Assembly: GCF_009725755.1 (NCBI RefSeq) | Contig: NZ_WNIJ01000005.1 | Span: 1 to 64,000, forward strand | Direction: 5' to 3' | From: Bombella sp. ESL0385 | GTDB taxonomy: Bacteria > Pseudomonadota > Alphaproteobacteria > Acetobacterales > Acetobacteraceae | DNA length: 64,000 nt | Shown: in pieces, positions 1 to 64,000 of the stretch | How the letters are laid out: every line of letters begins with the position of its first letter | Numbering within the stretch: the first letter of the stretch is position 1 | Notes under the pieces: generated by a model | The model's input: only the letters and a program-made list of their open reading frames with translations | The model's database searches: none | Told to the model about the DNA's origin: nothing | Translations under genes and position numbers: made by a program

Positions 1-262
1 ATCCCTTCCAGTCTCTACTTATTAACCAATATTCAATTCTCAATGACCACCCAAACAACCCCAGAACTCCCGCCCCAGCGCCGCCGGTAGAGCGCCTTAT
101 ACCCACACCACAAAACCCACGCAACCCGATTCCTTAAACTTTCTCAAAGTTTCTTCACATAACCTTCAAAAAACGCAGAAAACAGCCAATTATTAAAAAA
201 TCACTCCCCCTCACAAATCACCCAATGCCATTCCTAAAAACAAAATCCCTGTGAGCCTGAAC
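1..262. other. Intergenic stretch, nothing recognised
   Basis: AT-rich leading segment with stops in all frames and no recognisable gene, tRNA or repeat. It lies downstream of the ATP synthase operon, whose terminator follows directly. Confidence 0.5.
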
Positions 263-264
263 AT

Positions 265-296
265 AAAAAAAAGCCGCCTCCTTCACAGGAGACGGC
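265..296 (-). terminator. Intrinsic terminator of the atp operon
   Basis: On the minus strand a 10-bp GC-rich stem (arms 287-296 and 273-282, one G-U pair, 4-nt GTGA loop) is followed by a run of eight T. It begins 29 nt after the atpC stop codon. Confidence 0.9.
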
Positions 297-324
297 ATTC
301 TCTTAAATCATGCACTCTCTAAGC

Positions 325-756
325 TTAAAGAGCCATGAGGTCATGTTGTTGGACTTTTTGAGCCACTTCAATCTCAGCACGGACAATCTGAATCTGGCGA
401 CTCAAGCTCTCGCGAAGCTCGATTTCATCAGGCCCAACGCTTGTCCATTGGCTTTTTAGCTCATTAAGCGTCTGACGAGCATCATCAATGGAGAGGTCCT
501 CCAAAGCGCGCACCGAATCGGCGAGAATCGTGCAGTGGTCTGCTGTCATATCGACAAAACCACCCCCAACGAAGCAACGCTCCAGAACCTTGCCATCCTG
601 ATACAAGGTGACAACCCCACCGCGGAGCTGCAACATCAATGGGGCGCGGCCTGGCATGGCCGCAATGTCCCCCTCAGTCCCCGGAACAACCACCATATCG
701 ACCTCACGGTCGGTATAGCGTTTCTCCGGACTCACAATCTCGGTGCGAAGCGGCAT
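325..756 (-). CDS. atpC: F1-ATP synthase subunit epsilon
   Basis: Encodes the 143-aa epsilon subunit of the F1 sector, part of the central stalk. It joins the gamma subunit to the c-ring and can inhibit ATP hydrolysis through its C-terminal helices. The N-terminal half has the beta-sandwich pattern of the family (EIVSPEK near the start, then VVVPGTEGDIAAMPGRAPL), and the C-terminal half is a charged helical hairpin. Length is normal. An SD-like GGAGGG lies within the end of atpD, 7 nt before the ATG, so translation is probably coupled. It is the last gene of atpHAGDC. Confidence 0.95.
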   Translation of the reverse strand: MPLRTEIVSPEKRYTDREVDMVVVPGTEGDIAAMPGRAPLMLQLRGGVVTLYQDGKVLERCFVGGGFVDMTADHCTILADSVRALEDLSIDDARQTLNELKSQWTSVGPDEIELRESLSRQIQIVRAEIEVAQKVQQHDLMAL

Positions 757-759
757 GGA

Positions 760-3145
<2,386 letters not shown>

Positions 3146-3156
3146 GACCTAAATCC

Positions 3157-4695
3157 TCAGGCCGTAAACCGTTTGCCGAAAGCGTCTAGCAAGGACTTCA
3201 ACGCGCCCTCGCTCTCCGGTGTGAGCTGCTTCTCTGTATGAATCTTCTCCAAGAGGTCCTTACCGCTACGGCGGACTTCCTCCAGAAGGGAAGCCTCATA
3301 AGAAGTCACTTGGTTCACGGCAACAGAGTCCAAATAACCATGCGTACCAGCGTACAACACCACCACTTGCTCAGCAGCGGAGAGTGGCGCAGTTTCTGGC
3401 TGTTTGAGCAGCTCCACCAATCGGGCACCACGGTCTAGCTGACGGCGCGTAGCAGGGTCGAGGTCAGAAGCAAACTGAGCAAAAGAGGCCATCTCACGAT
3501 ACTGAGCTAGCTCTAGCTTGATGCTCCCAGCAACCTGCTTCATCGCCTTAATTTGCGCTGCCGATCCCACACGGGACACGGACCCACCAACATTCACAGC
3601 AGGACGAATCCCTTTATAGAACAGGTCTGTCTCCAAGAAGATCTGCCCATCGGTGATGGAAATCACATTGGTAGGAATGTAAGCAGATGTATCACCGGCT
3701 TGCGTCTCAATCACCGGCAGACCTGTCATGGAACCGCCACCGCATTTATCGGACATCTTGGCGGAACGCTCCAAAAGGCGGGAATGGAGATAGAACACAT
3801 CCCCGGGGAACGCCTCACGCCCCGGCGGACGGCGCAGAAGCAAGGACATTTGACGATAAGCAACAGCCTGCTTGGAAAGGTCATCATAGCAAAGCAGGGA
3901 GTGCATGCCATTATCGCGGAAATACTCACCCATAGCCGAGGCAGAATAAGGGGCGAGATACTGCATTGGTGCGGCATCGGAGGCTGTCGCGGCCACAACG
4001 ATGGAGTATTCCATCGCCCCGGCTTCTGTCAGCTTACGCACGAGGTTTGCCACTGTGGAACGCTTCTGCCCGATAGCAACATAAATACAATAGAGCGTCT
4101 TTTTAGGGTCACCCTCGGAGTTTACAGCTTTCTGAGCGATGATTGTATCAACCAGAATGGCGGTTTTACCTGTCTGGCGGTCACCAATCACAAGCTCACG
4201 CTGGCCACGCCCGATAGGCACAAGCGCATCAATGGCTTTAATCCCTGTCTGCATAGGCTCGCTAACAGACTGACGAGGCATAATGCCTGGGGCGCGGACA
4301 TCAGCGCGGCGATATTCAATATCATCCTTAATGGGGCCACGACCATCAATCGGGTTCCCCAACGCATCCACAACACGCCCTAGAAGCCCCTTACCAACGG
4401 GGACCTCCACCACTTTACCCGTCCGCAGGACGGTATCACCCTCGCTGATGTCATCGCCATCACCAAAAACAACGACACCCACGCTATCATTCTCAAGGTT
4501 GAGGGCCATGCCGCGCACGCCACTCCCCTCAAACTCAACCATCTCACCGGCCTGCACATTGGTCAGACCATAGACACGAGCAATACCATCCCCAATGGAG
4601 AGAACGGTACCCGTCTCTGACACGGCTTCAGGCTGATCGAAAGACGCGATTTGCTGCTTGAGGATTTCTGAAATCTCGGCGGGACGGATATCCAT
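3157..4695 (-). CDS. atpA: F1-ATP synthase subunit alpha
   Basis: Non-catalytic nucleotide-binding subunit of F1. It shows the Walker A GDRQTGKT, an N-terminal [12 protein letters not shown] region typical of alphaproteobacteria, and normal length (512 aa). A GTG lies at 4698 immediately before the ATG at 4695. I prefer the ATG, which overlaps the atpH stop as TGATG, an arrangement typical of translational coupling. Confidence 0.96.
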
Positions 4696-5270
4696 CACGC
4701 GGCTCCCTTCATGGCGTTCTGCAGACGGGCCAGACGCCCGGCGATCGATGTATCAAAAAGAACAGAACCAACACGCACCGTCATACCCCCTAAAAGGGAT
4801 TGATCGACACGCTCGGTTATAGCGACATTGTTATAGCCAGCCTGCTGGAGACCGGCGCGAAGAGCTTCGCGTTGGCCATCATCCAGAGGTTGTGCTGTCG
4901 TTACTTCTACGGGTACTTCTCCGCGCTGTTGTGCGTCTAAGAGAAGAACGGCGTAGAGAATCTCATCTAAGCCCGCAAGACGGCGTTGCCGTGCGATAAA
5001 ACCGACAAAGCGGCGTACCGCGTCCCCCAACCCTAAAGCTGAGACAAGGGCCTTCACCACACCTTCTGCCTGCCTAAGGTCAAGCCGAGGGTCAGCCAAC
5101 GCGATACGGAGATCCTCACATTGAGCAATTGCATCACGCAATAAGCCCACCTGCTTCAGGACATCCGCTGTATCTTGTCTGCTGTCCGAGAGATAATCCT
5201 CAAAGGCCTTTGCATAACGCTGCGCCACTTCTCCGGGCGTTCTGACCTGCTTATCCTGTGCAACCGTCAC
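4695..5270 (-). CDS. atpH: F1-ATP synthase subunit delta
   Basis: Encodes the 191-aa peripheral-stalk subunit that links F1 to the b subunits of F0. The helical N-terminal domain ([13 protein letters not shown]) and the C-terminal family signature ([28 protein letters not shown], in part) are clear. The start codon is GTG. It is the first gene of the F1 operon. The F0 genes are not in the window, matching the split F1/F0 layout usual in alphaproteobacteria. Confidence 0.94.
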
Positions 5271-5278
5271 GGGCTCAT

Positions 5279-5764
5279 TCCGTCTTCATGAGGTTCTGCT
5301 TGTTGGCCAGTTTCCCAGCCCCCTGACCGGTACGCCCCAAGACGATGCCATACGATATGACCCCTCCTAGAACCGGAACCCGGTCAGCGTTTCGTTCATA
5401 ACCACTAACACGGCCTTTACCGCCAACGCAACTACGCGCCCTACCCCGCTATGCCCCCTCATGAAGGGGTAAGATACCCTCTAGGACACAGCGATTTACC
5501 CCCTCTTTATCGCCTCATCTTATGAGAGAAAAAATCTATCCTTTTAAGGGAACGCAAAAAGGCAATACGGCCTAACAACCCCCTGAAATAAAGCTGTTAT
5601 TGCAACAATAAGGCCTGCGTACAACCCAGAAGGAAAAGCGTAGATAAATAGGAAAACAGCCCCCCTCAAAACCCTGCTGAGAGAAGGCCATATCATCTTG
5701 CTGCAAAAGCTGCCCTTGCACAGGAAGCATAGCGGCACTGAATTTATAGTTTATGAGGAAATGC
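5279..5764. other. Leader/promoter region of the F1-ATPase operon
   Basis: About 490 nt without a convincing gene, between tRNA-Gly and atpH. It should hold the atp promoter and leader on the minus strand. I see a small CCCCT/AGGGG hairpin near 5453-5468 but no clear sigma-70 boxes. A 64-codon hydrophobic frame at 5544-5738 (minus) lacks a ribosome-binding site and was not called as a gene. Confidence 0.5.
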
Positions 5765-5839
5765 TGGAGCGGGCGAAGGGAATCGAACCCTCATCAGAAG
5801 CTTGGAAGGCTACTGCATTAGCCATTATGCTACGCCCGC
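5765..5839 (-). tRNA. tRNA-Gly (anticodon TCC)
   Basis: Cloverleaf on the minus strand: acceptor arms GCGGGCG (5833-5839) and CGCCCGC, T-loop GGTTCGATTCC, anticodon loop CTTCCAA reading TCC, discriminator T and an encoded CCA. It decodes GGA/GGG glycine codons. One U-U mismatch may occur in the anticodon stem. Confidence 0.95.
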
Positions 5840-5952
5840 TCGATGCGCTGGGGCTTATAGCTCATCCCGCTTCTTCTATGCAAGAGATTCTCCCATAAGA
5901 AGGAAATAATAAAGTTTTTCTATTTTCATGCTAATTTTCATGGAGATAGCTC

Positions 5953-5979
5953 TTGACTTTATAGCGTTCTCGTTATCTT
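5953..5979 (+). promoter_or_regulatory. Candidate sigma-70 promoter for tRNA-Trp-secE-nusG
   Basis: TTGACT at 5953-5958 and TATCTT at 5974-5979 are separated by 15 nt, shorter than the usual 17. It lies 55 nt upstream of tRNA-Trp in an otherwise AT-rich gap. Confidence 0.4.
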
Positions 5980-6034
5980 TTCCTGCCCATCATCCAACCG
6001 CATGGAAGGATGGTTAAGGTCGATTCGACCCTGA

Positions 6035-6111
6035 AGGGGTGTAGCTCAATTGGCTAGAGCGCCGGTCTCCAAAACCGGAGGTTGCGGGTTCGAGACCCTC
6101 CACCCCTGCCA
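6035..6111 (+). tRNA. tRNA-Trp (anticodon CCA)
   Basis: Acceptor arms AGGGGTG and CACCCCT, D-arm AGCTCAATTGGCTAGAGC, anticodon loop CTCCAAA reading CCA, T-arm GCGGGTTCGAGACC, discriminator G and an encoded CCA. It lies directly upstream of secE-nusG, the usual neighbourhood for this tRNA. Confidence 0.96.
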
Positions 6112-6182
6112 CGTCATACCCTGCCTGAACCGCTTGCCTTACAATGAGGCAAGCTGTGATGGCCGCAGTCGATTTGAGGATA

Positions 6183-6437
6183 ATGGTGTCGGTCACAAAG
6201 CCGAAAGGCACTTCGCCGAAAAGGCCCCCGGCCCAGAAAGGCCAAGGATTCAGCCTTCGCAGATATTTTGCAGATGTTCGTGCCGAGGCCAAACGTGTAA
6301 CATGGCCCACACGGCGCAACACTATTGTGACGACGGGTGCCGTGTTGGCAATGGTCGTTGCGACCTGCATTTTCTTCTTTATCGTGGACCAAGTGATTGG
6401 TCTGGGAATCAGTAAAATCTTGGGTATCGGAGGCTAA
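6183..6437 (+). CDS. secE: Preprotein translocase subunit SecE
   Basis: Small essential subunit of the SecYEG channel (84 aa). It has the amphipathic segment with RAEAKRVTWPTRR, the family signature, followed by one membrane helix (TTGAVLAMVVATCIFFFIVDQVIG). In-frame upstream ATGs exist at 6144 and 6162. The ATG at 6183 has GAGG just upstream and gives the usual length of single-helix SecE. It ends 9 nt before nusG. Confidence 0.93.
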   Translation: MVSVTKPKGTSPKRPPAQKGQGFSLRRYFADVRAEAKRVTWPTRRNTIVTTGAVLAMVVATCIFFFIVDQVIGLGISKILGIGG

Positions 6438-6446
6438 AGAAACATC

Positions 6447-6980
6447 ATGGCAAAGCGTTGGTATGTTGTGCATGTTTATTCAGGCTTCGAGAAAAAGATT
6501 GCCGAGCATATCCGTGAGCAAGCCGATAAAAAGGGCTTGAGTGACCAGTTTGAGGAGGTTCTTGTACCTTCTGAGGAGGTTACGGAGGTGCGCCGTGGGC
6601 GCAAGGTGAATGCGGAACGGAAGTTCTTCCCCGGCTATGTGCTGGTGAAAATGGAGCTGACGGACCAAGCGTGGCATCTCGTCAAGAACACGCCCAAAGT
6701 AACGGGCTTCTTGGGGACGCGTAATAATCAGCCAACGCCGATTAGCAATGCAGAAGCTAAGCGCATCCTCCAGCAGGCACAGGAAGGTGTGGAACGTCCA
6801 CGCTCCAGCCTCAGCTTTGAAATTGGTGAACAAGTCCGCGTCTCTGATGGGCCTTTCACCTCCTTCAATGGCAGTGTTGAAGATATTGATACAGAGAATC
6901 AACGCTTGAAGGTGAGCGTCTCCATCTTTGGACGCTCCACCCCAGTTGATCTTGATTATAATCAGGTTGAGAAGCTCTAA
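6447..6980 (+). CDS. nusG: Transcription termination/antitermination factor NusG
   Basis: Encodes 177 aa. It binds RNA polymerase, suppresses pausing and links transcription to Rho and ribosomes. An N-terminal NGN domain begins [15 protein letters not shown] and contains [12 protein letters not shown]-terminal KOW motif follows ([21 protein letters not shown]). It is co-transcribed with secE. A strong terminator comes immediately after, so ribosomal protein genes rplKAJL do not follow, unlike the common bacterial arrangement. Confidence 0.96.
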
Positions 6981-7010
6981 GAAAGCTTACCCGTCTTTCT
7001 TCTCATTATA

Positions 7011-7052
7011 AAAGCCACCTGCACTTTCTCCTAAAGGGCGGTGGCTTTTTTA
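7011..7052 (+). terminator. Intrinsic terminator after nusG
   Basis: A 9-bp stem AAAGCCACC/GGTGGCTTT (7011-7019 and 7040-7048) is followed by a T run. It begins 30 nt after the nusG stop. Confidence 0.85.
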
Positions 7053-7069
7053 TTAAGCTATCTACCTAA

Positions 7070-7104
7070 AACCCTCTACGAATCGAGATGATTCATAGAG
7101 GGTT
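7070..7104 (-). terminator. Hairpin terminating the pqi operon
   Basis: Near-perfect 15-bp inverted repeat (9 bp, one mismatch, 5 bp; 5-nt loop) just downstream of the minus-strand pqiC stop, followed on that strand by TTTAGG. It is likely the terminator of the convergent operon, though the T run is short. Confidence 0.6.
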
Positions 7105-7134
7105 CATCACATACCAAGCTAGATCTGTTAGTTT

Positions 7135-7794
7135 TTACCGTGTGGAAGGCGGCAAGCTAGATAACAGCTGGATCGTTTGGTCTGACAGTGCCCCTAGCCC
7201 TTCTGCCAATCGAGCTACCAACGCAGTCTGCCCTCCCATTACAGGTTGAGACGATACCCATTGCACTGGGACCGCACGCGCCTCTGCCGGTGATGCCCCT
7301 ACGCGATGCGCTGACAACACGCCTTTAATAATAGCATGGTTTGCATCATCTTCCTCAAACCGGGAGAGGCTTAACTCCACAAAGGCTCCTGGCCCTACCG
7401 CTACCGATTCATTTTGTGAAAACACGATATGACCCGGCAAGCGTTGGCGCAGATTCGCAACTAACGTATGGCCTATCATCTCATTAAGCGGCTCGCTCCA
7501 TGCGGCACCGGGGATGATGTGGTCCTGCGCGTTGCGTGTTACTTGCACAATGCCATCTTTATCCAGCCGCGCCGTTACTGATGGCGTCCGCACCTCAACC
7601 ACTTGCGGCACTGTCATCCCCACAAGGGAGGGTGCAACCACCCCCTCCTGAGGGGCCAGCACATAATAGGCGGTTGGCCCACTACTACATGCGGTAAGCA
7701 TAACACCACTTCCCACGCAGACCGCACCGAGGAGGGCCAAACGCCCCCCCTTCTTACGCAAAAAGAGCGAGGGGATATGAGAAAACTTCATCAT
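7135..7794 (-). CDS. pqiC: PqiC-type outer-membrane lipoprotein
   Basis: Encodes a 219-aa lipoprotein with a basic N-terminus, a hydrophobic signal segment and the lipobox LTAC (Cys near residue 36). The body has the ABC-transport auxiliary component pattern (DUF330): AYYVLAP early, and PLNEMIGHTLVANLRQRL. In the Pqi system PqiC sits at the outer membrane and receives the PqiB tunnel, which moves lipids or hydrophobic molecules across the periplasm. It is the last gene of pqiABC, 3 nt after pqiB. Confidence 0.85.
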   Translation of the reverse strand: MMKFSHIPSLFLRKKGGRLALLGAVCVGSGVMLTACSSGPTAYYVLAPQEGVVAPSLVGMTVPQVVEVRTPSVTARLDKDGIVQVTRNAQDHIIPGAAWSEPLNEMIGHTLVANLRQRLPGHIVFSQNESVAVGPGAFVELSLSRFEEDDANHAIIKGVLSAHRVGASPAEARAVPVQWVSSQPVMGGQTALVARLAEGLGALSDQTIQLLSSLPPSTR

Positions 7795-7797
7795 AAA

Positions 7798-9474
7798 TCA
7801 ATGCTTCCGGCCAACGATAAGGGACGAAGGATGACGGTCCAGATAATCTGCTAGCATCTGGAAGGAATGGGACATCCGCGTCAGTTGTACAATAAGGGCC
7901 TCAATATTTCGGCGGGCATCTGTATCCCCTCCATAAGCCCCAAGCAGGGTCTTTGCTTGGCCCAAAGCCCCATTGAGATTCTCCATAATCGCAGGGAGAT
8001 TCTGGTCTGCATGGCTCAGCAAATGATTCAACGACTCTAAAGAGGCCCGCAAAGCTGTAAGAGAGCGCGCCGTATCAGGGCTACTGATTCGCTCATCACT
8101 ATGGGCTAAGAGGTCGCTCAAATGCTCGCCTATTTGCGTCAGCGGCATGGCAGAAATCTTATTCGTAATCGTGGAGACAGACTGAAGGATACCATCCATA
8201 CCACCCGGTTCGCTGGGGATAACAGCCACTCCCCCTTCAAAAGAGAGAGTGGCAGGCTTCCCGGCGGCCTCATGAACAAAAGTGAAGGCAATCATCGATT
8301 CCCCTGTCAGGAAGCTGACATTCTGGACCGAAGCCCGCATCCCTTCTGCAACAAAATCGCCCAATAATTGGGACATATTCTTCGGGTCGCCATCGCTTTC
8401 CCCAACAACACGTTCGGGTTCTAACTGCATCTCAACACGCACGCGAGGATTATGGGATTTATTACCCAGCTCCAGATGGACACCTGTTACTTGGCCAATT
8501 TGCAGGCCAAACATGGTGACCTTGCTCCCTTCTGTTAGCCCACCAACGGCTGCATCAACATAAGTAACTACCCGTACACGGTGCCGATACCGGGCATTAT
8601 CAGCGTCATCCTGCGTCTCATAAAGATGAAACACGGAATTAGACGCCGCTACAGGTGTATCCTCATCCTGCACTTTATCAGGCCGCCCAAAGGCAACACC
8701 GCCAGACAGCAACGCTTGAATGGATTGCAAACGAATCTTCAACCCACCGGGGCCAAAACCAATCTGCATCCCAGAGACATTCCAAAAACGGCTATCGGTC
8801 CGCAAATAACGGTCATACGGGGCTTTAACAAACACGCGCAACAGCAAGGGACCTTCACCCCCGGGAGGTACAGTATATCCCAGCACCTCACCTACCTGCA
8901 TATCACGGTAGAAGATAGGCGCACCCGGCCCAAGAGAGTCCAGCTTGGAGGAGACCAACCAATACATGCTCCCCGGCTGATCAGACCGCACACCTGGAGG
9001 GTTCTTCAACCCCTGAAAATGGCTTTGATACCGCCCCCCTTTTGGATCGCCGGGGTCCATCGCAATATAAGCCCCGGAAAAGAGCGTATCCAACCCAGTA
9101 ATGCTCGTCCCATTAATACGCGGGCTTACAACCCAAAAGCGCGTATGCTCATTTAACGCGCGGGAATCGATACCGCTCATTTGGACGGTAACATCAGCAT
9201 GGGTCATGTCTGGGCTTAGCGTGACAGACTGCACAACCCCCAAGGTGACGGCCTTGTTTTTCACCTGTGTTTGGCCGGGGATAATGCCATCAGCGGCATC
9301 AAAGGAAATAACAATACGCGGGCCCATCGTGGCAAAATGCTGCCATGCCAACCAACCTGATATGCCCAACGCAATGACAGGAATAATCCAAAGAACGGAA
9401 AAGCGGGCTGGGCGGGTCTCCCCGGCTACATCACGCCAATGGCCCGGATGTTTCTTATGCTGCTCGTCACTCAC
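7798..9474 (-). CDS. pqiB: PqiB, MCE-domain intermembrane transport protein
   Basis: Encodes a 558-aa protein with one N-terminal membrane helix (VLWIIPVIALGISGWLAW, about 27-46) followed by three MCE/MlaD domains. Each has a GDxVxxxGxxIGxV-like turn, such as GSKVTMFGLQIGQVTGV near residue 315. A long C-terminal helical region follows. The family forms a hexameric syringe spanning the periplasm. The GTG start overlaps the pqiA stop by 4 nt (GTGA), so the two are translationally coupled. Confidence 0.9.
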   Translation of the reverse strand: MSDEQHKKHPGHWRDVAGETRPARFSVLWIIPVIALGISGWLAWQHFATMGPRIVISFDAADGIIPGQTQVKNKAVTLGVVQSVTLSPDMTHADVTVQMSGIDSRALNEHTRFWVVSPRINGTSITGLDTLFSGAYIAMDPGDPKGGRYQSHFQGLKNPPGVRSDQPGSMYWLVSSKLDSLGPGAPIFYRDMQVGEVLGYTVPPGGEGPLLLRVFVKAPYDRYLRTDSRFWNVSGMQIGFGPGGLKIRLQSIQALLSGGVAFGRPDKVQDEDTPVAASNSVFHLYETQDDADNARYRHRVRVVTYVDAAVGGLTEGSKVTMFGLQIGQVTGVHLELGNKSHNPRVRVEMQLEPERVVGESDGDPKNMSQLLGDFVAEGMRASVQNVSFLTGESMIAFTFVHEAAGKPATLSFEGGVAVIPSEPGGMDGILQSVSTITNKISAMPLTQIGEHLSDLLAHSDERISSPDTARSLTALRASLESLNHLLSHADQNLPAIMENLNGALGQAKTLLGAYGGDTDARRNIEALIVQLTRMSHSFQMLADYLDRHPSSLIVGRKH

Positions 9475-10916
9475 GCTTTTTCGGGCTCCATATCCTGTAA
9501 TGCCGGTTTATCGCTTTCCCCTTTTTGCGAGGCGCGATCAAACGATTCTTGATTATACCCTGCGGCATCCCACATGCAGCGTGGGTCATACAAATCCGCT
9601 GCGAAAATAGTTAATACCACCACCATGGCAAAAAAGACCACACCGGGCTCGGCCTCAACACTTGCCATAATGCCAAAGCGCACAACAGCCGCCAAAATGG
9701 AAATCATGAACACATCAATCATCGACCAACGGCCAATAACAACAACGAGTTTATAAAGCCGGGTAAGTCGCCTCAGCCCTGCAAGGCTCGCCTTCCCACG
9801 ATATTGGCAGATAATCATCAAGCCCAGCAGGACAATCTTTAAAACGGGCACGGTGATACTCGCAAATAAGACAAGTAAGGCTAGAAAATAAAGGTCGGAT
9901 TGCCAAAGCTGTATCACGCCAGAGATAATTGTGCTGGGATGGCCGTGGCCCATCCTGATAAAGGCCATAACAGGCAATAAATTAGCGGGAATGTAAAAAA
10001 TTAACGCTGCCAATAAAAATGACAAAGCAGCGCGTAATCCGTTGCGCTTCCGCCGCCGTAATATCTGCCCACAACGAGGGCAATCTCCCATATCGCGCTC
10101 ATCATCCACAACATGCCGTGCTACAAAGCTCATACCGCACGCATGGCAGGAGAGCATATGCTTCTCCGGTGGGATGATGCGGTTTTCTATCTGATACACA
10201 CCTAATTTACGCCGCTGCTGGACAGAGCGATGATGCCAGATCATCTCTACATCGAATGTAGAATCCATCGCCGCCATCAACAGCATCAATCCGCCCAGCA
10301 AAAACACCCCCGGCTGGAGTGTAACAAGAGCGAGGTCCACCAATTTGGTATAAGCCACCAAAACCCCAATAACGAAGACCTCTATCATGGACCATGGGCG
10401 TAACCGCTCATACCATGCCATAAGCGGGCGCACCCATAAGGGCATCTCACGGCGTGACGCTCCGTATAAAATCACCGCCATAAGACATAGAACAATGCCA
10501 GGCATCAGCACGCTTGCAAGCAATACTAGAATACTAATTCCACCAAAGCCTTGTCGGGCCAGCTCCATCGGGCCGCGATAAAGCGATACCGTGCTCTCCC
10601 GCCCATAGACATTGATCGTCAAAAGCGGGCTGACCAATAACACAATGTACAGAGCCAAAGAGGCAAGGCAGAAAATTAACGGCCCGCCAATCTCATCAGT
10701 TTTACGGCGGCGGGCCATTGTCTCCCCACACCGTGCACAAGTCAGCACATGACCGGGCTTTAACGGTGGAAAATGCTGAAACAGGCCACAGCCAGCACAT
10801 TCATGCACGCCTTCCACAATTTTAAGATGTGGCTGCTCGCTCTCCTGCCGTGTGAAACTCAAGGACCCGCCTTGGATCCACAACCCCTTATGAAAATGGT
10901 CTTTTCTAAGCATCAT
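9471..10916 (-). CDS. pqiA: PqiA, inner-membrane protein with paired zinc motifs
   Basis: Integral membrane partner of PqiB. It has two homologous halves, each opened by a CxxC...CxxC rubredoxin-like motif (CAGCG/CARCG near the N-terminus, CHACG/CPRCG in the middle) followed by four hydrophobic helices. The start is uncertain: the frame opens at a TTG at 10970, while ATGs lie at 10916 and 10913. An AGGAGG lies about 30 nt upstream of the ATGs and does not settle the matter. I chose 10916 (481 aa). It is the first gene of pqiABC and diverges from tRNA-Thr. Confidence 0.85.
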   Translation of the reverse strand: MMLRKDHFHKGLWIQGGSLSFTRQESEQPHLKIVEGVHECAGCGLFQHFPPLKPGHVLTCARCGETMARRRKTDEIGGPLIFCLASLALYIVLLVSPLLTINVYGRESTVSLYRGPMELARQGFGGISILVLLASVLMPGIVLCLMAVILYGASRREMPLWVRPLMAWYERLRPWSMIEVFVIGVLVAYTKLVDLALVTLQPGVFLLGGLMLLMAAMDSTFDVEMIWHHRSVQQRRKLGVYQIENRIIPPEKHMLSCHACGMSFVARHVVDDERDMGDCPRCGQILRRRKRNGLRAALSFLLAALIFYIPANLLPVMAFIRMGHGHPSTIISGVIQLWQSDLYFLALLVLFASITVPVLKIVLLGLMIICQYRGKASLAGLRRLTRLYKLVVVIGRWSMIDVFMISILAAVVRFGIMASVEAEPGVVFFAMVVVLTIFAADLYDPRCMWDAAGYNQESFDRASQKGESDKPALQDMEPEKA

Positions 10917-11031
10917 CTTCTCATGCTCTGTTGCGCGCCTCTCTGCAAGCCTCCTTCGCCCTCTTAACAAGAAATAATTTTACCCATACCATTGCCCCCC
11001 TTTGTAATTTTTTGTATAGGCTCGACCGGAC

Positions 11032-11106
<75 letters not shown>

Positions 11107-11132
11107 TGTTCCTTATAGGAGCAACGCGCTAT

Positions 11133-11930
11133 ATGATTGCGACCGTGCCGTCATTTTTGCCCGGACACGCTATCGCCATCCTCCCAGCAGATTTTGGGCT
11201 AGTCTGCTTCTTCGCTATCCTCTTTTTGCAATATCGCCGTTACGTCAAACGCAAGCGCAAAGCATGGCTTGTGTTATGCCGCCTGATTGTCCAACACCAA
11301 AATACGCTCGCACAACGCCGCCAGACATGTTTGACGAAGGATCATTACGGTATCATCCATAAAAAACGTTGGAATACGGAGCTGGACTATTTTTGCCGCG
11401 CTATTTTATGTCCGGCTTTAAACCAGCAGACACTCGGGCAATTTTGGCCTATCCTCCAAAAGCCTATCATGCGGCGTATTCATCGGGTTACAAAAACTCT
11501 CCTCAAACGCCAACAAAACGCCCTTAGCCAACTCCAAGATAGCGCGTCAGACCTTCCCCCAGAACAGTTCACGACTGCTATGGACCCGCTAGATTATGAG
11601 CGTTTTTGTGCAGGGTTGCTCTGTAAAGCAGGCTGGAAAGCCGTAGCAACCCCACCGGGGAGTGACCAAGGGGTGGATATTCTTGCCGAGCAAGCGGGTA
11701 TTCATTTTGTTGTTCAATGCAAGCTTTATACACGACCAGTCGGCAATAAGGCCGTGCAGGAGATTTTTACAGCACGCCAGCATCGTCATGCTCATTATGC
11801 TGCTGTGGTCTCTAATGCCGGTTACACACGCTCCGCTCGGCAATTAGCCCACGCAACGGGTGTGCATTTACTGCATCACAGCCAGCTTACAACCCTGAGT
11901 CTTGAGGACCTCCAGCCCGCCTTAGCCTAA
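11133..11930 (+). CDS. Membrane-anchored Mrr-type restriction endonuclease domain protein
   Basis: A 265-aa protein. The first 45 residues hold a hydrophobic segment (FGLVCFFAILFLQY) followed by a very basic stretch (RRYVKRKRKAW). From about residue 150 comes an Mrr-cat nuclease fold: LDYERFCAGLLCKAGW, then GSDQGVDILAE, then VVQCK, which fits the D...(Q/E)xK catalytic core. Mrr-type enzymes cleave modified DNA, but single-domain members have varied roles, so the function is not certain. An upstream in-frame ATG overlaps the last base of tRNA-Thr. I prefer the ATG at 11133, which has AGGAG 11 nt upstream. It may be co-transcribed with the tRNA. Confidence 0.8.
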   Translation: MIATVPSFLPGHAIAILPADFGLVCFFAILFLQYRRYVKRKRKAWLVLCRLIVQHQNTLAQRRQTCLTKDHYGIIHKKRWNTELDYFCRAILCPALNQQTLGQFWPILQKPIMRRIHRVTKTLLKRQQNALSQLQDSASDLPPEQFTTAMDPLDYERFCAGLLCKAGWKAVATPPGSDQGVDILAEQAGIHFVVQCKLYTRPVGNKAVQEIFTARQHRHAHYAAVVSNAGYTRSARQLAHATGVHLLHHSQLTTLSLEDLQPALA

Positions 11931-11940
11931 TACCAGACAT

Positions 11941-11972
11941 AGAAAAGGCCGGCTCTTACACCGGCCTTTTCT
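11941..11972. terminator. Bidirectional terminator between the nuclease gene and ahpF
   Basis: Perfect 12-bp stem AGAAAAGGCCGG/CCGGCCTTTTCT with an 8-nt loop. The A- and T-rich outer ends let it serve both convergent genes. Confidence 0.9.
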
Positions 11973-11992
11973 CCCTTCAGAGCCGCTAAGCT

Positions 11993-13561
11993 TTAGGAGG
12001 CTGCTGGGACGCGGATCAAATGGTCAAAGGCGGAGAGAGCGGCTTTTGCCCCTTCACCCATAGCGATGATGATCTGCTTATAAGGCACCGTGGTCGCATC
12101 ACCAGCGGCGAACACGCCGGGGATGGAGGTACGGCAGCGTTCATCAATGCCAATCTCACCGATGCGGGACATCTCGATGCTGCCACCTTTCAGCCAGTCT
12201 GTGTTCGGCAACAAGCCAATCTGCACAAAGATGCCGTCAACATCGATGCTATGCTCGCTATTATCCTTCACATCCTGCCAGCTTAGGCCCGTCATCTTAC
12301 GGCCATCACCACGAATCTCGGTTGTGCGTGCATTCACCACAATATCGACATTCGGCAAGCTACGGAGCTTATTTTGCAGCACCTCATCGGCTGTTAAGAC
12401 CGGGTCATATTGGAGCAGCGTCACACGGGAGACGATACCGGCGAGGTCAATAGCCGCTTCCACACCGCTATTACCACCGCCAGCCACAGCCACCGGACGT
12501 CCCTTAAAGAATGGGCCATCACAATGCGGGCAGTACGCCACACCGCGTGTACGATATTCTTCCTCGCCCGGTACGTTCAGCTGACGCCAGCGAGCACCCG
12601 TTGCCACAATGATGGTACGCGCCTTAAGATGCGCGCCGCTCTCCAGCACGATCTCATGCAGCCCACCTTCCTTCTCAGCAGGGATGAGCTTTGCTGCACG
12701 CTGCGCCGTAATGACACGGACATCATAGCTACGAACATGCTGCTCCAGATTCTTCGCCAGAGCGGGGCCTTCCGTCTCCGGTACAGAGATAAAGTTCTCA
12801 ATCCCAGCTGTATCCATGACCTGACCACCAAAGCGTTCAGCCAGGATACCGGTCCGCACACCTTTACGCGCGGTATAAATCGCCGCAGCACAGCCTGCTG
12901 GGCCGGAGCCAATCACCAACGTATCAAACGGGGCTTCATCATTCAGCTTCTCAGAGGCTTTTGCAGCACCCTCTGTATCAATCTTAGCCAGAATCTCCGG
13001 CAGTTCCATCCGCCCGGTGGAGAAACGCTCCCCATTGAGGAAGACTTGCGGCACAGAGCGTACATCACGCTCATTCACCTCATCTTGGAACAACGCCCCA
13101 TCAATAGCGGTATGATGGATGTTCGGGTTAATCACGCTCAGCGTATTGAGAGCCTGCACAACATCTGGGCAGTTATGGCAGGAAAGGGAAAAATAGGTCT
13201 CGAAGTGGAACTCACCCTTTAGAGCCTTAATCTGCGCAATCTGCTCAGCCTCAACTTTTGGGGGATGACCACCCACCTGTAGCAGAGCCAGCACCAGAGA
13301 GGTGAACTCATGCCCCATTGGGATACCGGCAAAACAGACCTGAACATCAGAATCCGCAGCACGAATCACAAAGGAAGGACGGCGAGAGTCCGTGCCATTA
13401 TCTTGATAGGAAACTTTATCAGAAAGTTCGGAAATTTCTGTCAGAAACTCCTTCATCTCACGGGACTTGTCGCCCTCATCGAGGGAGGCAACAAGCACAA
13501 TATTATGGCGCAGATGCTGGAGGTACCCTCTCAGCTGGCCTTTAAGATCATCGTTCAGCAT
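11993..13561 (-). CDS. ahpF: Alkyl hydroperoxide reductase subunit F
   Basis: A 522-aa flavoprotein that passes electrons from NADH to AhpC. The N-terminal double-thioredoxin domain carries the CHNC redox centre. The FAD domain has [17 protein letters not shown], the second redox centre is CPHC within [12 protein letters not shown], and the NAD domain has [16 protein letters not shown]. The C-terminal [10 protein letters not shown] is also typical. The ATG has a GGAGAG ribosome-binding site. It lies 141 nt downstream of ahpC, separated by two terminator-like hairpins. Confidence 0.96.
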
Positions 13562-13625
13562 GATTCTCTCCAGAAGCTCTGGTGCTCAAAAACACTCTGT
13601 TAAGGCCATAAGCCCTATGAAAAAG

Positions 13626-13661
13626 GAGGCGCGCCACAGCACAGCACGCCTCCCCAAAAAG
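13626..13661 (-). terminator. Second terminator between ahpC and ahpF
   Basis: On the minus strand a 7-bp stem GGAGGCG/CGCCTCC (13648-13654 and 13626-13632) is followed by TTTTT (13621-13625). It comes right after a first terminator at 13662-13681, and the two abut. Confidence 0.7.
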
Positions 13662-13681
13662 GTGGGGAGAGGCCCCCACCA
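13662..13681 (-). terminator. First intrinsic terminator after ahpC
   Basis: On the minus strand a 7-bp GC stem (GGTGGGG/CCCCACC with a 6-nt loop) is followed directly by TTTTT at 13657-13661. It lies 22 nt after the ahpC stop and upstream of ahpF, so it should lower or stop readthrough into ahpF. Confidence 0.8.
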
Positions 13682-13702
13682 ATATCCCTTAATAGGATGT
13701 GA

Positions 13703-14275
13703 TCAGATCTTGCCGACTAGGTCCAAAGAAGGGTTCAGAGTAGCTGTATCGCCGCCCTCTTTCCACTTAGCAGGGCAGACCTCACCAGGGTGAGCTGCAA
13801 CATACTGAGCGGCACGGATCTTATCGAGCAGCTCCGCAGCACTACGGCCTACGCCCTCGGAAGTGATCTCCATGTACTGGATCTTCCCTTCTGGGTCGAT
13901 CAGGAAGGTCGCACGGTCAGCTGTGTGGCTACCATCAGCACGCAGAGCATCGAAGTTACGTGCAATATCACCAGAAGGATCGCCGATCATGGTGTACTGC
14001 ACCTTCCCAATAGCTGGGGATGTGTCGTGCCATGCTTTATGTGTGAAGTGCTTATCGGTGGAGACACCGAAGATCTCTACACCCAGCTTCTGGAATGTAG
14101 CATAATTCTCAGCGAGGTCTTCCAGCTCTGTCGGACAAACAAAGGTGAAGTCAGCCGGATAGAAGAAGACGACAGACCATTTGCCGCGTAGGTCCGCATC
14201 GGAGACCTGAAGGAACTTACCATCACGGAAAGCCTGAGCGGTAAAAGGCTTAATTTCGGAACCAATAGCAGGCAT
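13703..14275 (-). CDS. ahpC: Alkyl hydroperoxide reductase subunit C (typical 2-Cys peroxiredoxin)
   Basis: Reduces hydrogen peroxide and organic peroxides, and is recycled by AhpF. The peroxidatic Cys is in [13 protein letters not shown] and the resolving Cys is in GEVCPAKW near the C-terminus. At 190 aa the length matches the enterobacterial type. The frame extends upstream to 14335, but the ATG at 14275 has a strong AGGAGG 5 nt before it and is the family start ([11 protein letters not shown]). It is divergent from oxyR, its likely activator. Confidence 0.96.
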
Positions 14276-14428
14276 GGAGACCTCCTCATTTACTAACAAA
14301 GTGTAAACTTCCACCGAACTTGTGGAGCCCCTCATGGGAGCAACCGAAGCGCGAGAAAGTCAAGCAAGTTTATTGGTACCCCACCCTAAGGGTAACGTCT
14401 AATTGAGAGTTATTATGAGTATAATTAA

Positions 14429-14443
14429 GAATCATTATCAATC
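14429..14443. promoter_or_regulatory. Fur-box-like half site in the ahpC-oxyR intergenic region
   Basis: Reading the minus strand, GATAATGAT within this segment matches the first nine bases of the classical Fur box. The second half does not match. The segment lies 62 nt upstream of oxyR in a 230-nt divergent region that must also hold the OxyR site and both promoters. Confidence 0.25.
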
Positions 14444-14505
14444 TTTCATTCCTTTCCATCTTTCCCTCTTGGCTCTGCCTCCAACTCCGCTTATGGATAG
14501 ACTCT

Positions 14506-15456
14506 ATGTCCTACGTTCCTCTCTCCGGTTTGTCCCTACGGGACATCGAATATGTTGTCGCAGTTGATGATCTGCGTAATTTTTCCCGCGCGGCTGAGCG
14601 TTGTGGCGTCAGTCAGGCGGGGCTTTCTGAGCAAGTACGCAAGCTAGAGCAGCTTCTTAACGTTACTTTGTTCGAACGCTCCCGCCGGCATGTTGCCCCC
14701 ACGCCAGAAGGTGAACGACTCATCGCCTTAGGGCGCGACGTCCTCGCTTCTGCTCGCAATCTGCTAGAAGTCGCTCGCGCTCATACGGGGCCGCTGGATG
14801 GCTTGCTGCATATCGGCGTTATCCCAACCTTAGGGCCTTATTATATTCCCGGCCTTCTCCCACGGTTGCGGCAAAAATACCCTCAGCTCGGTTTGCGGTT
14901 AAGCGAAAATACAACGCCAAACCTTGTTCAGCTTCTCCGCCAAGGTAGCCTTGATGTTGCCTTTATGGCACCAACCACCGCGACCGAATCGCTAGAGCAT
15001 GCGCCGCTCTTTCAAGAGCCATTCTTAGCTGTGTTCCCAAAAGACCACGAGCTTGCCCATAAGAAGAATCTCTCCATCAATGACCTAGCACGCCCTGATT
15101 TGCTCTTGTTGGAGGATGGCCATTGCTTGCGTGACCAAGCTCTCTCCCTCTGCCCCAGCAATTTCCGCGCCCAAGACCAGCGTCTTGCAACTAGCTTGGA
15201 AATGTTATGGCACATGATTGGCGCAGGAGAAGGTTTCTCCCTCATACCGCGCCTTGCTCTTAATAATCGGCATGAGTTTGAGGGGCTTGTTACGATTCGT
15301 GAACTTAACGAGGCTGAAGCCCGGCGGACAATTAGCCTTGTCTGGCGTCCATCCGACCCACGAGCAACCTCCTTCCGTGAGTTAGCCAACTTCCTCCGCG
15401 TTGCCACGCCAGAAGGATGCCTCCCCCTGCCCAAAACAAAAATCCCTACCACCTAA
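14506..15456 (+). CDS. oxyR: Hydrogen-peroxide-sensing LysR regulator OxyR
   Basis: A 316-aa LysR-type regulator. The N-terminal winged helix (SLRDIEYVVAVDDLRNFSRAAERCGVSQ, in part) is followed by a substrate-binding-type domain. The redox segment LLLEDGHCLRDQALSLC keeps both sensing cysteines at the same nine-residue spacing as the enterobacterial protein, which separates OxyR from other LysR proteins. On oxidation it activates peroxide-defence genes, and the divergent ahpC is the obvious target. A strong terminator follows. Confidence 0.94.
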   Translation: MSYVPLSGLSLRDIEYVVAVDDLRNFSRAAERCGVSQAGLSEQVRKLEQLLNVTLFERSRRHVAPTPEGERLIALGRDVLASARNLLEVARAHTGPLDGLLHIGVIPTLGPYYIPGLLPRLRQKYPQLGLRLSENTTPNLVQLLRQGSLDVAFMAPTTATESLEHAPLFQEPFLAVFPKDHELAHKKNLSINDLARPDLLLLEDGHCLRDQALSLCPSNFRAQDQRLATSLEMLWHMIGAGEGFSLIPRLALNNRHEFEGLVTIRELNEAEARRTISLVWRPSDPRATSFRELANFLRVATPEGCLPLPKTKIPTT

Positions 15457-15480
15457 AAGCAGAACAGGACATATCATCAT

Positions 15481-15520
15481 AAAAAGGGGGGAAAGAGCCA
15501 TGGCTTCTTCCCCCCTTTTT
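15481..15520. terminator. Terminator after oxyR
   Basis: Long near-perfect inverted repeat (AAAAAGGGGGGAA ... TTCCCCCCTTTTT) enclosing a GCCATGGC palindrome. The T run sits at the 3' end on the plus strand and A on the other side, so it may act in both directions. Confidence 0.88.
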
Positions 15521-15545
15521 CTTATCCATACCCTGCATATAGCAC

Positions 15546-15585
15546 GAAGAAGGCCGGGTGGATTATGATTCACCCGGCCTTCTTC
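15546..15585 (-). terminator. Terminator hairpin after putA
   Basis: Perfect 15-bp inverted repeat (15546-15560 and 15571-15585) with a 10-nt loop, 22 nt beyond the minus-strand putA stop. There is no long T run, only TTCTTC. Confidence 0.7.
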
Positions 15586-15607
15586 ATCTATAAAGCGGAA
15601 GCCCCTC

Positions 15608-18600
15608 TTAGCTCAGAGCCATCAGCTCCGCATTACCACCAGCAGCCGCCGTATTAACGCTCACTAGCTTCTCTTGCACCAAAGCTTCCGGCTGAAGGGT
15701 GGAGCCATCTGCCCAATAGACCAACGGTACAGGGGCATCAGGATTTTTAAGCTGGTCCGCCACAATCTGCCACAGCCCCTCATGCGCACTCTCAGCGAGA
15801 ATGACAGAGCATGCCTCAACATCTTCTAACGAATCAGCAGGATGAATTGCCTCCCGTAGGACATCTGGCATGGTCTCCAACGTCTTAATCACCGCAGGAG
15901 CAGCAAGAGCGATGACCTCATTGCCACAGCTAATGGCATAGCTGATCATGCGCTTTAGGCCCTGCTCCGTCTCTGCCACAGCGAGGACGCGGCCCCGTGG
16001 CTCCAACGTGTAAGTATTGCTCTCCCCAACCGGGGATGGCAGCGCAAGCTTGCAGGAAAGCAAGCCATGATCCATCCAAGGTGTGACCTCATGAGCTAAA
16101 TCACGATCATTCGTGCCCAGCCATAGCAACCATGAGCGTGCCATAGCCGGCATTGCCCCCGGTTGTGCGAGTGGCGTCCGTGGAGCATCTGCCAACTGGC
16201 GGCGCAAGGCCAACGGCCCCCCAGCCTTTGGCCCTGTGCCAGAGAGGCCATGCCCACCAAAGGGTTGCACACCCACAATCGCCCCAACAATATTGCGATT
16301 AACGTAGATATTCCCTGCTTCAACCCGCTCCACAAGGAAGTCAATGCGAGAGGCAACACGGCTATGCACACCAAAGGTGAGGCCATACCCCCCTGCATTG
16401 CTGCGTGTGATAAGGGCTTCTAGCTCATCACGTTTATAGCGTAGGACATGCAGCACAGGGCCGAAAATCTCCCCGCCAACATCAGCGATGGAACTCACCT
16501 CAATCAAGGTTGGTGGCACAAACGTCCCCCCTTGTGTTTCCTCCTCCACGGTTGGAGCTTGGAAGACAGGGTGATTCCGGCGGCGTAGAGCCTCGATGTG
16601 ATCGTTAATCCCTTTGCGAGCGACCTCACTAATGACAGGCCCAACATCAGTTGGCAACTTGGCGGGAATCCCAATCCGTAACTCCTCCATCGCGCCTTTC
16701 AGCAAGGAGATGATACGATCCGCAGCATCTTCCTGCACGCATAGCACGCGCAGAGCCGAACAGCGTTGCCCCGCACTATCAAAAGCGGAGGAGACGATAT
16801 CCTTCACCACCTGCTCTGGCAAAGCGGAGGAATCGACAATCATCGCATTCAACCCGCCAGTTTCCGCCACAAGTGGAACAGGCTGACCATTGCGGCCTAA
16901 ACGGCCATTCAACTGACGTGCAATAATCTGCGCAACAATGGTAGAGCCCGTAAACATCACACCACCGATGCGCTGGTCTGCCACCATGGCCTCCCCGACA
17001 TCCCCTTCACCGGGAAGGAACTGCACAACCTCCTCTGGTACACCTGCCTCATGCAGAAGCTTTACAGCTTCCATAGCAATCAATGGGGTTTCCTCAGCCG
17101 GTTTGGCGATGACGGTATTCCCCGCAGCCAAAGCAGCGGACACCTGACCAAGGAAGATCGCTAACGGGAAGTTCCACGGGCTAATGCACACCACAGTGCC
17201 TAGGGGGCGGTGCGTCTCATTATTAAACTCCCGCCGGACTGCCCCGCCATAATAACGCAAGAAGTCGATCGCCTCACGGACCTCAGCCACAGCATTGGGG
17301 TAGGACTTCCCTGCCTCACGCACGGCCAACCCCATATAGGCAATGTAGCGTTCCTCCAGCAAATCAGCAGCGCGCTCCAAAATCGCACCACGTTCCTCAG
17401 CTGGACGTGCGGCCCAGCCTGCAAAAGCTGCTTCTGCAACATCTACAGCGTGGCGAATATCCTCAGGCACCGCAAAGGTCACTTGGCCGACCTGATCCTT
17501 ACGCTCCGCAGGGTTTGTAACGGGATGAACCGGACGCGTCGCCTCATCCAAACCGGGCACTAGCGGATAAGCCTCATACTGCTCTGGCAGGCTGTAAAGC
17601 ACCTCGCCAAGATGGCTCAAAACAGGCTCATGGTTCAGGTCCATACCCTTAGAGTTTTGCCGCTCTGGCGCGAACATATCGAGCGGTTTTTTAATCTCAG
17701 GGTGAGGGGCTCCCACAGGGCTGTAAGAGCGCGTAACCTTAACAGGGTCCTCCACCAATTTTTCTAGCGGAATGTTGGGGTCACCAAGCAGATTGATGAA
17801 GGAGGAGTTCGCTCCGTTCTCCAATAGGCGGCGGACGAGATAGGCCAACAGCGTGTCATATGTCCCCACCGGGGCGTAAATCCGACAAGGCCGGTTGAGG
17901 TTCTTTGCCCCCACAACGCGCTCAAAAAGGGCCTCACCCATGCCATGCAGACATTGGAACTCAAATTGCCCCGGTTGGAAGTCCTGACCAGCCATTGCGT
18001 AAATCGTGGCCACTGTCCGCGCATTATGTGTCGCAAATTGTGGGAAAATCGCATCCATTGCCCCTAAGAGCTTACGCGCACATGCAATATAGCTAACATC
18101 CGTATGGCATTTACGCGTAAAGACGGGGAAGTCCGAAACACCATCAATTTGAGCCTTCTTCAGCTCGCTATCCCAATACGCCCCTTTTACGAGGCGAATC
18201 ATCACACGGTGATGCGTCTCACGGCCAAGGGCGATGATGTAATCCAACACAGCTGAAGCGCGCCGCCCATAAGCCTGCACAACAAAGCCGATGCCATCCC
18301 AATCCGCCAACTCTGGGTCGCGGCACAAAGCTTCCAGAATATCGAGCGAAATATCCAGCCGTTCGCTTTCTTCAGCATCAATATTCAAGCCGATATTGTA
18401 ATGCTTCGCCCGCACAGCGAGGGCTTTTACAGTTGGCAGCAGCTCCTCCAACACGCGCTCACGCTTTGCCCGCTCATAACGCGGATGCAGGGCAGAAAGC
18501 TTAATGGATAGGCCGGGACGCTCATAGACATTCTCACCCTTAGCCCGGCTACCGATAGCCTCCAACGCTGCATGGTAAGACGCCTGATACCGCTCGGCAT

Positions 18601-19243
18601 CGGCATGGTCCAACGCAGCCTCACCCAACATATCGTAGGAATAGGTAAAGCCTTGCGCCTCACGCTTGCGGGAATCCTTCAATGCGCCTTCAATAGTCTG
18701 GCCGAGGACGAATTGCTGGCCCATCATCTGCATTGCAAATTGCACGGCCCGGCGGACAATCGGCTCCCCACGATCACGCAGCAGACGGTGAATCACGCCC
18801 ATACGCCGCTTAGGCGCAACGAGACGGCCGGTAATGTCCAACCCCCATGAGGCTGCATTGATGATCAAGCCACGATCACGCCCCATATGAGAGAGCCAGT
18901 CCCCCACACCAACTTGGTCCCGAATCAACGCATCACGCGTGGCATAGTCTGGTGTACGCAGCAAAGCCTCGGCCATGCTCATCAGAGCCACACCCTCCGA
19001 TGAGGCAAGGCTGAACTCTTGCACCAAGGTCTCAACAAGGCCTGGCTGGCGATGATCGCGCAGCGCACGCGCTAGAGAAAGCCCAACTTTGCTGGCGATT
19101 GCTTCCTCATCAACGCTCATCTCAGCGGCTGGAATCAAAGCCTCAACGCAGGCTTGCTCTGGGTACCGGATTTTCTCGGCAATGGCCTTCCGCAGAGCGG
19201 AACGTTCCGGTAATGAACCAAAATGACGTACAAAATAAGCCAT
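15608..19243 (-). CDS. putA: Bifunctional proline dehydrogenase / glutamate-semialdehyde dehydrogenase
   Basis: A 1211-aa enzyme that oxidises proline to glutamate in two steps. From about residue 190 to 490 is the FAD-dependent proline dehydrogenase barrel (GLNIDAEESERLDISLDI, RLVKGAYWDSELKKAQ). From about 580 to 1010 is the aldehyde dehydrogenase with the general base in ETGGLN and the nucleophile in SAGQRCSAL. A C-terminal domain of about 190 aa follows. There is no N-terminal ribbon-helix-helix region, so this PutA should not be a DNA-binding autoregulator. It is a single-gene unit. Confidence 0.95.
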   Translation of the reverse strand: MAYFVRHFGSLPERSALRKAIAEKIRYPEQACVEALIPAAEMSVDEEAIASKVGLSLARALRDHRQPGLVETLVQEFSLASSEGVALMSMAEALLRTPDYATRDALIRDQVGVGDWLSHMGRDRGLIINAASWGLDITGRLVAPKRRMGVIHRLLRDRGEPIVRRAVQFAMQMMGQQFVLGQTIEGALKDSRKREAQGFTYSYDMLGEAALDHADAERYQASYHAALEAIGSRAKGENVYERPGLSIKLSALHPRYERAKRERVLEELLPTVKALAVRAKHYNIGLNIDAEESERLDISLDILEALCRDPELADWDGIGFVVQAYGRRASAVLDYIIALGRETHHRVMIRLVKGAYWDSELKKAQIDGVSDFPVFTRKCHTDVSYIACARKLLGAMDAIFPQFATHNARTVATIYAMAGQDFQPGQFEFQCLHGMGEALFERVVGAKNLNRPCRIYAPVGTYDTLLAYLVRRLLENGANSSFINLLGDPNIPLEKLVEDPVKVTRSYSPVGAPHPEIKKPLDMFAPERQNSKGMDLNHEPVLSHLGEVLYSLPEQYEAYPLVPGLDEATRPVHPVTNPAERKDQVGQVTFAVPEDIRHAVDVAEAAFAGWAARPAEERGAILERAADLLEERYIAYMGLAVREAGKSYPNAVAEVREAIDFLRYYGGAVRREFNNETHRPLGTVVCISPWNFPLAIFLGQVSAALAAGNTVIAKPAEETPLIAMEAVKLLHEAGVPEEVVQFLPGEGDVGEAMVADQRIGGVMFTGSTIVAQIIARQLNGRLGRNGQPVPLVAETGGLNAMIVDSSALPEQVVKDIVSSAFDSAGQRCSALRVLCVQEDAADRIISLLKGAMEELRIGIPAKLPTDVGPVISEVARKGINDHIEALRRRNHPVFQAPTVEEETQGGTFVPPTLIEVSSIADVGGEIFGPVLHVLRYKRDELEALITRSNAGGYGLTFGVHSRVASRIDFLVERVEAGNIYVNRNIVGAIVGVQPFGGHGLSGTGPKAGGPLALRRQLADAPRTPLAQPGAMPAMARSWLLWLGTNDRDLAHEVTPWMDHGLLSCKLALPSPVGESNTYTLEPRGRVLAVAETEQGLKRMISYAISCGNEVIALAAPAVIKTLETMPDVLREAIHPADSLEDVEACSVILAESAHEGLWQIVADQLKNPDAPVPLVYWADGSTLQPEALVQEKLVSVNTAAAGGNAELMALS

Positions 19244-19441
19244 ACCAAACCCTCAAGCTGATAGCGTGATAATCACTTCCCGTTGTTGGTGGAGAAAGAA
19301 CTTCTCTACCTCCAGCCAGACCATGAAACATAGGGGGTTGTCCATATCCAAAAGGAAGATTTGTGCAAAATATATTTTAAAATCGAAACATTCCTAAAGC
19401 GTGGCCCCCTCTAAGAGGCCAAATAACACCTTCAGAGCCCA

Positions 19442-19466
19442 CTTTTGCGCCCCTCTTTCGCAAAAG
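19442..19466. repeat. Inverted repeat in the putA-mnmA gap
   Basis: Perfect 8-bp dyad CTTTTGCG/CGCAAAAG with a 9-nt spacer. It lies about 50 nt downstream of mnmA and about 180 nt upstream of putA, both on the minus strand. It could end mnmA transcription or serve as an operator for putA. The rest of the 275-nt gap shows nothing else definite. Confidence 0.4.
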
Positions 19467-19518
19467 CGACTCTTTTCCTCCCATAAAATCAATAAGATGT
19501 GATTCATATAGAGAGCGT

Positions 19519-20595
19519 TTAGGCGAGAATAAACCCACCACCCAGAACACGCTCCCCCTCATACATCACACATGCTTGCCCCGGTGCGGGCAAAGCGGGC
19601 TCTTCGAGCTGAACCTCTGCCCGATTCCCCTCTAAGGGGCGTATAAGGGCTTGACGCAACCCCTCACGCGCGCGTAGCTGCACTCCGCAGCGCACGCCGT
19701 CTGCTGGGGCATCAATCAGCCAATTCATATCCCTTAGCTGGACGATGCGGCGGCTCTCATCATGAATGACCTTCTGACGCGGGCCAACAATAATGCGGCG
19801 GGAAGGCACATCAATCGCCGTGACCATCTGACGTTCCCCCGTACCGGTATGAATATCCCCCAACCGGCGGCTCTGCCCCACAGTGTAACGCGCAATCCCC
19901 TCATGCTGGCCCAGCACATTGCCGTGCTCATCTACAATATCGCCCGGCCCACCAATCTCTGGTCGCATCTTCTCCACCAATGTGGCGTAAGAGCCATTCG
20001 TCACAAAGCAAATATCCTGACTATCGCGCTTTGTCGCCACATCCAGCCCTAGCTCCTCCGCTAAGGCACGGACATGAGCTTTATCGGGCATCTCACCAAG
20101 GGGGAAGCGGAGGAACTCCAACTGTTCCCGCGTTGTGGCAAAGAGAAACCAACTTTGGTCTCTATCCCGATCCACAGGGCGGTGCATCTCCACCCCAGTA
20201 GGGCCCTCAACCCGGCGGACATAATGGCCAGTCGCCATAGCCTCGCAGCCTAAATCCCGCGCCATTGTCAGGAGGTCCGTAAACTTAACGCCCTGATTAC
20301 AAGCCACACAAGGGACAGGGGTTTCTCCCCGGGCGTAAGAATCGGCAAAACTCTCAATAACGCTATCGCGGAAGCGGCTCTCCGCATCAATAACGTAATG
20401 AGGAAAACCGATTTTCTCCGCCACTAAACGCGCATCCATAATGTCCCGCCCTGCACAGCAAGCCCCCGGCTTGGCGGGGCCGCTATGGTCGTAAAGCTGT
20501 AAGGTGGCCCCGATGACCTCGTGGCCTTGCTGCTTGAGCAACGCTGCCACAACAGAACTATCGACCCCACCAGACATAGCTACAAGGATGCGCAT
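19519..20595 (-). CDS. mnmA: tRNA-specific 2-thiouridylase MnmA
   Basis: Adds sulfur to U34 of tRNAs for Lys, Glu and Gln. The N-terminal PP-loop ATPase motif is AMSGGVDSS. Candidate catalytic cysteines lie in TPVPCVACNQGVKF and DSQDICFV. GDIVDEHGNVLGQHEG and the C-terminal beta domain are typical. The frame runs upstream to 20649, but MRILVAMSGG at 20595 is the family start and is preceded by AAGGTAAG (358 aa). It sits beside ferredoxin and cysteine desulfurase genes, the likely sulfur source. Confidence 0.95.
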   Translation of the reverse strand: MRILVAMSGGVDSSVVAALLKQQGHEVIGATLQLYDHSGPAKPGACCAGRDIMDARLVAEKIGFPHYVIDAESRFRDSVIESFADSYARGETPVPCVACNQGVKFTDLLTMARDLGCEAMATGHYVRRVEGPTGVEMHRPVDRDRDQSWFLFATTREQLEFLRFPLGEMPDKAHVRALAEELGLDVATKRDSQDICFVTNGSYATLVEKMRPEIGGPGDIVDEHGNVLGQHEGIARYTVGQSRRLGDIHTGTGERQMVTAIDVPSRRIIVGPRQKVIHDESRRIVQLRDMNWLIDAPADGVRCGVQLRAREGLRQALIRPLEGNRAEVQLEEPALPAPGQACVMYEGERVLGGGFILA

Positions 20596-20605
20596 AACGC
20601 TTACC

Positions 20606-20920
20606 TTACCCCGCTTTGGGAAGATGAACGACAAGGCCATCCAGCTCATCTGTCATGATGATTTGGCAGCCAAGGCGCGATGTTTTCTCCAGCCCAAAGG
20701 CAAGGTCGAGCATATCTTCTTCATCATCGGTTGGGCTGGTGAGTTTATCGGCCCATGCTGGGTCCACGATAACATGGCATGTCGCACATGCTAGGGAGCC
20801 CTCACAGGCTCCTTCAAGGTCGATATTATGCTCATGGGCAATCTCCAAGACGGAGAGACCTGCCTGTGCCTCCACCTCATGGCGGCTACCATCACGCTCA
20901 ACAAAAACCATCCGTGGCAT
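20606..20920 (-). CDS. fdx: [2Fe-2S] ferredoxin (ISC/adrenodoxin type)
   Basis: A 104-aa ferredoxin with cluster ligands in [10 protein letters not shown] and a fourth Cys in RLGCQI, the spacing C-x5-C-x2-C-x~36-C of the Fdx/adrenodoxin family. [15 protein letters not shown] and DEEDMLDLA are hallmark stretches. It probably supplies electrons for Fe-S cluster assembly. It lies between a cysteine desulfurase gene and mnmA on the same strand. Confidence 0.92.
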
Positions 20921-20956
20921 AAACCCTCACTCCCTCTGAAATCCACGCAGGCGTGG

Positions 20957-22111
20957 TTAACCACCTGTTAAAACCTGCCTAAATTGAGCCACTGCGCGCT
21001 CCACGTCATCTGCTGAGGTAAAGCGTCCGACCGAAAGACGCAAGCTCCTGCGTGCTTCTCTATCGGTCAAGCCCATTGCCTGCAATACATAAGACGGCGC
21101 ACCAGACGCTGCCGAACATGCTGAACCAGCCGAAAAAGCCAGCCCCGGCAGGGATTTCATCAAGTCTTGAGCCTCCGGCCCCTCAGGTAAGCAGCAATTC
21201 AGCACACCCGGCAGATGCGGAGCTTGGCCGCCATTAAGCCGCGCTGTTGGGCAAAGCCTCTGCATAGCCTGCCAAAGCTGGCCGCGCAATGCCATAAGGC
21301 GCGGCACCTCCTCCGGCTGGGCGGCTAGGGCAAGACGTGCAGCGACAGCCATCCCCACAATGAGCGGGACAGGCAATGTGCCAGAGCGCATACCACGCTC
21401 CTGCCCTCCACCAGAGATTAAAGGCAATAGCCGCACACGAGGCCGCCGCCTTATATATAACGCTCCGACCCCTTTAGGGCCGTATAGCTTATGGGCCGAG
21501 AATGAGGCGAGGTCGATCCCCTCTAAACTGCATGGCAATTTGCCGAACATCTGGGCCATATCAACATGCAACAACGTCCCTGCTTGCTTGATAAGCGGCA
21601 TAAGCTGGGGGATGTCGTGGACGATACCTGTCTCGTTATTCGCTGCCATGAGGCTTACAAGCGCGGTTGGTGTTTTTAAGGCCTCGGCTAATCGGTTTGG
21701 CTCTACACGCCCATCAGGCCCTACGGGGAGGATAATAGGCTCAAACCCTTCATCTGCGAGGGAGCGCACAGCCTCCAACACGCATTTATGTTCCGTTGCG
21801 GCTGTAATAACACGCCGTCTTGTATCGCCCTGCGTCTTTAAGAACCGCACCGCCCCTTTTATGGCCAGATTATTGGATTCAGTCGCCCCCGAAGTCCATA
21901 TCACCTCATGAGGACTCACCTGCAAAAGCTGCGCCATCTCTTGGCGGGCCTCCTCTACGGCCTCCTCCGCCGCACGGCCAAGCTGATGCACACTCCCAGC
22001 ATTGCCAAAGGACGCCGTAAAATAAGGCAACATGGCCTCTATAACACGCGGGTCACAGGGGGTTGTCGCGAGGTAATCTAAATAGATAACCTCCTGCTTA
22101 TCCGCCTTCAT
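20957..22111 (-). CDS. Cysteine desulfurase (IscS/NifS family), copy 1
   Basis: A 384-aa PLP enzyme that removes sulfur from cysteine for Fe-S clusters and tRNA thiolation. It starts YLDYLATTPCDPRVIEAM, has the PLP lysine in FSAHKLYGPKG, the pocket histidine in TEHKCVLEA, and the catalytic cysteine in SAGSACSA on the mobile loop. The start overlaps the stop of the upstream paralog by 4 nt. The symbol iscS is plausible, but two paralogs are present so I leave it open. Confidence 0.9.
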   Translation of the reverse strand: MKADKQEVIYLDYLATTPCDPRVIEAMLPYFTASFGNAGSVHQLGRAAEEAVEEARQEMAQLLQVSPHEVIWTSGATESNNLAIKGAVRFLKTQGDTRRRVITAATEHKCVLEAVRSLADEGFEPIILPVGPDGRVEPNRLAEALKTPTALVSLMAANNETGIVHDIPQLMPLIKQAGTLLHVDMAQMFGKLPCSLEGIDLASFSAHKLYGPKGVGALYIRRRPRVRLLPLISGGGQERGMRSGTLPVPLIVGMAVAARLALAAQPEEVPRLMALRGQLWQAMQRLCPTARLNGGQAPHLPGVLNCCLPEGPEAQDLMKSLPGLAFSAGSACSAASGAPSYVLQAMGLTDREARRSLRLSVGRFTSADDVERAVAQFRQVLTGG

Positions 22112-23289
22112 GACGTAGTACGATTATTTTGTAAGAGGCCACGCTCGGCAAATCGCTGCGCCATACGGCTATAAGCCTGCCCAAAGGCACGCACATGCTC
22201 TGCTTGCACATTCCATGGCAGAGAGATGCGAATCGCCTGCCCCGCGCCTTCGCCTTGCCCCATAGCCTCCAACACATGGGAGCGCGCCACTTTGCCGGAT
22301 GAACAGGCCGAGCCAGCAGAGACGCAATAACCCTCGATATCCAAGGCCATAAGCTGCATCTGCGCCGCTACACCGGGTAGAAGGGCACTCACCGTATTCG
22401 GCAAGCGCGGGACGTCACGGCCCATAATGACCGCCCCTGCATGGCAGCAGATGGCCTCTAGCTCATCACGCAATATCTGCAGGCGACTCCATTCTTGCTG
22501 CTGGCTTTCCACCAACGCAGCGGCCATGCTGAGATGCGCTGCAAGGGCGGGGGTACCCCCGCGCCGTCCACGCTCTTGCCCCCCACCGGGAAGAAGGGGG
22601 GGTAAGGGCCGGTCCTCTGGCAGAAGAAGAGCCCCCGCCCCCATTACCCCACCCATCTTATGGGCAGATAAAGCAAGGCTCGCCCCTACTAACGCCCCTG
22701 ACGCCACGGCTTGAGAGAAAGGGTCTGTCCCGCTCATCCGCCCCGCTGCTTGCACCGCATCAATATGCAAATGCGCTCCGTATTGGCGGCATAAAGCGGC
22801 AATATCCTCCAACGGTGCATACACACCCGTCTCATTATTCGCCGCCATAATACATACGAGCGCACCTGCCTCTGCTGCATGAGAGGCAAGCTGTGTTTCC
22901 AAAGCTGCACATTCTATGAGACCATTTTGATCCACCGGAATCACGCATGCCCCCGGCGCGGCTTTACGAATGGCGTCATGCTCGGTCGCACCGATGAGGA
23001 TAGGCCGCCCTATCGCATGGCCAAAACCATGCACGGCAAGCGTATTCGCCTCTGTCCCACCGGAGGTGAACACAAAGCTATCCGCCTCTCGCCCAAAGGT
23101 CCCAGCAAGCTGTTTGCGTGCTTGCTCTAACATCACACGGGCCTTACGCCCTGCTGTATGCACAGAGGCAGGATTACCCAGCTGGGCAAGCCCCTCATTC
23201 AACGCCTGTTGGGCTATGGGGCGTAACGGCTCTGTCGCATTAGCATCCAAATAAAGCAGGTTGTGCTGTGAAGGCGGGGCATGAAGCAT
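22108..23289 (-). CDS. Cysteine desulfurase family protein, copy 2
   Basis: A 393-aa NifS/IscS-family aminotransferase-fold protein, clearly divergent from its neighbour. It keeps the PLP lysine (LSAHKMGG), the pocket histidine (TEHDAIRKA) and the loop cysteine (SAGSACSSGK), so it should be active. It is first in an operon with copy 1 (4-nt overlap), followed by fdx and mnmA. The gene is divergent from an alpha/beta hydrolase across a region with a 19-bp dyad. Confidence 0.87.
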   Translation of the reverse strand: MLHAPPSQHNLLYLDANATEPLRPIAQQALNEGLAQLGNPASVHTAGRKARVMLEQARKQLAGTFGREADSFVFTSGGTEANTLAVHGFGHAIGRPILIGATEHDAIRKAAPGACVIPVDQNGLIECAALETQLASHAAEAGALVCIMAANNETGVYAPLEDIAALCRQYGAHLHIDAVQAAGRMSGTDPFSQAVASGALVGASLALSAHKMGGVMGAGALLLPEDRPLPPLLPGGGQERGRRGGTPALAAHLSMAAALVESQQQEWSRLQILRDELEAICCHAGAVIMGRDVPRLPNTVSALLPGVAAQMQLMALDIEGYCVSAGSACSSGKVARSHVLEAMGQGEGAGQAIRISLPWNVQAEHVRAFGQAYSRMAQRFAERGLLQNNRTTS

Positions 23290-23393
23290 GGAGACTCCTC
23301 CTCTTTCTGCTGCCTCTGATAAACCTGACCCCTATAAAGAGACAAACATAATCTGATTTACTTTTTTGAAAAAACCGGCATGTGAGAGTCGAT

Positions 23394-23412
23394 TTTACTA
23401 GAAATTAGTAAA
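23394..23412. promoter_or_regulatory. Perfect 19-bp dyad, candidate operator
   Basis: TTTACTA-GAAAT-TAGTAAA is a perfect 7-bp inverted repeat with a 5-nt spacer. It lies between the divergent cysteine desulfurase and hydrolase genes. The layout resembles Rrf2/IscR-type sites, but the bound protein is unknown. Confidence 0.5.
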
Positions 23413-23418
23413 GCAAAA

Positions 23419-23440
23419 CCGATATACAACGCCGATATAC
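23419..23440 (+). repeat. Short direct repeat next to the dyad
   Basis: CCGATATAC occurs twice with a 4-nt spacer (period 13), seven bases after the 19-bp dyad. It may be part of the same regulatory region. Confidence 0.4.
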
Positions 23441-23583
23441 CTCTCCCGGCTTGGTGTCCATCCATCTGCGAGGGGCGCAAAATCATGCCCGGTCCCACAA
23501 AGGCCGGGCATAATCGGTTCGTACATCACCTTACCCTCCATATTTTAGGGATGGTCAGGGTGGACAATAAAGATGAGAGACGC

Positions 23584-24309
23584 ATGCCTGAAGTCATGTT
23601 CGCTGGCCCTGATGGGCGGCTCGAAGGCCATTATCACCATTCCGAAGACCCTAACGCTCCTCTCGCCCTTGTCATCCACCCCCACCCGCTCCATGGCGGG
23701 ACAATGAACAACCGCATCACTTACACCATGTATCGGCGTTTTCAGATGATGGGGTTTTCCGTCCTGCGTTATAATTCCCGCGGGGTTGGTCGCTCTCAAG
23801 GCCGTTATGATGGCGGTATTGGGGAAATCTCCGATGCAGCAGCTGCTCTGGACTGGATGCAGATGATTAACCCCAACTCCTCGGAGTTGTGGATTGCTGG
23901 ATATTCCTTCGGGGCCTTTGTAGGGATGCAGCTGCTGATGCGCCGGCCAGAAATCCGCGGTTGGATTAGCGTTGCCCCCCCTGCTGATGATTATGACTTC
24001 AACTTCCTCGCCCCCTGCCCCTGTAGCGGGTTAATGATTGCTGGTGGGCGAGATAACATGGCCCCAGAGCCTGTCATCCGTAAACTGGTTGAGAAACTCA
24101 ACACACAAAAGAATGTGACGGTGGATTATCGCCTCTTCCCAGAGGCAGACCACATCTTCTCCCAGCAAGCGGAGCTGATTGCCGATGCGTTGGAGGACCA
24201 TGTCACCACCCGGCAGAGAAACCTCTTTGCACCAGAGCCTGCCTCTATCGCCGCCCCCGCGCTAGAACATGATGCAGAGCCAGAGCATGAGGCAGAAGCC
24301 ATCGGCTAA
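23584..24309 (+). CDS. Alpha/beta hydrolase
   Basis: A 241-aa cytoplasmic alpha/beta hydrolase. It has the oxyanion-side HPHPLHGGTMNNR, RYNSRGVGRSQG, the nucleophile elbow GYSFGA (Ser), an acidic residue near AGGRD and the histidine in FPEADHIF. The substrate cannot be told from sequence. The C-terminal 30 residues are acidic and repetitive (EHDAEPEHEAEA). An upstream in-frame ATG at 23485 would add 33 residues without homology-like features, so I use 23584. tyrS follows 40 nt later. Confidence 0.85.
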   Translation: MPEVMFAGPDGRLEGHYHHSEDPNAPLALVIHPHPLHGGTMNNRITYTMYRRFQMMGFSVLRYNSRGVGRSQGRYDGGIGEISDAAAALDWMQMINPNSSELWIAGYSFGAFVGMQLLMRRPEIRGWISVAPPADDYDFNFLAPCPCSGLMIAGGRDNMAPEPVIRKLVEKLNTQKNVTVDYRLFPEADHIFSQQAELIADALEDHVTTRQRNLFAPEPASIAAPALEHDAEPEHEAEAIG

Positions 24310-24349
24310 GCGATCCCCCTTGCTATAGACTTCAGAAAAGAGCTTTTCC

Positions 24350-25600
24350 ATGACCGACATCACACTTAAAAGCCCCTTCCTGCAAGAAGCTCAGGCCCGT
24401 GGGATGATTTTCCAATGCACTGATTATGAGGCGTTGGATGCTCTTATGCAGGAAGGCCCCATTACGGCTTATATCGGCTTTGACCCTACAGCTGATTCCC
24501 TGCATGTGGGTAATGCGATGTCGATTATGATGTTGCGGCTCTTACAAAAGCACGGCCATCACCCTATTGCGCTCATCGGTGGGGGGACGGCGAAAATTGG
24601 TGACCCGTCCTTCCGCGATGAAGCCCGCTCGCTGATGAGCAACGAGACCATCACCCATAATCTCGCAGGGTTGCGCGCCTCACTGGGGCAATTTTTGGAT
24701 TTTGATGATGGTAAATGTCGCCTCGTCAATAATGCGGATTGGTTGGATAAGCTCTCTTACATCAGCCTATTGCAAGATGTTGGGGTGCAATTCTCTGTCA
24801 GTCGGATGCTCTCTTTTGAGAGTGTGAAGCAACGTCTTGAGCGTGAACAGGGGCTGACCTTCTTAGAATTCAACTACTCCATTCTTCAAGCATTCGACTT
24901 CCGGGAGCTCTATCGCCGTCATGGGGCCATCCTTCAGATGGGGGGCTCTGACCAATGGGGCAATATCGTCTCCGGCATTGACCTCGCTCGCCGTACCGAT
25001 GGAGCGCGGCTATTTGGGCTGACAACACCGCTTGTTACCACCTCCTCCGGGGCTAAGATGGGCAAGTCCGCCAATGGGGCGGTGTGGGTCCGCAAGGAGC
25101 GGCGGCCTGTATTTGATTACTGGCAGTTCTGGCGCAATACGGAAGATGCGGATGTAGGCCGCTTCCTCAAAATGTTTACCGACCTCCCCGTGAAGGAATG
25201 TGAACGCCTCGGCGCGCTGGAAGGAGCAGAGATTAACGAAGCTAAGAAGATTCTGGCTACAGAGGCCACAGCCATCTGCCACGGCCGTGCTGCCGCTGAG
25301 GAAGCCGCTGCAACTGCCCGCACCGTGTTTGAGCAAGGCAGCACACAAGCCGCCCTGCCAGAAGTCACCCTGCCTGCTAGCCTATTTGCCGAGGGTGTGC
25401 CTGCCTTTAAGCTCTTTGCAGAGGCAGGCTTAGCCGCCAGCGGGGGCGAGGCACGCCGCCTCATCCGCGGAGGTGGTGCCCGGCTGAATGATGTCGTCAT
25501 CAAAGATGAGAATCAAACCATCACATCTGCCGACCTAACAGACGGCACGCTAAAGCTCTCCTCCGGCAAGAAGAAACATATCCTCATCCGGGTAGGGTAG
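24350..25600 (+). CDS. tyrS: Tyrosyl-tRNA synthetase
   Basis: A 416-aa class I synthetase charging tRNA-Tyr. It has a HIGH-like motif in ADSLHVGN, the KMSKS-like loop KMGKS, the tyrosine-pocket GGSDQWGNI and a C-terminal S4 RNA-binding domain (ASGGEARRLIRGGGARLND). Length is normal for the bacterial type. It lies downstream of the alpha/beta hydrolase and converges with the heparinase-family gene 11 nt away. Confidence 0.97.
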   Translation: MTDITLKSPFLQEAQARGMIFQCTDYEALDALMQEGPITAYIGFDPTADSLHVGNAMSIMMLRLLQKHGHHPIALIGGGTAKIGDPSFRDEARSLMSNETITHNLAGLRASLGQFLDFDDGKCRLVNNADWLDKLSYISLLQDVGVQFSVSRMLSFESVKQRLEREQGLTFLEFNYSILQAFDFRELYRRHGAILQMGGSDQWGNIVSGIDLARRTDGARLFGLTTPLVTTSSGAKMGKSANGAVWVRKERRPVFDYWQFWRNTEDADVGRFLKMFTDLPVKECERLGALEGAEINEAKKILATEATAICHGRAAAEEAAATARTVFEQGSTQAALPEVTLPASLFAEGVPAFKLFAEAGLAASGGEARRLIRGGGARLNDVVIKDENQTITSADLTDGTLKLSSGKKKHILIRVG

Positions 25601-25611
25601 CAGGGTAGCCC

Positions 25612-27243
25612 CTAAAGGGGCACATATTCCAGCACCCATTCCACCTTTTGCTGGCAGCGGGGGCGTGTCTCGGCCCCCTCCTTCTCCGTTGTAGGTGACG
25701 TTAACGTCCGACCGGGACGGGAATAAACGACAATCTGGCGCGTTTCCTCCGGTGTGCCGCGGCCCATATAAAGGTCGTCCTCCACGGCTATCTCTCCACC
25801 TGTTTGATGAAAACGCCATATCTCGGAGGCTGTATGGAGGATAATCTCCTCATCCTCGCGCTCTACCCGCACATCAGGATGAATATGGAAGCGCAACGCA
25901 AAAGGCACATCACGCTCCCCTTCCACACGCTCGCAGCCGCGTAACTCCTCCCCTGAAGGGTCTAAGAAAAGCGAGCGGGACCATATCACCCCATGAGAGG
26001 GATAATAGCCATTATGAGAGAGATGCACGGCGTCTGCTCGGCCCTCTCGCTCTTGCTGGCAGCGCACTTGTGAAGGCCGATGTGTTATATGACCACCCGC
26101 CCCAAACCCTGATGAGGACTCTCCTTCAACAATCAGGGCTGTATGGGCAGCAGACGAGCGCAAGGCGCGTTGCCATCCCCCGCCCATAGCAGAGCCACAA
26201 TTTACAAATAATCGCTGCCGATGATGGGAGAACTCAAAAGACAATGTCCCCGCATGGGCCATACGGTCCAACCCGCGCGGTGGGGGTGGGGCTGCATCCA
26301 CCAATAAAAGGGCCCGCCCTGCTGTAAGCCGCACAAAACCACCTTGGCTCAAACTCGAGGCAACAATGCGGTAACGTTCAGCTTGCTCTAACAAAGCGGT
26401 AATGGCTTTTGCGCCATGTTCCTGCGCGCCATTAAAGAGAGCTAGCCCCCCATCGCCATGGCAGAAAGCCCGCAATACTGCACAAGCCCGCCCTAGAGCG
26501 ACAGAGACGCACTCCGGTGGCAACCATTGCAAAACACCGAACATCCCTTGAATCGCAGTAAGTTCCTGCACGCAGCGATATTGGGCCTCCGGGCTGCGCT
26601 CTGCCGCAATACCCTCCTCCCCCAACAAGCGGGTCAGCACATGGGGGAGTTGCTCCTCAAAGCGTTTGAGAAAGCCATCATAATCAGGCACCGCCATATA
26701 GACAGCTAACAACCCACGCAGAGCCGCAAGCTCCTCCCAGCCTAATGAGGAAAGAGGCAACATTGCCGAGAGCCGCCGTCCATCTTTAACCGCAGCCTCT
26801 AACACAATATGCTGTGTGTTCGCTGTAGCGGTGGAGAGGCAGAACTCATAATGCCCAAACCAATTTGCTAAACGGCGGCCTATCACCCCACCTTCCCGCG
26901 CGATGGGGTCATTAGGAGGACGGTCTGCCCATGAAGTGACCATGGAGCGCGCTAATAACCGCCCTCCATTTGTGCCGAATGTACGAAGGTCTTTCAGCCA
27001 CTCAAAGCTATACACCCACCGGCGTACATCTTCAGGCCAATTATTCTTTTGCCAAACATCCCGCATTGGCAAGCGATAGGTCTTTTGTGCAAAACGGAAC
27101 ACACCACCCGTCAATAAAGCGGCTTGGTCAATGTCCCCTTCTTCACGGTCTTGATACAAACAAACAGGGCCAACTTCGTCCCGCTGACGGGCTGGCAGAG
27201 AGGCACATAATAGCCGAATATACCGCCAGCAGGACCTAAACAA
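25612..27243 (-). CDS. Heparinase II/III family protein
   Basis: A 543-aa protein with the alpha-helical N-terminal and beta-rich C-terminal layout of the alphaproteobacterial heparinase II/III-like family (RLLARSMVTSWADRPP region, WFGHYEFCLSTATANTQHI, later GYYPSHGVIWSRSLFLD). No signal peptide is visible, so a cytoplasmic role is likely and polysaccharide lyase activity is only inferred from the family name. It lies 15 nt downstream of rpe in one operon. Confidence 0.8.
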   Translation of the reverse strand: MFRSCWRYIRLLCASLPARQRDEVGPVCLYQDREEGDIDQAALLTGGVFRFAQKTYRLPMRDVWQKNNWPEDVRRWVYSFEWLKDLRTFGTNGGRLLARSMVTSWADRPPNDPIAREGGVIGRRLANWFGHYEFCLSTATANTQHIVLEAAVKDGRRLSAMLPLSSLGWEELAALRGLLAVYMAVPDYDGFLKRFEEQLPHVLTRLLGEEGIAAERSPEAQYRCVQELTAIQGMFGVLQWLPPECVSVALGRACAVLRAFCHGDGGLALFNGAQEHGAKAITALLEQAERYRIVASSLSQGGFVRLTAGRALLLVDAAPPPPRGLDRMAHAGTLSFEFSHHRQRLFVNCGSAMGGGWQRALRSSAAHTALIVEGESSSGFGAGGHITHRPSQVRCQQEREGRADAVHLSHNGYYPSHGVIWSRSLFLDPSGEELRGCERVEGERDVPFALRFHIHPDVRVEREDEEIILHTASEIWRFHQTGGEIAVEDDLYMGRGTPEETRQIVVYSRPGRTLTSPTTEKEGAETRPRCQQKVEWVLEYVPL

Positions 27244-27258
27244 GCCGCTCCCCTTCCA

Positions 27259-27921
27259 TCAAGCGCGGCGTGCGGGGCGGGCTACAGCGCGCATCCCCTC
27301 TATAGCGGCTTTGCGGTCACCCTTACCAAAAATAGCAGAGCCTGCCACGAGCATAGTCGCCCCGGCCTCCGTCACCAACGGGGTTGTGGTTTCATCAATC
27401 CCACCATCAACGCCTAGTGTAATATCCCGCCCGCTCCTACGGATCATCTCTGCAAGGGTGCGGATTTTAGCAAGCTGACCATGCAGGAACTTCTGCCCCC
27501 CAAAACCGGGATTAACCGTCATAACCAAAATAATATCAACCATATCCATCACTTCGGACAAAGCCTCTGGTGGGGTTGCAGGACAAATCGCCACCCCTGC
27601 TTTACAGCCTAAGGCATGGATGGTTTGCAACGTCCGATGCAGGTGAGCATTCCCCTCCACATGCACCGTAATATGGTCTGCTCCCGCTTTGGCTGTGGCT
27701 TCTAAATACGGGTCCACAGGGTCAATCATCAAATGAACATCAAACTTGGCCTGACTATGTGGCCGCAAGGCTTTAATGACGGGCATCCCAAAAGAGATAT
27801 TAGGCACAAAATGCCCATCCATCACATCAAGATGCAACCACGGGGCCTCCACCACCGCGCTCATTTCCTGACGCAGATTAGAGAAATCAGCAGCAAGCAG
27901 GCTCGGTGCAATTATGGGCAT
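27259..27921 (-). CDS. rpe: Ribulose-phosphate 3-epimerase
   Basis: A 220-aa TIM-barrel enzyme of the pentose phosphate pathway interconverting ribulose 5-phosphate and xylulose 5-phosphate. It has IAPSLLAADF, the metal-binding HLDVMDGHFVPN, the phosphate loops VNPGFGGQKF and VDGGI. The frame extends 39 codons upstream, but MPIIAPSL at 27921 is the family start and is preceded by a purine-rich GGGGGT. It diverges from the TPP riboswitch. Confidence 0.95.
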   Translation of the reverse strand: MPIIAPSLLAADFSNLRQEMSAVVEAPWLHLDVMDGHFVPNISFGMPVIKALRPHSQAKFDVHLMIDPVDPYLEATAKAGADHITVHVEGNAHLHRTLQTIHALGCKAGVAICPATPPEALSEVMDMVDIILVMTVNPGFGGQKFLHGQLAKIRTLAEMIRRSGRDITLGVDGGIDETTTPLVTEAGATMLVAGSAIFGKGDRKAAIEGMRAVARPARRA

Positions 27922-28041
27922 AAGACCCCCATTATAAAAAGGACAAAACGCATAGGCTTGATATTGGCAGAAATAGGCATTTTTACAAGAGAGCCTTGCA
28001 CTTGAACAAAAGGGCCTTTCTCTGCTAACGAAGAGCACATG

Positions 28042-28137
28042 TTCCGAGGGGTGCCTTCATCTGCAAGGCTGAGAGGATGGGCAAGGCCATCCAACCCTTT
28101 GAACCTGATCCGGTTCGTACCGGCGAAGGGACAGGAA
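28042..28137 (+). ncRNA. TPP riboswitch (THI-box)
   Basis: The conserved core is all present in order: GGGGTGCC in P1/P2, CTGAGA at 28069-28074, and ACCCTTTGAACCTGATCCGG from 28094, followed by the closing GGCGAAGGGACAGG. It senses thiamine pyrophosphate and normally shuts expression off. It lies 90 nt upstream of a TonB receptor-kinase-PnuT operon. Confidence 0.96.
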
Positions 28138-28191
28138 AATAGCATGGATGGAACACCCCCATCTTCCCCTGAACTAACGCCAGCCCAGCGA

Positions 28192-28217
28192 ACCTTCCCT
28201 ATCGACCTCTCGAAGGT
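28192..28217 (+). promoter_or_regulatory. Candidate SD-sequestering stem (riboswitch expression platform)
   Basis: ACCTTC at 28192-28197 is complementary to GAAGGT at 28212-28217, which overlaps the ribosome-binding site GAAGGTGAAG of the receptor gene. No terminator is seen in the leader, so translational control is the likelier mode. Pairing is by eye only. Confidence 0.45.
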
Positions 28218-28226
28218 GAAGATTCT

Positions 28227-30614
28227 ATGCGCTTATCTTTTTCTGGCTTGCGGGCCCTCCTCTTACTCCCCTTATGTTGCCCCAGCTTAGCCTTGGCTGA
28301 GGAGCAAACAAAAGGCCAACAGACGCACACGCACACACCAACACATCCCACCACCTCACATCCCCATGATGTGCAGGCAAAAGAGGTGGAATATATCACC
28401 ACCCATGCCACAACGGAGGTCACCCAACGCGGTGGGGGGTTAATCCGCCCTCAACATGGCACGCAATCCATCAGTGAGGTGGGCCGTAGCTATATGGATG
28501 TACAAGCCCCTACGGCTTCGGCTTTTCAGCTTGTCTCCATTTTACCCGGTGCAAATGTTGCTACCTCCGACCCTTTTGGCATTTCCCCTAATACGAATAT
28601 CAGTGTCCGTGGGCTAAATGGGGATGCTATTGGCTATGTCTTAGAGGGTATGCCCCTCAATGATATTGCCTCTTATGGTGGGTATCCCAACCAATTTGCT
28701 GATACAGAGAATTACAGCACTGCTGGGCTGCAACAAGGCTCCTCCGACCTGGATAGCCCCGTCCTCAATGCCGCTGGGGGGGTGATGAAACTCTCCTTCC
28801 TAGACCCGGCCTTTAAACCCGGCGGGTTTGCCTCTTTCTCATATGGCTCTTTTAACACGCGGCGCGGCTTCCTCCGGCTTGAGACAGGCGAGATTGGTCA
28901 TAGTGGCGTCCGCGGCTTTGCCTCTTACTCCAACACCCATACTGATAATTGGCGCAGCGGCGGGTACGATACCCGCCAGCATATTGACTTCAAGCTCCTT
29001 AAAGAATGGGGGCAGGACAATCGCGCAAGCCTTGTTGGGTCATGGAACAGGGCCATCACCAGCTATTATCCCTTCACGTCCCTCAAGGATTGGAAAACAT
29101 ACGGCACCCATAGCGGTGCCCTTACCCACCATTATGAACCCGGCGATAATAGCTATAATTACTGGCGGCTTTCCCGCGACCCAGAGGAAACGCTCTATGT
29201 CGGTGCGCCTGTGCATCTGCGCTTTAACCAGCGTTATAGTTTTGACATCACCCCTTATGCTCAAAGTGCTTATGGTAACTTCCCGTACGGCTCCCAGCTC
29301 TCTGGTACAGGCAATTATTATGGCACCCTGCCTGTCTCTTCCCTCCCTTTAACCGATAATCAAACCGTCCGTTCCGAATACACGCAGCGTAGCTATCGCG
29401 CTGGGGTGAATATGGCCTTCCATGCCCGGTATAAATGGAATGATTTCGTCATGGGTTATTGGTATGACTACTCCGATGATAACCAACGCCAGCCCTTTAC
29501 CACCGTTAATGATGATGGAAGTTCGGCCAATATTTGGGGCGATAAACGGCGTGACCGTGTGCTAATGCCCAATGGTAACCCTTACCTTGCGGGGGCCTTT
29601 CATACTATGTCGCAGGTCAATGCGCTGTATATAGGCGACCATATCTCCCTCATGCAGGATAGATTAGCGATGGATATTGGCTTTAAAGAGGTCATGATGC
29701 ATCGTTGGGGAACAAATGACGTCCCCGGCCCTCAGCGGACCATCTCTAGTAATAAAGCCGAACCACTGCCGCGCTTTGGCATGAGGTGGAACTTTACCAA
29801 GCAGGACCAGATCTTCCTCAACGTCAACACCAATTTCCGCGCCCCAACAGCCTCCAGCTATTACAACCAATATGCTGGGACAGATGCGAATGGCAACGCC
29901 AATGGCTCCCTCAGCAAAGCGGGGACAAACCATCTTAAAAATGAATATTCCATCGCAGAGGAGTTCGGCTATCGCCGTACGGGGGAATGGATTACTGCGA
30001 GCGTGACCTTCTTTAACTACAATTTCCGCAATCGGCAGATTAAAACAGGGGAGCCCAATAACCCCAATATCTCCACCTCCATCAATGCGGGGAAACAAAC
30101 CTCACGCGGGGTAGATGTAGAGATTGGCACACGCCCTTGGCATCATCTCAGCCCCTATGCCTCTTTTGAATATCTCCATGCCACCATCGATAGTAACATT
30201 GCCGCTAGGGGGGACCTCCTCCCTACAGCAGGCAAAACGGCTATCCGTAGCCCTCATTTCCAAGCGGGAGCGGGGTTACGCTATGATGATGGACACTTCT
30301 TCAGCATGGTGACGATGCATTATATGAGCCACCAATATGCCACCTTTATGAATGATGAGCGCATCCCTGCCATCATGACGGCAGACCTTGCTTTGGGGTA
30401 CCGCTTTAACAATATCGGCGTACTCCAAAAACCCACCTTGCGCCTGAACCTGAGCAATTTAAGCAATCAACGTTACCTCTCTGGTATTAACAGCACCGCT
30501 TTTAACGCTCATACGACAACCGGCCTGCATGGGACGCGCATTAAAGGCTCCAGCCCTGATTACTTCATCGGCAGTCCCTTTGCCGCCCTTGCAAGCTTTA
30601 CAGCGGGGTTTTGA
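28227..30614 (+). CDS. TonB-dependent outer-membrane receptor, probable thiamine uptake
   Basis: A 795-aa receptor. A signal peptide ends at ALA (about residue 24), followed by a His/Thr-rich stretch (five His between residues 34 and 47). Then comes a plug domain (VSILPGANVATSDPFG, NTNISVRGLNGDAIGYVLEGMPLND) and a long beta-barrel ending in a C-terminal aromatic (TAGF). Substrate assignment comes from context: it is the first gene under the TPP riboswitch and is followed by a kinase and a PnuT-like permease. Energy would come from TonB-ExbBD encoded elsewhere. Confidence 0.88.
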   Translation: MRLSFSGLRALLLLPLCCPSLALAEEQTKGQQTHTHTPTHPTTSHPHDVQAKEVEYITTHATTEVTQRGGGLIRPQHGTQSISEVGRSYMDVQAPTASAFQLVSILPGANVATSDPFGISPNTNISVRGLNGDAIGYVLEGMPLNDIASYGGYPNQFADTENYSTAGLQQGSSDLDSPVLNAAGGVMKLSFLDPAFKPGGFASFSYGSFNTRRGFLRLETGEIGHSGVRGFASYSNTHTDNWRSGGYDTRQHIDFKLLKEWGQDNRASLVGSWNRAITSYYPFTSLKDWKTYGTHSGALTHHYEPGDNSYNYWRLSRDPEETLYVGAPVHLRFNQRYSFDITPYAQSAYGNFPYGSQLSGTGNYYGTLPVSSLPLTDNQTVRSEYTQRSYRAGVNMAFHARYKWNDFVMGYWYDYSDDNQRQPFTTVNDDGSSANIWGDKRRDRVLMPNGNPYLAGAFHTMSQVNALYIGDHISLMQDRLAMDIGFKEVMMHRWGTNDVPGPQRTISSNKAEPLPRFGMRWNFTKQDQIFLNVNTNFRAPTASSYYNQYAGTDANGNANGSLSKAGTNHLKNEYSIAEEFGYRRTGEWITASVTFFNYNFRNRQIKTGEPNNPNISTSINAGKQTSRGVDVEIGTRPWHHLSPYASFEYLHATIDSNIAARGDLLPTAGKTAIRSPHFQAGAGLRYDDGHFFSMVTMHYMSHQYATFMNDERIPAIMTADLALGYRFNNIGVLQKPTLRLNLSNLSNQRYLSGINSTAFNAHTTTGLHGTRIKGSSPDYFIGSPFAALASFTAGF

Positions 30615-30616
30615 GC

Positions 30617-31741
30617 ATGTCTGCACGCCCCCTTGGCTTAGAGAGCGGCTATAATAGCTGTGTGTGGCCCGCCCTTACGCGCGCTGATGTAGCAACTCTC
30701 TTGCCTCATTGGGGCATGCATCCCGCTAACGATCCTATCCTCTGGCATAGCCAGCGGCCCTTTTCTGCCTCGGCCATCATCGCGTTGCAGGATGGCCAGC
30801 ATATTTTCCTCAAACGGCATGGGCGGGCTTTGCGCTCCGCCCGCACAGTGACAGAGGAACATCGCTTTGCCCAACATCTCGCAGCGCAAGGGCTAGCCGT
30901 ATGCGCCCCACTCCCCATGGAGGATGGCACCACCGCCAAAGCAGAAGGGCATTATGTTTATGAGGCCTTTCCCCTCTTTACCGAGCACGATGCTTATCGC
31001 GGGCTTGAATCATGGCGGCCTTATAAAAGCACGCCCCAAGCGGACTCTAGCGGGCGGCTCCTTGCCCAATTACATCACGCTAGTGCGGGGTATGACGCGC
31101 CCCCGCGCCATAATCCCCCCCTCACCTCCATCCGCCATCCCCTGCTCGGGCCATCCTTAGACGATACACTCCTCCCTTGGGCAGCACAGCAAAAGGGCCT
31201 TACATCACTTTACTCCCTTGAGGATGTACGCTCTGACGTTCTGCCCCTTTTAGAGCCATTTCATCAGACCTTACGCCCCCTCTTACCGCATGACCGCCCC
31301 CTTTGGGGACATGGTGATTGGCATGGGGCAAATCTCTTATGGCAGAATGAGGGGCAAGACCTCACCGCCGTGCGTATCTTCGATTTCGGCATGTGTGACC
31401 AAACCAGTGCCGCTTTTGACCTCGCCGTGGCGATAGAGCGTAGCTTCATTAGCTGGCTCGCCCCTGACGGCTCCCCCACCGTGCATGAGGAGCAGCTACG
31501 CGCCTTCCTCCACGCTTATGATGCCCAACGCCCAAGAAGCCTCGTAGAACGACACCTCACAGCACGCTGGCTCCCCCTCTGCCATGTGACCTTTGCCCTC
31601 TCTGAAACGGCTTATTACGGCCATACGCTCCATAACCAAGCAGCGGCAGAGATTTCTTGGCGGGATTATCTCATCGGCCATGCAGAATGGTTCCATTCCC
31701 CCACAGGGCGTACCCTCCTAAACATGTTGGAGGCATGTTAA
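30617..31741 (+). CDS. APH-fold small-molecule kinase, probable thiamine kinase
   Basis: A 374-aa protein of the aminoglycoside phosphotransferase/choline kinase fold. An N-terminal lobe has the ATP-binding lysine in HIFLKRHGRAL. The catalytic loop is GHGDWHGANLLW and the metal-binding motif is IFDFGM. Related enzymes phosphorylate thiamine, choline or homoserine. Its place between a TPP-riboswitch-controlled receptor and a PnuT-type permease supports thiamine (inference). A TTG at 30611 could also start it; the ATG at 30617 is preferred. It begins 3 nt after the receptor stop. Confidence 0.8.
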   Translation: MSARPLGLESGYNSCVWPALTRADVATLLPHWGMHPANDPILWHSQRPFSASAIIALQDGQHIFLKRHGRALRSARTVTEEHRFAQHLAAQGLAVCAPLPMEDGTTAKAEGHYVYEAFPLFTEHDAYRGLESWRPYKSTPQADSSGRLLAQLHHASAGYDAPPRHNPPLTSIRHPLLGPSLDDTLLPWAAQQKGLTSLYSLEDVRSDVLPLLEPFHQTLRPLLPHDRPLWGHGDWHGANLLWQNEGQDLTAVRIFDFGMCDQTSAAFDLAVAIERSFISWLAPDGSPTVHEEQLRAFLHAYDAQRPRSLVERHLTARWLPLCHVTFALSETAYYGHTLHNQAAAEISWRDYLIGHAEWFHSPTGRTLLNMLEAC

Positions 31742-32281
31742 ATGATGGAGCTTATCGCTGCATGCTTTAGTGCAAGTGGGGTATGGCTAACCGCCCAACG
31801 CTGCCTCATCGGCTGGCCAATTTCCCTCCTAGCGACCTTTCTTTATGGCTGGGTCTTTTTCCATGCCCGCCTTTATGCCGATACCATATTGCAAGGGGTG
31901 TTTAGCCTCACCATCCTTTATGGCTGGGCTTTATGGGCACGGGATAAAGCACGGCAAAACACCCTCCCGCCCCAGCCGCTGGCCCTCAAAAAAGCCATCA
32001 TAGAGACGCTTGGCTTTTTTATCCTCTCCACCTTATGGGTTATAGCCCTGCGCTGTTGGAGTGACGACCCAGCCCCCCTCCTTGATGGCGGCCTAAGCGG
32101 GGCCAGCTTACTCGCCCAATTATGGACCGCACGGCGGCACCGCATAAGCTGGCTGCTCTGGGCAGGGATTGATGTAATTTATACAGGGCTTTTCTTCAGC
32201 CGTTCGCTCAGCATTACCGCTTTGCTTTACGGGGGCTATACCCTTCTCGGCCTCTATGGCTATTGGCGGTGGAAGGCCTAA
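31742..32281 (+). CDS. pnuT: PnuC-family permease, probable thiamine transporter PnuT
   Basis: A 179-aa membrane protein with about six or seven helices. Both PnuC signatures are visible: WPISLLATFLYGWVFF leading into LYADTILQGVFSLTILYGW, and a C-terminal WAGIDVIYTGLFF repeat ending in YGYWRW. PnuC proteins carry nicotinamide riboside, and the branch under TPP riboswitches (PnuT) is assigned to thiamine. Facilitated entry would be locked in by the adjacent kinase. The start ATG directly follows the kinase stop (TAAATG). Confidence 0.85.
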   Translation: MMELIAACFSASGVWLTAQRCLIGWPISLLATFLYGWVFFHARLYADTILQGVFSLTILYGWALWARDKARQNTLPPQPLALKKAIIETLGFFILSTLWVIALRCWSDDPAPLLDGGLSGASLLAQLWTARRHRISWLLWAGIDVIYTGLFFSRSLSITALLYGGYTLLGLYGYWRWKA

Positions 32282-32295
32282 AAAGCGACGACCCT

Positions 32296-32655
32296 TTATT
32301 GGGTCATCCGGTCCAGCTCCTCAGGGGTGAGACGCTGAATCCGCACCGCTTTACCTGTGGAATCATAATAGACAATCGCCGCACCGCGCCGCTCGGCATA
32401 GCCATCAGGCACGCCACTCTTTTTACGAAAAATCAACCGCCCATGCTCTGGCTGAATCGTCACCTCATCCCCGCGTGGGACAAAATGGAACATGCTGTAA
32501 TCAGCATGAACACGCGGCAAGCTGGTTTTGGGCATGGGCTTACGCACAACACTATCTAGCCCATCAGCCCCATCATCAGCATAACTAAGCCCCGCACTGC
32601 CTATCATCAGAGCCATCAGCCCTAGCCCTAAACCGAGCGTCTTTACCAAACCCAT
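32296..32655 (-). CDS. Small periplasmic protein of unknown function
   Basis: A 119-aa protein with a signal peptide (MGLVKTLGLGLGLMALMIGSAGLSYADD). The mature part is short and has no family I recognise. RHADYS-like and PEHGRLIFRKKSG stretches suggest a small beta-rich fold. The frame opens upstream at 32730 inside the efflux gene. I use the ATG at 32655, which has GAGGAGAG upstream and begins the signal peptide. It sits at the end of the RND efflux operon. Confidence 0.7.
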   Translation of the reverse strand: MGLVKTLGLGLGLMALMIGSAGLSYADDGADGLDSVVRKPMPKTSLPRVHADYSMFHFVPRGDEVTIQPEHGRLIFRKKSGVPDGYAERRGAAIVYYDSTGKAVRIQRLTPEELDRMTQ

Positions 32656-32692
32656 TGCCTCTCTCCTCACCCACCGCAATGCGGCGCGTACG

Positions 32693-34159
32693 TTACTTCT
32701 GCCCTTGGCTCTTACGGCTCCACCCCCCACCTAATGCACGATAGAGGGTTACCATATTTTGGAACCGTGCCGCCTCCACAACAATACGGCTCTGCTGGGC
32801 TTGGTAAAGCTGACGCTCCTGCACCAAGGTGGTTAGATAATTATCGATCCCCGCATGATAGCGCATCCGGGCGAGGTCGTAAGCCCGTTGGGTTTGTGTC
32901 TCTAAAACAACCATATGTTCATCTTGCCGGCGATAAGTCTCCCGCGCTGTCAACGCATCGGATACTTCTCGAAATGCCGATTGCACGGCTTTTTGATATT
33001 GCGCCACATTCTGCGCAAGCCGTGCTTTTGCTGTCCGTAAGTTCCCCTGATTCACACCCCATGTGAGCAAGGGGATGCTTATATTAGGGGAGACACCCCA
33101 TGTTTCTGCCAAATGGCTAAAGAGCTTGCGAAATTGCAGCGAGCTTGTCCCCTCATTCGCTGTAAGGGTTACCCGTGGGAAAAAGGCCGCCCGCGCCGCA
33201 CCAACGGAGGCATTCGCCCCCAATAGCAGATGCTCTGCAGCCATAATATCAGGCCGTTGCTCTAAAAGGTCGGACGGCAAACCCGCCGGTAATTCCGCAA
33301 TCATCGTTTGTCGGCCCATCGGCAAAGCCGGGGGCAGATTCGCCGGCAAGGGCGTGCCGACTAAAAGTTGTAAGGAATGTTCATCATCAGCAACGGCCCG
33401 CGTCTCTTTCTCCTCATCAGAGCGTGCTTGCTCTAACTCCGCCGCACTTTGGGCGAGAGTGAGCGCATCTAACTCATCATGCTTAAACTTAAGGTCATTC
33501 AACCGCCATGTATCGGCCCGCGTCCGCGCTGTATTGCGCGCAAGGTCTAGCAATCGCTTATCAGCCAACCATTGAATATACGTGCTTGCCACCTGCGAAA
33601 CTGTCGTCAGCCACAGGTTACGCAGATTCTCAGCCGCACTTAATGTTTGCTCCTGCTGGGCGCGCGCCATATTGCGAATACGCCCCCATAGGTCAATCTC
33701 GTAAGATGAGAACCCAATGGATGTCTGATAAAAACGCAATGTAGAAATTGAGCGACCAGAACCCGGCGCAAAGGCAAAGCCCGCCGTATCCGATGGCCCC
33801 ACATATTGGGCTCCCCCACCAGCCGAAATGGTCGGGAAAAGGGCGGCATTCTGTACTTGATACTGCCCACGCTCTGCCGCGACTGCCGCCATCTGCGCGG
33901 CGAGGTCTCGGTTATTGGTCAAAGCCAGAGTGATAAGGGCCTTTAAGCGGGGGTCTGTAAAGAAATCCTCCCACCCAAGGTCGGAGACACGCTGATGTAC
34001 CGGCTGGCCAGGCTTTAACTCCGCATCGGCTGGGTATTTCTGCGCAACGGCGGGGTCTGGGCGGTGATATTTCGGGGATAAATTGCACGAGGCAAGCAGC
34101 ATACTGCCCACAGCCATCACCCCGTAAGTGAGGCTCCGTTTTGTGCTATAAAGGCTCAT
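32693..34159 (-). CDS. Outer-membrane efflux lipoprotein (OprM/NodT family)
   Basis: A 488-aa TolC-like channel. The lipobox is LLASC (Cys near residue 25), followed by CNLSPKYHRPDP, the usual opening of this family. Two internally similar outer-membrane-efflux repeats follow, with DPRLKALITLALTNNRDL in the first and LGANASVGAARAAFFPRVTL in the second. It is the exit duct of the tripartite pump, overlapping the RND pump gene by 4 nt. Confidence 0.93.
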   Translation of the reverse strand: MSLYSTKRSLTYGVMAVGSMLLASCNLSPKYHRPDPAVAQKYPADAELKPGQPVHQRVSDLGWEDFFTDPRLKALITLALTNNRDLAAQMAAVAAERGQYQVQNAALFPTISAGGGAQYVGPSDTAGFAFAPGSGRSISTLRFYQTSIGFSSYEIDLWGRIRNMARAQQEQTLSAAENLRNLWLTTVSQVASTYIQWLADKRLLDLARNTARTRADTWRLNDLKFKHDELDALTLAQSAAELEQARSDEEKETRAVADDEHSLQLLVGTPLPANLPPALPMGRQTMIAELPAGLPSDLLEQRPDIMAAEHLLLGANASVGAARAAFFPRVTLTANEGTSSLQFRKLFSHLAETWGVSPNISIPLLTWGVNQGNLRTAKARLAQNVAQYQKAVQSAFREVSDALTARETYRRQDEHMVVLETQTQRAYDLARMRYHAGIDNYLTTLVQERQLYQAQQSRIVVEAARFQNMVTLYRALGGGWSRKSQGQK

Positions 34160-37100
34160 GCTTGGCCTCCTTCCTGCCCAGCTTCATGCCGCTCTGAAAG
34201 ACGTTTGACGCGAAAAAGCCGCAGCACCACGACAAAAAAGATGGGGACGAAATACACAGCCAACACCGTTGCCGTAATCATCCCCCCGACAACGCAGGTC
34301 CCAATCGCTACACGCGCCGCAGCCCCGGCCCCGGTGGCAATCGCCAAAGGAAACACACCGCATACAAAGGCGATAGAGGTCATCAAAATAGGGCGTAAAC
34401 GCTCTTGCCCCGCTTTCAACACAGCCTCTTCTAACGTATCGCCGCTTTCATAAAAGGCCTTGGCGAATTCAACAATCAGAATGGCGTTTTTGACAGCCAA
34501 CCCAACAGTGGTCAGCAACCCGACTTGGAAATACACATCATTGCTCAGCCCTCGCCATAGGGTGGAGGCAATCGCCCCTAAGACACCCAAAGGCAGCACC
34601 AGCAATACGGAGAAAGGAATCGCCCAACTTTCATACAAAGCAGCAAGGCAGAGCAAAATCACAATCACTGCCAGCGCGTAAAGCGGCCCTGTAGCATTGC
34701 CAGAGGCTAATTGCTCAAAAGTGAGACCTGTCCATTCATGCCCGACGCCGGGGGGCAGCGTTTTTAGGATGGCCTCTATCTCCGCAACGGCACGACCAGC
34801 ACTTACCCCTGCCGCAGGTACACCCTGAATCTCGTAAGAATTAAGGCCGTTATAATTCTCCACCTTCTGCGGCCCTACAATCCAATGGCCAGAGGCAAAA
34901 GCATTAAAGGGCACTAACTCGCCAAGATTATTGCGGATATACCAGCGATTGAGGTCTTCTGGCCTCATGCGGGCAAAAGATTCACCTTGGATATATACCT
35001 GTTTTACACGGTCATTCCGGGTGAATTGATTCACATAAATCGAGCCTAAAGCCCCTTGAATGGTCGTATTAATATCCTCGTTGGTAATGCCCTGCGCGTT
35101 AGCTTTCTCACGGTTTAAGTCCAACACAAATTGCGGCGCATCTTCCAACCCCATTGGGCGCACAGCCACAAGCAACGGGTTCTTCTTCGCTTCATCAAGC
35201 AATTTATTACGCGCCGCAAGGAAGGCTTGATGGCCAATATGACCATTATCCTCAAGCTCTAAGTCAAAGCCAGTCGCATTACCAAGCTCCATCACCGCAG
35301 GAGGATTAAGAGCATAAATCTGCGCCGCAGGGTCACCAGCAAAATGCTTCATGATCTCACTAGCAATCGCCATACTGGAATGTTTATAGCCCGGTCGCTT
35401 ATCCCATGGCTTCAGCCGGATAAAGAACGCCCCAGCATTTTGCCCCTGCCCTGCAAAGCTAAAGCCATTCATCGTAAAAACAGATTCGACATCATGGCTA
35501 TACGTCTTCATCACATAATCGGTGATGCGATGGTTAATCACCCCCATCTGTGCATCAGTAGCCCCCGGCGGCGTGCTAATCTGCCCAAAAATAAGGGCTT
35601 GGTCTTCATCAGGTAAGAAGCCTGTTGGAACCTTGAGGAACATATAGCCCACAAGCAGCGTCAGGCCTAAAAACACTAACATCGCCGGGAGCCGTAAACG
35701 CAATAAATGCCGCACCCCGCCTATATAGCGATGCGTTAGCCACTCAAAGCCATTATTAAACCAGATCGCTGGGCGAAAATGGACCTCATGATTGGTTGGC
35801 TTTAACATCGTAGCGCAAAGCGAGGGTGTCATAATCATCGCTACGAGGACGGACAACCACATAGCCGCCACAACCGTGATAGAGAATTGCCGGTAAATCA
35901 CCCCGGTGGACCCACCAAAAGCGGCCATAGGTAAAAAGACCGCTGTAAGGACCAACACAATCCCCACCAACGCGCCAGAGATTTCATCCATCGATTCACG
36001 CGCAGCCTCACGCGGGGGGAGATGCTTCTCGCTCATCACACGTTCGACATTCTCCACCACCACGATGGCATCATCCACCAATAGCCCCACTGCGAGGACC
36101 ATAGCCAACATCGTCAAGGTGTTGATGCTGTACCCCATGATGGACAGCAACCCAAACGTCCCCAGCAACACCACCGGCACGGCGATGGTCGGGATTAATG
36201 TCGCGCGGAAATTTTGAAGAAAGACGAGCATCACGACAAAAACCAGAATGATGGCTTCCACCAATGTCTCAATCACTTCCTCAATCGAGTGCGTGATGAA
36301 AGGCTCCGTATCCAGCGGGTAAACCACCTTCACCCCTTTAGGAAAGAACTGGGAGAGATGATTAATCTCCGCGCGCACGGCATCTTCTGTCACCATCTGG
36401 TTCGCCCCGGGGGCGAGCTTGAGGGCTAGGGCTGTGGCGGGTTCATTATTATACCGGGATGTGAAATTATAGCTCTGTGAGCCTAGCTCCACACGCCCAA
36501 TATCGCGCATCCGCACTTGGCTGCCATCTTGTTGGACCTTCAGCAGCATATCGCTAAATTGCGCCGGGTCTGTCAGGCGGACAGGACCGATGATAGTGGC
36601 ATCAAACCCTACAGATTTTTGTGCTGGTAAGCCGCCTAGCTCCCCTGAGGCAACCTGAATATTCTGATTCTGCACCGCATGCTGTACATCAGCAACTGTC
36701 AGGCCATATTTATACAGCTTATCAGGGTCCATCCAAATACGCATGGCATATTCGGAGCCAAAGAGCGTATGGTCCCCCACCCCAGAAATACGCGAGAGAG
36801 GGTCCATCACGTTAGAGGCCACGTAATCGGAAAGATCCTTCCCGCTCATGCTGCCATCAGTGGAGATAAAGCCAATCACCATCATAAAGTTCTTGGCAGC
36901 CTTTGTGACACTCAAACCTTGATTGACCACTTCCGGCGGAAGGCGCGGTTGGGCAAGCTGTAATTTATTTTGCACCTGCACCTGAGCAATATCGGGGTTT
37001 GTCCCTTGCTCAAAGGTTAGGTCAATTTCCATATGCCCATTGCCGTAAGACTGTGCCGATAGATACTCCAAATGGTCCAACCCGGACATTTGTTGGAGAA

Positions 37101-37299
37101 TCGGCTGCACCACCGTGTTATTCACCGTATCGGCAGAGGCCCCGGGGTCGTCCACCGCAACGGCAATTTGCGGTGGGGCAATCGTAGGATATTGGGCAAT
37201 CGGCATACGGGTGATGGAGACACCACCCACAAGCATAATAATCAGCCCAACCACCCACGCAAAAACAGGGCGGTCGATAAAGAAACGCGATAAAGACAT
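34156..37299 (-). CDS. RND multidrug efflux pump, inner-membrane subunit (AcrB/MexB type)
   Basis: A 1047-aa proton-driven transporter of the HAE1 family. It begins SRFFIDRPVFAWVVGL and keeps the proton-relay residues (GLLVDDAIVVVENV in TM4, AVKNAILIVEF in TM10), two large periplasmic loops and twelve helices. It works with the adaptor and the OprM-type channel encoded on either side. Substrates cannot be told from sequence. It is the middle gene of the operon, 6 nt after the adaptor. Confidence 0.95.
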   Translation of the reverse strand: MSLSRFFIDRPVFAWVVGLIIMLVGGVSITRMPIAQYPTIAPPQIAVAVDDPGASADTVNNTVVQPILQQMSGLDHLEYLSAQSYGNGHMEIDLTFEQGTNPDIAQVQVQNKLQLAQPRLPPEVVNQGLSVTKAAKNFMMVIGFISTDGSMSGKDLSDYVASNVMDPLSRISGVGDHTLFGSEYAMRIWMDPDKLYKYGLTVADVQHAVQNQNIQVASGELGGLPAQKSVGFDATIIGPVRLTDPAQFSDMLLKVQQDGSQVRMRDIGRVELGSQSYNFTSRYNNEPATALALKLAPGANQMVTEDAVRAEINHLSQFFPKGVKVVYPLDTEPFITHSIEEVIETLVEAIILVFVVMLVFLQNFRATLIPTIAVPVVLLGTFGLLSIMGYSINTLTMLAMVLAVGLLVDDAIVVVENVERVMSEKHLPPREAARESMDEISGALVGIVLVLTAVFLPMAAFGGSTGVIYRQFSITVVAAMWLSVLVAMIMTPSLCATMLKPTNHEVHFRPAIWFNNGFEWLTHRYIGGVRHLLRLRLPAMLVFLGLTLLVGYMFLKVPTGFLPDEDQALIFGQISTPPGATDAQMGVINHRITDYVMKTYSHDVESVFTMNGFSFAGQGQNAGAFFIRLKPWDKRPGYKHSSMAIASEIMKHFAGDPAAQIYALNPPAVMELGNATGFDLELEDNGHIGHQAFLAARNKLLDEAKKNPLLVAVRPMGLEDAPQFVLDLNREKANAQGITNEDINTTIQGALGSIYVNQFTRNDRVKQVYIQGESFARMRPEDLNRWYIRNNLGELVPFNAFASGHWIVGPQKVENYNGLNSYEIQGVPAAGVSAGRAVAEIEAILKTLPPGVGHEWTGLTFEQLASGNATGPLYALAVIVILLCLAALYESWAIPFSVLLVLPLGVLGAIASTLWRGLSNDVYFQVGLLTTVGLAVKNAILIVEFAKAFYESGDTLEEAVLKAGQERLRPILMTSIAFVCGVFPLAIATGAGAAARVAIGTCVVGGMITATVLAVYFVPIFFVVVLRLFRVKRLSERHEAGQEGGQA

Positions 37300-37305
37300 A
37301 CGCTC

Positions 37306-38481
37306 TTACTCCAGCCCCAACTCGGCTTTATCGGCTTCATGAGGCTTTACTGTACCTTCGGCCCGTATCTTCTGTAGCCCAGAGATAACCACAGCCTCTC
37401 CCTCACTCAGCCCATGTAAAACGTGCCAATTAGCCCCTATGGTCTGCCCCACCGTCACCATCCGCAAATGAACATGATTTTGTTTATCCACCACCATGAC
37501 ATAAGGCTCTGCTTTATGGGTCCTCTGCACTGCTAATTGAGGCACAAGGAGCGCGTTAGGGTCGCTGCCCTCCTTAATATGGGCATGCACAAACATCCCC
37601 GGCAAAAGCAATTTATCAGGGTTAGGCATCACCCCGCGTAGGACCAATGTCCCTGTTGCTGGGTCCACCGTGACTTCAGAAAGTTCTAGCTGGCCTGTAT
37701 GCCCATAAAGGGAGCCATCAGGCAGCTCTACCGTTACAGCAGCATCATTACCTTTACGCTCTAACTGACCAGAGGCCAGCTCCCGCCGCAGACGTATCAT
37801 ATCTTCTGCAGCGAGATTCACATCCACATAGATAGGGTCTAACCGGGTCACAACCGCAATCGCATCACTCTGATTCGCCGTTACCAGCATCCCTGCTGTG
37901 TAAAGCGTCCGACCAATGCGCCCATCAATCGGGGCATAAACATGCGTATAGTTAAGATTAACCTGCGCACTCTCCACCGCAGCTTGGCTCTGCACAACCT
38001 CTGCATCCGCTTGCCGTGCTGTCGCCAAGGCATCATCATATTCCTGCCGACTTACCGCCCGCGCGCCCACAAGGGATTTATACCGCCGCAACTGCGCATG
38101 GGCACGAATGGCACTCGCCTGCGCTTCCATCAACCGTCCACGCGCTTGGTCATACGCCGCTTGGAAGGGAGCAATGTAAATCTGGAATAATTGCTGCCCA
38201 GCTTTAACGTCTTTCCCCTCCTCAAACATACGCTCGACCAACACGCCACCAACCTGCGGGCGAATCTGTGCTTGCTCATAAGCTTCCACACGGCCGGGGA
38301 GGGAGGTCTCCATCGGGACATTTTGCTTATGCAAGGTCACCACAGCGACCTCTTGCACGGCAGCCTTATGCGGGGCCTTTTTCTGACAGCCCGCTAAAAA
38401 GGTGGTGCCTAGTAACATTGTCCCGCCCAAAAGAGCCATACGGGACAAACAAACAGCCGGAAACACGCGACATATGGACAT
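37306..38481 (-). CDS. RND efflux periplasmic adaptor (AcrA/MexA type)
   Basis: A 391-aa lipoprotein with lipobox LAGC. The lipoyl halves (SLPGRVEAYEQAQIRPQVGGVL, and VYAPIDGRIGRTLYTAG) flank a coiled-coil hairpin, followed by the beta-barrel domain. It bridges the pump and the outer-membrane channel. An ATG at 38511 would add ten residues; I use the ATG at 38481, which opens a normal signal peptide. It is the first gene of the operon and divergent from a TetR regulator. Confidence 0.92.
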   Translation of the reverse strand: MSICRVFPAVCLSRMALLGGTMLLGTTFLAGCQKKAPHKAAVQEVAVVTLHKQNVPMETSLPGRVEAYEQAQIRPQVGGVLVERMFEEGKDVKAGQQLFQIYIAPFQAAYDQARGRLMEAQASAIRAHAQLRRYKSLVGARAVSRQEYDDALATARQADAEVVQSQAAVESAQVNLNYTHVYAPIDGRIGRTLYTAGMLVTANQSDAIAVVTRLDPIYVDVNLAAEDMIRLRRELASGQLERKGNDAAVTVELPDGSLYGHTGQLELSEVTVDPATGTLVLRGVMPNPDKLLLPGMFVHAHIKEGSDPNALLVPQLAVQRTHKAEPYVMVVDKQNHVHLRMVTVGQTIGANWHVLHGLSEGEAVVISGLQKIRAEGTVKPHEADKAELGLE

Positions 38482-38593
38482 AAATGACACTGGCTCTCTT
38501 AGGATTAGCAAAACCGAAAACTATACCTACAGGCAAATAACGCTACCTGCATCAGGGTCTCTCATACTTTTATACACAAACCATGCAGTGCGA

Positions 38594-38611
38594 GGAAACT
38601 AATAAGTTTCC
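38594..38611. promoter_or_regulatory. Perfect palindrome, candidate TetR operator
   Basis: GGAAACT-AATA-AGTTTCC is a perfect 7-bp inverted repeat with a 4-nt spacer, lying between the divergent efflux adaptor and TetR genes. Its size and place fit an operator for the adjacent TetR repressor. A CATCTGTCA direct repeat (38611-38619 and 38668-38676) lies nearby. Confidence 0.55.
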
Positions 38612-38691
38612 ATCTGTCAGGTCAAGCTCTTTTCCTATAATGAAAGGACCACTATAGCCTCTATCTCATCTGTCAATAGGAGTATGGTGCC

Positions 38692-39303
38692 ATTTCTACC
38701 CCTCAGGATTTAGACCGCCGTAGCACCATCCTCAAAGTGGCCTGCACTCTATTACAGGAGCAAGGCTATCACCATACCACAATGGACCATATTGCCCACC
38801 AAGCGGGCATGTCTAAAAAAACACTCTATCTCTTTTTCCCGTCCAAACGGAATCTCATAGAACAACTCATTCTGGAAGAATTATTTCCCCCCTTTACACC
38901 TGCCCCTCACCCTCATGAGAGCCTTGAATCCCAATTACGCCTTATGATTTTTCAGATGGCTGATATTTTCCTCTGTGAAAAACGCCTCAGCCTTCTCCGC
39001 ACGATTATTGGGGAGACAAACCGCTCCCCCTCCATCCAACAACTCATGACAGAGCTTTTTCACCTCGCAGGCAGTAAAACGAACGTACAAAACTGGCTAC
39101 AAGCCCAAAAGGAGGCAGGCACCCTCACCTTCGCTAATGCCACCGATGCCGCCGATCATCTCTTTGGCTTGACCATTGGCGGGCCAATGCTCTCCCGCCT
39201 TGCCCATTGCGGAGCAGCACGCAACAAGGCCGATTTGCAGCGTTATTTAGAAGAAGGATTACGCATTTTCCTACATGGCTGCACCCCTCTCCCCCTGTCA
39301 TAA
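38692..39303 (+). CDS. TetR-family regulator of the efflux operon, ATT start likely
   Basis: A TetR-type repressor (203 aa). The helix-turn-helix lies in the first 50 residues (TTMDHIAHQAGMSKKTLYLFFPSK), and the C-terminal part is the ligand domain. A GTG at 38737 gives only 188 aa and cuts away most of helix 1. In-frame codons further up encode STPQDLDRRSTILKVAC, a normal TetR start. The only suitable initiator there is ATT at 38692, with AGGAG 9 nt upstream. No in-frame ATG exists before the TAG at 38677. A frameshift error is the alternative explanation. It is divergent from the RND operon. Confidence 0.75.
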   Translation: MSTPQDLDRRSTILKVACTLLQEQGYHHTTMDHIAHQAGMSKKTLYLFFPSKRNLIEQLILEELFPPFTPAPHPHESLESQLRLMIFQMADIFLCEKRLSLLRTIIGETNRSPSIQQLMTELFHLAGSKTNVQNWLQAQKEAGTLTFANATDAADHLFGLTIGGPMLSRLAHCGAARNKADLQRYLEEGLRIFLHGCTPLPLS

Positions 39304-39485
39304 AAACAGCTTATTATTACGCCTCTGTAATTGGTTATTAAAATCTCGCTTTAAACTCATCATCCATTGGCAAAGTCCCAAGGGTTAGTTATAGAATCTA
39401 TTCGTATAACACATAGCAGACCATACAGGAGCGAAATACTAACCCGCGCCCTTCTCCGCACACAGCCCTATCGCAGGATGAACGC

Positions 39486-40928
39486 ATGACTACACCCTCC
39501 TCTGATCAAACCACCCCAGACCCAGCCTCCACCAGTGATGAGGGGTATCAAAAAGATTTAAGCCGGCGGCATGTCCAAATGATCGCCATTGGGGGGGCGA
39601 TTGGTACAGGCTTGTTCCTTGGGGCAGGCTCGCGCCTTCAGGTCGCTGGTCCATCTTTGGCCATCACATATGCTATTTGCGGTCTCTGCGCCTTTATGAT
39701 TCTCCGCGCTATGGGCGAGCTTGTAATGTACCGCCCAAGCAGTGGGAGTTTTGTCACCTATGCTCGTGAGTTCCTTGGGGAAGGAGCCGCCTATGCTGCG
39801 GGGTGGTTCTTCTTCCTCAACTGGGCGATGACGGGCATTGTCGATATTACCGCCATTGCGCTTTACATCCATTACTGGCCCATTTTTGGGGCCATCCCTC
39901 AATGGTTGATTGCCCTCGGTGCGCTTGTTGTTGTCGGGGCGGTAAACCTTACCGGTGTGCGTTATTTTGGTGAGATTGAGTTCTGGTTCTCTCTTGTTAA
40001 AGTTCTCACCTTAGTCATCTTCCTCACAGTAGGCGGCTACATCCTTCTTAGCGGCACCCATGTTGGGCCTTACACCCCGGGGATTCACCTCATCACACAG
40101 TCCGGCGGGTTATTCCCCCATGGGGTTGTCGCCTCATTAATGCTCATCCAAGGTGTGATCTTCGCTTATGCCGCAACAGAACTCATCGGCATTGCTGCTG
40201 GGGAGTGCGATAACCCCCGCAAGGTCGTCCCCAATGCTGTGAACAGCGTCATTTGGCGTATTATTTTCTTCTATGTAGGCTCTGTCACCCTGCTCGTCTG
40301 CCTCATGCCTTGGTCAGCCTATCATGCTGGGGAAAGCCCTTTTGTGACCTTCTTCCACAAGCTTGGCCTACCTGCCTCTGACAGCATCATGAACTTTGTG
40401 GTCCTCACGGCAGCTCTTTCCAGCCTTAATTCCGGCTTATATTCTACAGGCCGCATTTTACGCGCCTTAGCCCTCGGCGGGTCTGCCCCTAGTGCCATGA
40501 GCAAGCTCAACCGTAATGCTGTGCCTTATGTCGGCATTGGTGTGACGCTCTTTATCTATCTCGTGGGTGTTTTGATGAACTACCTATACCCCACGCAAAT
40601 CTTTGAGATTGTATTGAGCATCTCCTCTCTTGGTATTTTGGGTACATGGGCGACCATTCTGCTCTGCCAACTCCGCCTGCATCGGGCCATTAAACGGGGA
40701 CGGATTGCCACTACCAGCTTCTCTATGCCCGGTGCCCCTTATACAGGTTGGCTTACACTCGCCTTTCTCTTGCTCGTACTGGTGATGATGGCATTTGATT
40801 ATCCCTCTGGCACCATCACTGTTGGCTCTATCCCCATTCTCGCTCTCATTTTCTATGGCGGGTGGGTCTTGCTCAAACGCAACCAGACAGATGAAGACGA
40901 GGAGGATGGCTCTACAGAGCCCTCCTAA
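39486..40928 (+). CDS. ansP: L-asparagine permease (APC family)
   Basis: A 480-aa twelve-helix amino acid permease. The opening RRHVQMIAIGGAIGTGLFLGAG, PSSGSFVTYAREFLG, WAMTGIVDITAIALY and NSVIWRIIFFYVGSV stretches follow enterobacterial AnsP closely from memory, more so than GABA or proline permeases. It would import asparagine with protons. It is a single-gene unit ending in a bidirectional terminator shared with phoU. Confidence 0.87.
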   Translation: MTTPSSDQTTPDPASTSDEGYQKDLSRRHVQMIAIGGAIGTGLFLGAGSRLQVAGPSLAITYAICGLCAFMILRAMGELVMYRPSSGSFVTYAREFLGEGAAYAAGWFFFLNWAMTGIVDITAIALYIHYWPIFGAIPQWLIALGALVVVGAVNLTGVRYFGEIEFWFSLVKVLTLVIFLTVGGYILLSGTHVGPYTPGIHLITQSGGLFPHGVVASLMLIQGVIFAYAATELIGIAAGECDNPRKVVPNAVNSVIWRIIFFYVGSVTLLVCLMPWSAYHAGESPFVTFFHKLGLPASDSIMNFVVLTAALSSLNSGLYSTGRILRALALGGSAPSAMSKLNRNAVPYVGIGVTLFIYLVGVLMNYLYPTQIFEIVLSISSLGILGTWATILLCQLRLHRAIKRGRIATTSFSMPGAPYTGWLTLAFLLLVLVMMAFDYPSGTITVGSIPILALIFYGGWVLLKRNQTDEDEEDGSTEPS

Positions 40929-40954
40929 CGAGGCCGCCATACCATTTTAATTAA

Positions 40955-40992
40955 AAAATCCCCGGTTAGCCCATAAGCTGACCGGGGATTTT
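40955..40992. terminator. Bidirectional terminator between ansP and phoU
   Basis: Perfect 12-bp stem AAAATCCCCGGT/ACCGGGGATTTT (40955-40966 and 40981-40992). A- and T-rich ends on both sides suit the two convergent genes. Confidence 0.9.
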
Positions 40993-41024
40993 CATAACGT
41001 GATACAAAACTTAAAGAGAAAAGC

Positions 41025-41741
41025 TTACACCTCTTTGCTCACAGCACGGATTGGGTTTTCCCCACGGGGCCGCTCTGGTGGTAAATTCTCCCCTGTGACA
41101 GCATAGAAAACACGCTCTGCTACATTGGTTGCGTGGTCACCAATGCGCTCCAGATTTTTAGCAATAAAGAGCAGCTCCGTGCAGGCGCGAATATTGCGCG
41201 CATCTTCCATCATATATGTGACAAGCTCACGAAAAAGAGCCACATAATGCTCATCCACCCCACGGTCCGCGTGCCACACCTCCATCGCCATAATCGGGTC
41301 ATGTTGGATGACAGCCTCTACCGTGCGGCTCAGATTATCCCGCACAAGGCGGCACATACTCCGCAAGCCAGAAAATGAAATCTGCGCCTCACTAGAAGCC
41401 GCTTTAATCGCCTTCCGCGCAATAGAGGCCGCATAATCACCAATGCGCTCCAAATCTCCGGTGATTTTCAACGCGGCGACAATCTCGCGCAAATCCGCCC
41501 CCATAGGACTACGCAACGCTAAGAGGCGAATCACAAGGCTTTCTACCTCACGCTCTAGCTCATCCACCTCCGGGTCGCGGCGCGTTGCCTCGTCAGCGGC
41601 GGCTTCGTCATGCTCGGCTATGGCAGAGAGAGCAAGCGTAACTTGTTCCTCCACAATATGTCCCATCTGCCCCATCATAGTACGCAGCTGGTCTAGCTCC
41701 TGCTCGTAGCTTGAAACAATGTGAGAACGCTCATGTGGCAT
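41025..41741 (-). CDS. phoU: Phosphate transport/signalling regulator PhoU
   Basis: A 238-aa all-helical protein with two PhoU repeats, each with the metal-binding E/D-rich pattern (DLERIGDYAASIARKA and NLERIGDHATNVAERV). It restrains PhoR and modulates the Pst transporter when phosphate is plentiful. It is the last gene of pstCAB-phoU, 20 nt after pstB. Confidence 0.95.
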   Translation of the reverse strand: MPHERSHIVSSYEQELDQLRTMMGQMGHIVEEQVTLALSAIAEHDEAAADEATRRDPEVDELEREVESLVIRLLALRSPMGADLREIVAALKITGDLERIGDYAASIARKAIKAASSEAQISFSGLRSMCRLVRDNLSRTVEAVIQHDPIMAMEVWHADRGVDEHYVALFRELVTYMMEDARNIRACTELLFIAKNLERIGDHATNVAERVFYAVTGENLPPERPRGENPIRAVSKEV

Positions 41742-41761
41742 AATCTTTCTCCCTTCCCCGC

Positions 41762-42580
41762 TTAACCGAATCGACCGGTAATATAATCCTGCGTCTGCTT
41801 CTGACGCGGGTTGGTGAAAATACGATCCGCCGTGTCCATCTCAATCAAACGGCCTAGATAAAAGAATGCCACTTGGTCCGCACAGCGTGCTGCTTGCTGC
41901 ATATTGTGCGTCACAATAACAATCGTGAACTCCTCTTTAAGCTCATCCAGCAATTCTTCAATCCGGGCGGTGGAGATAGGGTCCAAGGCAGAGGTTGGCT
42001 CATCTAACAAAAGAACCTCAGGCCGGGTGGCAATACTACGCGCAATGCATAAACGCTGCTGCTGCCCGCCTGATAACCCCGTTGCTGGCGCATGGAGGCG
42101 ATCACGCACCTCATTCCACAAGGCCACGCGTGTAAGAACATCCTGCACGCGCGCATCCATCTCCGTACGGCTCAATTTTTCATGCAGACGCACACCAAAG
42201 GCAATGTTCTCGTAAATCGACATCGGAAAAGGCGTGGGTTTTTGAAAGACCATCCCAATACGCGCACGCAACATATCAAGACTAATCGAATCGTCTAAGA
42301 TATTGCGCCCATCAAACATCACCTCCCCCGTTGCCCGTTGGCCGGGATAGAGATCGTACATCTTGTTAAAAATCCGCAACAAGGTGGATTTTCCGCAGCC
42401 GCTCGGGCCTATCATGGCGGTAACGCAACGTGCGGGGAAGTCTAACGAAATATCATGCAAAGCATGGTGGGAGCCGTAATAAAAATTAACCCCCCGCACA
42501 GAAAGGGCGACCTCCTGAACAGGCCCATCGCCTGATGACCCGGTGAGATGCTCGGTAAATGGCATCGAAGCAGACATCAT
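41762..42580 (-). CDS. pstB: Phosphate ABC transporter ATPase PstB
   Basis: A 272-aa ATPase of the high-affinity phosphate importer. Walker A is GPSGCGKST, the signature is LSGGQQQRL and Walker B is [12 protein letters not shown]; the C-terminal [12 protein letters not shown] is typical of PstB. The frame opens at 42676 within pstA, but the paired ATGs at 42580/42577 follow AGGAGAGAGAG at the right distance and give the usual length. Confidence 0.95.
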
Positions 42581-42600
42581 GAAACTCTCTCTCCTAGACA

Positions 42601-43482
42601 TCAGTGACGGGATGAAAGCCGCACAGTGATATTGATAAGAAGCACGCCAAAGGTCACCAACAAAGCCCCCGTCCATGCCAGCTGCACCCAGTCTTCATAA
42701 GAGGCCCCAGCATATTGGTAGATAGCTATTGGCAAGCTCGCCATAGGGCGATTCATCGCTGTGGACATGGTTTGATTGCCCAAGGATGTAAATAAAAGCG
42801 GTGCCGTCTCCCCACCCATCCGCGCAAGTGCGAGAAGAATCCCCGTCAGCACACCCTTCCGCGCGGAGCGTAAACAAAGGAAGATAATAACACGCCACCG
42901 TGCCGCCCCTAAGGCCGCTCCAGCTTCCCTCATCGCTGTAGGGACGAGTCGGAGCATATCTTCTGTCGTGCGTACAATCAGGGGCAGAGCCAAAACCGCC
43001 AAGGCTAATGCCCCTGCTAGGCCAGAGAAATGGCCCATCGGCACGACCAAGAGCTGATAGATGAACAAGCCTATCAAAATGGACGGGGCAGACATCAACA
43101 CATCCGCTACAAACCGCACCCCACTGGCGAAATAATTCCCCTTCCGCCCATATTCGGAGAGGTAAATCCCACACATCAACCCAACAGGGGCCGCCATCAA
43201 TAAGGCCAAGCCCGTTTGGATCACGCTGCCGATAATCGCATTGGCTAACCCCCCGCCAGATCCGGGCGGTCCCATTGTACGCGTCAATGTCGCCCAAGAG
43301 AGACCCTCTAGCCCATGGCGTAAGAGCGTCCATAAAATAGAGACCAGCACCAAGAGCAGGATACACCCTGCCATAACACTCGCCCCTGTAGCGAGATTAT
43401 TACAAACACGCCGCCGCACAGCCTTGCGACTAGGCCGCCAATCATCACGCGCGGGCATAAGAGCGGACTTCCCCGTCTTCAT
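42601..43482 (-). CDS. pstA: Phosphate ABC transporter permease PstA
   Basis: A 293-aa permease with six helices. It contains the ABC permease loop [25 protein letters not shown] and [14 protein letters not shown], which is typical of PstA. It pairs with PstC. The start overlaps the pstC stop by 4 nt (ATGA). Confidence 0.94.
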
Positions 43483-44423
43483 GAGCGTTTCCCCCGTAGC
43501 AAGCGCGCCAACACGAGGCTAACACAGGACAAAACCATAAGAATGAATCCCAACGCCATCAGTGAGGAAAGCCGTAAAGACCCCGCCGGACTTTCTGGGA
43601 ACTGTAGGGCAATCAAAGAGGCCACCGTACTGCGTGGGGCAAAGAGCGACCAGCCAACACTCGTCACATTACCGATGATGAAGGTCACCGCCATCGTTTC
43701 ACCTAAGGCACGCCCCATCCCCAGCACAATCGCGCCAATCATCCCATTACGCGACCATGGCACGACAATCTTGCGCATCATCTCCCAGCGTGTGGCCCCA
43801 AGACCATAAGCACTCTCCCGCAGCATGGGCGGTACAGCCCCAAACACATCCACCATCACAGCGGTGATGAAAGGCGCAATCATCATCGCAAGGATAATAC
43901 CCGCTGTGACAAGCCCCGTCCCCACGGGCGGGCCTGAGAGAATCGGCCCTAATATGGATGTATGGCGAAAATGATGATTTAAAAAAGGCTGAACATCACG
44001 CGCAATGAAGGGGACAATCGTCTGGAAGCCCCACATGCCGAAGATAATAGATGGCACAGCCGCCAAAAGCTGGATGGTTGTCCCAACAATTGAGGCAAAA
44101 CGTGAGGAGGCAATATAAACCAACCAAAAAGCCGTCCCAAACGCCAGAGGGACGGCAATTAACATCGCAATGACTGTACTAACAACAGTGCCCAATAACG
44201 GGGCTAGAACCCCATATATATCCTTAACGGGATTCCAAGACGTTCGTGTAAAGAAATCAAGCCCAAAAGCGGTGAAAGCCTGCCATCCCCCTGTTGCCAT
44301 CAACAGGATGAGACCCCCTAGCGAGGCTAATACAAGCATCGCACATAGCCAGAGCAACCCGTGGAAGACCGTGTCAAACCCAACTCTATGGTGAGAGGAA
44401 CGCGTTACAGGCGTCATGCGCAT
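43479..44423 (-). CDS. pstC: Phosphate ABC transporter permease PstC
   Basis: A 314-aa permease with about six helices and the permease loop ESAYGLGATRWEMMRKIVVPWSRNG. FGTAFWLVYIA and AAVPSIIFGMWG are typical of PstC. It is the first gene of the operon. A second in-frame ATG lies two codons in. The phosphate-binding protein gene pstS, commonly upstream, is absent: the upstream gene is a divergent glycosyltransferase. Confidence 0.94.
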   Translation of the reverse strand: MRMTPVTRSSHHRVGFDTVFHGLLWLCAMLVLASLGGLILLMATGGWQAFTAFGLDFFTRTSWNPVKDIYGVLAPLLGTVVSTVIAMLIAVPLAFGTAFWLVYIASSRFASIVGTTIQLLAAVPSIIFGMWGFQTIVPFIARDVQPFLNHHFRHTSILGPILSGPPVGTGLVTAGIILAMMIAPFITAVMVDVFGAVPPMLRESAYGLGATRWEMMRKIVVPWSRNGMIGAIVLGMGRALGETMAVTFIIGNVTSVGWSLFAPRSTVASLIALQFPESPAGSLRLSSLMALGFILMVLSCVSLVLARLLRGKRS

Positions 44424-44536
44424 CTATCTGAAGCCTTGGCCATTTTAACATCAACGGCGACCACCACCATTAGTGCCGCCCCATTTCGTGCATTAACGCC
44501 CTCATTGGCAAAGAACAACCGCTCTGAGCAGCAATT

Positions 44537-44569
44537 AAGCCAGTTTCACGCATCATGGCTGGTTTTTTT
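44537..44569 (+). terminator. Terminator-like hairpin upstream of the double GT2 gene
   Basis: AAGCCAG (44537-44543) pairs with CTGGTTT (44559-44565, one or two G-U pairs), followed by seven T. No gene precedes it on this strand, so it would end a short leader or small RNA starting within 44424-44536. No convincing promoter is seen. Confidence 0.5.
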
Positions 44570-44673
44570 ATTAACTTCCCTATAATTTAGGTGAGACGGT
44601 CATCCATCTGCCACACTTATATTGCAACTTGATGACAAACTTTGTGTTTTACACCTTTAAATAGGAGGGGTCT

Positions 44674-47172
44674 TTGCCTGTCAGCCAATTCCGAGGTTAT
44701 GTTGACGTCATAGACACCCATAGCGGCATTATCCGCGGATGGGCCATCAATTTACGCAACCCATTCCGACCTGCTCAGATCCATGTCATCATGGATGGTC
44801 AGGAAGTCATGCAAGTATTATGCGACCTCCCGCGCGAAGATGTCCGCATGACATTACACACACCGAGCGAGAAGCTGGGCTTTCAATTCACACTCCCTCA
44901 GGCCGCTTTTGATGAAGAGCCGCATGAAATCTCTATCCGCTTTGAGGACCGCTCGGCTCTGCCCTTCCCTAATGAGGAGGACCCCCTAACCCCTCATGAG
45001 GTCATCACCTTTACCCAATGCCCCCGTACAGATTACAAAAGTTGTATTGATGGGTTGCATGAAGGGTTTTTGCGCGGCTGGGTCATTGCCCAACATCGCC
45101 CCACTGAAGCATGGGAGGGCAATGTTGTTATCTCTGTTCAGGCAGATGGCATCTCTCTAGGAACATTCCGCGCCAATCATTATCGTGGCGATGTTACAGA
45201 AGCCCTTCATTGTGAGCCAAATTGCGGTTTTGAGGTACCCATCCCTCAACAATTCCACGATGGTATCCCCCACACATTCACCGTTACCACCCTGCCAGAC
45301 CACACCCCCCTTGCAGGCAGCCCCTTTATCACAGCCTTAGTGGATGACCAGCTCACCGCCAAGTTGGTACAGATTGAGAACACCATCGCTAACCTCCATC
45401 GCCAACTCACTACCTTACGGCGAGAGACACATAACCTCATCCCCAAACGGCCTCTCAACCTCCAACATTATGACCGTTGGGCGCGCCGTTATTATGCCCA
45501 TCTTAGCGAGCAAACCGCCCTCCAACGGCAAGCTCATCCCCTCAAAGAAACTCCTCTTATCTCCGTCCTCTGCCCCACATGGCGGCCTGATGAAGATGAT
45601 TTCCGGGCTGCGGTAGAGTCCGTTATTGGGCAAACCTACCCCCATTGGGAACTCATCCTTGTTGATGATGGCAGCGAATGCCCCCGCACGACAAAGCTCA
45701 TCCAAGATTATTGCAAGAGCGATAAACGCATTCGCTCTGTCGTCCTGCCGAAGAATCAAGGCATTGCTGGGGCTACCAATGCGGCCATCAAAGCGGCCCG
45801 TGGGGCATATATCGCCTTTTTTGACCATGACGACCTCCTTGTTGATGTCGCTTTGGAGCGCATGGTCCGCGCTGCCCTAACAACAGGGGCTAAACTGCTT
45901 TATTGTGATGAAGATAAAGTGGATGCCGCAGGCCATTTCCTAGAGCCTAACCTCAAGCCCGATTACGATTACCGCTATTTGTTAGGCTGTAACTATATTT
46001 GCCATCTCACTGTTATGGAGGCCGATCTTGTCCGCAAAATTGGCCCGCTAGAAGGGCAGTATAATGGCGCACAAGACCATGACTTCCTCCTCCGCGCGGT
46101 GGAACTCATCTCGCGCGAGGCCATCCATCATGTACCGGAGATTTTGTATCATTGGCGCAAAACGCCTAACTCCACCGCCAGCAATATCGGCAATAAGAGC
46201 TATGCTGTAAAAGCGGGGGTTGAGTGTGTGACAGCCCATCTCCACCGCCAAAAGATTAAAGCCACTGTTAGCTCTATCGATCGGCTAAGCCTATATGCCA
46301 TCCAATGGCCCTTCCGCAAGCAGCCCTCTGTGAGCATCATCATCCCCTTCCGTGATCAGCTAGAGATGACGCGTAATTGTGTCGAGTCTTTGCTCGCCTC
46401 GCAAAAATATCGGCAATTTGAAATTATTTTGGTCGATAATTTCTCTGTAGAAAAAGATACACTCGCTTGGTTGGAGAGCGTCCAGAATCATAAAAAGGTC
46501 TCTGTCCTGCGGGTGGAGGAACCTTTCAATTATGCACGTCTCAACAACCGTGCAGCCTCTCAAAGCACAAGTGACCAGCTCCTTTTCCTCAATAATGATG
46601 TTATCATCACTCAGCCAGACTTCCTCACAAATATGGTTCATGAGGCCCTCGCCTCACCAAAAATTGGGGCTGTAGGGGCACGGCTTTTATACCCTAACGG
46701 AACAATTCAACATGCTGGGGTCGCTGTCGGGCCGGAGGTCATTGGGGTACATGTTCATCGCCTCCAACCCAATACGGATTTCGGCTATATTGGGCGTATT
46801 CGCCTCACCCATGAGGTCACAGCGGTAACCGGTGCAGCTCTCATGGTCCCACGGACCCTGTTTGATGAAATCGGCGGGTTTGATGAAACCTCCCTCGCTG
46901 TGGCTTATAATGATGTCGATCTCTGCTTAAAAATCCGCTCAAGCGGACATACCATCATCTATTGTGCCACAGCCGAAGCCATCCATCATGAGAGTTACTC
47001 CCGCGGGAGCGATGATCGCCCCGAACATGAGGCGCGCTTCTTTCACGAAAAACAAGTCATGTTTGAACGATGGAAAGAAAATTTACTCTTTAAAAATGAT
47101 CCAGCATACCCACATTACTTCAGACAGGACCTGCGGACCTTCTTTGACCTCCGCAACCCTGAGGATATATAA
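44674..47172 (+). CDS. Large glycosyltransferase with two GT2 domains
   Basis: An 832-aa protein. Residues 5-110 and 125-245 look like two copies of an accessory beta module (GYVDVIDTHSGIIRGWAIN ... GFQF; GLHEGFLRGWVIA ... GFEV). A short coiled coil follows. Then come two GT-A glycosyltransferase family 2 domains: about 292-510 (LISVLCPTWRP, VDDGS, FFDHDD) and 549-790 (SVSIIIPFRD, VDNFS, FLNNDV, GGFDE). It probably builds a surface glycan or decorates a protein. The start is TTG with a strong AGGAGGGG upstream. It stands alone between pst and dps. Confidence 0.85.
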   Translation: MPVSQFRGYVDVIDTHSGIIRGWAINLRNPFRPAQIHVIMDGQEVMQVLCDLPREDVRMTLHTPSEKLGFQFTLPQAAFDEEPHEISIRFEDRSALPFPNEEDPLTPHEVITFTQCPRTDYKSCIDGLHEGFLRGWVIAQHRPTEAWEGNVVISVQADGISLGTFRANHYRGDVTEALHCEPNCGFEVPIPQQFHDGIPHTFTVTTLPDHTPLAGSPFITALVDDQLTAKLVQIENTIANLHRQLTTLRRETHNLIPKRPLNLQHYDRWARRYYAHLSEQTALQRQAHPLKETPLISVLCPTWRPDEDDFRAAVESVIGQTYPHWELILVDDGSECPRTTKLIQDYCKSDKRIRSVVLPKNQGIAGATNAAIKAARGAYIAFFDHDDLLVDVALERMVRAALTTGAKLLYCDEDKVDAAGHFLEPNLKPDYDYRYLLGCNYICHLTVMEADLVRKIGPLEGQYNGAQDHDFLLRAVELISREAIHHVPEILYHWRKTPNSTASNIGNKSYAVKAGVECVTAHLHRQKIKATVSSIDRLSLYAIQWPFRKQPSVSIIIPFRDQLEMTRNCVESLLASQKYRQFEIILVDNFSVEKDTLAWLESVQNHKKVSVLRVEEPFNYARLNNRAASQSTSDQLLFLNNDVIITQPDFLTNMVHEALASPKIGAVGARLLYPNGTIQHAGVAVGPEVIGVHVHRLQPNTDFGYIGRIRLTHEVTAVTGAALMVPRTLFDEIGGFDETSLAVAYNDVDLCLKIRSSGHTIIYCATAEAIHHESYSRGSDDRPEHEARFFHEKQVMFERWKENLLFKNDPAYPHYFRQDLRTFFDLRNPEDI

Positions 47173-47222
47173 TCCAAGGGCGTGAGGAAGAAGCCTGGGA
47201 GACGTCCCGCCCGGTTTCTGAG

Positions 47223-47249
47223 TGCCTTCCCCCATTTAAGGGGGGAGGC
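47223..47249 (+). other. Stable hairpin in the dps leader
   Basis: GCCTTCCCCC/GGGGGGAGGC (one G-U pair, 6-nt loop) sits 24 nt upstream of the dps ATG and lacks a T run. It could end the upstream glycosyltransferase transcript or stabilise the dps mRNA 5' end. Confidence 0.5.
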
Positions 47250-47272
47250 CAATATCATAGAGGAGCGATATA

Positions 47273-47782
47273 ATGAGCAAGATTCACCATTTTCACACAA
47301 GCAACAACACCCCAGACAACACAAAGAGCGTCTCTATCGAGACACTTAATGCCCGTCTGGCAGACCTGATCGACCTCGCGTTGGTCACCAAGCAGGCCCA
47401 TTGGAACCTCAAGGGGACAAACTTCATCGGCGTACATGAAATGCTCGATGGCTTCCGTGGCGGGCTTGATGGCTTTATCGACACCGCTGCTGAACGTGCG
47501 GTACAGCTTGGTGGCGTTGCCCTCGGCACAGTGCAGACAGTGCATGACCACACAAACTGCGCCCCTTACCCCACAAACATCTTCACTGTTCTCGACCACA
47601 TCAAAGCCTTGGCAGAACGCTATGGCGTAGTGGCCAACAAAATCCGTGAGGCCATTAAAACAACGGCCGAGGCTGGCGATGATGATACAGCGGACCTCTT
47701 TACAGAGATTTCCCGCGGTTTGGATAAGAACCTCTGGTTCCTAGAGGCTCATCTTCAGGCTGAAGCTGGCCCGCGCTCCTAA
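47273..47782 (+). CDS. dps: Dps-type DNA-binding ferritin-like protein
   Basis: A 169-aa four-helix-bundle protein that stores iron, consumes peroxide and can bind DNA. The ferroxidase ligands are in TKQAHWNLKGTNFIGVHEMLDGF and DGFIDTAAERAVQLGG. GLDKNLWFLEAHLQ closes the last helix. An N-terminal tail of about 20 residues is rich in His and Asn. A strong AGGAG precedes the ATG. It is monocistronic with a terminator. Confidence 0.95.
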   Translation: MSKIHHFHTSNNTPDNTKSVSIETLNARLADLIDLALVTKQAHWNLKGTNFIGVHEMLDGFRGGLDGFIDTAAERAVQLGGVALGTVQTVHDHTNCAPYPTNIFTVLDHIKALAERYGVVANKIREAIKTTAEAGDDDTADLFTEISRGLDKNLWFLEAHLQAEAGPRS

Positions 47783-47790
47783 GGCGTATA

Positions 47791-47829
47791 AAAAGAGGGA
47801 GCCGCTCGTCAAGCTAGCTCCCTCTTTTA
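47791..47829 (+). terminator. Intrinsic terminator after dps
   Basis: AAAAGAGGGAGC/GCTCCCTCTTTT stem with a 14-nt loop, starting 8 nt after the dps stop and followed by an AT-rich run. Confidence 0.88.
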
Positions 47830-47830
47830 T

Positions 47831-47867
47831 AAAAAAGGCGTGCCCCCCACGGAGGACACGCCTTTTT
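47831..47867 (-). terminator. Terminator of the secretion-glycosylation operon
   Basis: AAAAAAGGCGTG/CACGCCTTTTT inverted repeat with a partly paired loop. On the minus strand it starts about 14 nt beyond the last gene of the operon and ends in a T run. Confidence 0.85.
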
Positions 47868-47881
47868 CTTTACCTTCCGCT

Positions 47882-48406
<525 letters not shown>

Positions 48407-48407
48407 C

Positions 48408-49640
48408 TTATATCGCCTCCCGGCCTGTCATTTTACTTATCAGGGCCTCATATTGGGCCAGATACTGCTGCATATCCAAGGTCTTCTCGGCTCTTTGGCG
48501 CACATTATGGCTCAACTGCGCCCCTAATGTACGATGTTCCAAAAGATTCAAAATAGCCTCGCTTAAAGCATGCGGTTTTAAAAAAGGTACCATCAGAGCC
48601 GTTTCCCCATGGGTAAGATATTCTTGCACGGGGGCTGTATCACTCACAACCAGAGGGCACCCTAACGCCATAGCCTCTCGCAAAGACCATGATAGAACAA
48701 AAGGATATGTTAGATAAATATGAGCATCAGAGCGTTGCAACACACGAATCATCTGCTCACGCTCCAACCACCCTACAAAATGAATCCGTGAGAGGTCTAG
48801 CTGGCCCTCAAGCTCCTTTAACATCTGCTCACGCCACGTCCCGCCACCTACAGGGGGCACACCATAACTTACATCATCCCCCCCCATGAGGATGACCCGG
48901 CAATCAGGCCGAGCCTTTAACAAAGCAGGCAAGGCGCGCATCATACTATGAAAGCCACGATAAGGCTCCAAATTGCGCGCGGCGTACGTCACCAATGTTT
49001 CATAAGGCGCGACCACTATCTCACCAAGCTGAAAAGGCTCCCGCTTTATCATAGGGTCCGGACGATAGCGCGTAAGGTCCACCCCTTCATCTAACAAAGT
49101 AAGCTTATCATGCGCCCATTGCGGATAAGTATCCCGCTGAAAACGCGTTGGCGTTTGCCCTAATCCTGGCCCTGCTAAAGCCTGAAGATTGACCGTATTC
49201 TTACAGCGAATCAGCAGCTCTACATTCTCTGGAGGAGGGAACTCAGGGTCAAACCCCGTATCCCGCCCTGTCAGACCATAATAGAACTCAAAATATCCCA
49301 ACAAGGGCACGTCTGGAAACACAGACTCTAGATTCAACAACTCACCCCAGCCATGATGACCGATGATAATATCAGGCTGGAAACCAAGCGTCTTTAAGGA
49401 GCGTGCTACCGCCGCCACTGCCTCAGCACGGCGAATCGCGTAATCAAACTCCCCTACAAAAGGATGGCTCTTACCGCGCTCCAACTCCGGTAGGCGGTAC
49501 AAAACCCGCCTGACACCGGGAATGTCTGGCCCTTTACCAGCGGTAAGAAACACGACATCATGCTCAGGGTTACGCCCTAGCCGTGCGACAATATGAGCAT
49601 ATTGCGCGGGGAAACTCTGATGAACAAAAAGAAAACGCAC
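48408..49640 (-). CDS. Glycosyltransferase, GT4 family
   Basis: A 410-aa GT-B glycosyltransferase. The N-terminal Rossmann half starts MRFLFVHQSFPAQYAHI. The C-terminal half has RNLEPYRGFHSMMRALPALLKARP, VILMGGDD and the acceptor-loop SWSLREAMALGCPLVVSDTAPVQE with the GT4 E-x7-E pattern. The sugar and acceptor are unknown. The start is GTG with a GGGGGAA region upstream. It lies 26 nt after the ChW-like gene and 1 nt before the Pro-Glu-repeat gene. Confidence 0.88.
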   Translation of the reverse strand: MRFLFVHQSFPAQYAHIVARLGRNPEHDVVFLTAGKGPDIPGVRRVLYRLPELERGKSHPFVGEFDYAIRRAEAVAAVARSLKTLGFQPDIIIGHHGWGELLNLESVFPDVPLLGYFEFYYGLTGRDTGFDPEFPPPENVELLIRCKNTVNLQALAGPGLGQTPTRFQRDTYPQWAHDKLTLLDEGVDLTRYRPDPMIKREPFQLGEIVVAPYETLVTYAARNLEPYRGFHSMMRALPALLKARPDCRVILMGGDDVSYGVPPVGGGTWREQMLKELEGQLDLSRIHFVGWLEREQMIRVLQRSDAHIYLTYPFVLSWSLREAMALGCPLVVSDTAPVQEYLTHGETALMVPFLKPHALSEAILNLLEHRTLGAQLSHNVRQRAEKTLDMQQYLAQYEALISKMTGREAI

Positions 49641-49666
49641 CCGTTCCCCCAGCCAACCTTAGGCCA

Positions 49667-50575
49667 TCACGCTTTAGCAGACCGCGCCCGACCCTGCGTA
49701 CCGCTTGCTTTAGCAGACCGCCGCCGCGCAGGCACCAACTTGACACAAAAAGCCTCCAGCGGAGCAAGGCTCTCTGCCTGGAGGGCATCATCATCACTAT
49801 CTGCGAGGCTTACTTCTGTTCCATCGGTAAAGCACGCTACAAGATCAAGCGACCATTTTTGTGCAGCCTCACCCTTTAAGCGTACACGCAACCCTAGAAT
49901 CGGCAAGGACATCCCACGAGAGCCACAAAACTGCCCGCCTTCAGCCCATGGCGACAACCAGCCACGCCCAAGAACAGCCTGATATTCTATATCTTCTGCA
50001 GCAACCCCTTCCTCAGATGGAGTGATGGAGAAGCCCTCAATCCACCGTTTGCTGCCTTTTTTACCAACCCATTCCCCCACGGCACAGCCAACATCACCAT
50101 GCCGCTGCACATGAGCTACAACCTCATGCTTACTCGCCCCGGCTGCACCAGAGACAGACGCTTGGCTCTGCCCCCCTTCCCCAGCAACGGGAGCAACAGC
50201 CTCACCACTCACTTGCCCAGCTGGTACACCACCAATCAAACGAATCACCTGCAAGCGCGGGGCCTCCCCACCTGCCTGACCATCTTGATATGTTGTGACC
50301 ATAATCCCCGCTGGACCACGGCGGATGCGCACCAATGCCGCACTATTAGCCGCTCCCATCCAGCCATCCTCTGCAAAGGTGACAACCTCTACAGCATCAG
50401 CCGGGGAGCCCGGCGCACGGGAGATGCGAATCCCCGGCAGACCGCTTGGTCCGGCCTCTGTCTGCCCCGGCGCATGGAACACGCAAAACACCCCCGCATC
50501 CAACGTCATCACATGCGCACCGGCCTTGAGGTCCGTAATATGATGACGGGGTTGGTCTTTCTCTTTGTCGGGCAT
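49667..50575 (-). CDS. Protein with two ChW-like repeats, function unknown
   Basis: A 302-aa protein without a signal peptide. Residues 1-110 look beta-rich with no known match. Two related repeats follow at about 150-190 (HVQRHGDVG ... GEWVGKKGSKRWIEGFSI) and 193-235 (IEYQAVLGRGWLSPWAEGG ... GSRGMSLPILGLRVRL). They resemble the clostridial hydrophobic-with-conserved-W (ChW) pattern. The C-terminus is basic and contains two RSAKA copies. The ATG has a GGAG ribosome-binding site. It is preceded by a 130-nt gap with a promoter-like sequence, inside the secretion/glycosyltransferase operon. Confidence 0.7.
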   Translation of the reverse strand: MPDKEKDQPRHHITDLKAGAHVMTLDAGVFCVFHAPGQTEAGPSGLPGIRISRAPGSPADAVEVVTFAEDGWMGAANSAALVRIRRGPAGIMVTTYQDGQAGGEAPRLQVIRLIGGVPAGQVSGEAVAPVAGEGGQSQASVSGAAGASKHEVVAHVQRHGDVGCAVGEWVGKKGSKRWIEGFSITPSEEGVAAEDIEYQAVLGRGWLSPWAEGGQFCGSRGMSLPILGLRVRLKGEAAQKWSLDLVACFTDGTEVSLADSDDDALQAESLAPLEAFCVKLVPARRRSAKASGTQGRARSAKA

Positions 50576-50648
50576 GTTTTCTCCAATAGGCCGAGACTAC
50601 AAAATACGAAATCTTTATTCGCACAGAACAAGTTGGTATGTCACCTCC

Positions 50649-50677
50649 AGAATACCTTATTTTAACCCTTTCTGCAA
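50649..50677 (-). promoter_or_regulatory. Internal promoter candidate for the last three genes of the operon
   Basis: On the minus strand TTGCAG (50672-50677) and TATTCT (50649-50654) are separated by exactly 17 nt in an AT-rich gap. This would give the ChW-like protein, the GT4 enzyme and the Pro-Glu protein a transcript of their own. Confidence 0.5.
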
Positions 50678-50705
50678 AATCATTATATTTCAAAAGGTTG
50701 TTATG

Positions 50706-53678
50706 CTATCCGTGCGTCATAAAAAACGCTGCTAACCGCTCCACTGGCATCCCCAAAGGGATGATCTGCCCCCATTGCGGCCCAGCTTGCTTAATCCGCG
50801 CAGCAGAAGCCCCAATATCAAACCCCACCACAGCCAAACCAGCCTGCCATAACCATCCCAACGTATAACACCATGTTTCTGGCGCGATTGAGGCAATAAA
50901 GCCGATATCTGCATCCGCATCTCGCAACAACGCCATTGTATCAGCTTCCTCATACGCACCTGTCACGCTTACCCCCGCTTGCAAAAGAGCATCGTCATCA
51001 TGTGTGCCCCCAATCAATATCAAATGCAGAGGCAAAGCATGCTTTTGGATATACTGCCCTAATGTCAAAATAACGTCATATCCTTTCCACCGGCTAATAC
51101 CGCCGAGAATCACAATCCGTCTTGGCCGCCCCCGTACTAAAAAGTAATCCTTTACTAACAGCGCGGAGCGAGCATGTATCGTTTGGTCATCCTCCAAAGC
51201 TTCACAGATAATGGACCTTGTAAGCGACACATGACGTGCCAAGCGTTTTGCTGCATCCTCACTAGGGGCTACAATCCGGCGCGCTGCGTTTAATTCCTTT
51301 GTTGAGCGAGCAATTAAAGCGGGCAGACTTATCGCCTCATCCAACGGGACATTGCCCTCTGCCAAGCACGCCTCACACCCGGTGAGAGACGGCTCCCCAC
51401 AATAACGCCCTTCCTCATTACACAAAGCGATACGGGGGCAGAACCATATATGATCATGCACATAGACCTCATATGGCACACCCAATTTATGATGCAGCTG
51501 CCGCATCCCCGGCTCATGCCCTAATAAATGATGCCAAATGACACATTCCACCCCCATCTCCTGCAAAAAGGCCACCAAAATGGGATAGTCCTCTGGCAAA
51601 GCGAAACGAAGATTAGGGACCACAAGCCCCTCAACCGGGCTTACAACCCGGCACCCCTCCATCGTAGGCTCGATAATGAACGGTAAAAGCCCCGCTTTAC
51701 ATAAACGCACCGCATGTTCACGCACGGCGCGCGCGACACCCCCACCGCCCCGATGTTGGAGCAACACCACCGCGCTGGAGAAACGCACCCGATGCTGGGC
51801 CATGCGCTGCCAATCCAACTGCCGCCAGAAAACACGCAGCGGCTCCGCCTGCTTCCACCGCTGGATCGCGGCATCATAACCGGGATAAAGGCGATTCAGA
51901 ATCGTAAGATTCCGCTGCAAAAGCGGGCTGCCTTCGGCCCCGAAAGAGCCATGACCATAATGCAGAACATACACATCCGCCCCCACAAGATGCGTAAAAC
52001 CTGCCTCACTAGCCCTTAGGCAGAAATCATTTTCCTCCCCATAACCTTGCGCAAAATACGCCCCTCGTAATCGTCCTACCGCTTTAAGACACGCAGCCGA
52101 AACAGCCATGCAAAACCCATTTGCTGTCGGTAAGCTCACATGAAGTGGCATGGCCTCCGCTTGTTGTTGGCACAGCGCATCTAGCGCGGCGGCTTCTTGC
52201 ACAGATGGAGCGGGATTGTCACGATTCGGCACCGGGTAAGAGGTCAACCCGCCTGCATTAGAGAGCGGCGTGACCGTCCCCACCCCCGCTTGGCCCAACC
52301 AACGGCGCAATCGTTCTACCCACGGGCCAAAGACAAGCGTATCGCTATTAAGCCAAATGACATCCCACCCCTCTGGCACCAAAGCAAGGCCGGTATTAAT
52401 GCTCTCCACAAACCCTTGATTACGCTCATGACGCTTAATCCGCACACGCCCCTCTTGTGCGAGAGAGAGGAGATACGTACGCAAAGCTACCTCTGGGGAC
52501 GCATCATCAATAATAATAACCCGGCATGAAGGGGGAATGGTCGCTAACACGCTTTCTACACAAGCTTGCACCATAGCTTTATCCCGATAAACAGGGATAA
52601 TCACCGCGCATCCCGCTGCTACCGTGCTTTGCTGCCCCTTGCCCACATACTTACGCGCCTTCCGGCAACCTTCCCGCGTCCAGCCTTTCCGCTTATTCCC
52701 GGTAGATGAGGGCGATTGCATCAACTGCACAAGGGCCGGGTCTAACGGCGCGCCCTGTAACAACCTGCCATAACCATCATAAAAGCCCGTCCGCTTTACC
52801 GCTAAATCTGGCCATGCTTCATAGGGAAGGTAAAACCCATAAGGACGCTGCAAAAGAGCCGTGCTGCTAAAGCCCTCCGCTAGCCCCTCTATCTTTATCG
52901 GTACTTCATGACCATCCACCCTAATAGTGGGCACAGCCCCCGGCTCTCCGGGGTACCATAACCATCCGCGTACCCCTTGGGCCTCTGGCGTGATGAGGGA
53001 ATGGCAGCGTATCACGGCCTGAAGGTCAATCTGGCCTCCTAACATAGTATGGCCATCACAAATAATACGGAGGCGTTCCCCACGCCACCACGGGCCTTTC
53101 TGTTGAGGGACATGCTCTGCGAGGTCATACATACCACTAGAGAACGGCCCTAAAGGGACATCATCTAAAAACACCGTCACCAGTTTTCTAACGCGCAGCC
53201 ATAACACCCCCGCGCACGACAATGATGCCCATCCAACAGCCTTTATAGAGGCTACAATGCCATCCATGAGCACATCATGCCCGTCCCCAAGGCTATTACG
53301 CGCTAAAAGCTGCGCCATAACGCGCGCAGCATCCACCGCACGTCCTTGCTGCGATAACACGCCTGCAAGGGCCAATCCCGTTTCTCTCACCCCAGATTGA
53401 CCCCATAAATCCTCTAACCGAGGAAGGGCCTTGGCCAAAAACCCTCCCTCCCATAACGCCATAGCGTATGTGAAGCTAAGCGTAGCAGCCCGACCAGAGA
53501 GACGCTCAGCCCGCCCTAGCCAGAATAACCCATCCTCCAACTCCCCCTGCTTGATGCACGCCATCCCTTTGGTGAACATCTTGTGCAACTCTTGGAGATG
53601 CTGCGCCTCCCAACGCGCTTCCTCCTGCGGGGTACAAAACCGCCCATAACCGGGAATAAACGTAACAGGTGTCTTCAC
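50706..53678 (-). CDS. Bimodular glycosyltransferase (GT2 plus GT4-like)
   Basis: A 990-aa protein. Residues 30-135 look like TPR helices. Around 228-285 is one copy of the same accessory module seen in the 832-aa glycosyltransferase (GVRGWLWYPG ... VDGHEV ... YGFYLP). A GT2 domain spans about 355-620 (CAVIIPVYRD, IIDDAS, LNSDTL, GYGEENDFCLR). A GT-B/GT4-like part follows from about 636 (LLQHRGGGGVARAV, VILGGISRWKGYDVIL). It probably adds two or more sugars in sequence. The ATG overlaps the Sel1 gene stop by 4 nt. Confidence 0.85.
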   Translation of the reverse strand: MKTPVTFIPGYGRFCTPQEEARWEAQHLQELHKMFTKGMACIKQGELEDGLFWLGRAERLSGRAATLSFTYAMALWEGGFLAKALPRLEDLWGQSGVRETGLALAGVLSQQGRAVDAARVMAQLLARNSLGDGHDVLMDGIVASIKAVGWASLSCAGVLWLRVRKLVTVFLDDVPLGPFSSGMYDLAEHVPQQKGPWWRGERLRIICDGHTMLGGQIDLQAVIRCHSLITPEAQGVRGWLWYPGEPGAVPTIRVDGHEVPIKIEGLAEGFSSTALLQRPYGFYLPYEAWPDLAVKRTGFYDGYGRLLQGAPLDPALVQLMQSPSSTGNKRKGWTREGCRKARKYVGKGQQSTVAAGCAVIIPVYRDKAMVQACVESVLATIPPSCRVIIIDDASPEVALRTYLLSLAQEGRVRIKRHERNQGFVESINTGLALVPEGWDVIWLNSDTLVFGPWVERLRRWLGQAGVGTVTPLSNAGGLTSYPVPNRDNPAPSVQEAAALDALCQQQAEAMPLHVSLPTANGFCMAVSAACLKAVGRLRGAYFAQGYGEENDFCLRASEAGFTHLVGADVYVLHYGHGSFGAEGSPLLQRNLTILNRLYPGYDAAIQRWKQAEPLRVFWRQLDWQRMAQHRVRFSSAVVLLQHRGGGGVARAVREHAVRLCKAGLLPFIIEPTMEGCRVVSPVEGLVVPNLRFALPEDYPILVAFLQEMGVECVIWHHLLGHEPGMRQLHHKLGVPYEVYVHDHIWFCPRIALCNEEGRYCGEPSLTGCEACLAEGNVPLDEAISLPALIARSTKELNAARRIVAPSEDAAKRLARHVSLTRSIICEALEDDQTIHARSALLVKDYFLVRGRPRRIVILGGISRWKGYDVILTLGQYIQKHALPLHLILIGGTHDDDALLQAGVSVTGAYEEADTMALLRDADADIGFIASIAPETWCYTLGWLWQAGLAVVGFDIGASAARIKQAGPQWGQIIPLGMPVERLAAFFMTHG

Positions 53679-55459
53679 GATACCGCGGGGGCAGAAGACG
53701 ATGACGGCATCTCCTCCAACAAGGCTTTCGCACGTTCAACCCCTTGTTGAGCGGCCTGTGTCAACCAGTAGCGGGCTTGCTCTACATCTTGCTCACCGCC
53801 TAGGCCTTTAAGCCAATAACGCCCCAACATCATCTGCCCTAAACCATGACCCCGTTGTGCGGCTTCCTCAAAATAATGCCGCGCACGGGGCAGGTCGGCA
53901 GGGACATTATGCCCACCCCCATACATCGCCCCAAGGGAGAAATACGCCTCTACCAAGCCACCCTCTGCCGCTTGATGATACAGCTCCAACGCGCGGGCAT
54001 GATCCTTTATGCCATTCACCTGCCCCGTCACAAAAATCTGCGCCACACTCGCGCAAGCTTCTGGCATACCCTGCCGCGCGGCTTTCTCCATCCACATCAG
54101 CCCATAACGCTGATTTTTGGTTACACCGCGCCCCTCAAATAACATACGGCCATACCAATATTGAGCATTCACCACACCTTCCCGCGCAAGCCCAAACCAA
54201 TGGAAGGCATGCCGCTCATCCGCTGTCGCCCCAATCCCTTGGGCTAAACAGACGCCCAAATTAAACGCCCCTAAAAGGTCACCCCCCTCTGCTTGCTGCC
54301 GCAACCGTTTATGAAGGTCCGCTCGCTCCTCATCAGGACGCACAACACCTGCGAGTACAAGATTCCCAAAATCTGCATCGGCATGCTTATCACCCCGCAT
54401 GGCCGCAAAATTAAACCAATGCGCCGCTTTGGCCTCATCCCGCACAACGCCTGTCCCGGTAAGATATAACACCGCTAGAACACGCGCCGCTGATGTATGA
54501 TTTTGCTCAGCAGCAAGCTCATACCACCGGGCGGCCTCCATAGGGCGATGAAGAAAATCCTCCCCACGGATATATAAATCCCCTAATAAGGCCGCGGCCT
54601 CCGGGTCTCCCCCATAAGCAGCCCGGCGCAACCATGTTTCCGCTTGCACAGGGTTAGGCGTAACCCCAACACCTTTCAGCAACATCAAGCCATAACGTGC
54701 TTGGGCTGACGGAATCTCTAACTCTGCGGCTTGCTTATAATAGGCTGCTGCTTTTTCGGCATCACGCTTCTGCCCGCCAACACCATGCTCATACAGCCAG
54801 CCCATCGCCGCATTGGCGATTCCCACACCACCATCTGCTGCCCGCTGCACCAAAGCCATCGCATAAGCACGCTGAGCATCATCTACAGCTTCATCCAGCA
54901 GGATAAGCCCTAGCCCCAAAGCTGCTTGTAAGGACCCGCCCCGCACAGCTTGCCCATACCAATGCCGTGCAGCCTCATTATCCCGCACATCTTCAGGGCC
55001 ATGATTAAAAATATGCCCTAATAAAGCTTGGGATTCGACATGCCCTGCCTCAGCCCCACGCTCCGCCCAAAAACGGGCCTGCGTAAAGTTAGGCGCGTAT
55101 CCTTCCTCCTCACCTTCCTGAGCGGGGTCATAAAGCCCTCTCTCCACAGCAGCAGGGGTTGTAGGGTCAAAATCAGACGGTAACCCCATGGCGCATAAGG
55201 TCGCCAAGGTAAAGCAGGCCTCTACCAACCCTGCTGCTGCCGCGCGATACGTCCATCGGGCTCCTTCCTCCAACGAAGGCGGCGTGCCTTGCCCAGCAAG
55301 ATAGCATTGCCCGACCTTATACGCTGCCTCTGGCACACCAGAGCCTGCCAGCCGCGCTAGGAGGGAGAAGGCTTGCGTGGCCTTCCCCCGCTCTTGCAAC
55401 CGCTGAGCACGATTCAGCTTACGGGGAACGGAGTTAAAAAATTCAAAACGGCCCGCCAT
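53675..55459 (-). CDS. Sel1-repeat (SLR) protein
   Basis: A 594-aa protein built almost entirely of Sel1-like repeats. About a dozen copies of the A-x(2)-Y-x-L-G-x(2)-Y-x(2)-G-x-G pattern occur, for example AAYKVGQCYLAGQGTP, AQARYGLMLLKGVGVTP and AQYWYGRMLFEGRGVT. No signal peptide is seen, so a cytoplasmic scaffold is likely. Such repeats mediate protein-protein contacts. It lies between hlyD and the large glycosyltransferase with minimal spacing, which suggests it links secretion and glycosylation (inference). Confidence 0.9.
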   Translation of the reverse strand: MAGRFEFFNSVPRKLNRAQRLQERGKATQAFSLLARLAGSGVPEAAYKVGQCYLAGQGTPPSLEEGARWTYRAAAAGLVEACFTLATLCAMGLPSDFDPTTPAAVERGLYDPAQEGEEEGYAPNFTQARFWAERGAEAGHVESQALLGHIFNHGPEDVRDNEAARHWYGQAVRGGSLQAALGLGLILLDEAVDDAQRAYAMALVQRAADGGVGIANAAMGWLYEHGVGGQKRDAEKAAAYYKQAAELEIPSAQARYGLMLLKGVGVTPNPVQAETWLRRAAYGGDPEAAALLGDLYIRGEDFLHRPMEAARWYELAAEQNHTSAARVLAVLYLTGTGVVRDEAKAAHWFNFAAMRGDKHADADFGNLVLAGVVRPDEERADLHKRLRQQAEGGDLLGAFNLGVCLAQGIGATADERHAFHWFGLAREGVVNAQYWYGRMLFEGRGVTKNQRYGLMWMEKAARQGMPEACASVAQIFVTGQVNGIKDHARALELYHQAAEGGLVEAYFSLGAMYGGGHNVPADLPRARHYFEEAAQRGHGLGQMMLGRYWLKGLGGEQDVEQARYWLTQAAQQGVERAKALLEEMPSSSSAPAVS

Positions 55460-55474
55460 GACTATACCCTCCCT

Positions 55475-56971
55475 TTATGAGGGTTCCTTCATACCATCTG
55501 TTGCAATCGGCACAGCACGACTAAACAGATATTCCAGAATCGTCCGCTTACCAACATCAATATCCGCCGTAATGGGCATACCAGGGCTTGGATGGAAGAA
55601 GGACGGCTGACCATGCAACGTATATTTATCAATCTTCAACCGAACACGATAGAAAATCGCTGCTCCGCCTGACTTCATCAACGCAGATGGGTCTATCCCT
55701 GCGCGGATATTCCCCTCCACCATCTCCGGCGGCAAGAACGTATCGGCACTAATAAGCCGAACCGTCCCTTTAGCCCCGCCATATTGCACATAAGGAAAGC
55801 TCGCGAATTTAATAATCGCATGATGCCCCTCCCGCACATAGGCACTATCCTGCGGGCTCATAATCGCCTCAACTTCCATCCCTGTATCGGTTGGCTCCAA
55901 CGTCATCACCCGCACAGTGGGCGAAACCATAGACCCAACAGAAATCGGCGCAATGGTAAGGACAATTCCATTTGCTGGCGCACGAAGGTCAATATCCTTT
56001 TGGGCTTCACGGCCCTTACGATATTGGCTTCTCAACTGGTCCAGTTTTCGCTCATCTGTCACAAGCTGGTTATAAATGCTCACCATCCATGAGTGGACAT
56101 AGCTATCACGCTGAGCTTGGAGAGCTATAAGGCGGTTTTGTGTTCCCCCCACTTCCTGCTGAGCAGCAATGAGAAGCCGCTCTGTATCCATCACAGCATC
56201 TTGCGCCCCAAGGGTAGATAAGCGAGAGCCTACAGCCTCCTTCTGTTCACGTTGGCGCATATCCAGCACAGCACGCGTTACACGCAGCTTGCTGCTATAC
56301 ATCGCGACATTGCCCTTAGCGGCCTGCAAATCATTCTGCATCCCTGCAATGCGGCGATCATAATCCTGCAAATGCGCTTGATAATCAGCCTGCATTTTAA
56401 GGAAGACTTCCTGCTGCTGGAGGGAGGCAGGGACATTCATATCCACATGATATGTCTGATTGCTCGCCTGCGCTTTAAGCCGTACCACCTCTGCTTGGAG
56501 AGAGAGCATCTGAGCGGAAAGATTCTCCATATCCGCATCGCTCAATGTAGGGTCCAGCCGCGCCATAACCTGCCCTTTACGGACATATTGCCCCACACTG
56601 ACATTGATCGTCTTTACACGCCCCATAGCTGAGGGCTGAATAATCGCAATAGGCTCTGTCGAAATAAGCCGCCCAGTCGCCGTAACCACCTTATTAACCG
56701 GGAACAACCCCATCGCTGCAATAGAGGCCAAGACCAACGAGCCAACAATCCAAATGATATAACGAGCCGAAGCCGTCATGGGCATATTAACAAGCCCTAG
56801 CGTTGGGGAGTGGAACTCCAACAACGCAACGGGCATGTCATGCGGAGCGTACGGATCATCTGCCTTACGCGGGCCCTTTACGCTTACTGCCTCCATAGAG
56901 GTATCAGACACATCTTCCCGCGTGCCTCCATCGCGCTGGGGGGCGGGGCTGGTCGATTTATGATTACTCAT
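55475..56971 (-). CDS. HlyD-family type I secretion adaptor
   Basis: A 498-aa membrane fusion protein. A cytoplasmic N-terminus of about 85 residues is followed by one helix (YIIWIVGSLVLASIAAMGLF), then a lipoyl-like half (IIQPSAMGRVKTINVSVGQYVRKGQVMARLDP), a long coiled coil (about 155-330) and a C-terminal beta part (ANGIVLTIAPISVGSMVSP). It connects the ABC transporter to a TolC-type channel. The ATG overlaps the transporter stop (TGATG). No TolC gene lies in this operon. Confidence 0.93.
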   Translation of the reverse strand: MSNHKSTSPAPQRDGGTREDVSDTSMEAVSVKGPRKADDPYAPHDMPVALLEFHSPTLGLVNMPMTASARYIIWIVGSLVLASIAAMGLFPVNKVVTATGRLISTEPIAIIQPSAMGRVKTINVSVGQYVRKGQVMARLDPTLSDADMENLSAQMLSLQAEVVRLKAQASNQTYHVDMNVPASLQQQEVFLKMQADYQAHLQDYDRRIAGMQNDLQAAKGNVAMYSSKLRVTRAVLDMRQREQKEAVGSRLSTLGAQDAVMDTERLLIAAQQEVGGTQNRLIALQAQRDSYVHSWMVSIYNQLVTDERKLDQLRSQYRKGREAQKDIDLRAPANGIVLTIAPISVGSMVSPTVRVMTLEPTDTGMEVEAIMSPQDSAYVREGHHAIIKFASFPYVQYGGAKGTVRLISADTFLPPEMVEGNIRAGIDPSALMKSGGAAIFYRVRLKIDKYTLHGQPSFFHPSPGMPITADIDVGKRTILEYLFSRAVPIATDGMKEPS

Positions 56972-59229
56972 CAGTCCTGCCCTCCTGCGGGGTGATTATC
57001 GTCTCGCGCCGCCCCGCGTGAGGGGGACGATTCTGCTGCTTCTAAATGCCGATTTTGCTGTAACCAGAGTGTTCGATACACATCACAACGCTCCAACAAG
57101 GTTTCATGTGGAGCAATATCCACAACACGCCCTTGGTCAAGAACAGCAATTTGGTCACATTTCACCAAAGAGGAGAGGCGATGGGAAACAATCACCATCG
57201 TCCGCCCCTTTGCCAGATTTTGCAAATTCGCATTCACCAAAGCTTCTGATTCCGGGTCCAGAGCGGAGGTTGCTTCATCCAAAATCATCAATTTAGGGTC
57301 GGAAATCACAGCACGCGCAATCGCCAAACGCTGCCGCTGCCCACCGGAAATATTGGTAGAGCCTTCCTCAATCCACGTCTCATAGCCCGCAGGCATACGC
57401 TCAATAAACTCCTCCGCTCCAGCTAGGCGGGCTGCACGGATAACATCATCCAACGTCAAACCCGGTCGCCCGGCGGTGATATTATCGTGAATCGTGCCGC
57501 GAAAGAGGAAGTTATCCTGCAACACAACACCAAAAGACCGCCGCAAATAATGCAAGTTAATCTCGCGCAAATCGACCCCATCGAGACGGAGATACCCTTG
57601 ATAATTACGACTCACCCCCTGCAACAGGCGCGTAATGGTAGATTTACCGGATCCAGACCGCCCCACAAGGCCGAGCATCGTCCCCGCAGGAACCTCAAAA
57701 TTAACATCAGACAGGGCCTTATTAGCCGCCCCCGGATAGGTAAAGTTGATGCTATCAAAACTAAGAGCCCCTTTGATAACAGGGCGCATCCCATGAGTAA
57801 GAGCGTATGTTTCTGTCGGCTGGTTCAATACCGCTCCCGCTTCCCCAAGCGAAACCGTAACTTCATTGATGGATTCCATCAATTTAGCCAAACTCACCAG
57901 CGGGGCGGCGACACGTCCGCCCAGCATCATAAAGGCCATAAGTGCACCGCCCTGCATCGTGTCAGAATCGGTAAGAACCAAATAAGCCCCCACTAGGATA
58001 ATCCCACGATTAATGAACATATTGAGCGGCTGCACCAACGTATTCACCCAATTAGACAAACGCTGGGAGGCTAACCGCCAATGAATCACCGTGGCCGTGC
58101 GCTCATCCCACTCTGCCCGCCTTGTGGCCTCTAAAGCGAGCGTCTTAACCGTCCGAATCCCCGCAACAGTCTCATATAAAGTCGCCCCGCGCTGCATCTC
58201 TGCCCGCACCATCTTCCCAGCAACGCGGCTAACAACGGGGAGCATGATAACAACAATCAACCCGATGCCCCCAGCACAAAGCAGGGTCAACCACGCCATA
58301 GTGGAGCTCATATAAAAGAGAACGGGCATCACAACCATTAGCATGAACATATCAAGCAGGGTGTTCATCACCTGCCCGGTCATAAAGTCACGTACTTTGA
58401 AGATGGAATGAAAGCGGCCTAGCACCTCACCAGCCTGCTGCCGCTCGTAGAACTCCAACGGCAGAGCCAACAGACGGTTAAACGCATGGAGGGAGATACG
58501 CGCATCAATGCGCGTTGTGACAATGAGCATCAGCTCTTGCCGAGCATAAGTCAGCAAAATCTCATACAAGCTGAGAATCAACACAAAACCACTCAAAGAG
58601 ACCAATGTCGCCATAGAGTGATAATTGATAACCCTATCAACCACCTGCATGACAATCATCGCTGGGAAAAGCCCCAACACACTGACAATCATAGAGGCAA
58701 AGATAATATCCCGCAGGCCTTTCTTCTCCCGCAGGACCATCTTGGCAAACCAATAGAAGTCGAACACCGCATCGGATTCCGACTCATCAGACCGCCGTTT
58801 GATAAGAACAACATCGCCCGTCCAAAGCTGCATCAACCGCAGCTCATCGACAGGGACAGGCGGCTCTCCTTCCCCCTTCAACGGGTCACGCAGCCAAACA
58901 ATCCCTTTCTCTGGGTCCGTACGGACTAGCAGGCCCGCAGAGCCATCACGAAAGAGAAGCACCACTGGCGGCGTATAGCCTAACTTGACAAGGTACCGCC
59001 ACCGCAGGCGCATCCCCTTGGCAACCGCCCCATAATCCCGCAACCAACGCACCAATGTCGCTGGAGAGGGGGACGATTCCCCCGGCTCTGCCGCGAAGTC
59101 GCGTAGATCCAGCTCTATACCATGGTAACGCGCTGCGGCCATAACAGCCCGTAGGCGAATATAGACCGGATTTACCCGCTCGGCCTTCTGCCCAGAAGCC
59201 TGCTTGCCAGTTGGGGGCTGGTTCTCCAC
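56971..59229 (-). CDS. Type I secretion ABC transporter (HlyB/PrtD-like) with C39-like domain
   Basis: A 752-aa fused permease-ATPase. Residues 20-150 form a C39-like domain; the position of the catalytic Cys is occupied by AVMAAARYHG, so it should be proteolytically dead and used to hold substrate, as in HlyB. Six helices span about 165-430. The nucleotide domain has Walker A GRSGSGKST (about 528), signature ISGGQRQRL and Walker B LMILDEATSALD. It begins at a GTG with AAGGA upstream and is the first gene of the seven-gene operon. The exported protein is not visible here. Confidence 0.94.
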   Translation of the reverse strand: MENQPPTGKQASGQKAERVNPVYIRLRAVMAAARYHGIELDLRDFAAEPGESSPSPATLVRWLRDYGAVAKGMRLRWRYLVKLGYTPPVVLLFRDGSAGLLVRTDPEKGIVWLRDPLKGEGEPPVPVDELRLMQLWTGDVVLIKRRSDESESDAVFDFYWFAKMVLREKKGLRDIIFASMIVSVLGLFPAMIVMQVVDRVINYHSMATLVSLSGFVLILSLYEILLTYARQELMLIVTTRIDARISLHAFNRLLALPLEFYERQQAGEVLGRFHSIFKVRDFMTGQVMNTLLDMFMLMVVMPVLFYMSSTMAWLTLLCAGGIGLIVVIMLPVVSRVAGKMVRAEMQRGATLYETVAGIRTVKTLALEATRRAEWDERTATVIHWRLASQRLSNWVNTLVQPLNMFINRGIILVGAYLVLTDSDTMQGGALMAFMMLGGRVAAPLVSLAKLMESINEVTVSLGEAGAVLNQPTETYALTHGMRPVIKGALSFDSINFTYPGAANKALSDVNFEVPAGTMLGLVGRSGSGKSTITRLLQGVSRNYQGYLRLDGVDLREINLHYLRRSFGVVLQDNFLFRGTIHDNITAGRPGLTLDDVIRAARLAGAEEFIERMPAGYETWIEEGSTNISGGQRQRLAIARAVISDPKLMILDEATSALDPESEALVNANLQNLAKGRTMVIVSHRLSSLVKCDQIAVLDQGRVVDIAPHETLLERCDVYRTLWLQQNRHLEAAESSPSRGAARDDNHPAGGQD

Positions 59230-59482
59230 AGAATATCCTTACCTTATCTCGTCTACTATGATGGGGTTTATACGTACACACCCCTAGTTTATATTCTATT
59301 AAGCGCGAAATCTATAATGTGTCACCCCAGACAGCAAGGGCACAAAACCATTCCTACCCCTTTTTAGCCTATATGACCCTCCTTTCATTTTACAAACAGC
59401 CTCCCTATGTGACAAAAAACGGCCTCTAGGCCTTCATCCCTCCCTCAACTCCTCGCCGCTCAGCTATCCAAAGGTAGCCGTC

Positions 59483-60964
59483 ATGCTCACAACCCCACTT
59501 TATACACGCCATTTATCAGACTTCTTCCATAAGCCCATCACTCCATTACCGCCGCCTGCCCCACAGATTATCGCCCTTAATGAGACCTTAGCCCATGATT
59601 TAGGGTTGGATGTGGCCTGGCTACACTCCCCTGCGGGAATTGCCTTTCTCAGCCAAGGTCTTTTGCCCACCCCATCCCCCCAAAGCCCCGTTGCGACCGC
59701 TTATGCTGGGCATCAGTTTGGCCAATTTGTACCCTCTCTGGGCGATGGCCGCGCCGCCCTCATTGCCGATTGCCAAGACCAAAACGGCACTATGATGGAA
59801 CTCCAAATTAAAGGAAGCGGGCGGACCCCCTTCTCCCGTGGAGGGGACGGTAAAAACACACTCGGCCCTGCCCTGCGTGAATATATCGTCAGCGAGGCTA
59901 TGCATGCCCTTAACATCCCCACAACACGCGCCCTAGCAGTCCTCACCACGGGAGAAACAATAGAGCGCAATAGTGGCCCTGTCCCCGGTGCGCTCATCGT
60001 CCGAGTAGCACGCAGCCATATCCGGGTAGGCAGCTTCCAATATGCTGCTGCTCATGGCGGGTTAGAGCGTGTGCGTGACGTAGCGGATTTTACAATCCAA
60101 CGGCTTTTCCCCCATCTTGCTGAGGAGGATGGACCAACACGTTATTATAATCTGCTGAAACTGGTTATCCAAAAACACGCAGCCCTCACTGCCCGCTGGA
60201 TGGAGGTCGGCTTCATCCATGGGGTGATGAATACCGATAATTGCGCCCTCTCTGGCGAAACTCTCGATTACGGTCCTTGCGCCTTTATGGACCGTTTCGA
60301 CCCGATGAAGCATTTCAGCTTTATTGATAAAGATGGCCGCTACGCTTATGGCCGCCAACCAGCTCTTGCCCTCTGGAATCTTAGCCGCTTAGCAGAATGT
60401 CTCTTTCCTTTGTTCGATGAAGATGAACACCGCGCTATTGAGCAAGCACAAGAGGCCCTGCATGAGTTTGATCACCTCTTTCATCATAACTGGCTCTCAG
60501 GCTTTCGCCGTAAACTAGGTCTTGAGAAGCAAGACGAGCACGATATTCGCCTATTAGAACATCTGTTAGAAACCATGCATACTGGCCAAGCAGACTTCAC
60601 CAATATATTCCGTATGCTTAGCTCTACATCCGTGGCGGTGGAAGGACACTATCATAATGTACGAGACTTATTCCCCACTAATAAAGGCCATTTTGACCTC
60701 TGCCGGACAGAGCTACTCCACCGCCTTACGCTAGAAGAACGCTCCCCCAAGGCACGGCAAGAGGCCATGCAGGCCACTAATCCGCGCATTATCCCGCGTA
60801 ATCATCAAATAGAAAACGCACTTTCCCAAGCTCTCAAAGGGGACTATCAACCCTTCCATCGCCTGCATGAGGCCCTCAAAACCCCCTTTGCCGAGGCAGA
60901 CGATGCCCTTACTGCCACCCCCTCACCAGAGGAGGAAGTGCGTTACACATTCTGCGGCACATAG
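59483..60964 (+). CDS. selO: Protein adenylyltransferase SelO
   Basis: A 493-aa pseudokinase-fold enzyme that transfers AMP to Ser/Thr/Tyr of target proteins. It shows the family landmarks AYAGHQFGQF, LGDGRAALI, LQIKGSGRTPFSRGGDGK, EYIVSEAMHALNIPTTRAL and GVMNTDNCALSGETLDYGPCAFMD (nucleotide and metal binding). Cys third from the end (TFCGT) corresponds to the selenocysteine position of animal SelO. It stands alone between the secretion operon and the envelope genes. Confidence 0.94.
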   Translation: MLTTPLYTRHLSDFFHKPITPLPPPAPQIIALNETLAHDLGLDVAWLHSPAGIAFLSQGLLPTPSPQSPVATAYAGHQFGQFVPSLGDGRAALIADCQDQNGTMMELQIKGSGRTPFSRGGDGKNTLGPALREYIVSEAMHALNIPTTRALAVLTTGETIERNSGPVPGALIVRVARSHIRVGSFQYAAAHGGLERVRDVADFTIQRLFPHLAEEDGPTRYYNLLKLVIQKHAALTARWMEVGFIHGVMNTDNCALSGETLDYGPCAFMDRFDPMKHFSFIDKDGRYAYGRQPALALWNLSRLAECLFPLFDEDEHRAIEQAQEALHEFDHLFHHNWLSGFRRKLGLEKQDEHDIRLLEHLLETMHTGQADFTNIFRMLSSTSVAVEGHYHNVRDLFPTNKGHFDLCRTELLHRLTLEERSPKARQEAMQATNPRIIPRNHQIENALSQALKGDYQPFHRLHEALKTPFAEADDALTATPSPEEEVRYTFCGT

Positions 60965-60992
60965 GTAAGGTATGGGTCAGCGCAACCGAGAT

Positions 60993-61535
60993 TTATTGCG
61001 TTAAATCCCGCGCACGCCGCATAGCTTGCTCTAACCCTCGCGTAGAGAAAAGCAACTTGACCGGCTGACCAGAAAAACTCAACGCCGTAAATGTCCCGAT
61101 ATTATCTTTTAAAAGCGTGCGCCATTGCCCATCATCAAATGTAAGAGGCACAAGGCAACCTGTCGGCAAACAGGTCGAGAAGGAATAAATATCCCCTACC
61201 GGCTGAGAGGCGTTGGTTAGGGTTAACCCATGCAATAAATCCAACCCGAAGGAGACCGTCACCACACCACGCACTTGCTCGCCATCAGGCTCTAGCCGTA
61301 AACTCATCACACTCTTATGAGTATGAACATCAATCGCCCTTTGCGTCGCCACACATTTGACCTCACCGCTTTTATTAGTCCCACCCGGTGCTTGGCAGGC
61401 AAGCTGCCAATCTTGATAGGTCTCTCGTAGAAATGGCACCTTATCAGGCAAGCTTGTTGCTGCATGAGATACCGAGGCAACCCCCAGCACTAGCAGGCTA
61501 AACACGCCATATTTTATAAGCTGCCTCATCATCAT
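60993..61535 (-). CDS. Invasion-associated locus B (IalB) family protein
   Basis: A 180-aa periplasmic protein. A signal peptide (LIKYGVFSLLVLGVASVSHA) is followed by the IalB pattern: YQDWQLACQ, four cysteines (CQ, VKC, STCLPTGC) and FTALSFSGQPVKLLFSTRGLEQA. The family was named from Bartonella but is widespread in alphaproteobacteria, with no proven biochemical role here. The frame opens further up at 61613; I use the ATG at 61535 preceded by GGGAGAGGG. It follows the coiled-coil protein. Confidence 0.85.
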   Translation of the reverse strand: MMMRQLIKYGVFSLLVLGVASVSHAATSLPDKVPFLRETYQDWQLACQAPGGTNKSGEVKCVATQRAIDVHTHKSVMSLRLEPDGEQVRGVVTVSFGLDLLHGLTLTNASQPVGDIYSFSTCLPTGCLVPLTFDDGQWRTLLKDNIGTFTALSFSGQPVKLLFSTRGLEQAMRRARDLTQ

Positions 61536-61566
61536 GCCCTCTCCCATCGCTATCTTTCCGATGTTC

Positions 61567-62079
61567 TTATTGTTCCCACCAATGGCGTTGCGCCATTTTT
61601 GCGGCCTGCCCAAGGTCTGTCTTCAACGCAACATCGCCCTGCGCCGCTTGGCGTAATTGCTCCGTCTGCGCTTGTTTCTGCGCTAAATCCGCTTTGACGA
61701 ACTCATCCTCATGGCTCACACGGCTCTCCAACATTTTGAGCTCAAGCTGCTGTTTCTGCAACGCAATAGCACGGCTTGCCTCACGATATTGCCGGTCATC
61801 CTGCCAATCCGTCTCAGCACGCGCACGTTGTGCGGCAGCAATACGCGCTGCATAAGCCTCATCCTGTTGCCGCTGACGCACTCGTGCTTGGGCCGCCCGT
61901 TGTGCGGCTTGCTGCTGCGCAACCTCCAAAGAGACGCGGCGTTGGTCTTGGCTATCCTGAATCTGGCCTAAATGCTCTAACTGTGTGGGGTCCATCGCTT
62001 GTGCATAAACCGCCCCACCATAAAGAGCCAGAATAAGGCTAAAAGCACAGCCTACAGCCCATCTATTATGCCGCATCAT
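61567..62079 (-). CDS. Periplasmic coiled-coil protein of unknown function
   Basis: A 170-aa protein with a signal peptide ending near VYAQA, then an almost continuous Gln/Ala/Arg-rich helix (AAQRAAQARVRQRQQDEAYAARI and following) that should form a coiled coil. It may belong to DUF5384, from memory only. The middle gene of three small envelope genes on this strand. Confidence 0.7.
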   Translation of the reverse strand: MMRHNRWAVGCAFSLILALYGGAVYAQAMDPTQLEHLGQIQDSQDQRRVSLEVAQQQAAQRAAQARVRQRQQDEAYAARIAAAQRARAETDWQDDRQYREASRAIALQKQQLELKMLESRVSHEDEFVKADLAQKQAQTEQLRQAAQGDVALKTDLGQAAKMAQRHWWEQ

Positions 62080-62099
62080 TCACCCTCCTTCACACAGCT

Positions 62100-62621
62100 T
62101 TACCGGCGCGGACATGCCGCATTAGGCTGAACACGCGTCCCCGTCCCCCCTGTGGAGACCAATAACGCCGTACCGGGCTTATATTCGCATGTCCGTCCCA
62201 CTTGGGTGGAAAGAAGCACCTCCCCACCTGCACGGTCCTGATAGGCAATCGTCACACCTTTAACGAGTGTATGATCACCTACAACCTGCCCGCCAACAAG
62301 GGACCCACCAATAGCCCCACCAGCACCAGCAGCCAAACCGCCACCCCAGCCAGAATGACCCGCACCAACGGCCAAACCGCTCCCTAAAGCTGCCCCTACA
62401 AGGCCACCTACAATCTTAGCGGTACGCCGATTACGCGCATTATCAACATTAACACGCGCCACAGAGACAGAGATAATCTGTACAACACGGCCCCGCTGCA
62501 CGGTATTGACTTGGGATTGATCATACACATCAGGCCGTGATTCCTGCCCCGGTGTCTCACATGCCGTTAAAGCCAAAAACGGCACAACCAGAACCGCCAA
62601 CAAAGCACGCATCTTCACCAT
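62100..62621 (-). CDS. Glycine-zipper outer-membrane lipoprotein (SlyB/17-kDa type)
   Basis: A 173-aa lipoprotein. The signal ends with a lipobox LTAC. A segment with QRGRVVQIISVSVARV precedes a glycine-zipper 2TM region (IVGGLVGAALGSGLAVGAG ... GGAIGGSLVGGQVVG). The C-terminal half is small and beta-like. Such proteins support outer-membrane integrity and are often induced by envelope stress. An ATG at 62642 would add seven residues; the ATG at 62621 has GAGGAAG upstream. Confidence 0.85.
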   Translation of the reverse strand: MVKMRALLAVLVVPFLALTACETPGQESRPDVYDQSQVNTVQRGRVVQIISVSVARVNVDNARNRRTAKIVGGLVGAALGSGLAVGAGHSGWGGGLAAGAGGAIGGSLVGGQVVGDHTLVKGVTIAYQDRAGGEVLLSTQVGRTCEYKPGTALLVSTGGTGTRVQPNAACPRR

Positions 62622-62855
62622 GATGTCTTCCTCAATCCTCATACAATGCCCACATTAGCCGTTCTCCATTTATTTAGGTGAGAATAGCCCTATAGATAAC
62701 CATCCCTTTAGATACAGGTAACTTAACGTCAAGTGAGTTTTTTGCAATCTTCCCAATAAGATAGCCTGCCCCCTTGTCTCCCTTCCTCCTTTAAGGGACA
62801 TTACCAGCTCATCATGTTCATCCTCTTATCCTAACGGCCCTATCACCCTTAACCT

Positions 62856-64000
62856 ATGAACACTGCCAGCACCCTCCCTCATCTCTGGCTACCTTATAGC
62901 CAAATGCATACCGCTCCCTTCCCGGTTGAAGCACAAGCAACCTCTGGTAGTACCATCACCCTTGCTGATGGGCGCACCCTCATAGATGGCATTGCCTCTT
63001 GGTGGACAGCCTGCCACGGCTATAACCACCCTTCCATACGCCGCGCGCTTATCACACAAGCTGAGCGCATGCCCCATGTCATGTTTGGCGGTATGGTCCA
63101 TCAACCAGCCATAACCCTTGCCCAACGGCTCGCCGCCCGCTTACCGGGCGACTTAGAGCGCGTCTTTTTTACAGATTCTGGCTCTGTCGCGATGGAAGTC
63201 GCAGCGAAAATGGCCATTCAATATCATCTCAATAAAGGCCATACAGGACGGCACAAGCTACTCTCCTTCCGCGGGGGCTATCATGGCGATACCCTAGCGA
63301 TGATGGCCATTTGTGACCCTGAAGAAGGAATGCACCGCCTCTTTGGCGCAGCTTTACCGCAGCAAATCCTTGCAGACCTCCCAACCACGCTCGCACATTC
63401 CGCCGCTTTGGAGGCCCTCCTCGCCCGACAAGGCCATGAAATCGCTGCTCTCATTGTTGAGCCTCTCGTCCAAGGGGCGGGAGGGATGCTCTTTCACACC
63501 GCAGAAACCCTTCGCCAGCTCCGCCGCCTCTGCGATTCTTACGGAATTTTGCTGATTTTGGATGAAGTCTTTACCGGTTTTGGCCGCACAGGCACCTTCT
63601 TTGCCTGCGAGCAAGCCGACATCACACCAGACATCATCGCCCTCTCCAAGGCCCTCACAGCAGGGACCATGCCACTCGCCGCAACAGTGGCCCGCAAAAC
63701 AGTTTTTGAGGCTTTTCTCTCGGACAATCCCCTCCACGCCCTCATGCACGGCCCCACCTTTATGGCCAATCCACTCGCCTGCGCGGTTGCTAATGCCTCG
63801 CTTGATCTTTTCGACCAAGAACCCCGGCTAGAGCAAGTCCGCGCCATTCATACCCAAATGACCCATGAGCTAGAGCCATGCCGTCACCTACCCGGCGTGC
63901 GCGATGTCCGCACTCTTGGGGCCATTGGCGTTGTAGAGCTTGAAAGATTAGATGACCCTGAAGCCCTAAAACGCGCCTTCCTTAAAGAGGGCGTATGGAT
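62856..64000 (+). CDS. bioA: Adenosylmethionine-8-amino-7-oxononanoate aminotransferase, partial (3' end outside window)
   Basis: The first 381 codons of a class III aminotransferase of biotin synthesis; about 45 residues are missing past the right edge. It makes 7,8-diaminononanoate from KAPA with SAM as amino donor. Read by eye: the N-terminal WWTACHGYNHP, the SGSVAMEVAAKMA segment, LDEVFTGFGRTGTFFA and the PLP lysine in ALSKALTAGTMPL. The WWTACHGY motif and SGS set BioA apart from other class III enzymes. No strong ribosome-binding site precedes the ATG at 62856. Confidence 0.92.
   Translation, partial: MNTASTLPHLWLPYSQMHTAPFPVEAQATSGSTITLADGRTLIDGIASWWTACHGYNHPSIRRALITQAERMPHVMFGGMVHQPAITLAQRLAARLPGDLERVFFTDSGSVAMEVAAKMAIQYHLNKGHTGRHKLLSFRGGYHGDTLAMMAICDPEEGMHRLFGAALPQQILADLPTTLAHSAALEALLARQGHEIAALIVEPLVQGAGGMLFHTAETLRQLRRLCDSYGILLILDEVFTGFGRTGTFFACEQADITPDIIALSKALTAGTMPLAATVARKTVFEAFLSDNPLHALMHGPTFMANPLACAVANASLDLFDQEPRLEQVRAIHTQMTHELEPCRHLPGVRDVRTLGAIGVVELERLDDPEALKRAFLKEGVW

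Follow-up and report, generated by a model that had tools for sequence, protein, structure and literature searches.

Which compound do three genes behind a TPP riboswitch in Bombella sp. ESL0385 import, and what does the kinase among them phosphorylate? The genes lie on the forward strand of the 64,000-nucleotide stretch analysed here (the window) and encode, in order, a TonB-dependent outer-membrane receptor (28227-30614, 795 aa), an APH-fold small-molecule kinase (30617-31741, 374 aa), and a PnuC-family permease (31742-32281, 179 aa). Two bases separate the receptor stop codon from the kinase ATG and none separate the kinase stop codon from the permease ATG; a TTG at 30611 is an alternative possible kinase start. 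The flanking long ORFs, an rpe-like one upstream (27259-28038) and another downstream (32296-32730), are both on the opposite strand, so the receptor-kinase-permease unit stands alone. The names of neighboring genes are our readings of the translations, as are those of two tandem NifS/IscS-like ORFs (20957-23289) beside an mnmA-like gene (19519-20649) elsewhere in the window. The initial annotation had described a TPP riboswitch ahead of a tightly packed trio of these families, with no thiamine-synthesis genes nearby. The riboswitch, packing, and gene families were all confirmed, and reading through the window's ORFs of at least 150 aa by eye turned up no thi gene.

We consider it probable, with good confidence, that these genes form a thiamine-salvage operon under TPP feedback. 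Low TPP would cause the riboswitch to permit expression; the TonB-dependent receptor would then pull scarce thiamine over the outer membrane, the PnuT-like permease would equilibrate it over the inner membrane, and the APH-fold kinase would trap it as thiamine monophosphate (TMP). ThiL, encoded elsewhere, would make TPP, and TPP would shut the switch. The analysis establishes the riboswitch (through its family model), the families and order of the genes, their conservation, and the absence of the synthesis genes; the parts of this scheme that we infer are the handling of thiamine by each protein, the stop at TMP, and a translational switch. In this Bombella, which by gene content lacks thiamine synthesis, the operon may be the main or sole supply of vitamin B1.

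The riboswitch aptamer (THI element; 28037-28149, forward strand) matched RF00059 over the full model (positions 1-105) with 78.6 bits (gathering score 54.3, E 7.8e-14) and was the sole TPP match in the Bombella genome at E <=0.001. The leader that follows (28150-28226) is the probable expression platform. In an alignment of 14 leaders (the window's, 10 from the Bombella genus, and three from Saccharibacter), the segment CCTGAACTRACGC was kept in 13 despite much leader variation; the L122 leader carries CCTGGACTGACGC in its place. The ends of this segment could base-pair with the aptamer's final portion (GGCG...CAGG), and a predicted hairpin pairs the bases immediately before the start codon in all 14 leaders (mean pairing probability 0.71-0.88). 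Leader folding z-scores were modest, from -0.6 to -3.1. Our guess from these predicted structures is that the riboswitch might act on translation, with the hairpin covering the ribosome-binding region and with TPP binding and gene control being predicted properties. The Gluconobacter leader, inspected by eye in 14 of the 18 riboswitch-bearing loci, is unlike that of Bombella, and the anti-aptamer pairing that we propose for Bombella and Saccharibacter therefore does not apply generally.

Judging by gene content, this Bombella seems unable to make thiamine. The initial annotation had pointed to thiC, thiE, and thiL as the genes to look for, and in this genome (1.90 Mb, rated 100% complete) ThiL alone of the three was found over its cut-off (291.7 bits, cut-off 184), at G000:C1:1023727-1024665, away from the operon. 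ThiC had no match, and the best matches for ThiE (TMP-TENI, 24.4 bits, cut-off 27), ThiG (20.8 bits, cut-off 23), and ThiM (21.2 bits, cut-off 27) were all under threshold; the 192-aa protein behind the TMP-TENI match scored at most 18.5 bits against the NCBIfam thiamine-phosphate-synthase models, whose cut-offs are at least 145. Thiamine pyrophosphokinase (PF04263) was absent from all 36 genomes searched, the window's own included. The substrate of ThiL is TMP, and with neither ThiE nor a pyrophosphokinase this TMP has to be either supplied externally or produced by a thiamine kinase. A pyrophosphokinase-type kinase in a genome without synthesis would make ThiL dispensable. The salvage route had been called complete; its receptor-permease-kinase part is well supported by context, but ThiL, encoded elsewhere, is also needed, as the kinase most likely yields the monophosphate only.

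The same analysis was extended over 11 Bombella genomes. ThiL and the riboswitch operon were found in all 11, and thiC was unbroken in three, broken in one, and without a match in seven. A second TPP element occurred in exactly the four genomes with an intact or broken thiC, where it adjoins thiC. We also observed a decaying thi operon in one Bombella genome (G001:C1:288139-290510, a region contained in L106), in which the TPP element was still matched, thiC was broken by a stop, thiG had no match over the cut-off, and thiE was in two pieces. The loss of thiamine synthesis in the genus seems to be recent and ongoing. A 2023 Commensalibacter paper credits Bombella genomes, in a passing remark, with complete sets of genes for vitamins B2, B3, B5, B6, and B9, and thiamine is unlisted in that passage (PMC10149009).

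The kinase matched the APH family (PF01636, 75.3 bits, cut-off 23.2) and carries the HGDWHGAN and IFDFG motifs. Residues K66, H232, D234, H236, N239, and D256 were conserved in all 62 rows of the kinase alignment, the window's included, and the G of DFG was kept in 58 of them. An AlphaFold2 model from this alignment (mean pLDDT 91.8) has an APH-type small-molecule kinase fold. Its first matches in a structure search were tied and led by homoserine kinase 2ppq (Z 25.6, 306 residues, 3.8 A); amicoumacin kinase 6sum and N-acetylhexosamine 1-kinase 4ocu (both Z 24.7) were the tied next ones. No thiamine kinase was among the 50 fold rows listed in either structure search, a result that excludes nothing, and no solved thiamine kinase was among the matches listed in the kinase sequence searches, which is no proof of anything either. 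The nearest relatives were proteins of Parasaccharibacter apium AS1 (99% identity) and Bombella saccharophila (98%), with the next named Bombella species at 71-73%. The kinase most likely turns thiamine into TMP, an assignment drawn from the pathway hole and the context rather than the fold.

Several known identities were tried for this protein, which was over the cut-off in no NCBIfam model. Comparison with homoserine kinases had been suggested in the initial annotation, and that identity was rejected: the scores fell far below the cut-offs (thrB_alt, 32.9 vs. 271; PRK05231, 23.2 vs. 255.9), and a separate true homoserine kinase (400.9 bits, cut-off 271; G000:C1:1300584-1301273) is, with the operon kinase, one of the two APH proteins found in the genome. 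A thiamine pyrophosphokinase was rejected on the lack of a PF04263 match at E <=1 and the retention of ThiL. Membership in the family of E. coli ThiK (b1106) was rejected as well, since no significant relation was found by BLASTP (E 1.1) or profile comparison (hhalign probability 0.6%). The two proteins share the APH-type HxDxxxxN loop in weak alignments and the expected route from thiamine to TMP and then ThiL, but they differ in length (374 aa in Bombella, 274 aa in ThiK) and in gene neighbors. The newer part of the operon is the kinase family, which has no name; thiamine is its putative substrate.

The permease matched PF04973 (131.7 bits, cut-off 27.3) and also passed the NCBI nicotinamide riboside transporter model, TIGR01528 (59.8 bits, cut-off 42.45). 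A 12-sequence permease profile matched the nicotinamide riboside transporter structure 4qtn (63.6 bits), the sole solved relative found. The likeness of the permease to PnuT of Shewanella woodyi and to the PnuC family is at family level, through PF04973 membership; PnuT is cited as a thiamin transporter in PMC7749635. We take the permease to be a probable PnuT, a thiamine facilitator, on the grounds of the TPP riboswitch and the cassette; the association with TPP riboswitches in several lineages is indirect evidence. PnuT acts as a facilitated-diffusion carrier and is not known to accept phosphorylated thiamine, so a kinase is needed for trapping.

The receptor passed the Pfam cut-offs for both the plug (PF07715, 27.8 bits, cut-off 23.9) and the barrel (PF00593, 100.5 bits, cut-off 27). 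Over cut-off, it matched generic TonB models only in Pfam and NCBIfam, and it had no match to the siderophore-receptor model TIGR01783. Its context makes it a probable thiamine receptor. Histidine and threonine abound in its N-terminal part (window 28299-28370; HTHTPTHPTTSHPHD), and this composition raises the possibility of putative metal binding. The receptors of L030 and L031, read by eye, start without such a stretch.

We evaluated the conservation of the cassette by scanning named genomes with the kinase alignment. This confirmed 173 loci, and the counts given here cover the best 80, that is, the nearest relatives. A PnuC-family protein was at most 0.8 kb from the kinase, or fused to it, in 73 of the best 80 of 173 loci; the seven without one nearby were the Herbaspirillum loci. 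The fusion, a 637-aa permease-kinase protein of Robbsia andropogonis (L175:5224-7137), passed the cut-offs for both PF04973 and PF01636 and also matched TIGR01528 (81 bits). Of the 60 loci from Acetobacteraceae and Zymomonas, 58 had a receptor of the window's type upstream, the ones in pieces in L170 and L178 included; L143 and L148 had none. All 17 of the 20 Burkholderiales loci that were inspected by eye had a TonB-receptor-like ORF upstream, and five Burkholderiales receptors were confirmed by family models, in a subfamily other than the window's. The Collimonas cassette receptor, for example, scored 426.6 bits against TIGR01783 and only 27.7 bits against the window receptor by BLASTP. In four loci of the Paraburkholderia group (L161, L162, L163, and L165), an NMT1/THI5-like gene was seen by eye between receptor and permease, and the two products tested passed Pfam with 191.4 and 187.5 bits.

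Kinase matches were also found in 35 plasmid records, 25 of them from Acinetobacter. The order in the two Acinetobacter records opened was kinase, receptor, permease, and almost the full length of the Acinetobacter variabilis kinase aligned with the family (probability 100%). Two Acinetobacter plasmids (L208:2534-6561 and L212:6971-10998) hold the kinase, a siderophore-type receptor, and the PnuC gene together, and no TPP element was found there. Elsewhere, the cassette of G019 contains a 140-aa ORF without a Pfam match between kinase and permease (L029:4973-5392), with a gene for a nucleoside hydrolase (PF01156, 336.9 bits) downstream (L029:2969-3991).

Among 150 Acetobacteraceae genomes, the kinase (E <=1e-30) was found in 25 and PnuC (E <=1e-10) in 24; both were present in 21, the kinase alone in four, and PnuC alone in three (Fisher p about 1e-18, with relatedness ignored). 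The kinase search scored at most 13 candidates per genome. By coordinates, the two genes were about 500 bases apart or less in all 21 genomes that have both. In G160, one of the four kinase genomes without a PnuC match, the kinase is at a contig end. At G158:C1:705641-706706 the PnuC match is intact but the kinase match next to it is split in two, which indicates a broken or misassembled kinase gene, and another Acetobacteraceae genome without an operon-type kinase has two tandem PnuC-family matches (G063:C1:1326130-1327290).

The distribution of TPP elements was surveyed with a covariance model built from 20 elements, five of which came from Bombella-genus copies of the operon besides the window's own. 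An element was ahead of the cassette in 31 of the best 80 of 173 loci: 10 of 10 in the Bombella genus, 3 of 3 in Saccharibacter, 18 of 19 in Gluconobacter, and none of the 48 others. The 49 loci in which none was found include all those from Acetobacter, Asaia, Zymomonas, and Burkholderiales plus one from Gluconobacter; two of the 49, L137 and L145, have sequences that end before the leader. Rfam confirmed one Saccharibacter locus (69.1 bits) and three Gluconobacter loci (64.0-70.7 bits). It found no TPP element in the nine of the 49 loci that were rechecked or at the cassettes of G018, G019, G032, and G035; G018 and G019 have one elsewhere, near thiC. Among the plasmid loci, elements were found at four of five Sphingomonadales cassettes (the two given to Rfam passed with 66.4 and 69.6 bits), the covariance model giving none at that of Novosphingobium capsulatum, and at none of the four Burkholderia and Acinetobacter loci. 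In a 44-row kinase tree with a midpoint root, the Sphingomonadales and Acetobacteraceae members were far apart, so the link to thiamine appears at two distant places. The lack of a TPP element in Acetobacter, Asaia, Zymomonas, Burkholderiales, and Acinetobacter is a genuine gap, and the case for thiamine in these groups is built on homology and the structure of the cassette.

The thiamine route is supported by the single TPP riboswitch, the missing synthesis genes, the retained ThiL, the conserved cassette, the permease-kinase fusion, and the Sphingomonadales riboswitch. Homoserine kinase being the only other APH protein found in the genome, the co-occurrence of kinase and PnuC, the NMT1/THI5-like gene of the Paraburkholderia group, and the Bacteroidetes precedent also speak for it. 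Against it stand the TIGR01528 pass, the 49 of 80 loci without a TPP element, the lack of a significant ThiK match, the generic receptor models, the nicotinamidase neighbor of the Sphingomonas cassette and the nucleoside hydrolase neighbor of the G019 cassette, and the four of 25 kinase genomes without a PnuC match. Some of these points bear on import of nicotinamide riboside (NR) or another nucleoside-like vitamin, in which the receptor and PnuC protein would carry NR, the kinase would convert it to NMN, and the thiamine switch would have captured the operon for other reasons in the TPP-riboswitch lineages. The permease is over the TIGR01528 cut-off, the Sphingomonas, N. capsulatum, and Acinetobacter records annotate theirs as an NR transporter, and a nicotinamidase gene is close to the Sphingomonas cassette, on the opposite strand. 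Riboswitch class, however, is said in PMC7749635 to be able to predict the substrate of PnuC-like transporters. TPP riboswitches precede the cassette in Bombella, Saccharibacter, Gluconobacter, and Sphingomonadales, an NMT1/THI5-like gene lies inside the Paraburkholderia cassettes, and no NadR-type domain was among the family matches of the permease or the kinase. We regard NR import as very unlikely.

TPP riboswitches control precursor transporters too, and the NMT1/THI5-like protein of the Paraburkholderia cassettes would also fit import of thiamine precursors (HMP or thiazole) or breakdown products, with the kinase phosphorylating those. In a genome without ThiE or ThiM over the cut-off, though, precursors by themselves should not give TPP, and we place this reading level with NR import or marginally below it. 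That the kinase is pyrophosphokinase-like and takes thiamine to TPP in one step is highly improbable: it occupies the place of Tnr3 in the Bacteroidetes operons (PMC5613172, in part), but it has an APH fold without a TPK domain, and ThiL is present in 11 of 11 Bombella genomes. We give the least credence to a kinase unrelated to the vitamin, such as a resistance or homoserine kinase, that is in the operon by chance. Homoserine and amicoumacin kinases are among its sequence and structure neighbors, but its proximity to PnuC in 73 of the best 80 loci, the gene fusion, the co-occurrence over 150 genomes, and the separate true homoserine kinase all argue against chance.

Salvage of thiamine by such an operon has parallels in known systems. 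Tnr3, which appears in one of them, is a thiamine pyrophosphokinase. Most of the gut Bacteroidetes genomes examined in PMC5613172 have OMthi, pnuT, and tnr3 as one operon, according to the sections cited here. This operon combines a TPP riboswitch, a TonB-dependent receptor, PnuT, and a thiamine-phosphorylating enzyme, and that of Bombella would function in the same way with its corresponding parts. The two differ in lineage and in the enzyme, which is Tnr3 in Bacteroidetes and an APH-fold kinase that needs ThiL in Bombella. The same sections describe B. thetaiotaomicron, in whose wild-type background single deletion of the receptor or PnuT had no growth effect and whose double transporter mutant had a severe growth phenotype; this species also synthesizes thiamine, whereas Bombella, by gene content, does not. 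TonB receptors co-localized with PnuT were already described in 2009 as putative, unproven thiamin transporters (PMC2771747, in part). A Variovorax operon provides a proteobacterial case of a TonB receptor and thiamine permease under a TPP riboswitch, but it is inside a biosynthetic thi operon, and the section consulted mentions no APH kinase (PMC10409787). The three-part combination, which the initial annotation had proposed as new, is thus not new as an idea, because the receptor-PnuT-Tnr3 operons precede it. An APH-type kinase in a receptor-PnuT operon was not among the matches listed in our literature search, which was thin on subscription papers.

In our judgment it is likely, at somewhat lower confidence than the salvage reading itself, that the kinase founds an unnamed thiamine-kinase family that feeds ThiL. 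The kinase and PnuT would be a two-gene core that travels as a unit, has been fused on one occasion, and has become distributed among alpha-, beta-, and gammaproteobacteria, in part on plasmids, with two dissimilar TonB-receptor subfamilies attached. The database records opened name the parts "phosphotransferase," "TonB-dependent siderophore receptor," and "nicotinamide riboside transporter," and thiamine scavenging may be overlooked under such names. The proposed function would correct these misleading automatic names in proteobacterial genomes and plasmids, and it gives a widespread, nameless kinase a testable assignment. It also accounts for how ThiL could be of use to bee symbionts that apparently require thiamine and do not produce it. 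The value of the finding is in the kinase family and in an apparent auxotroph in which to test it.
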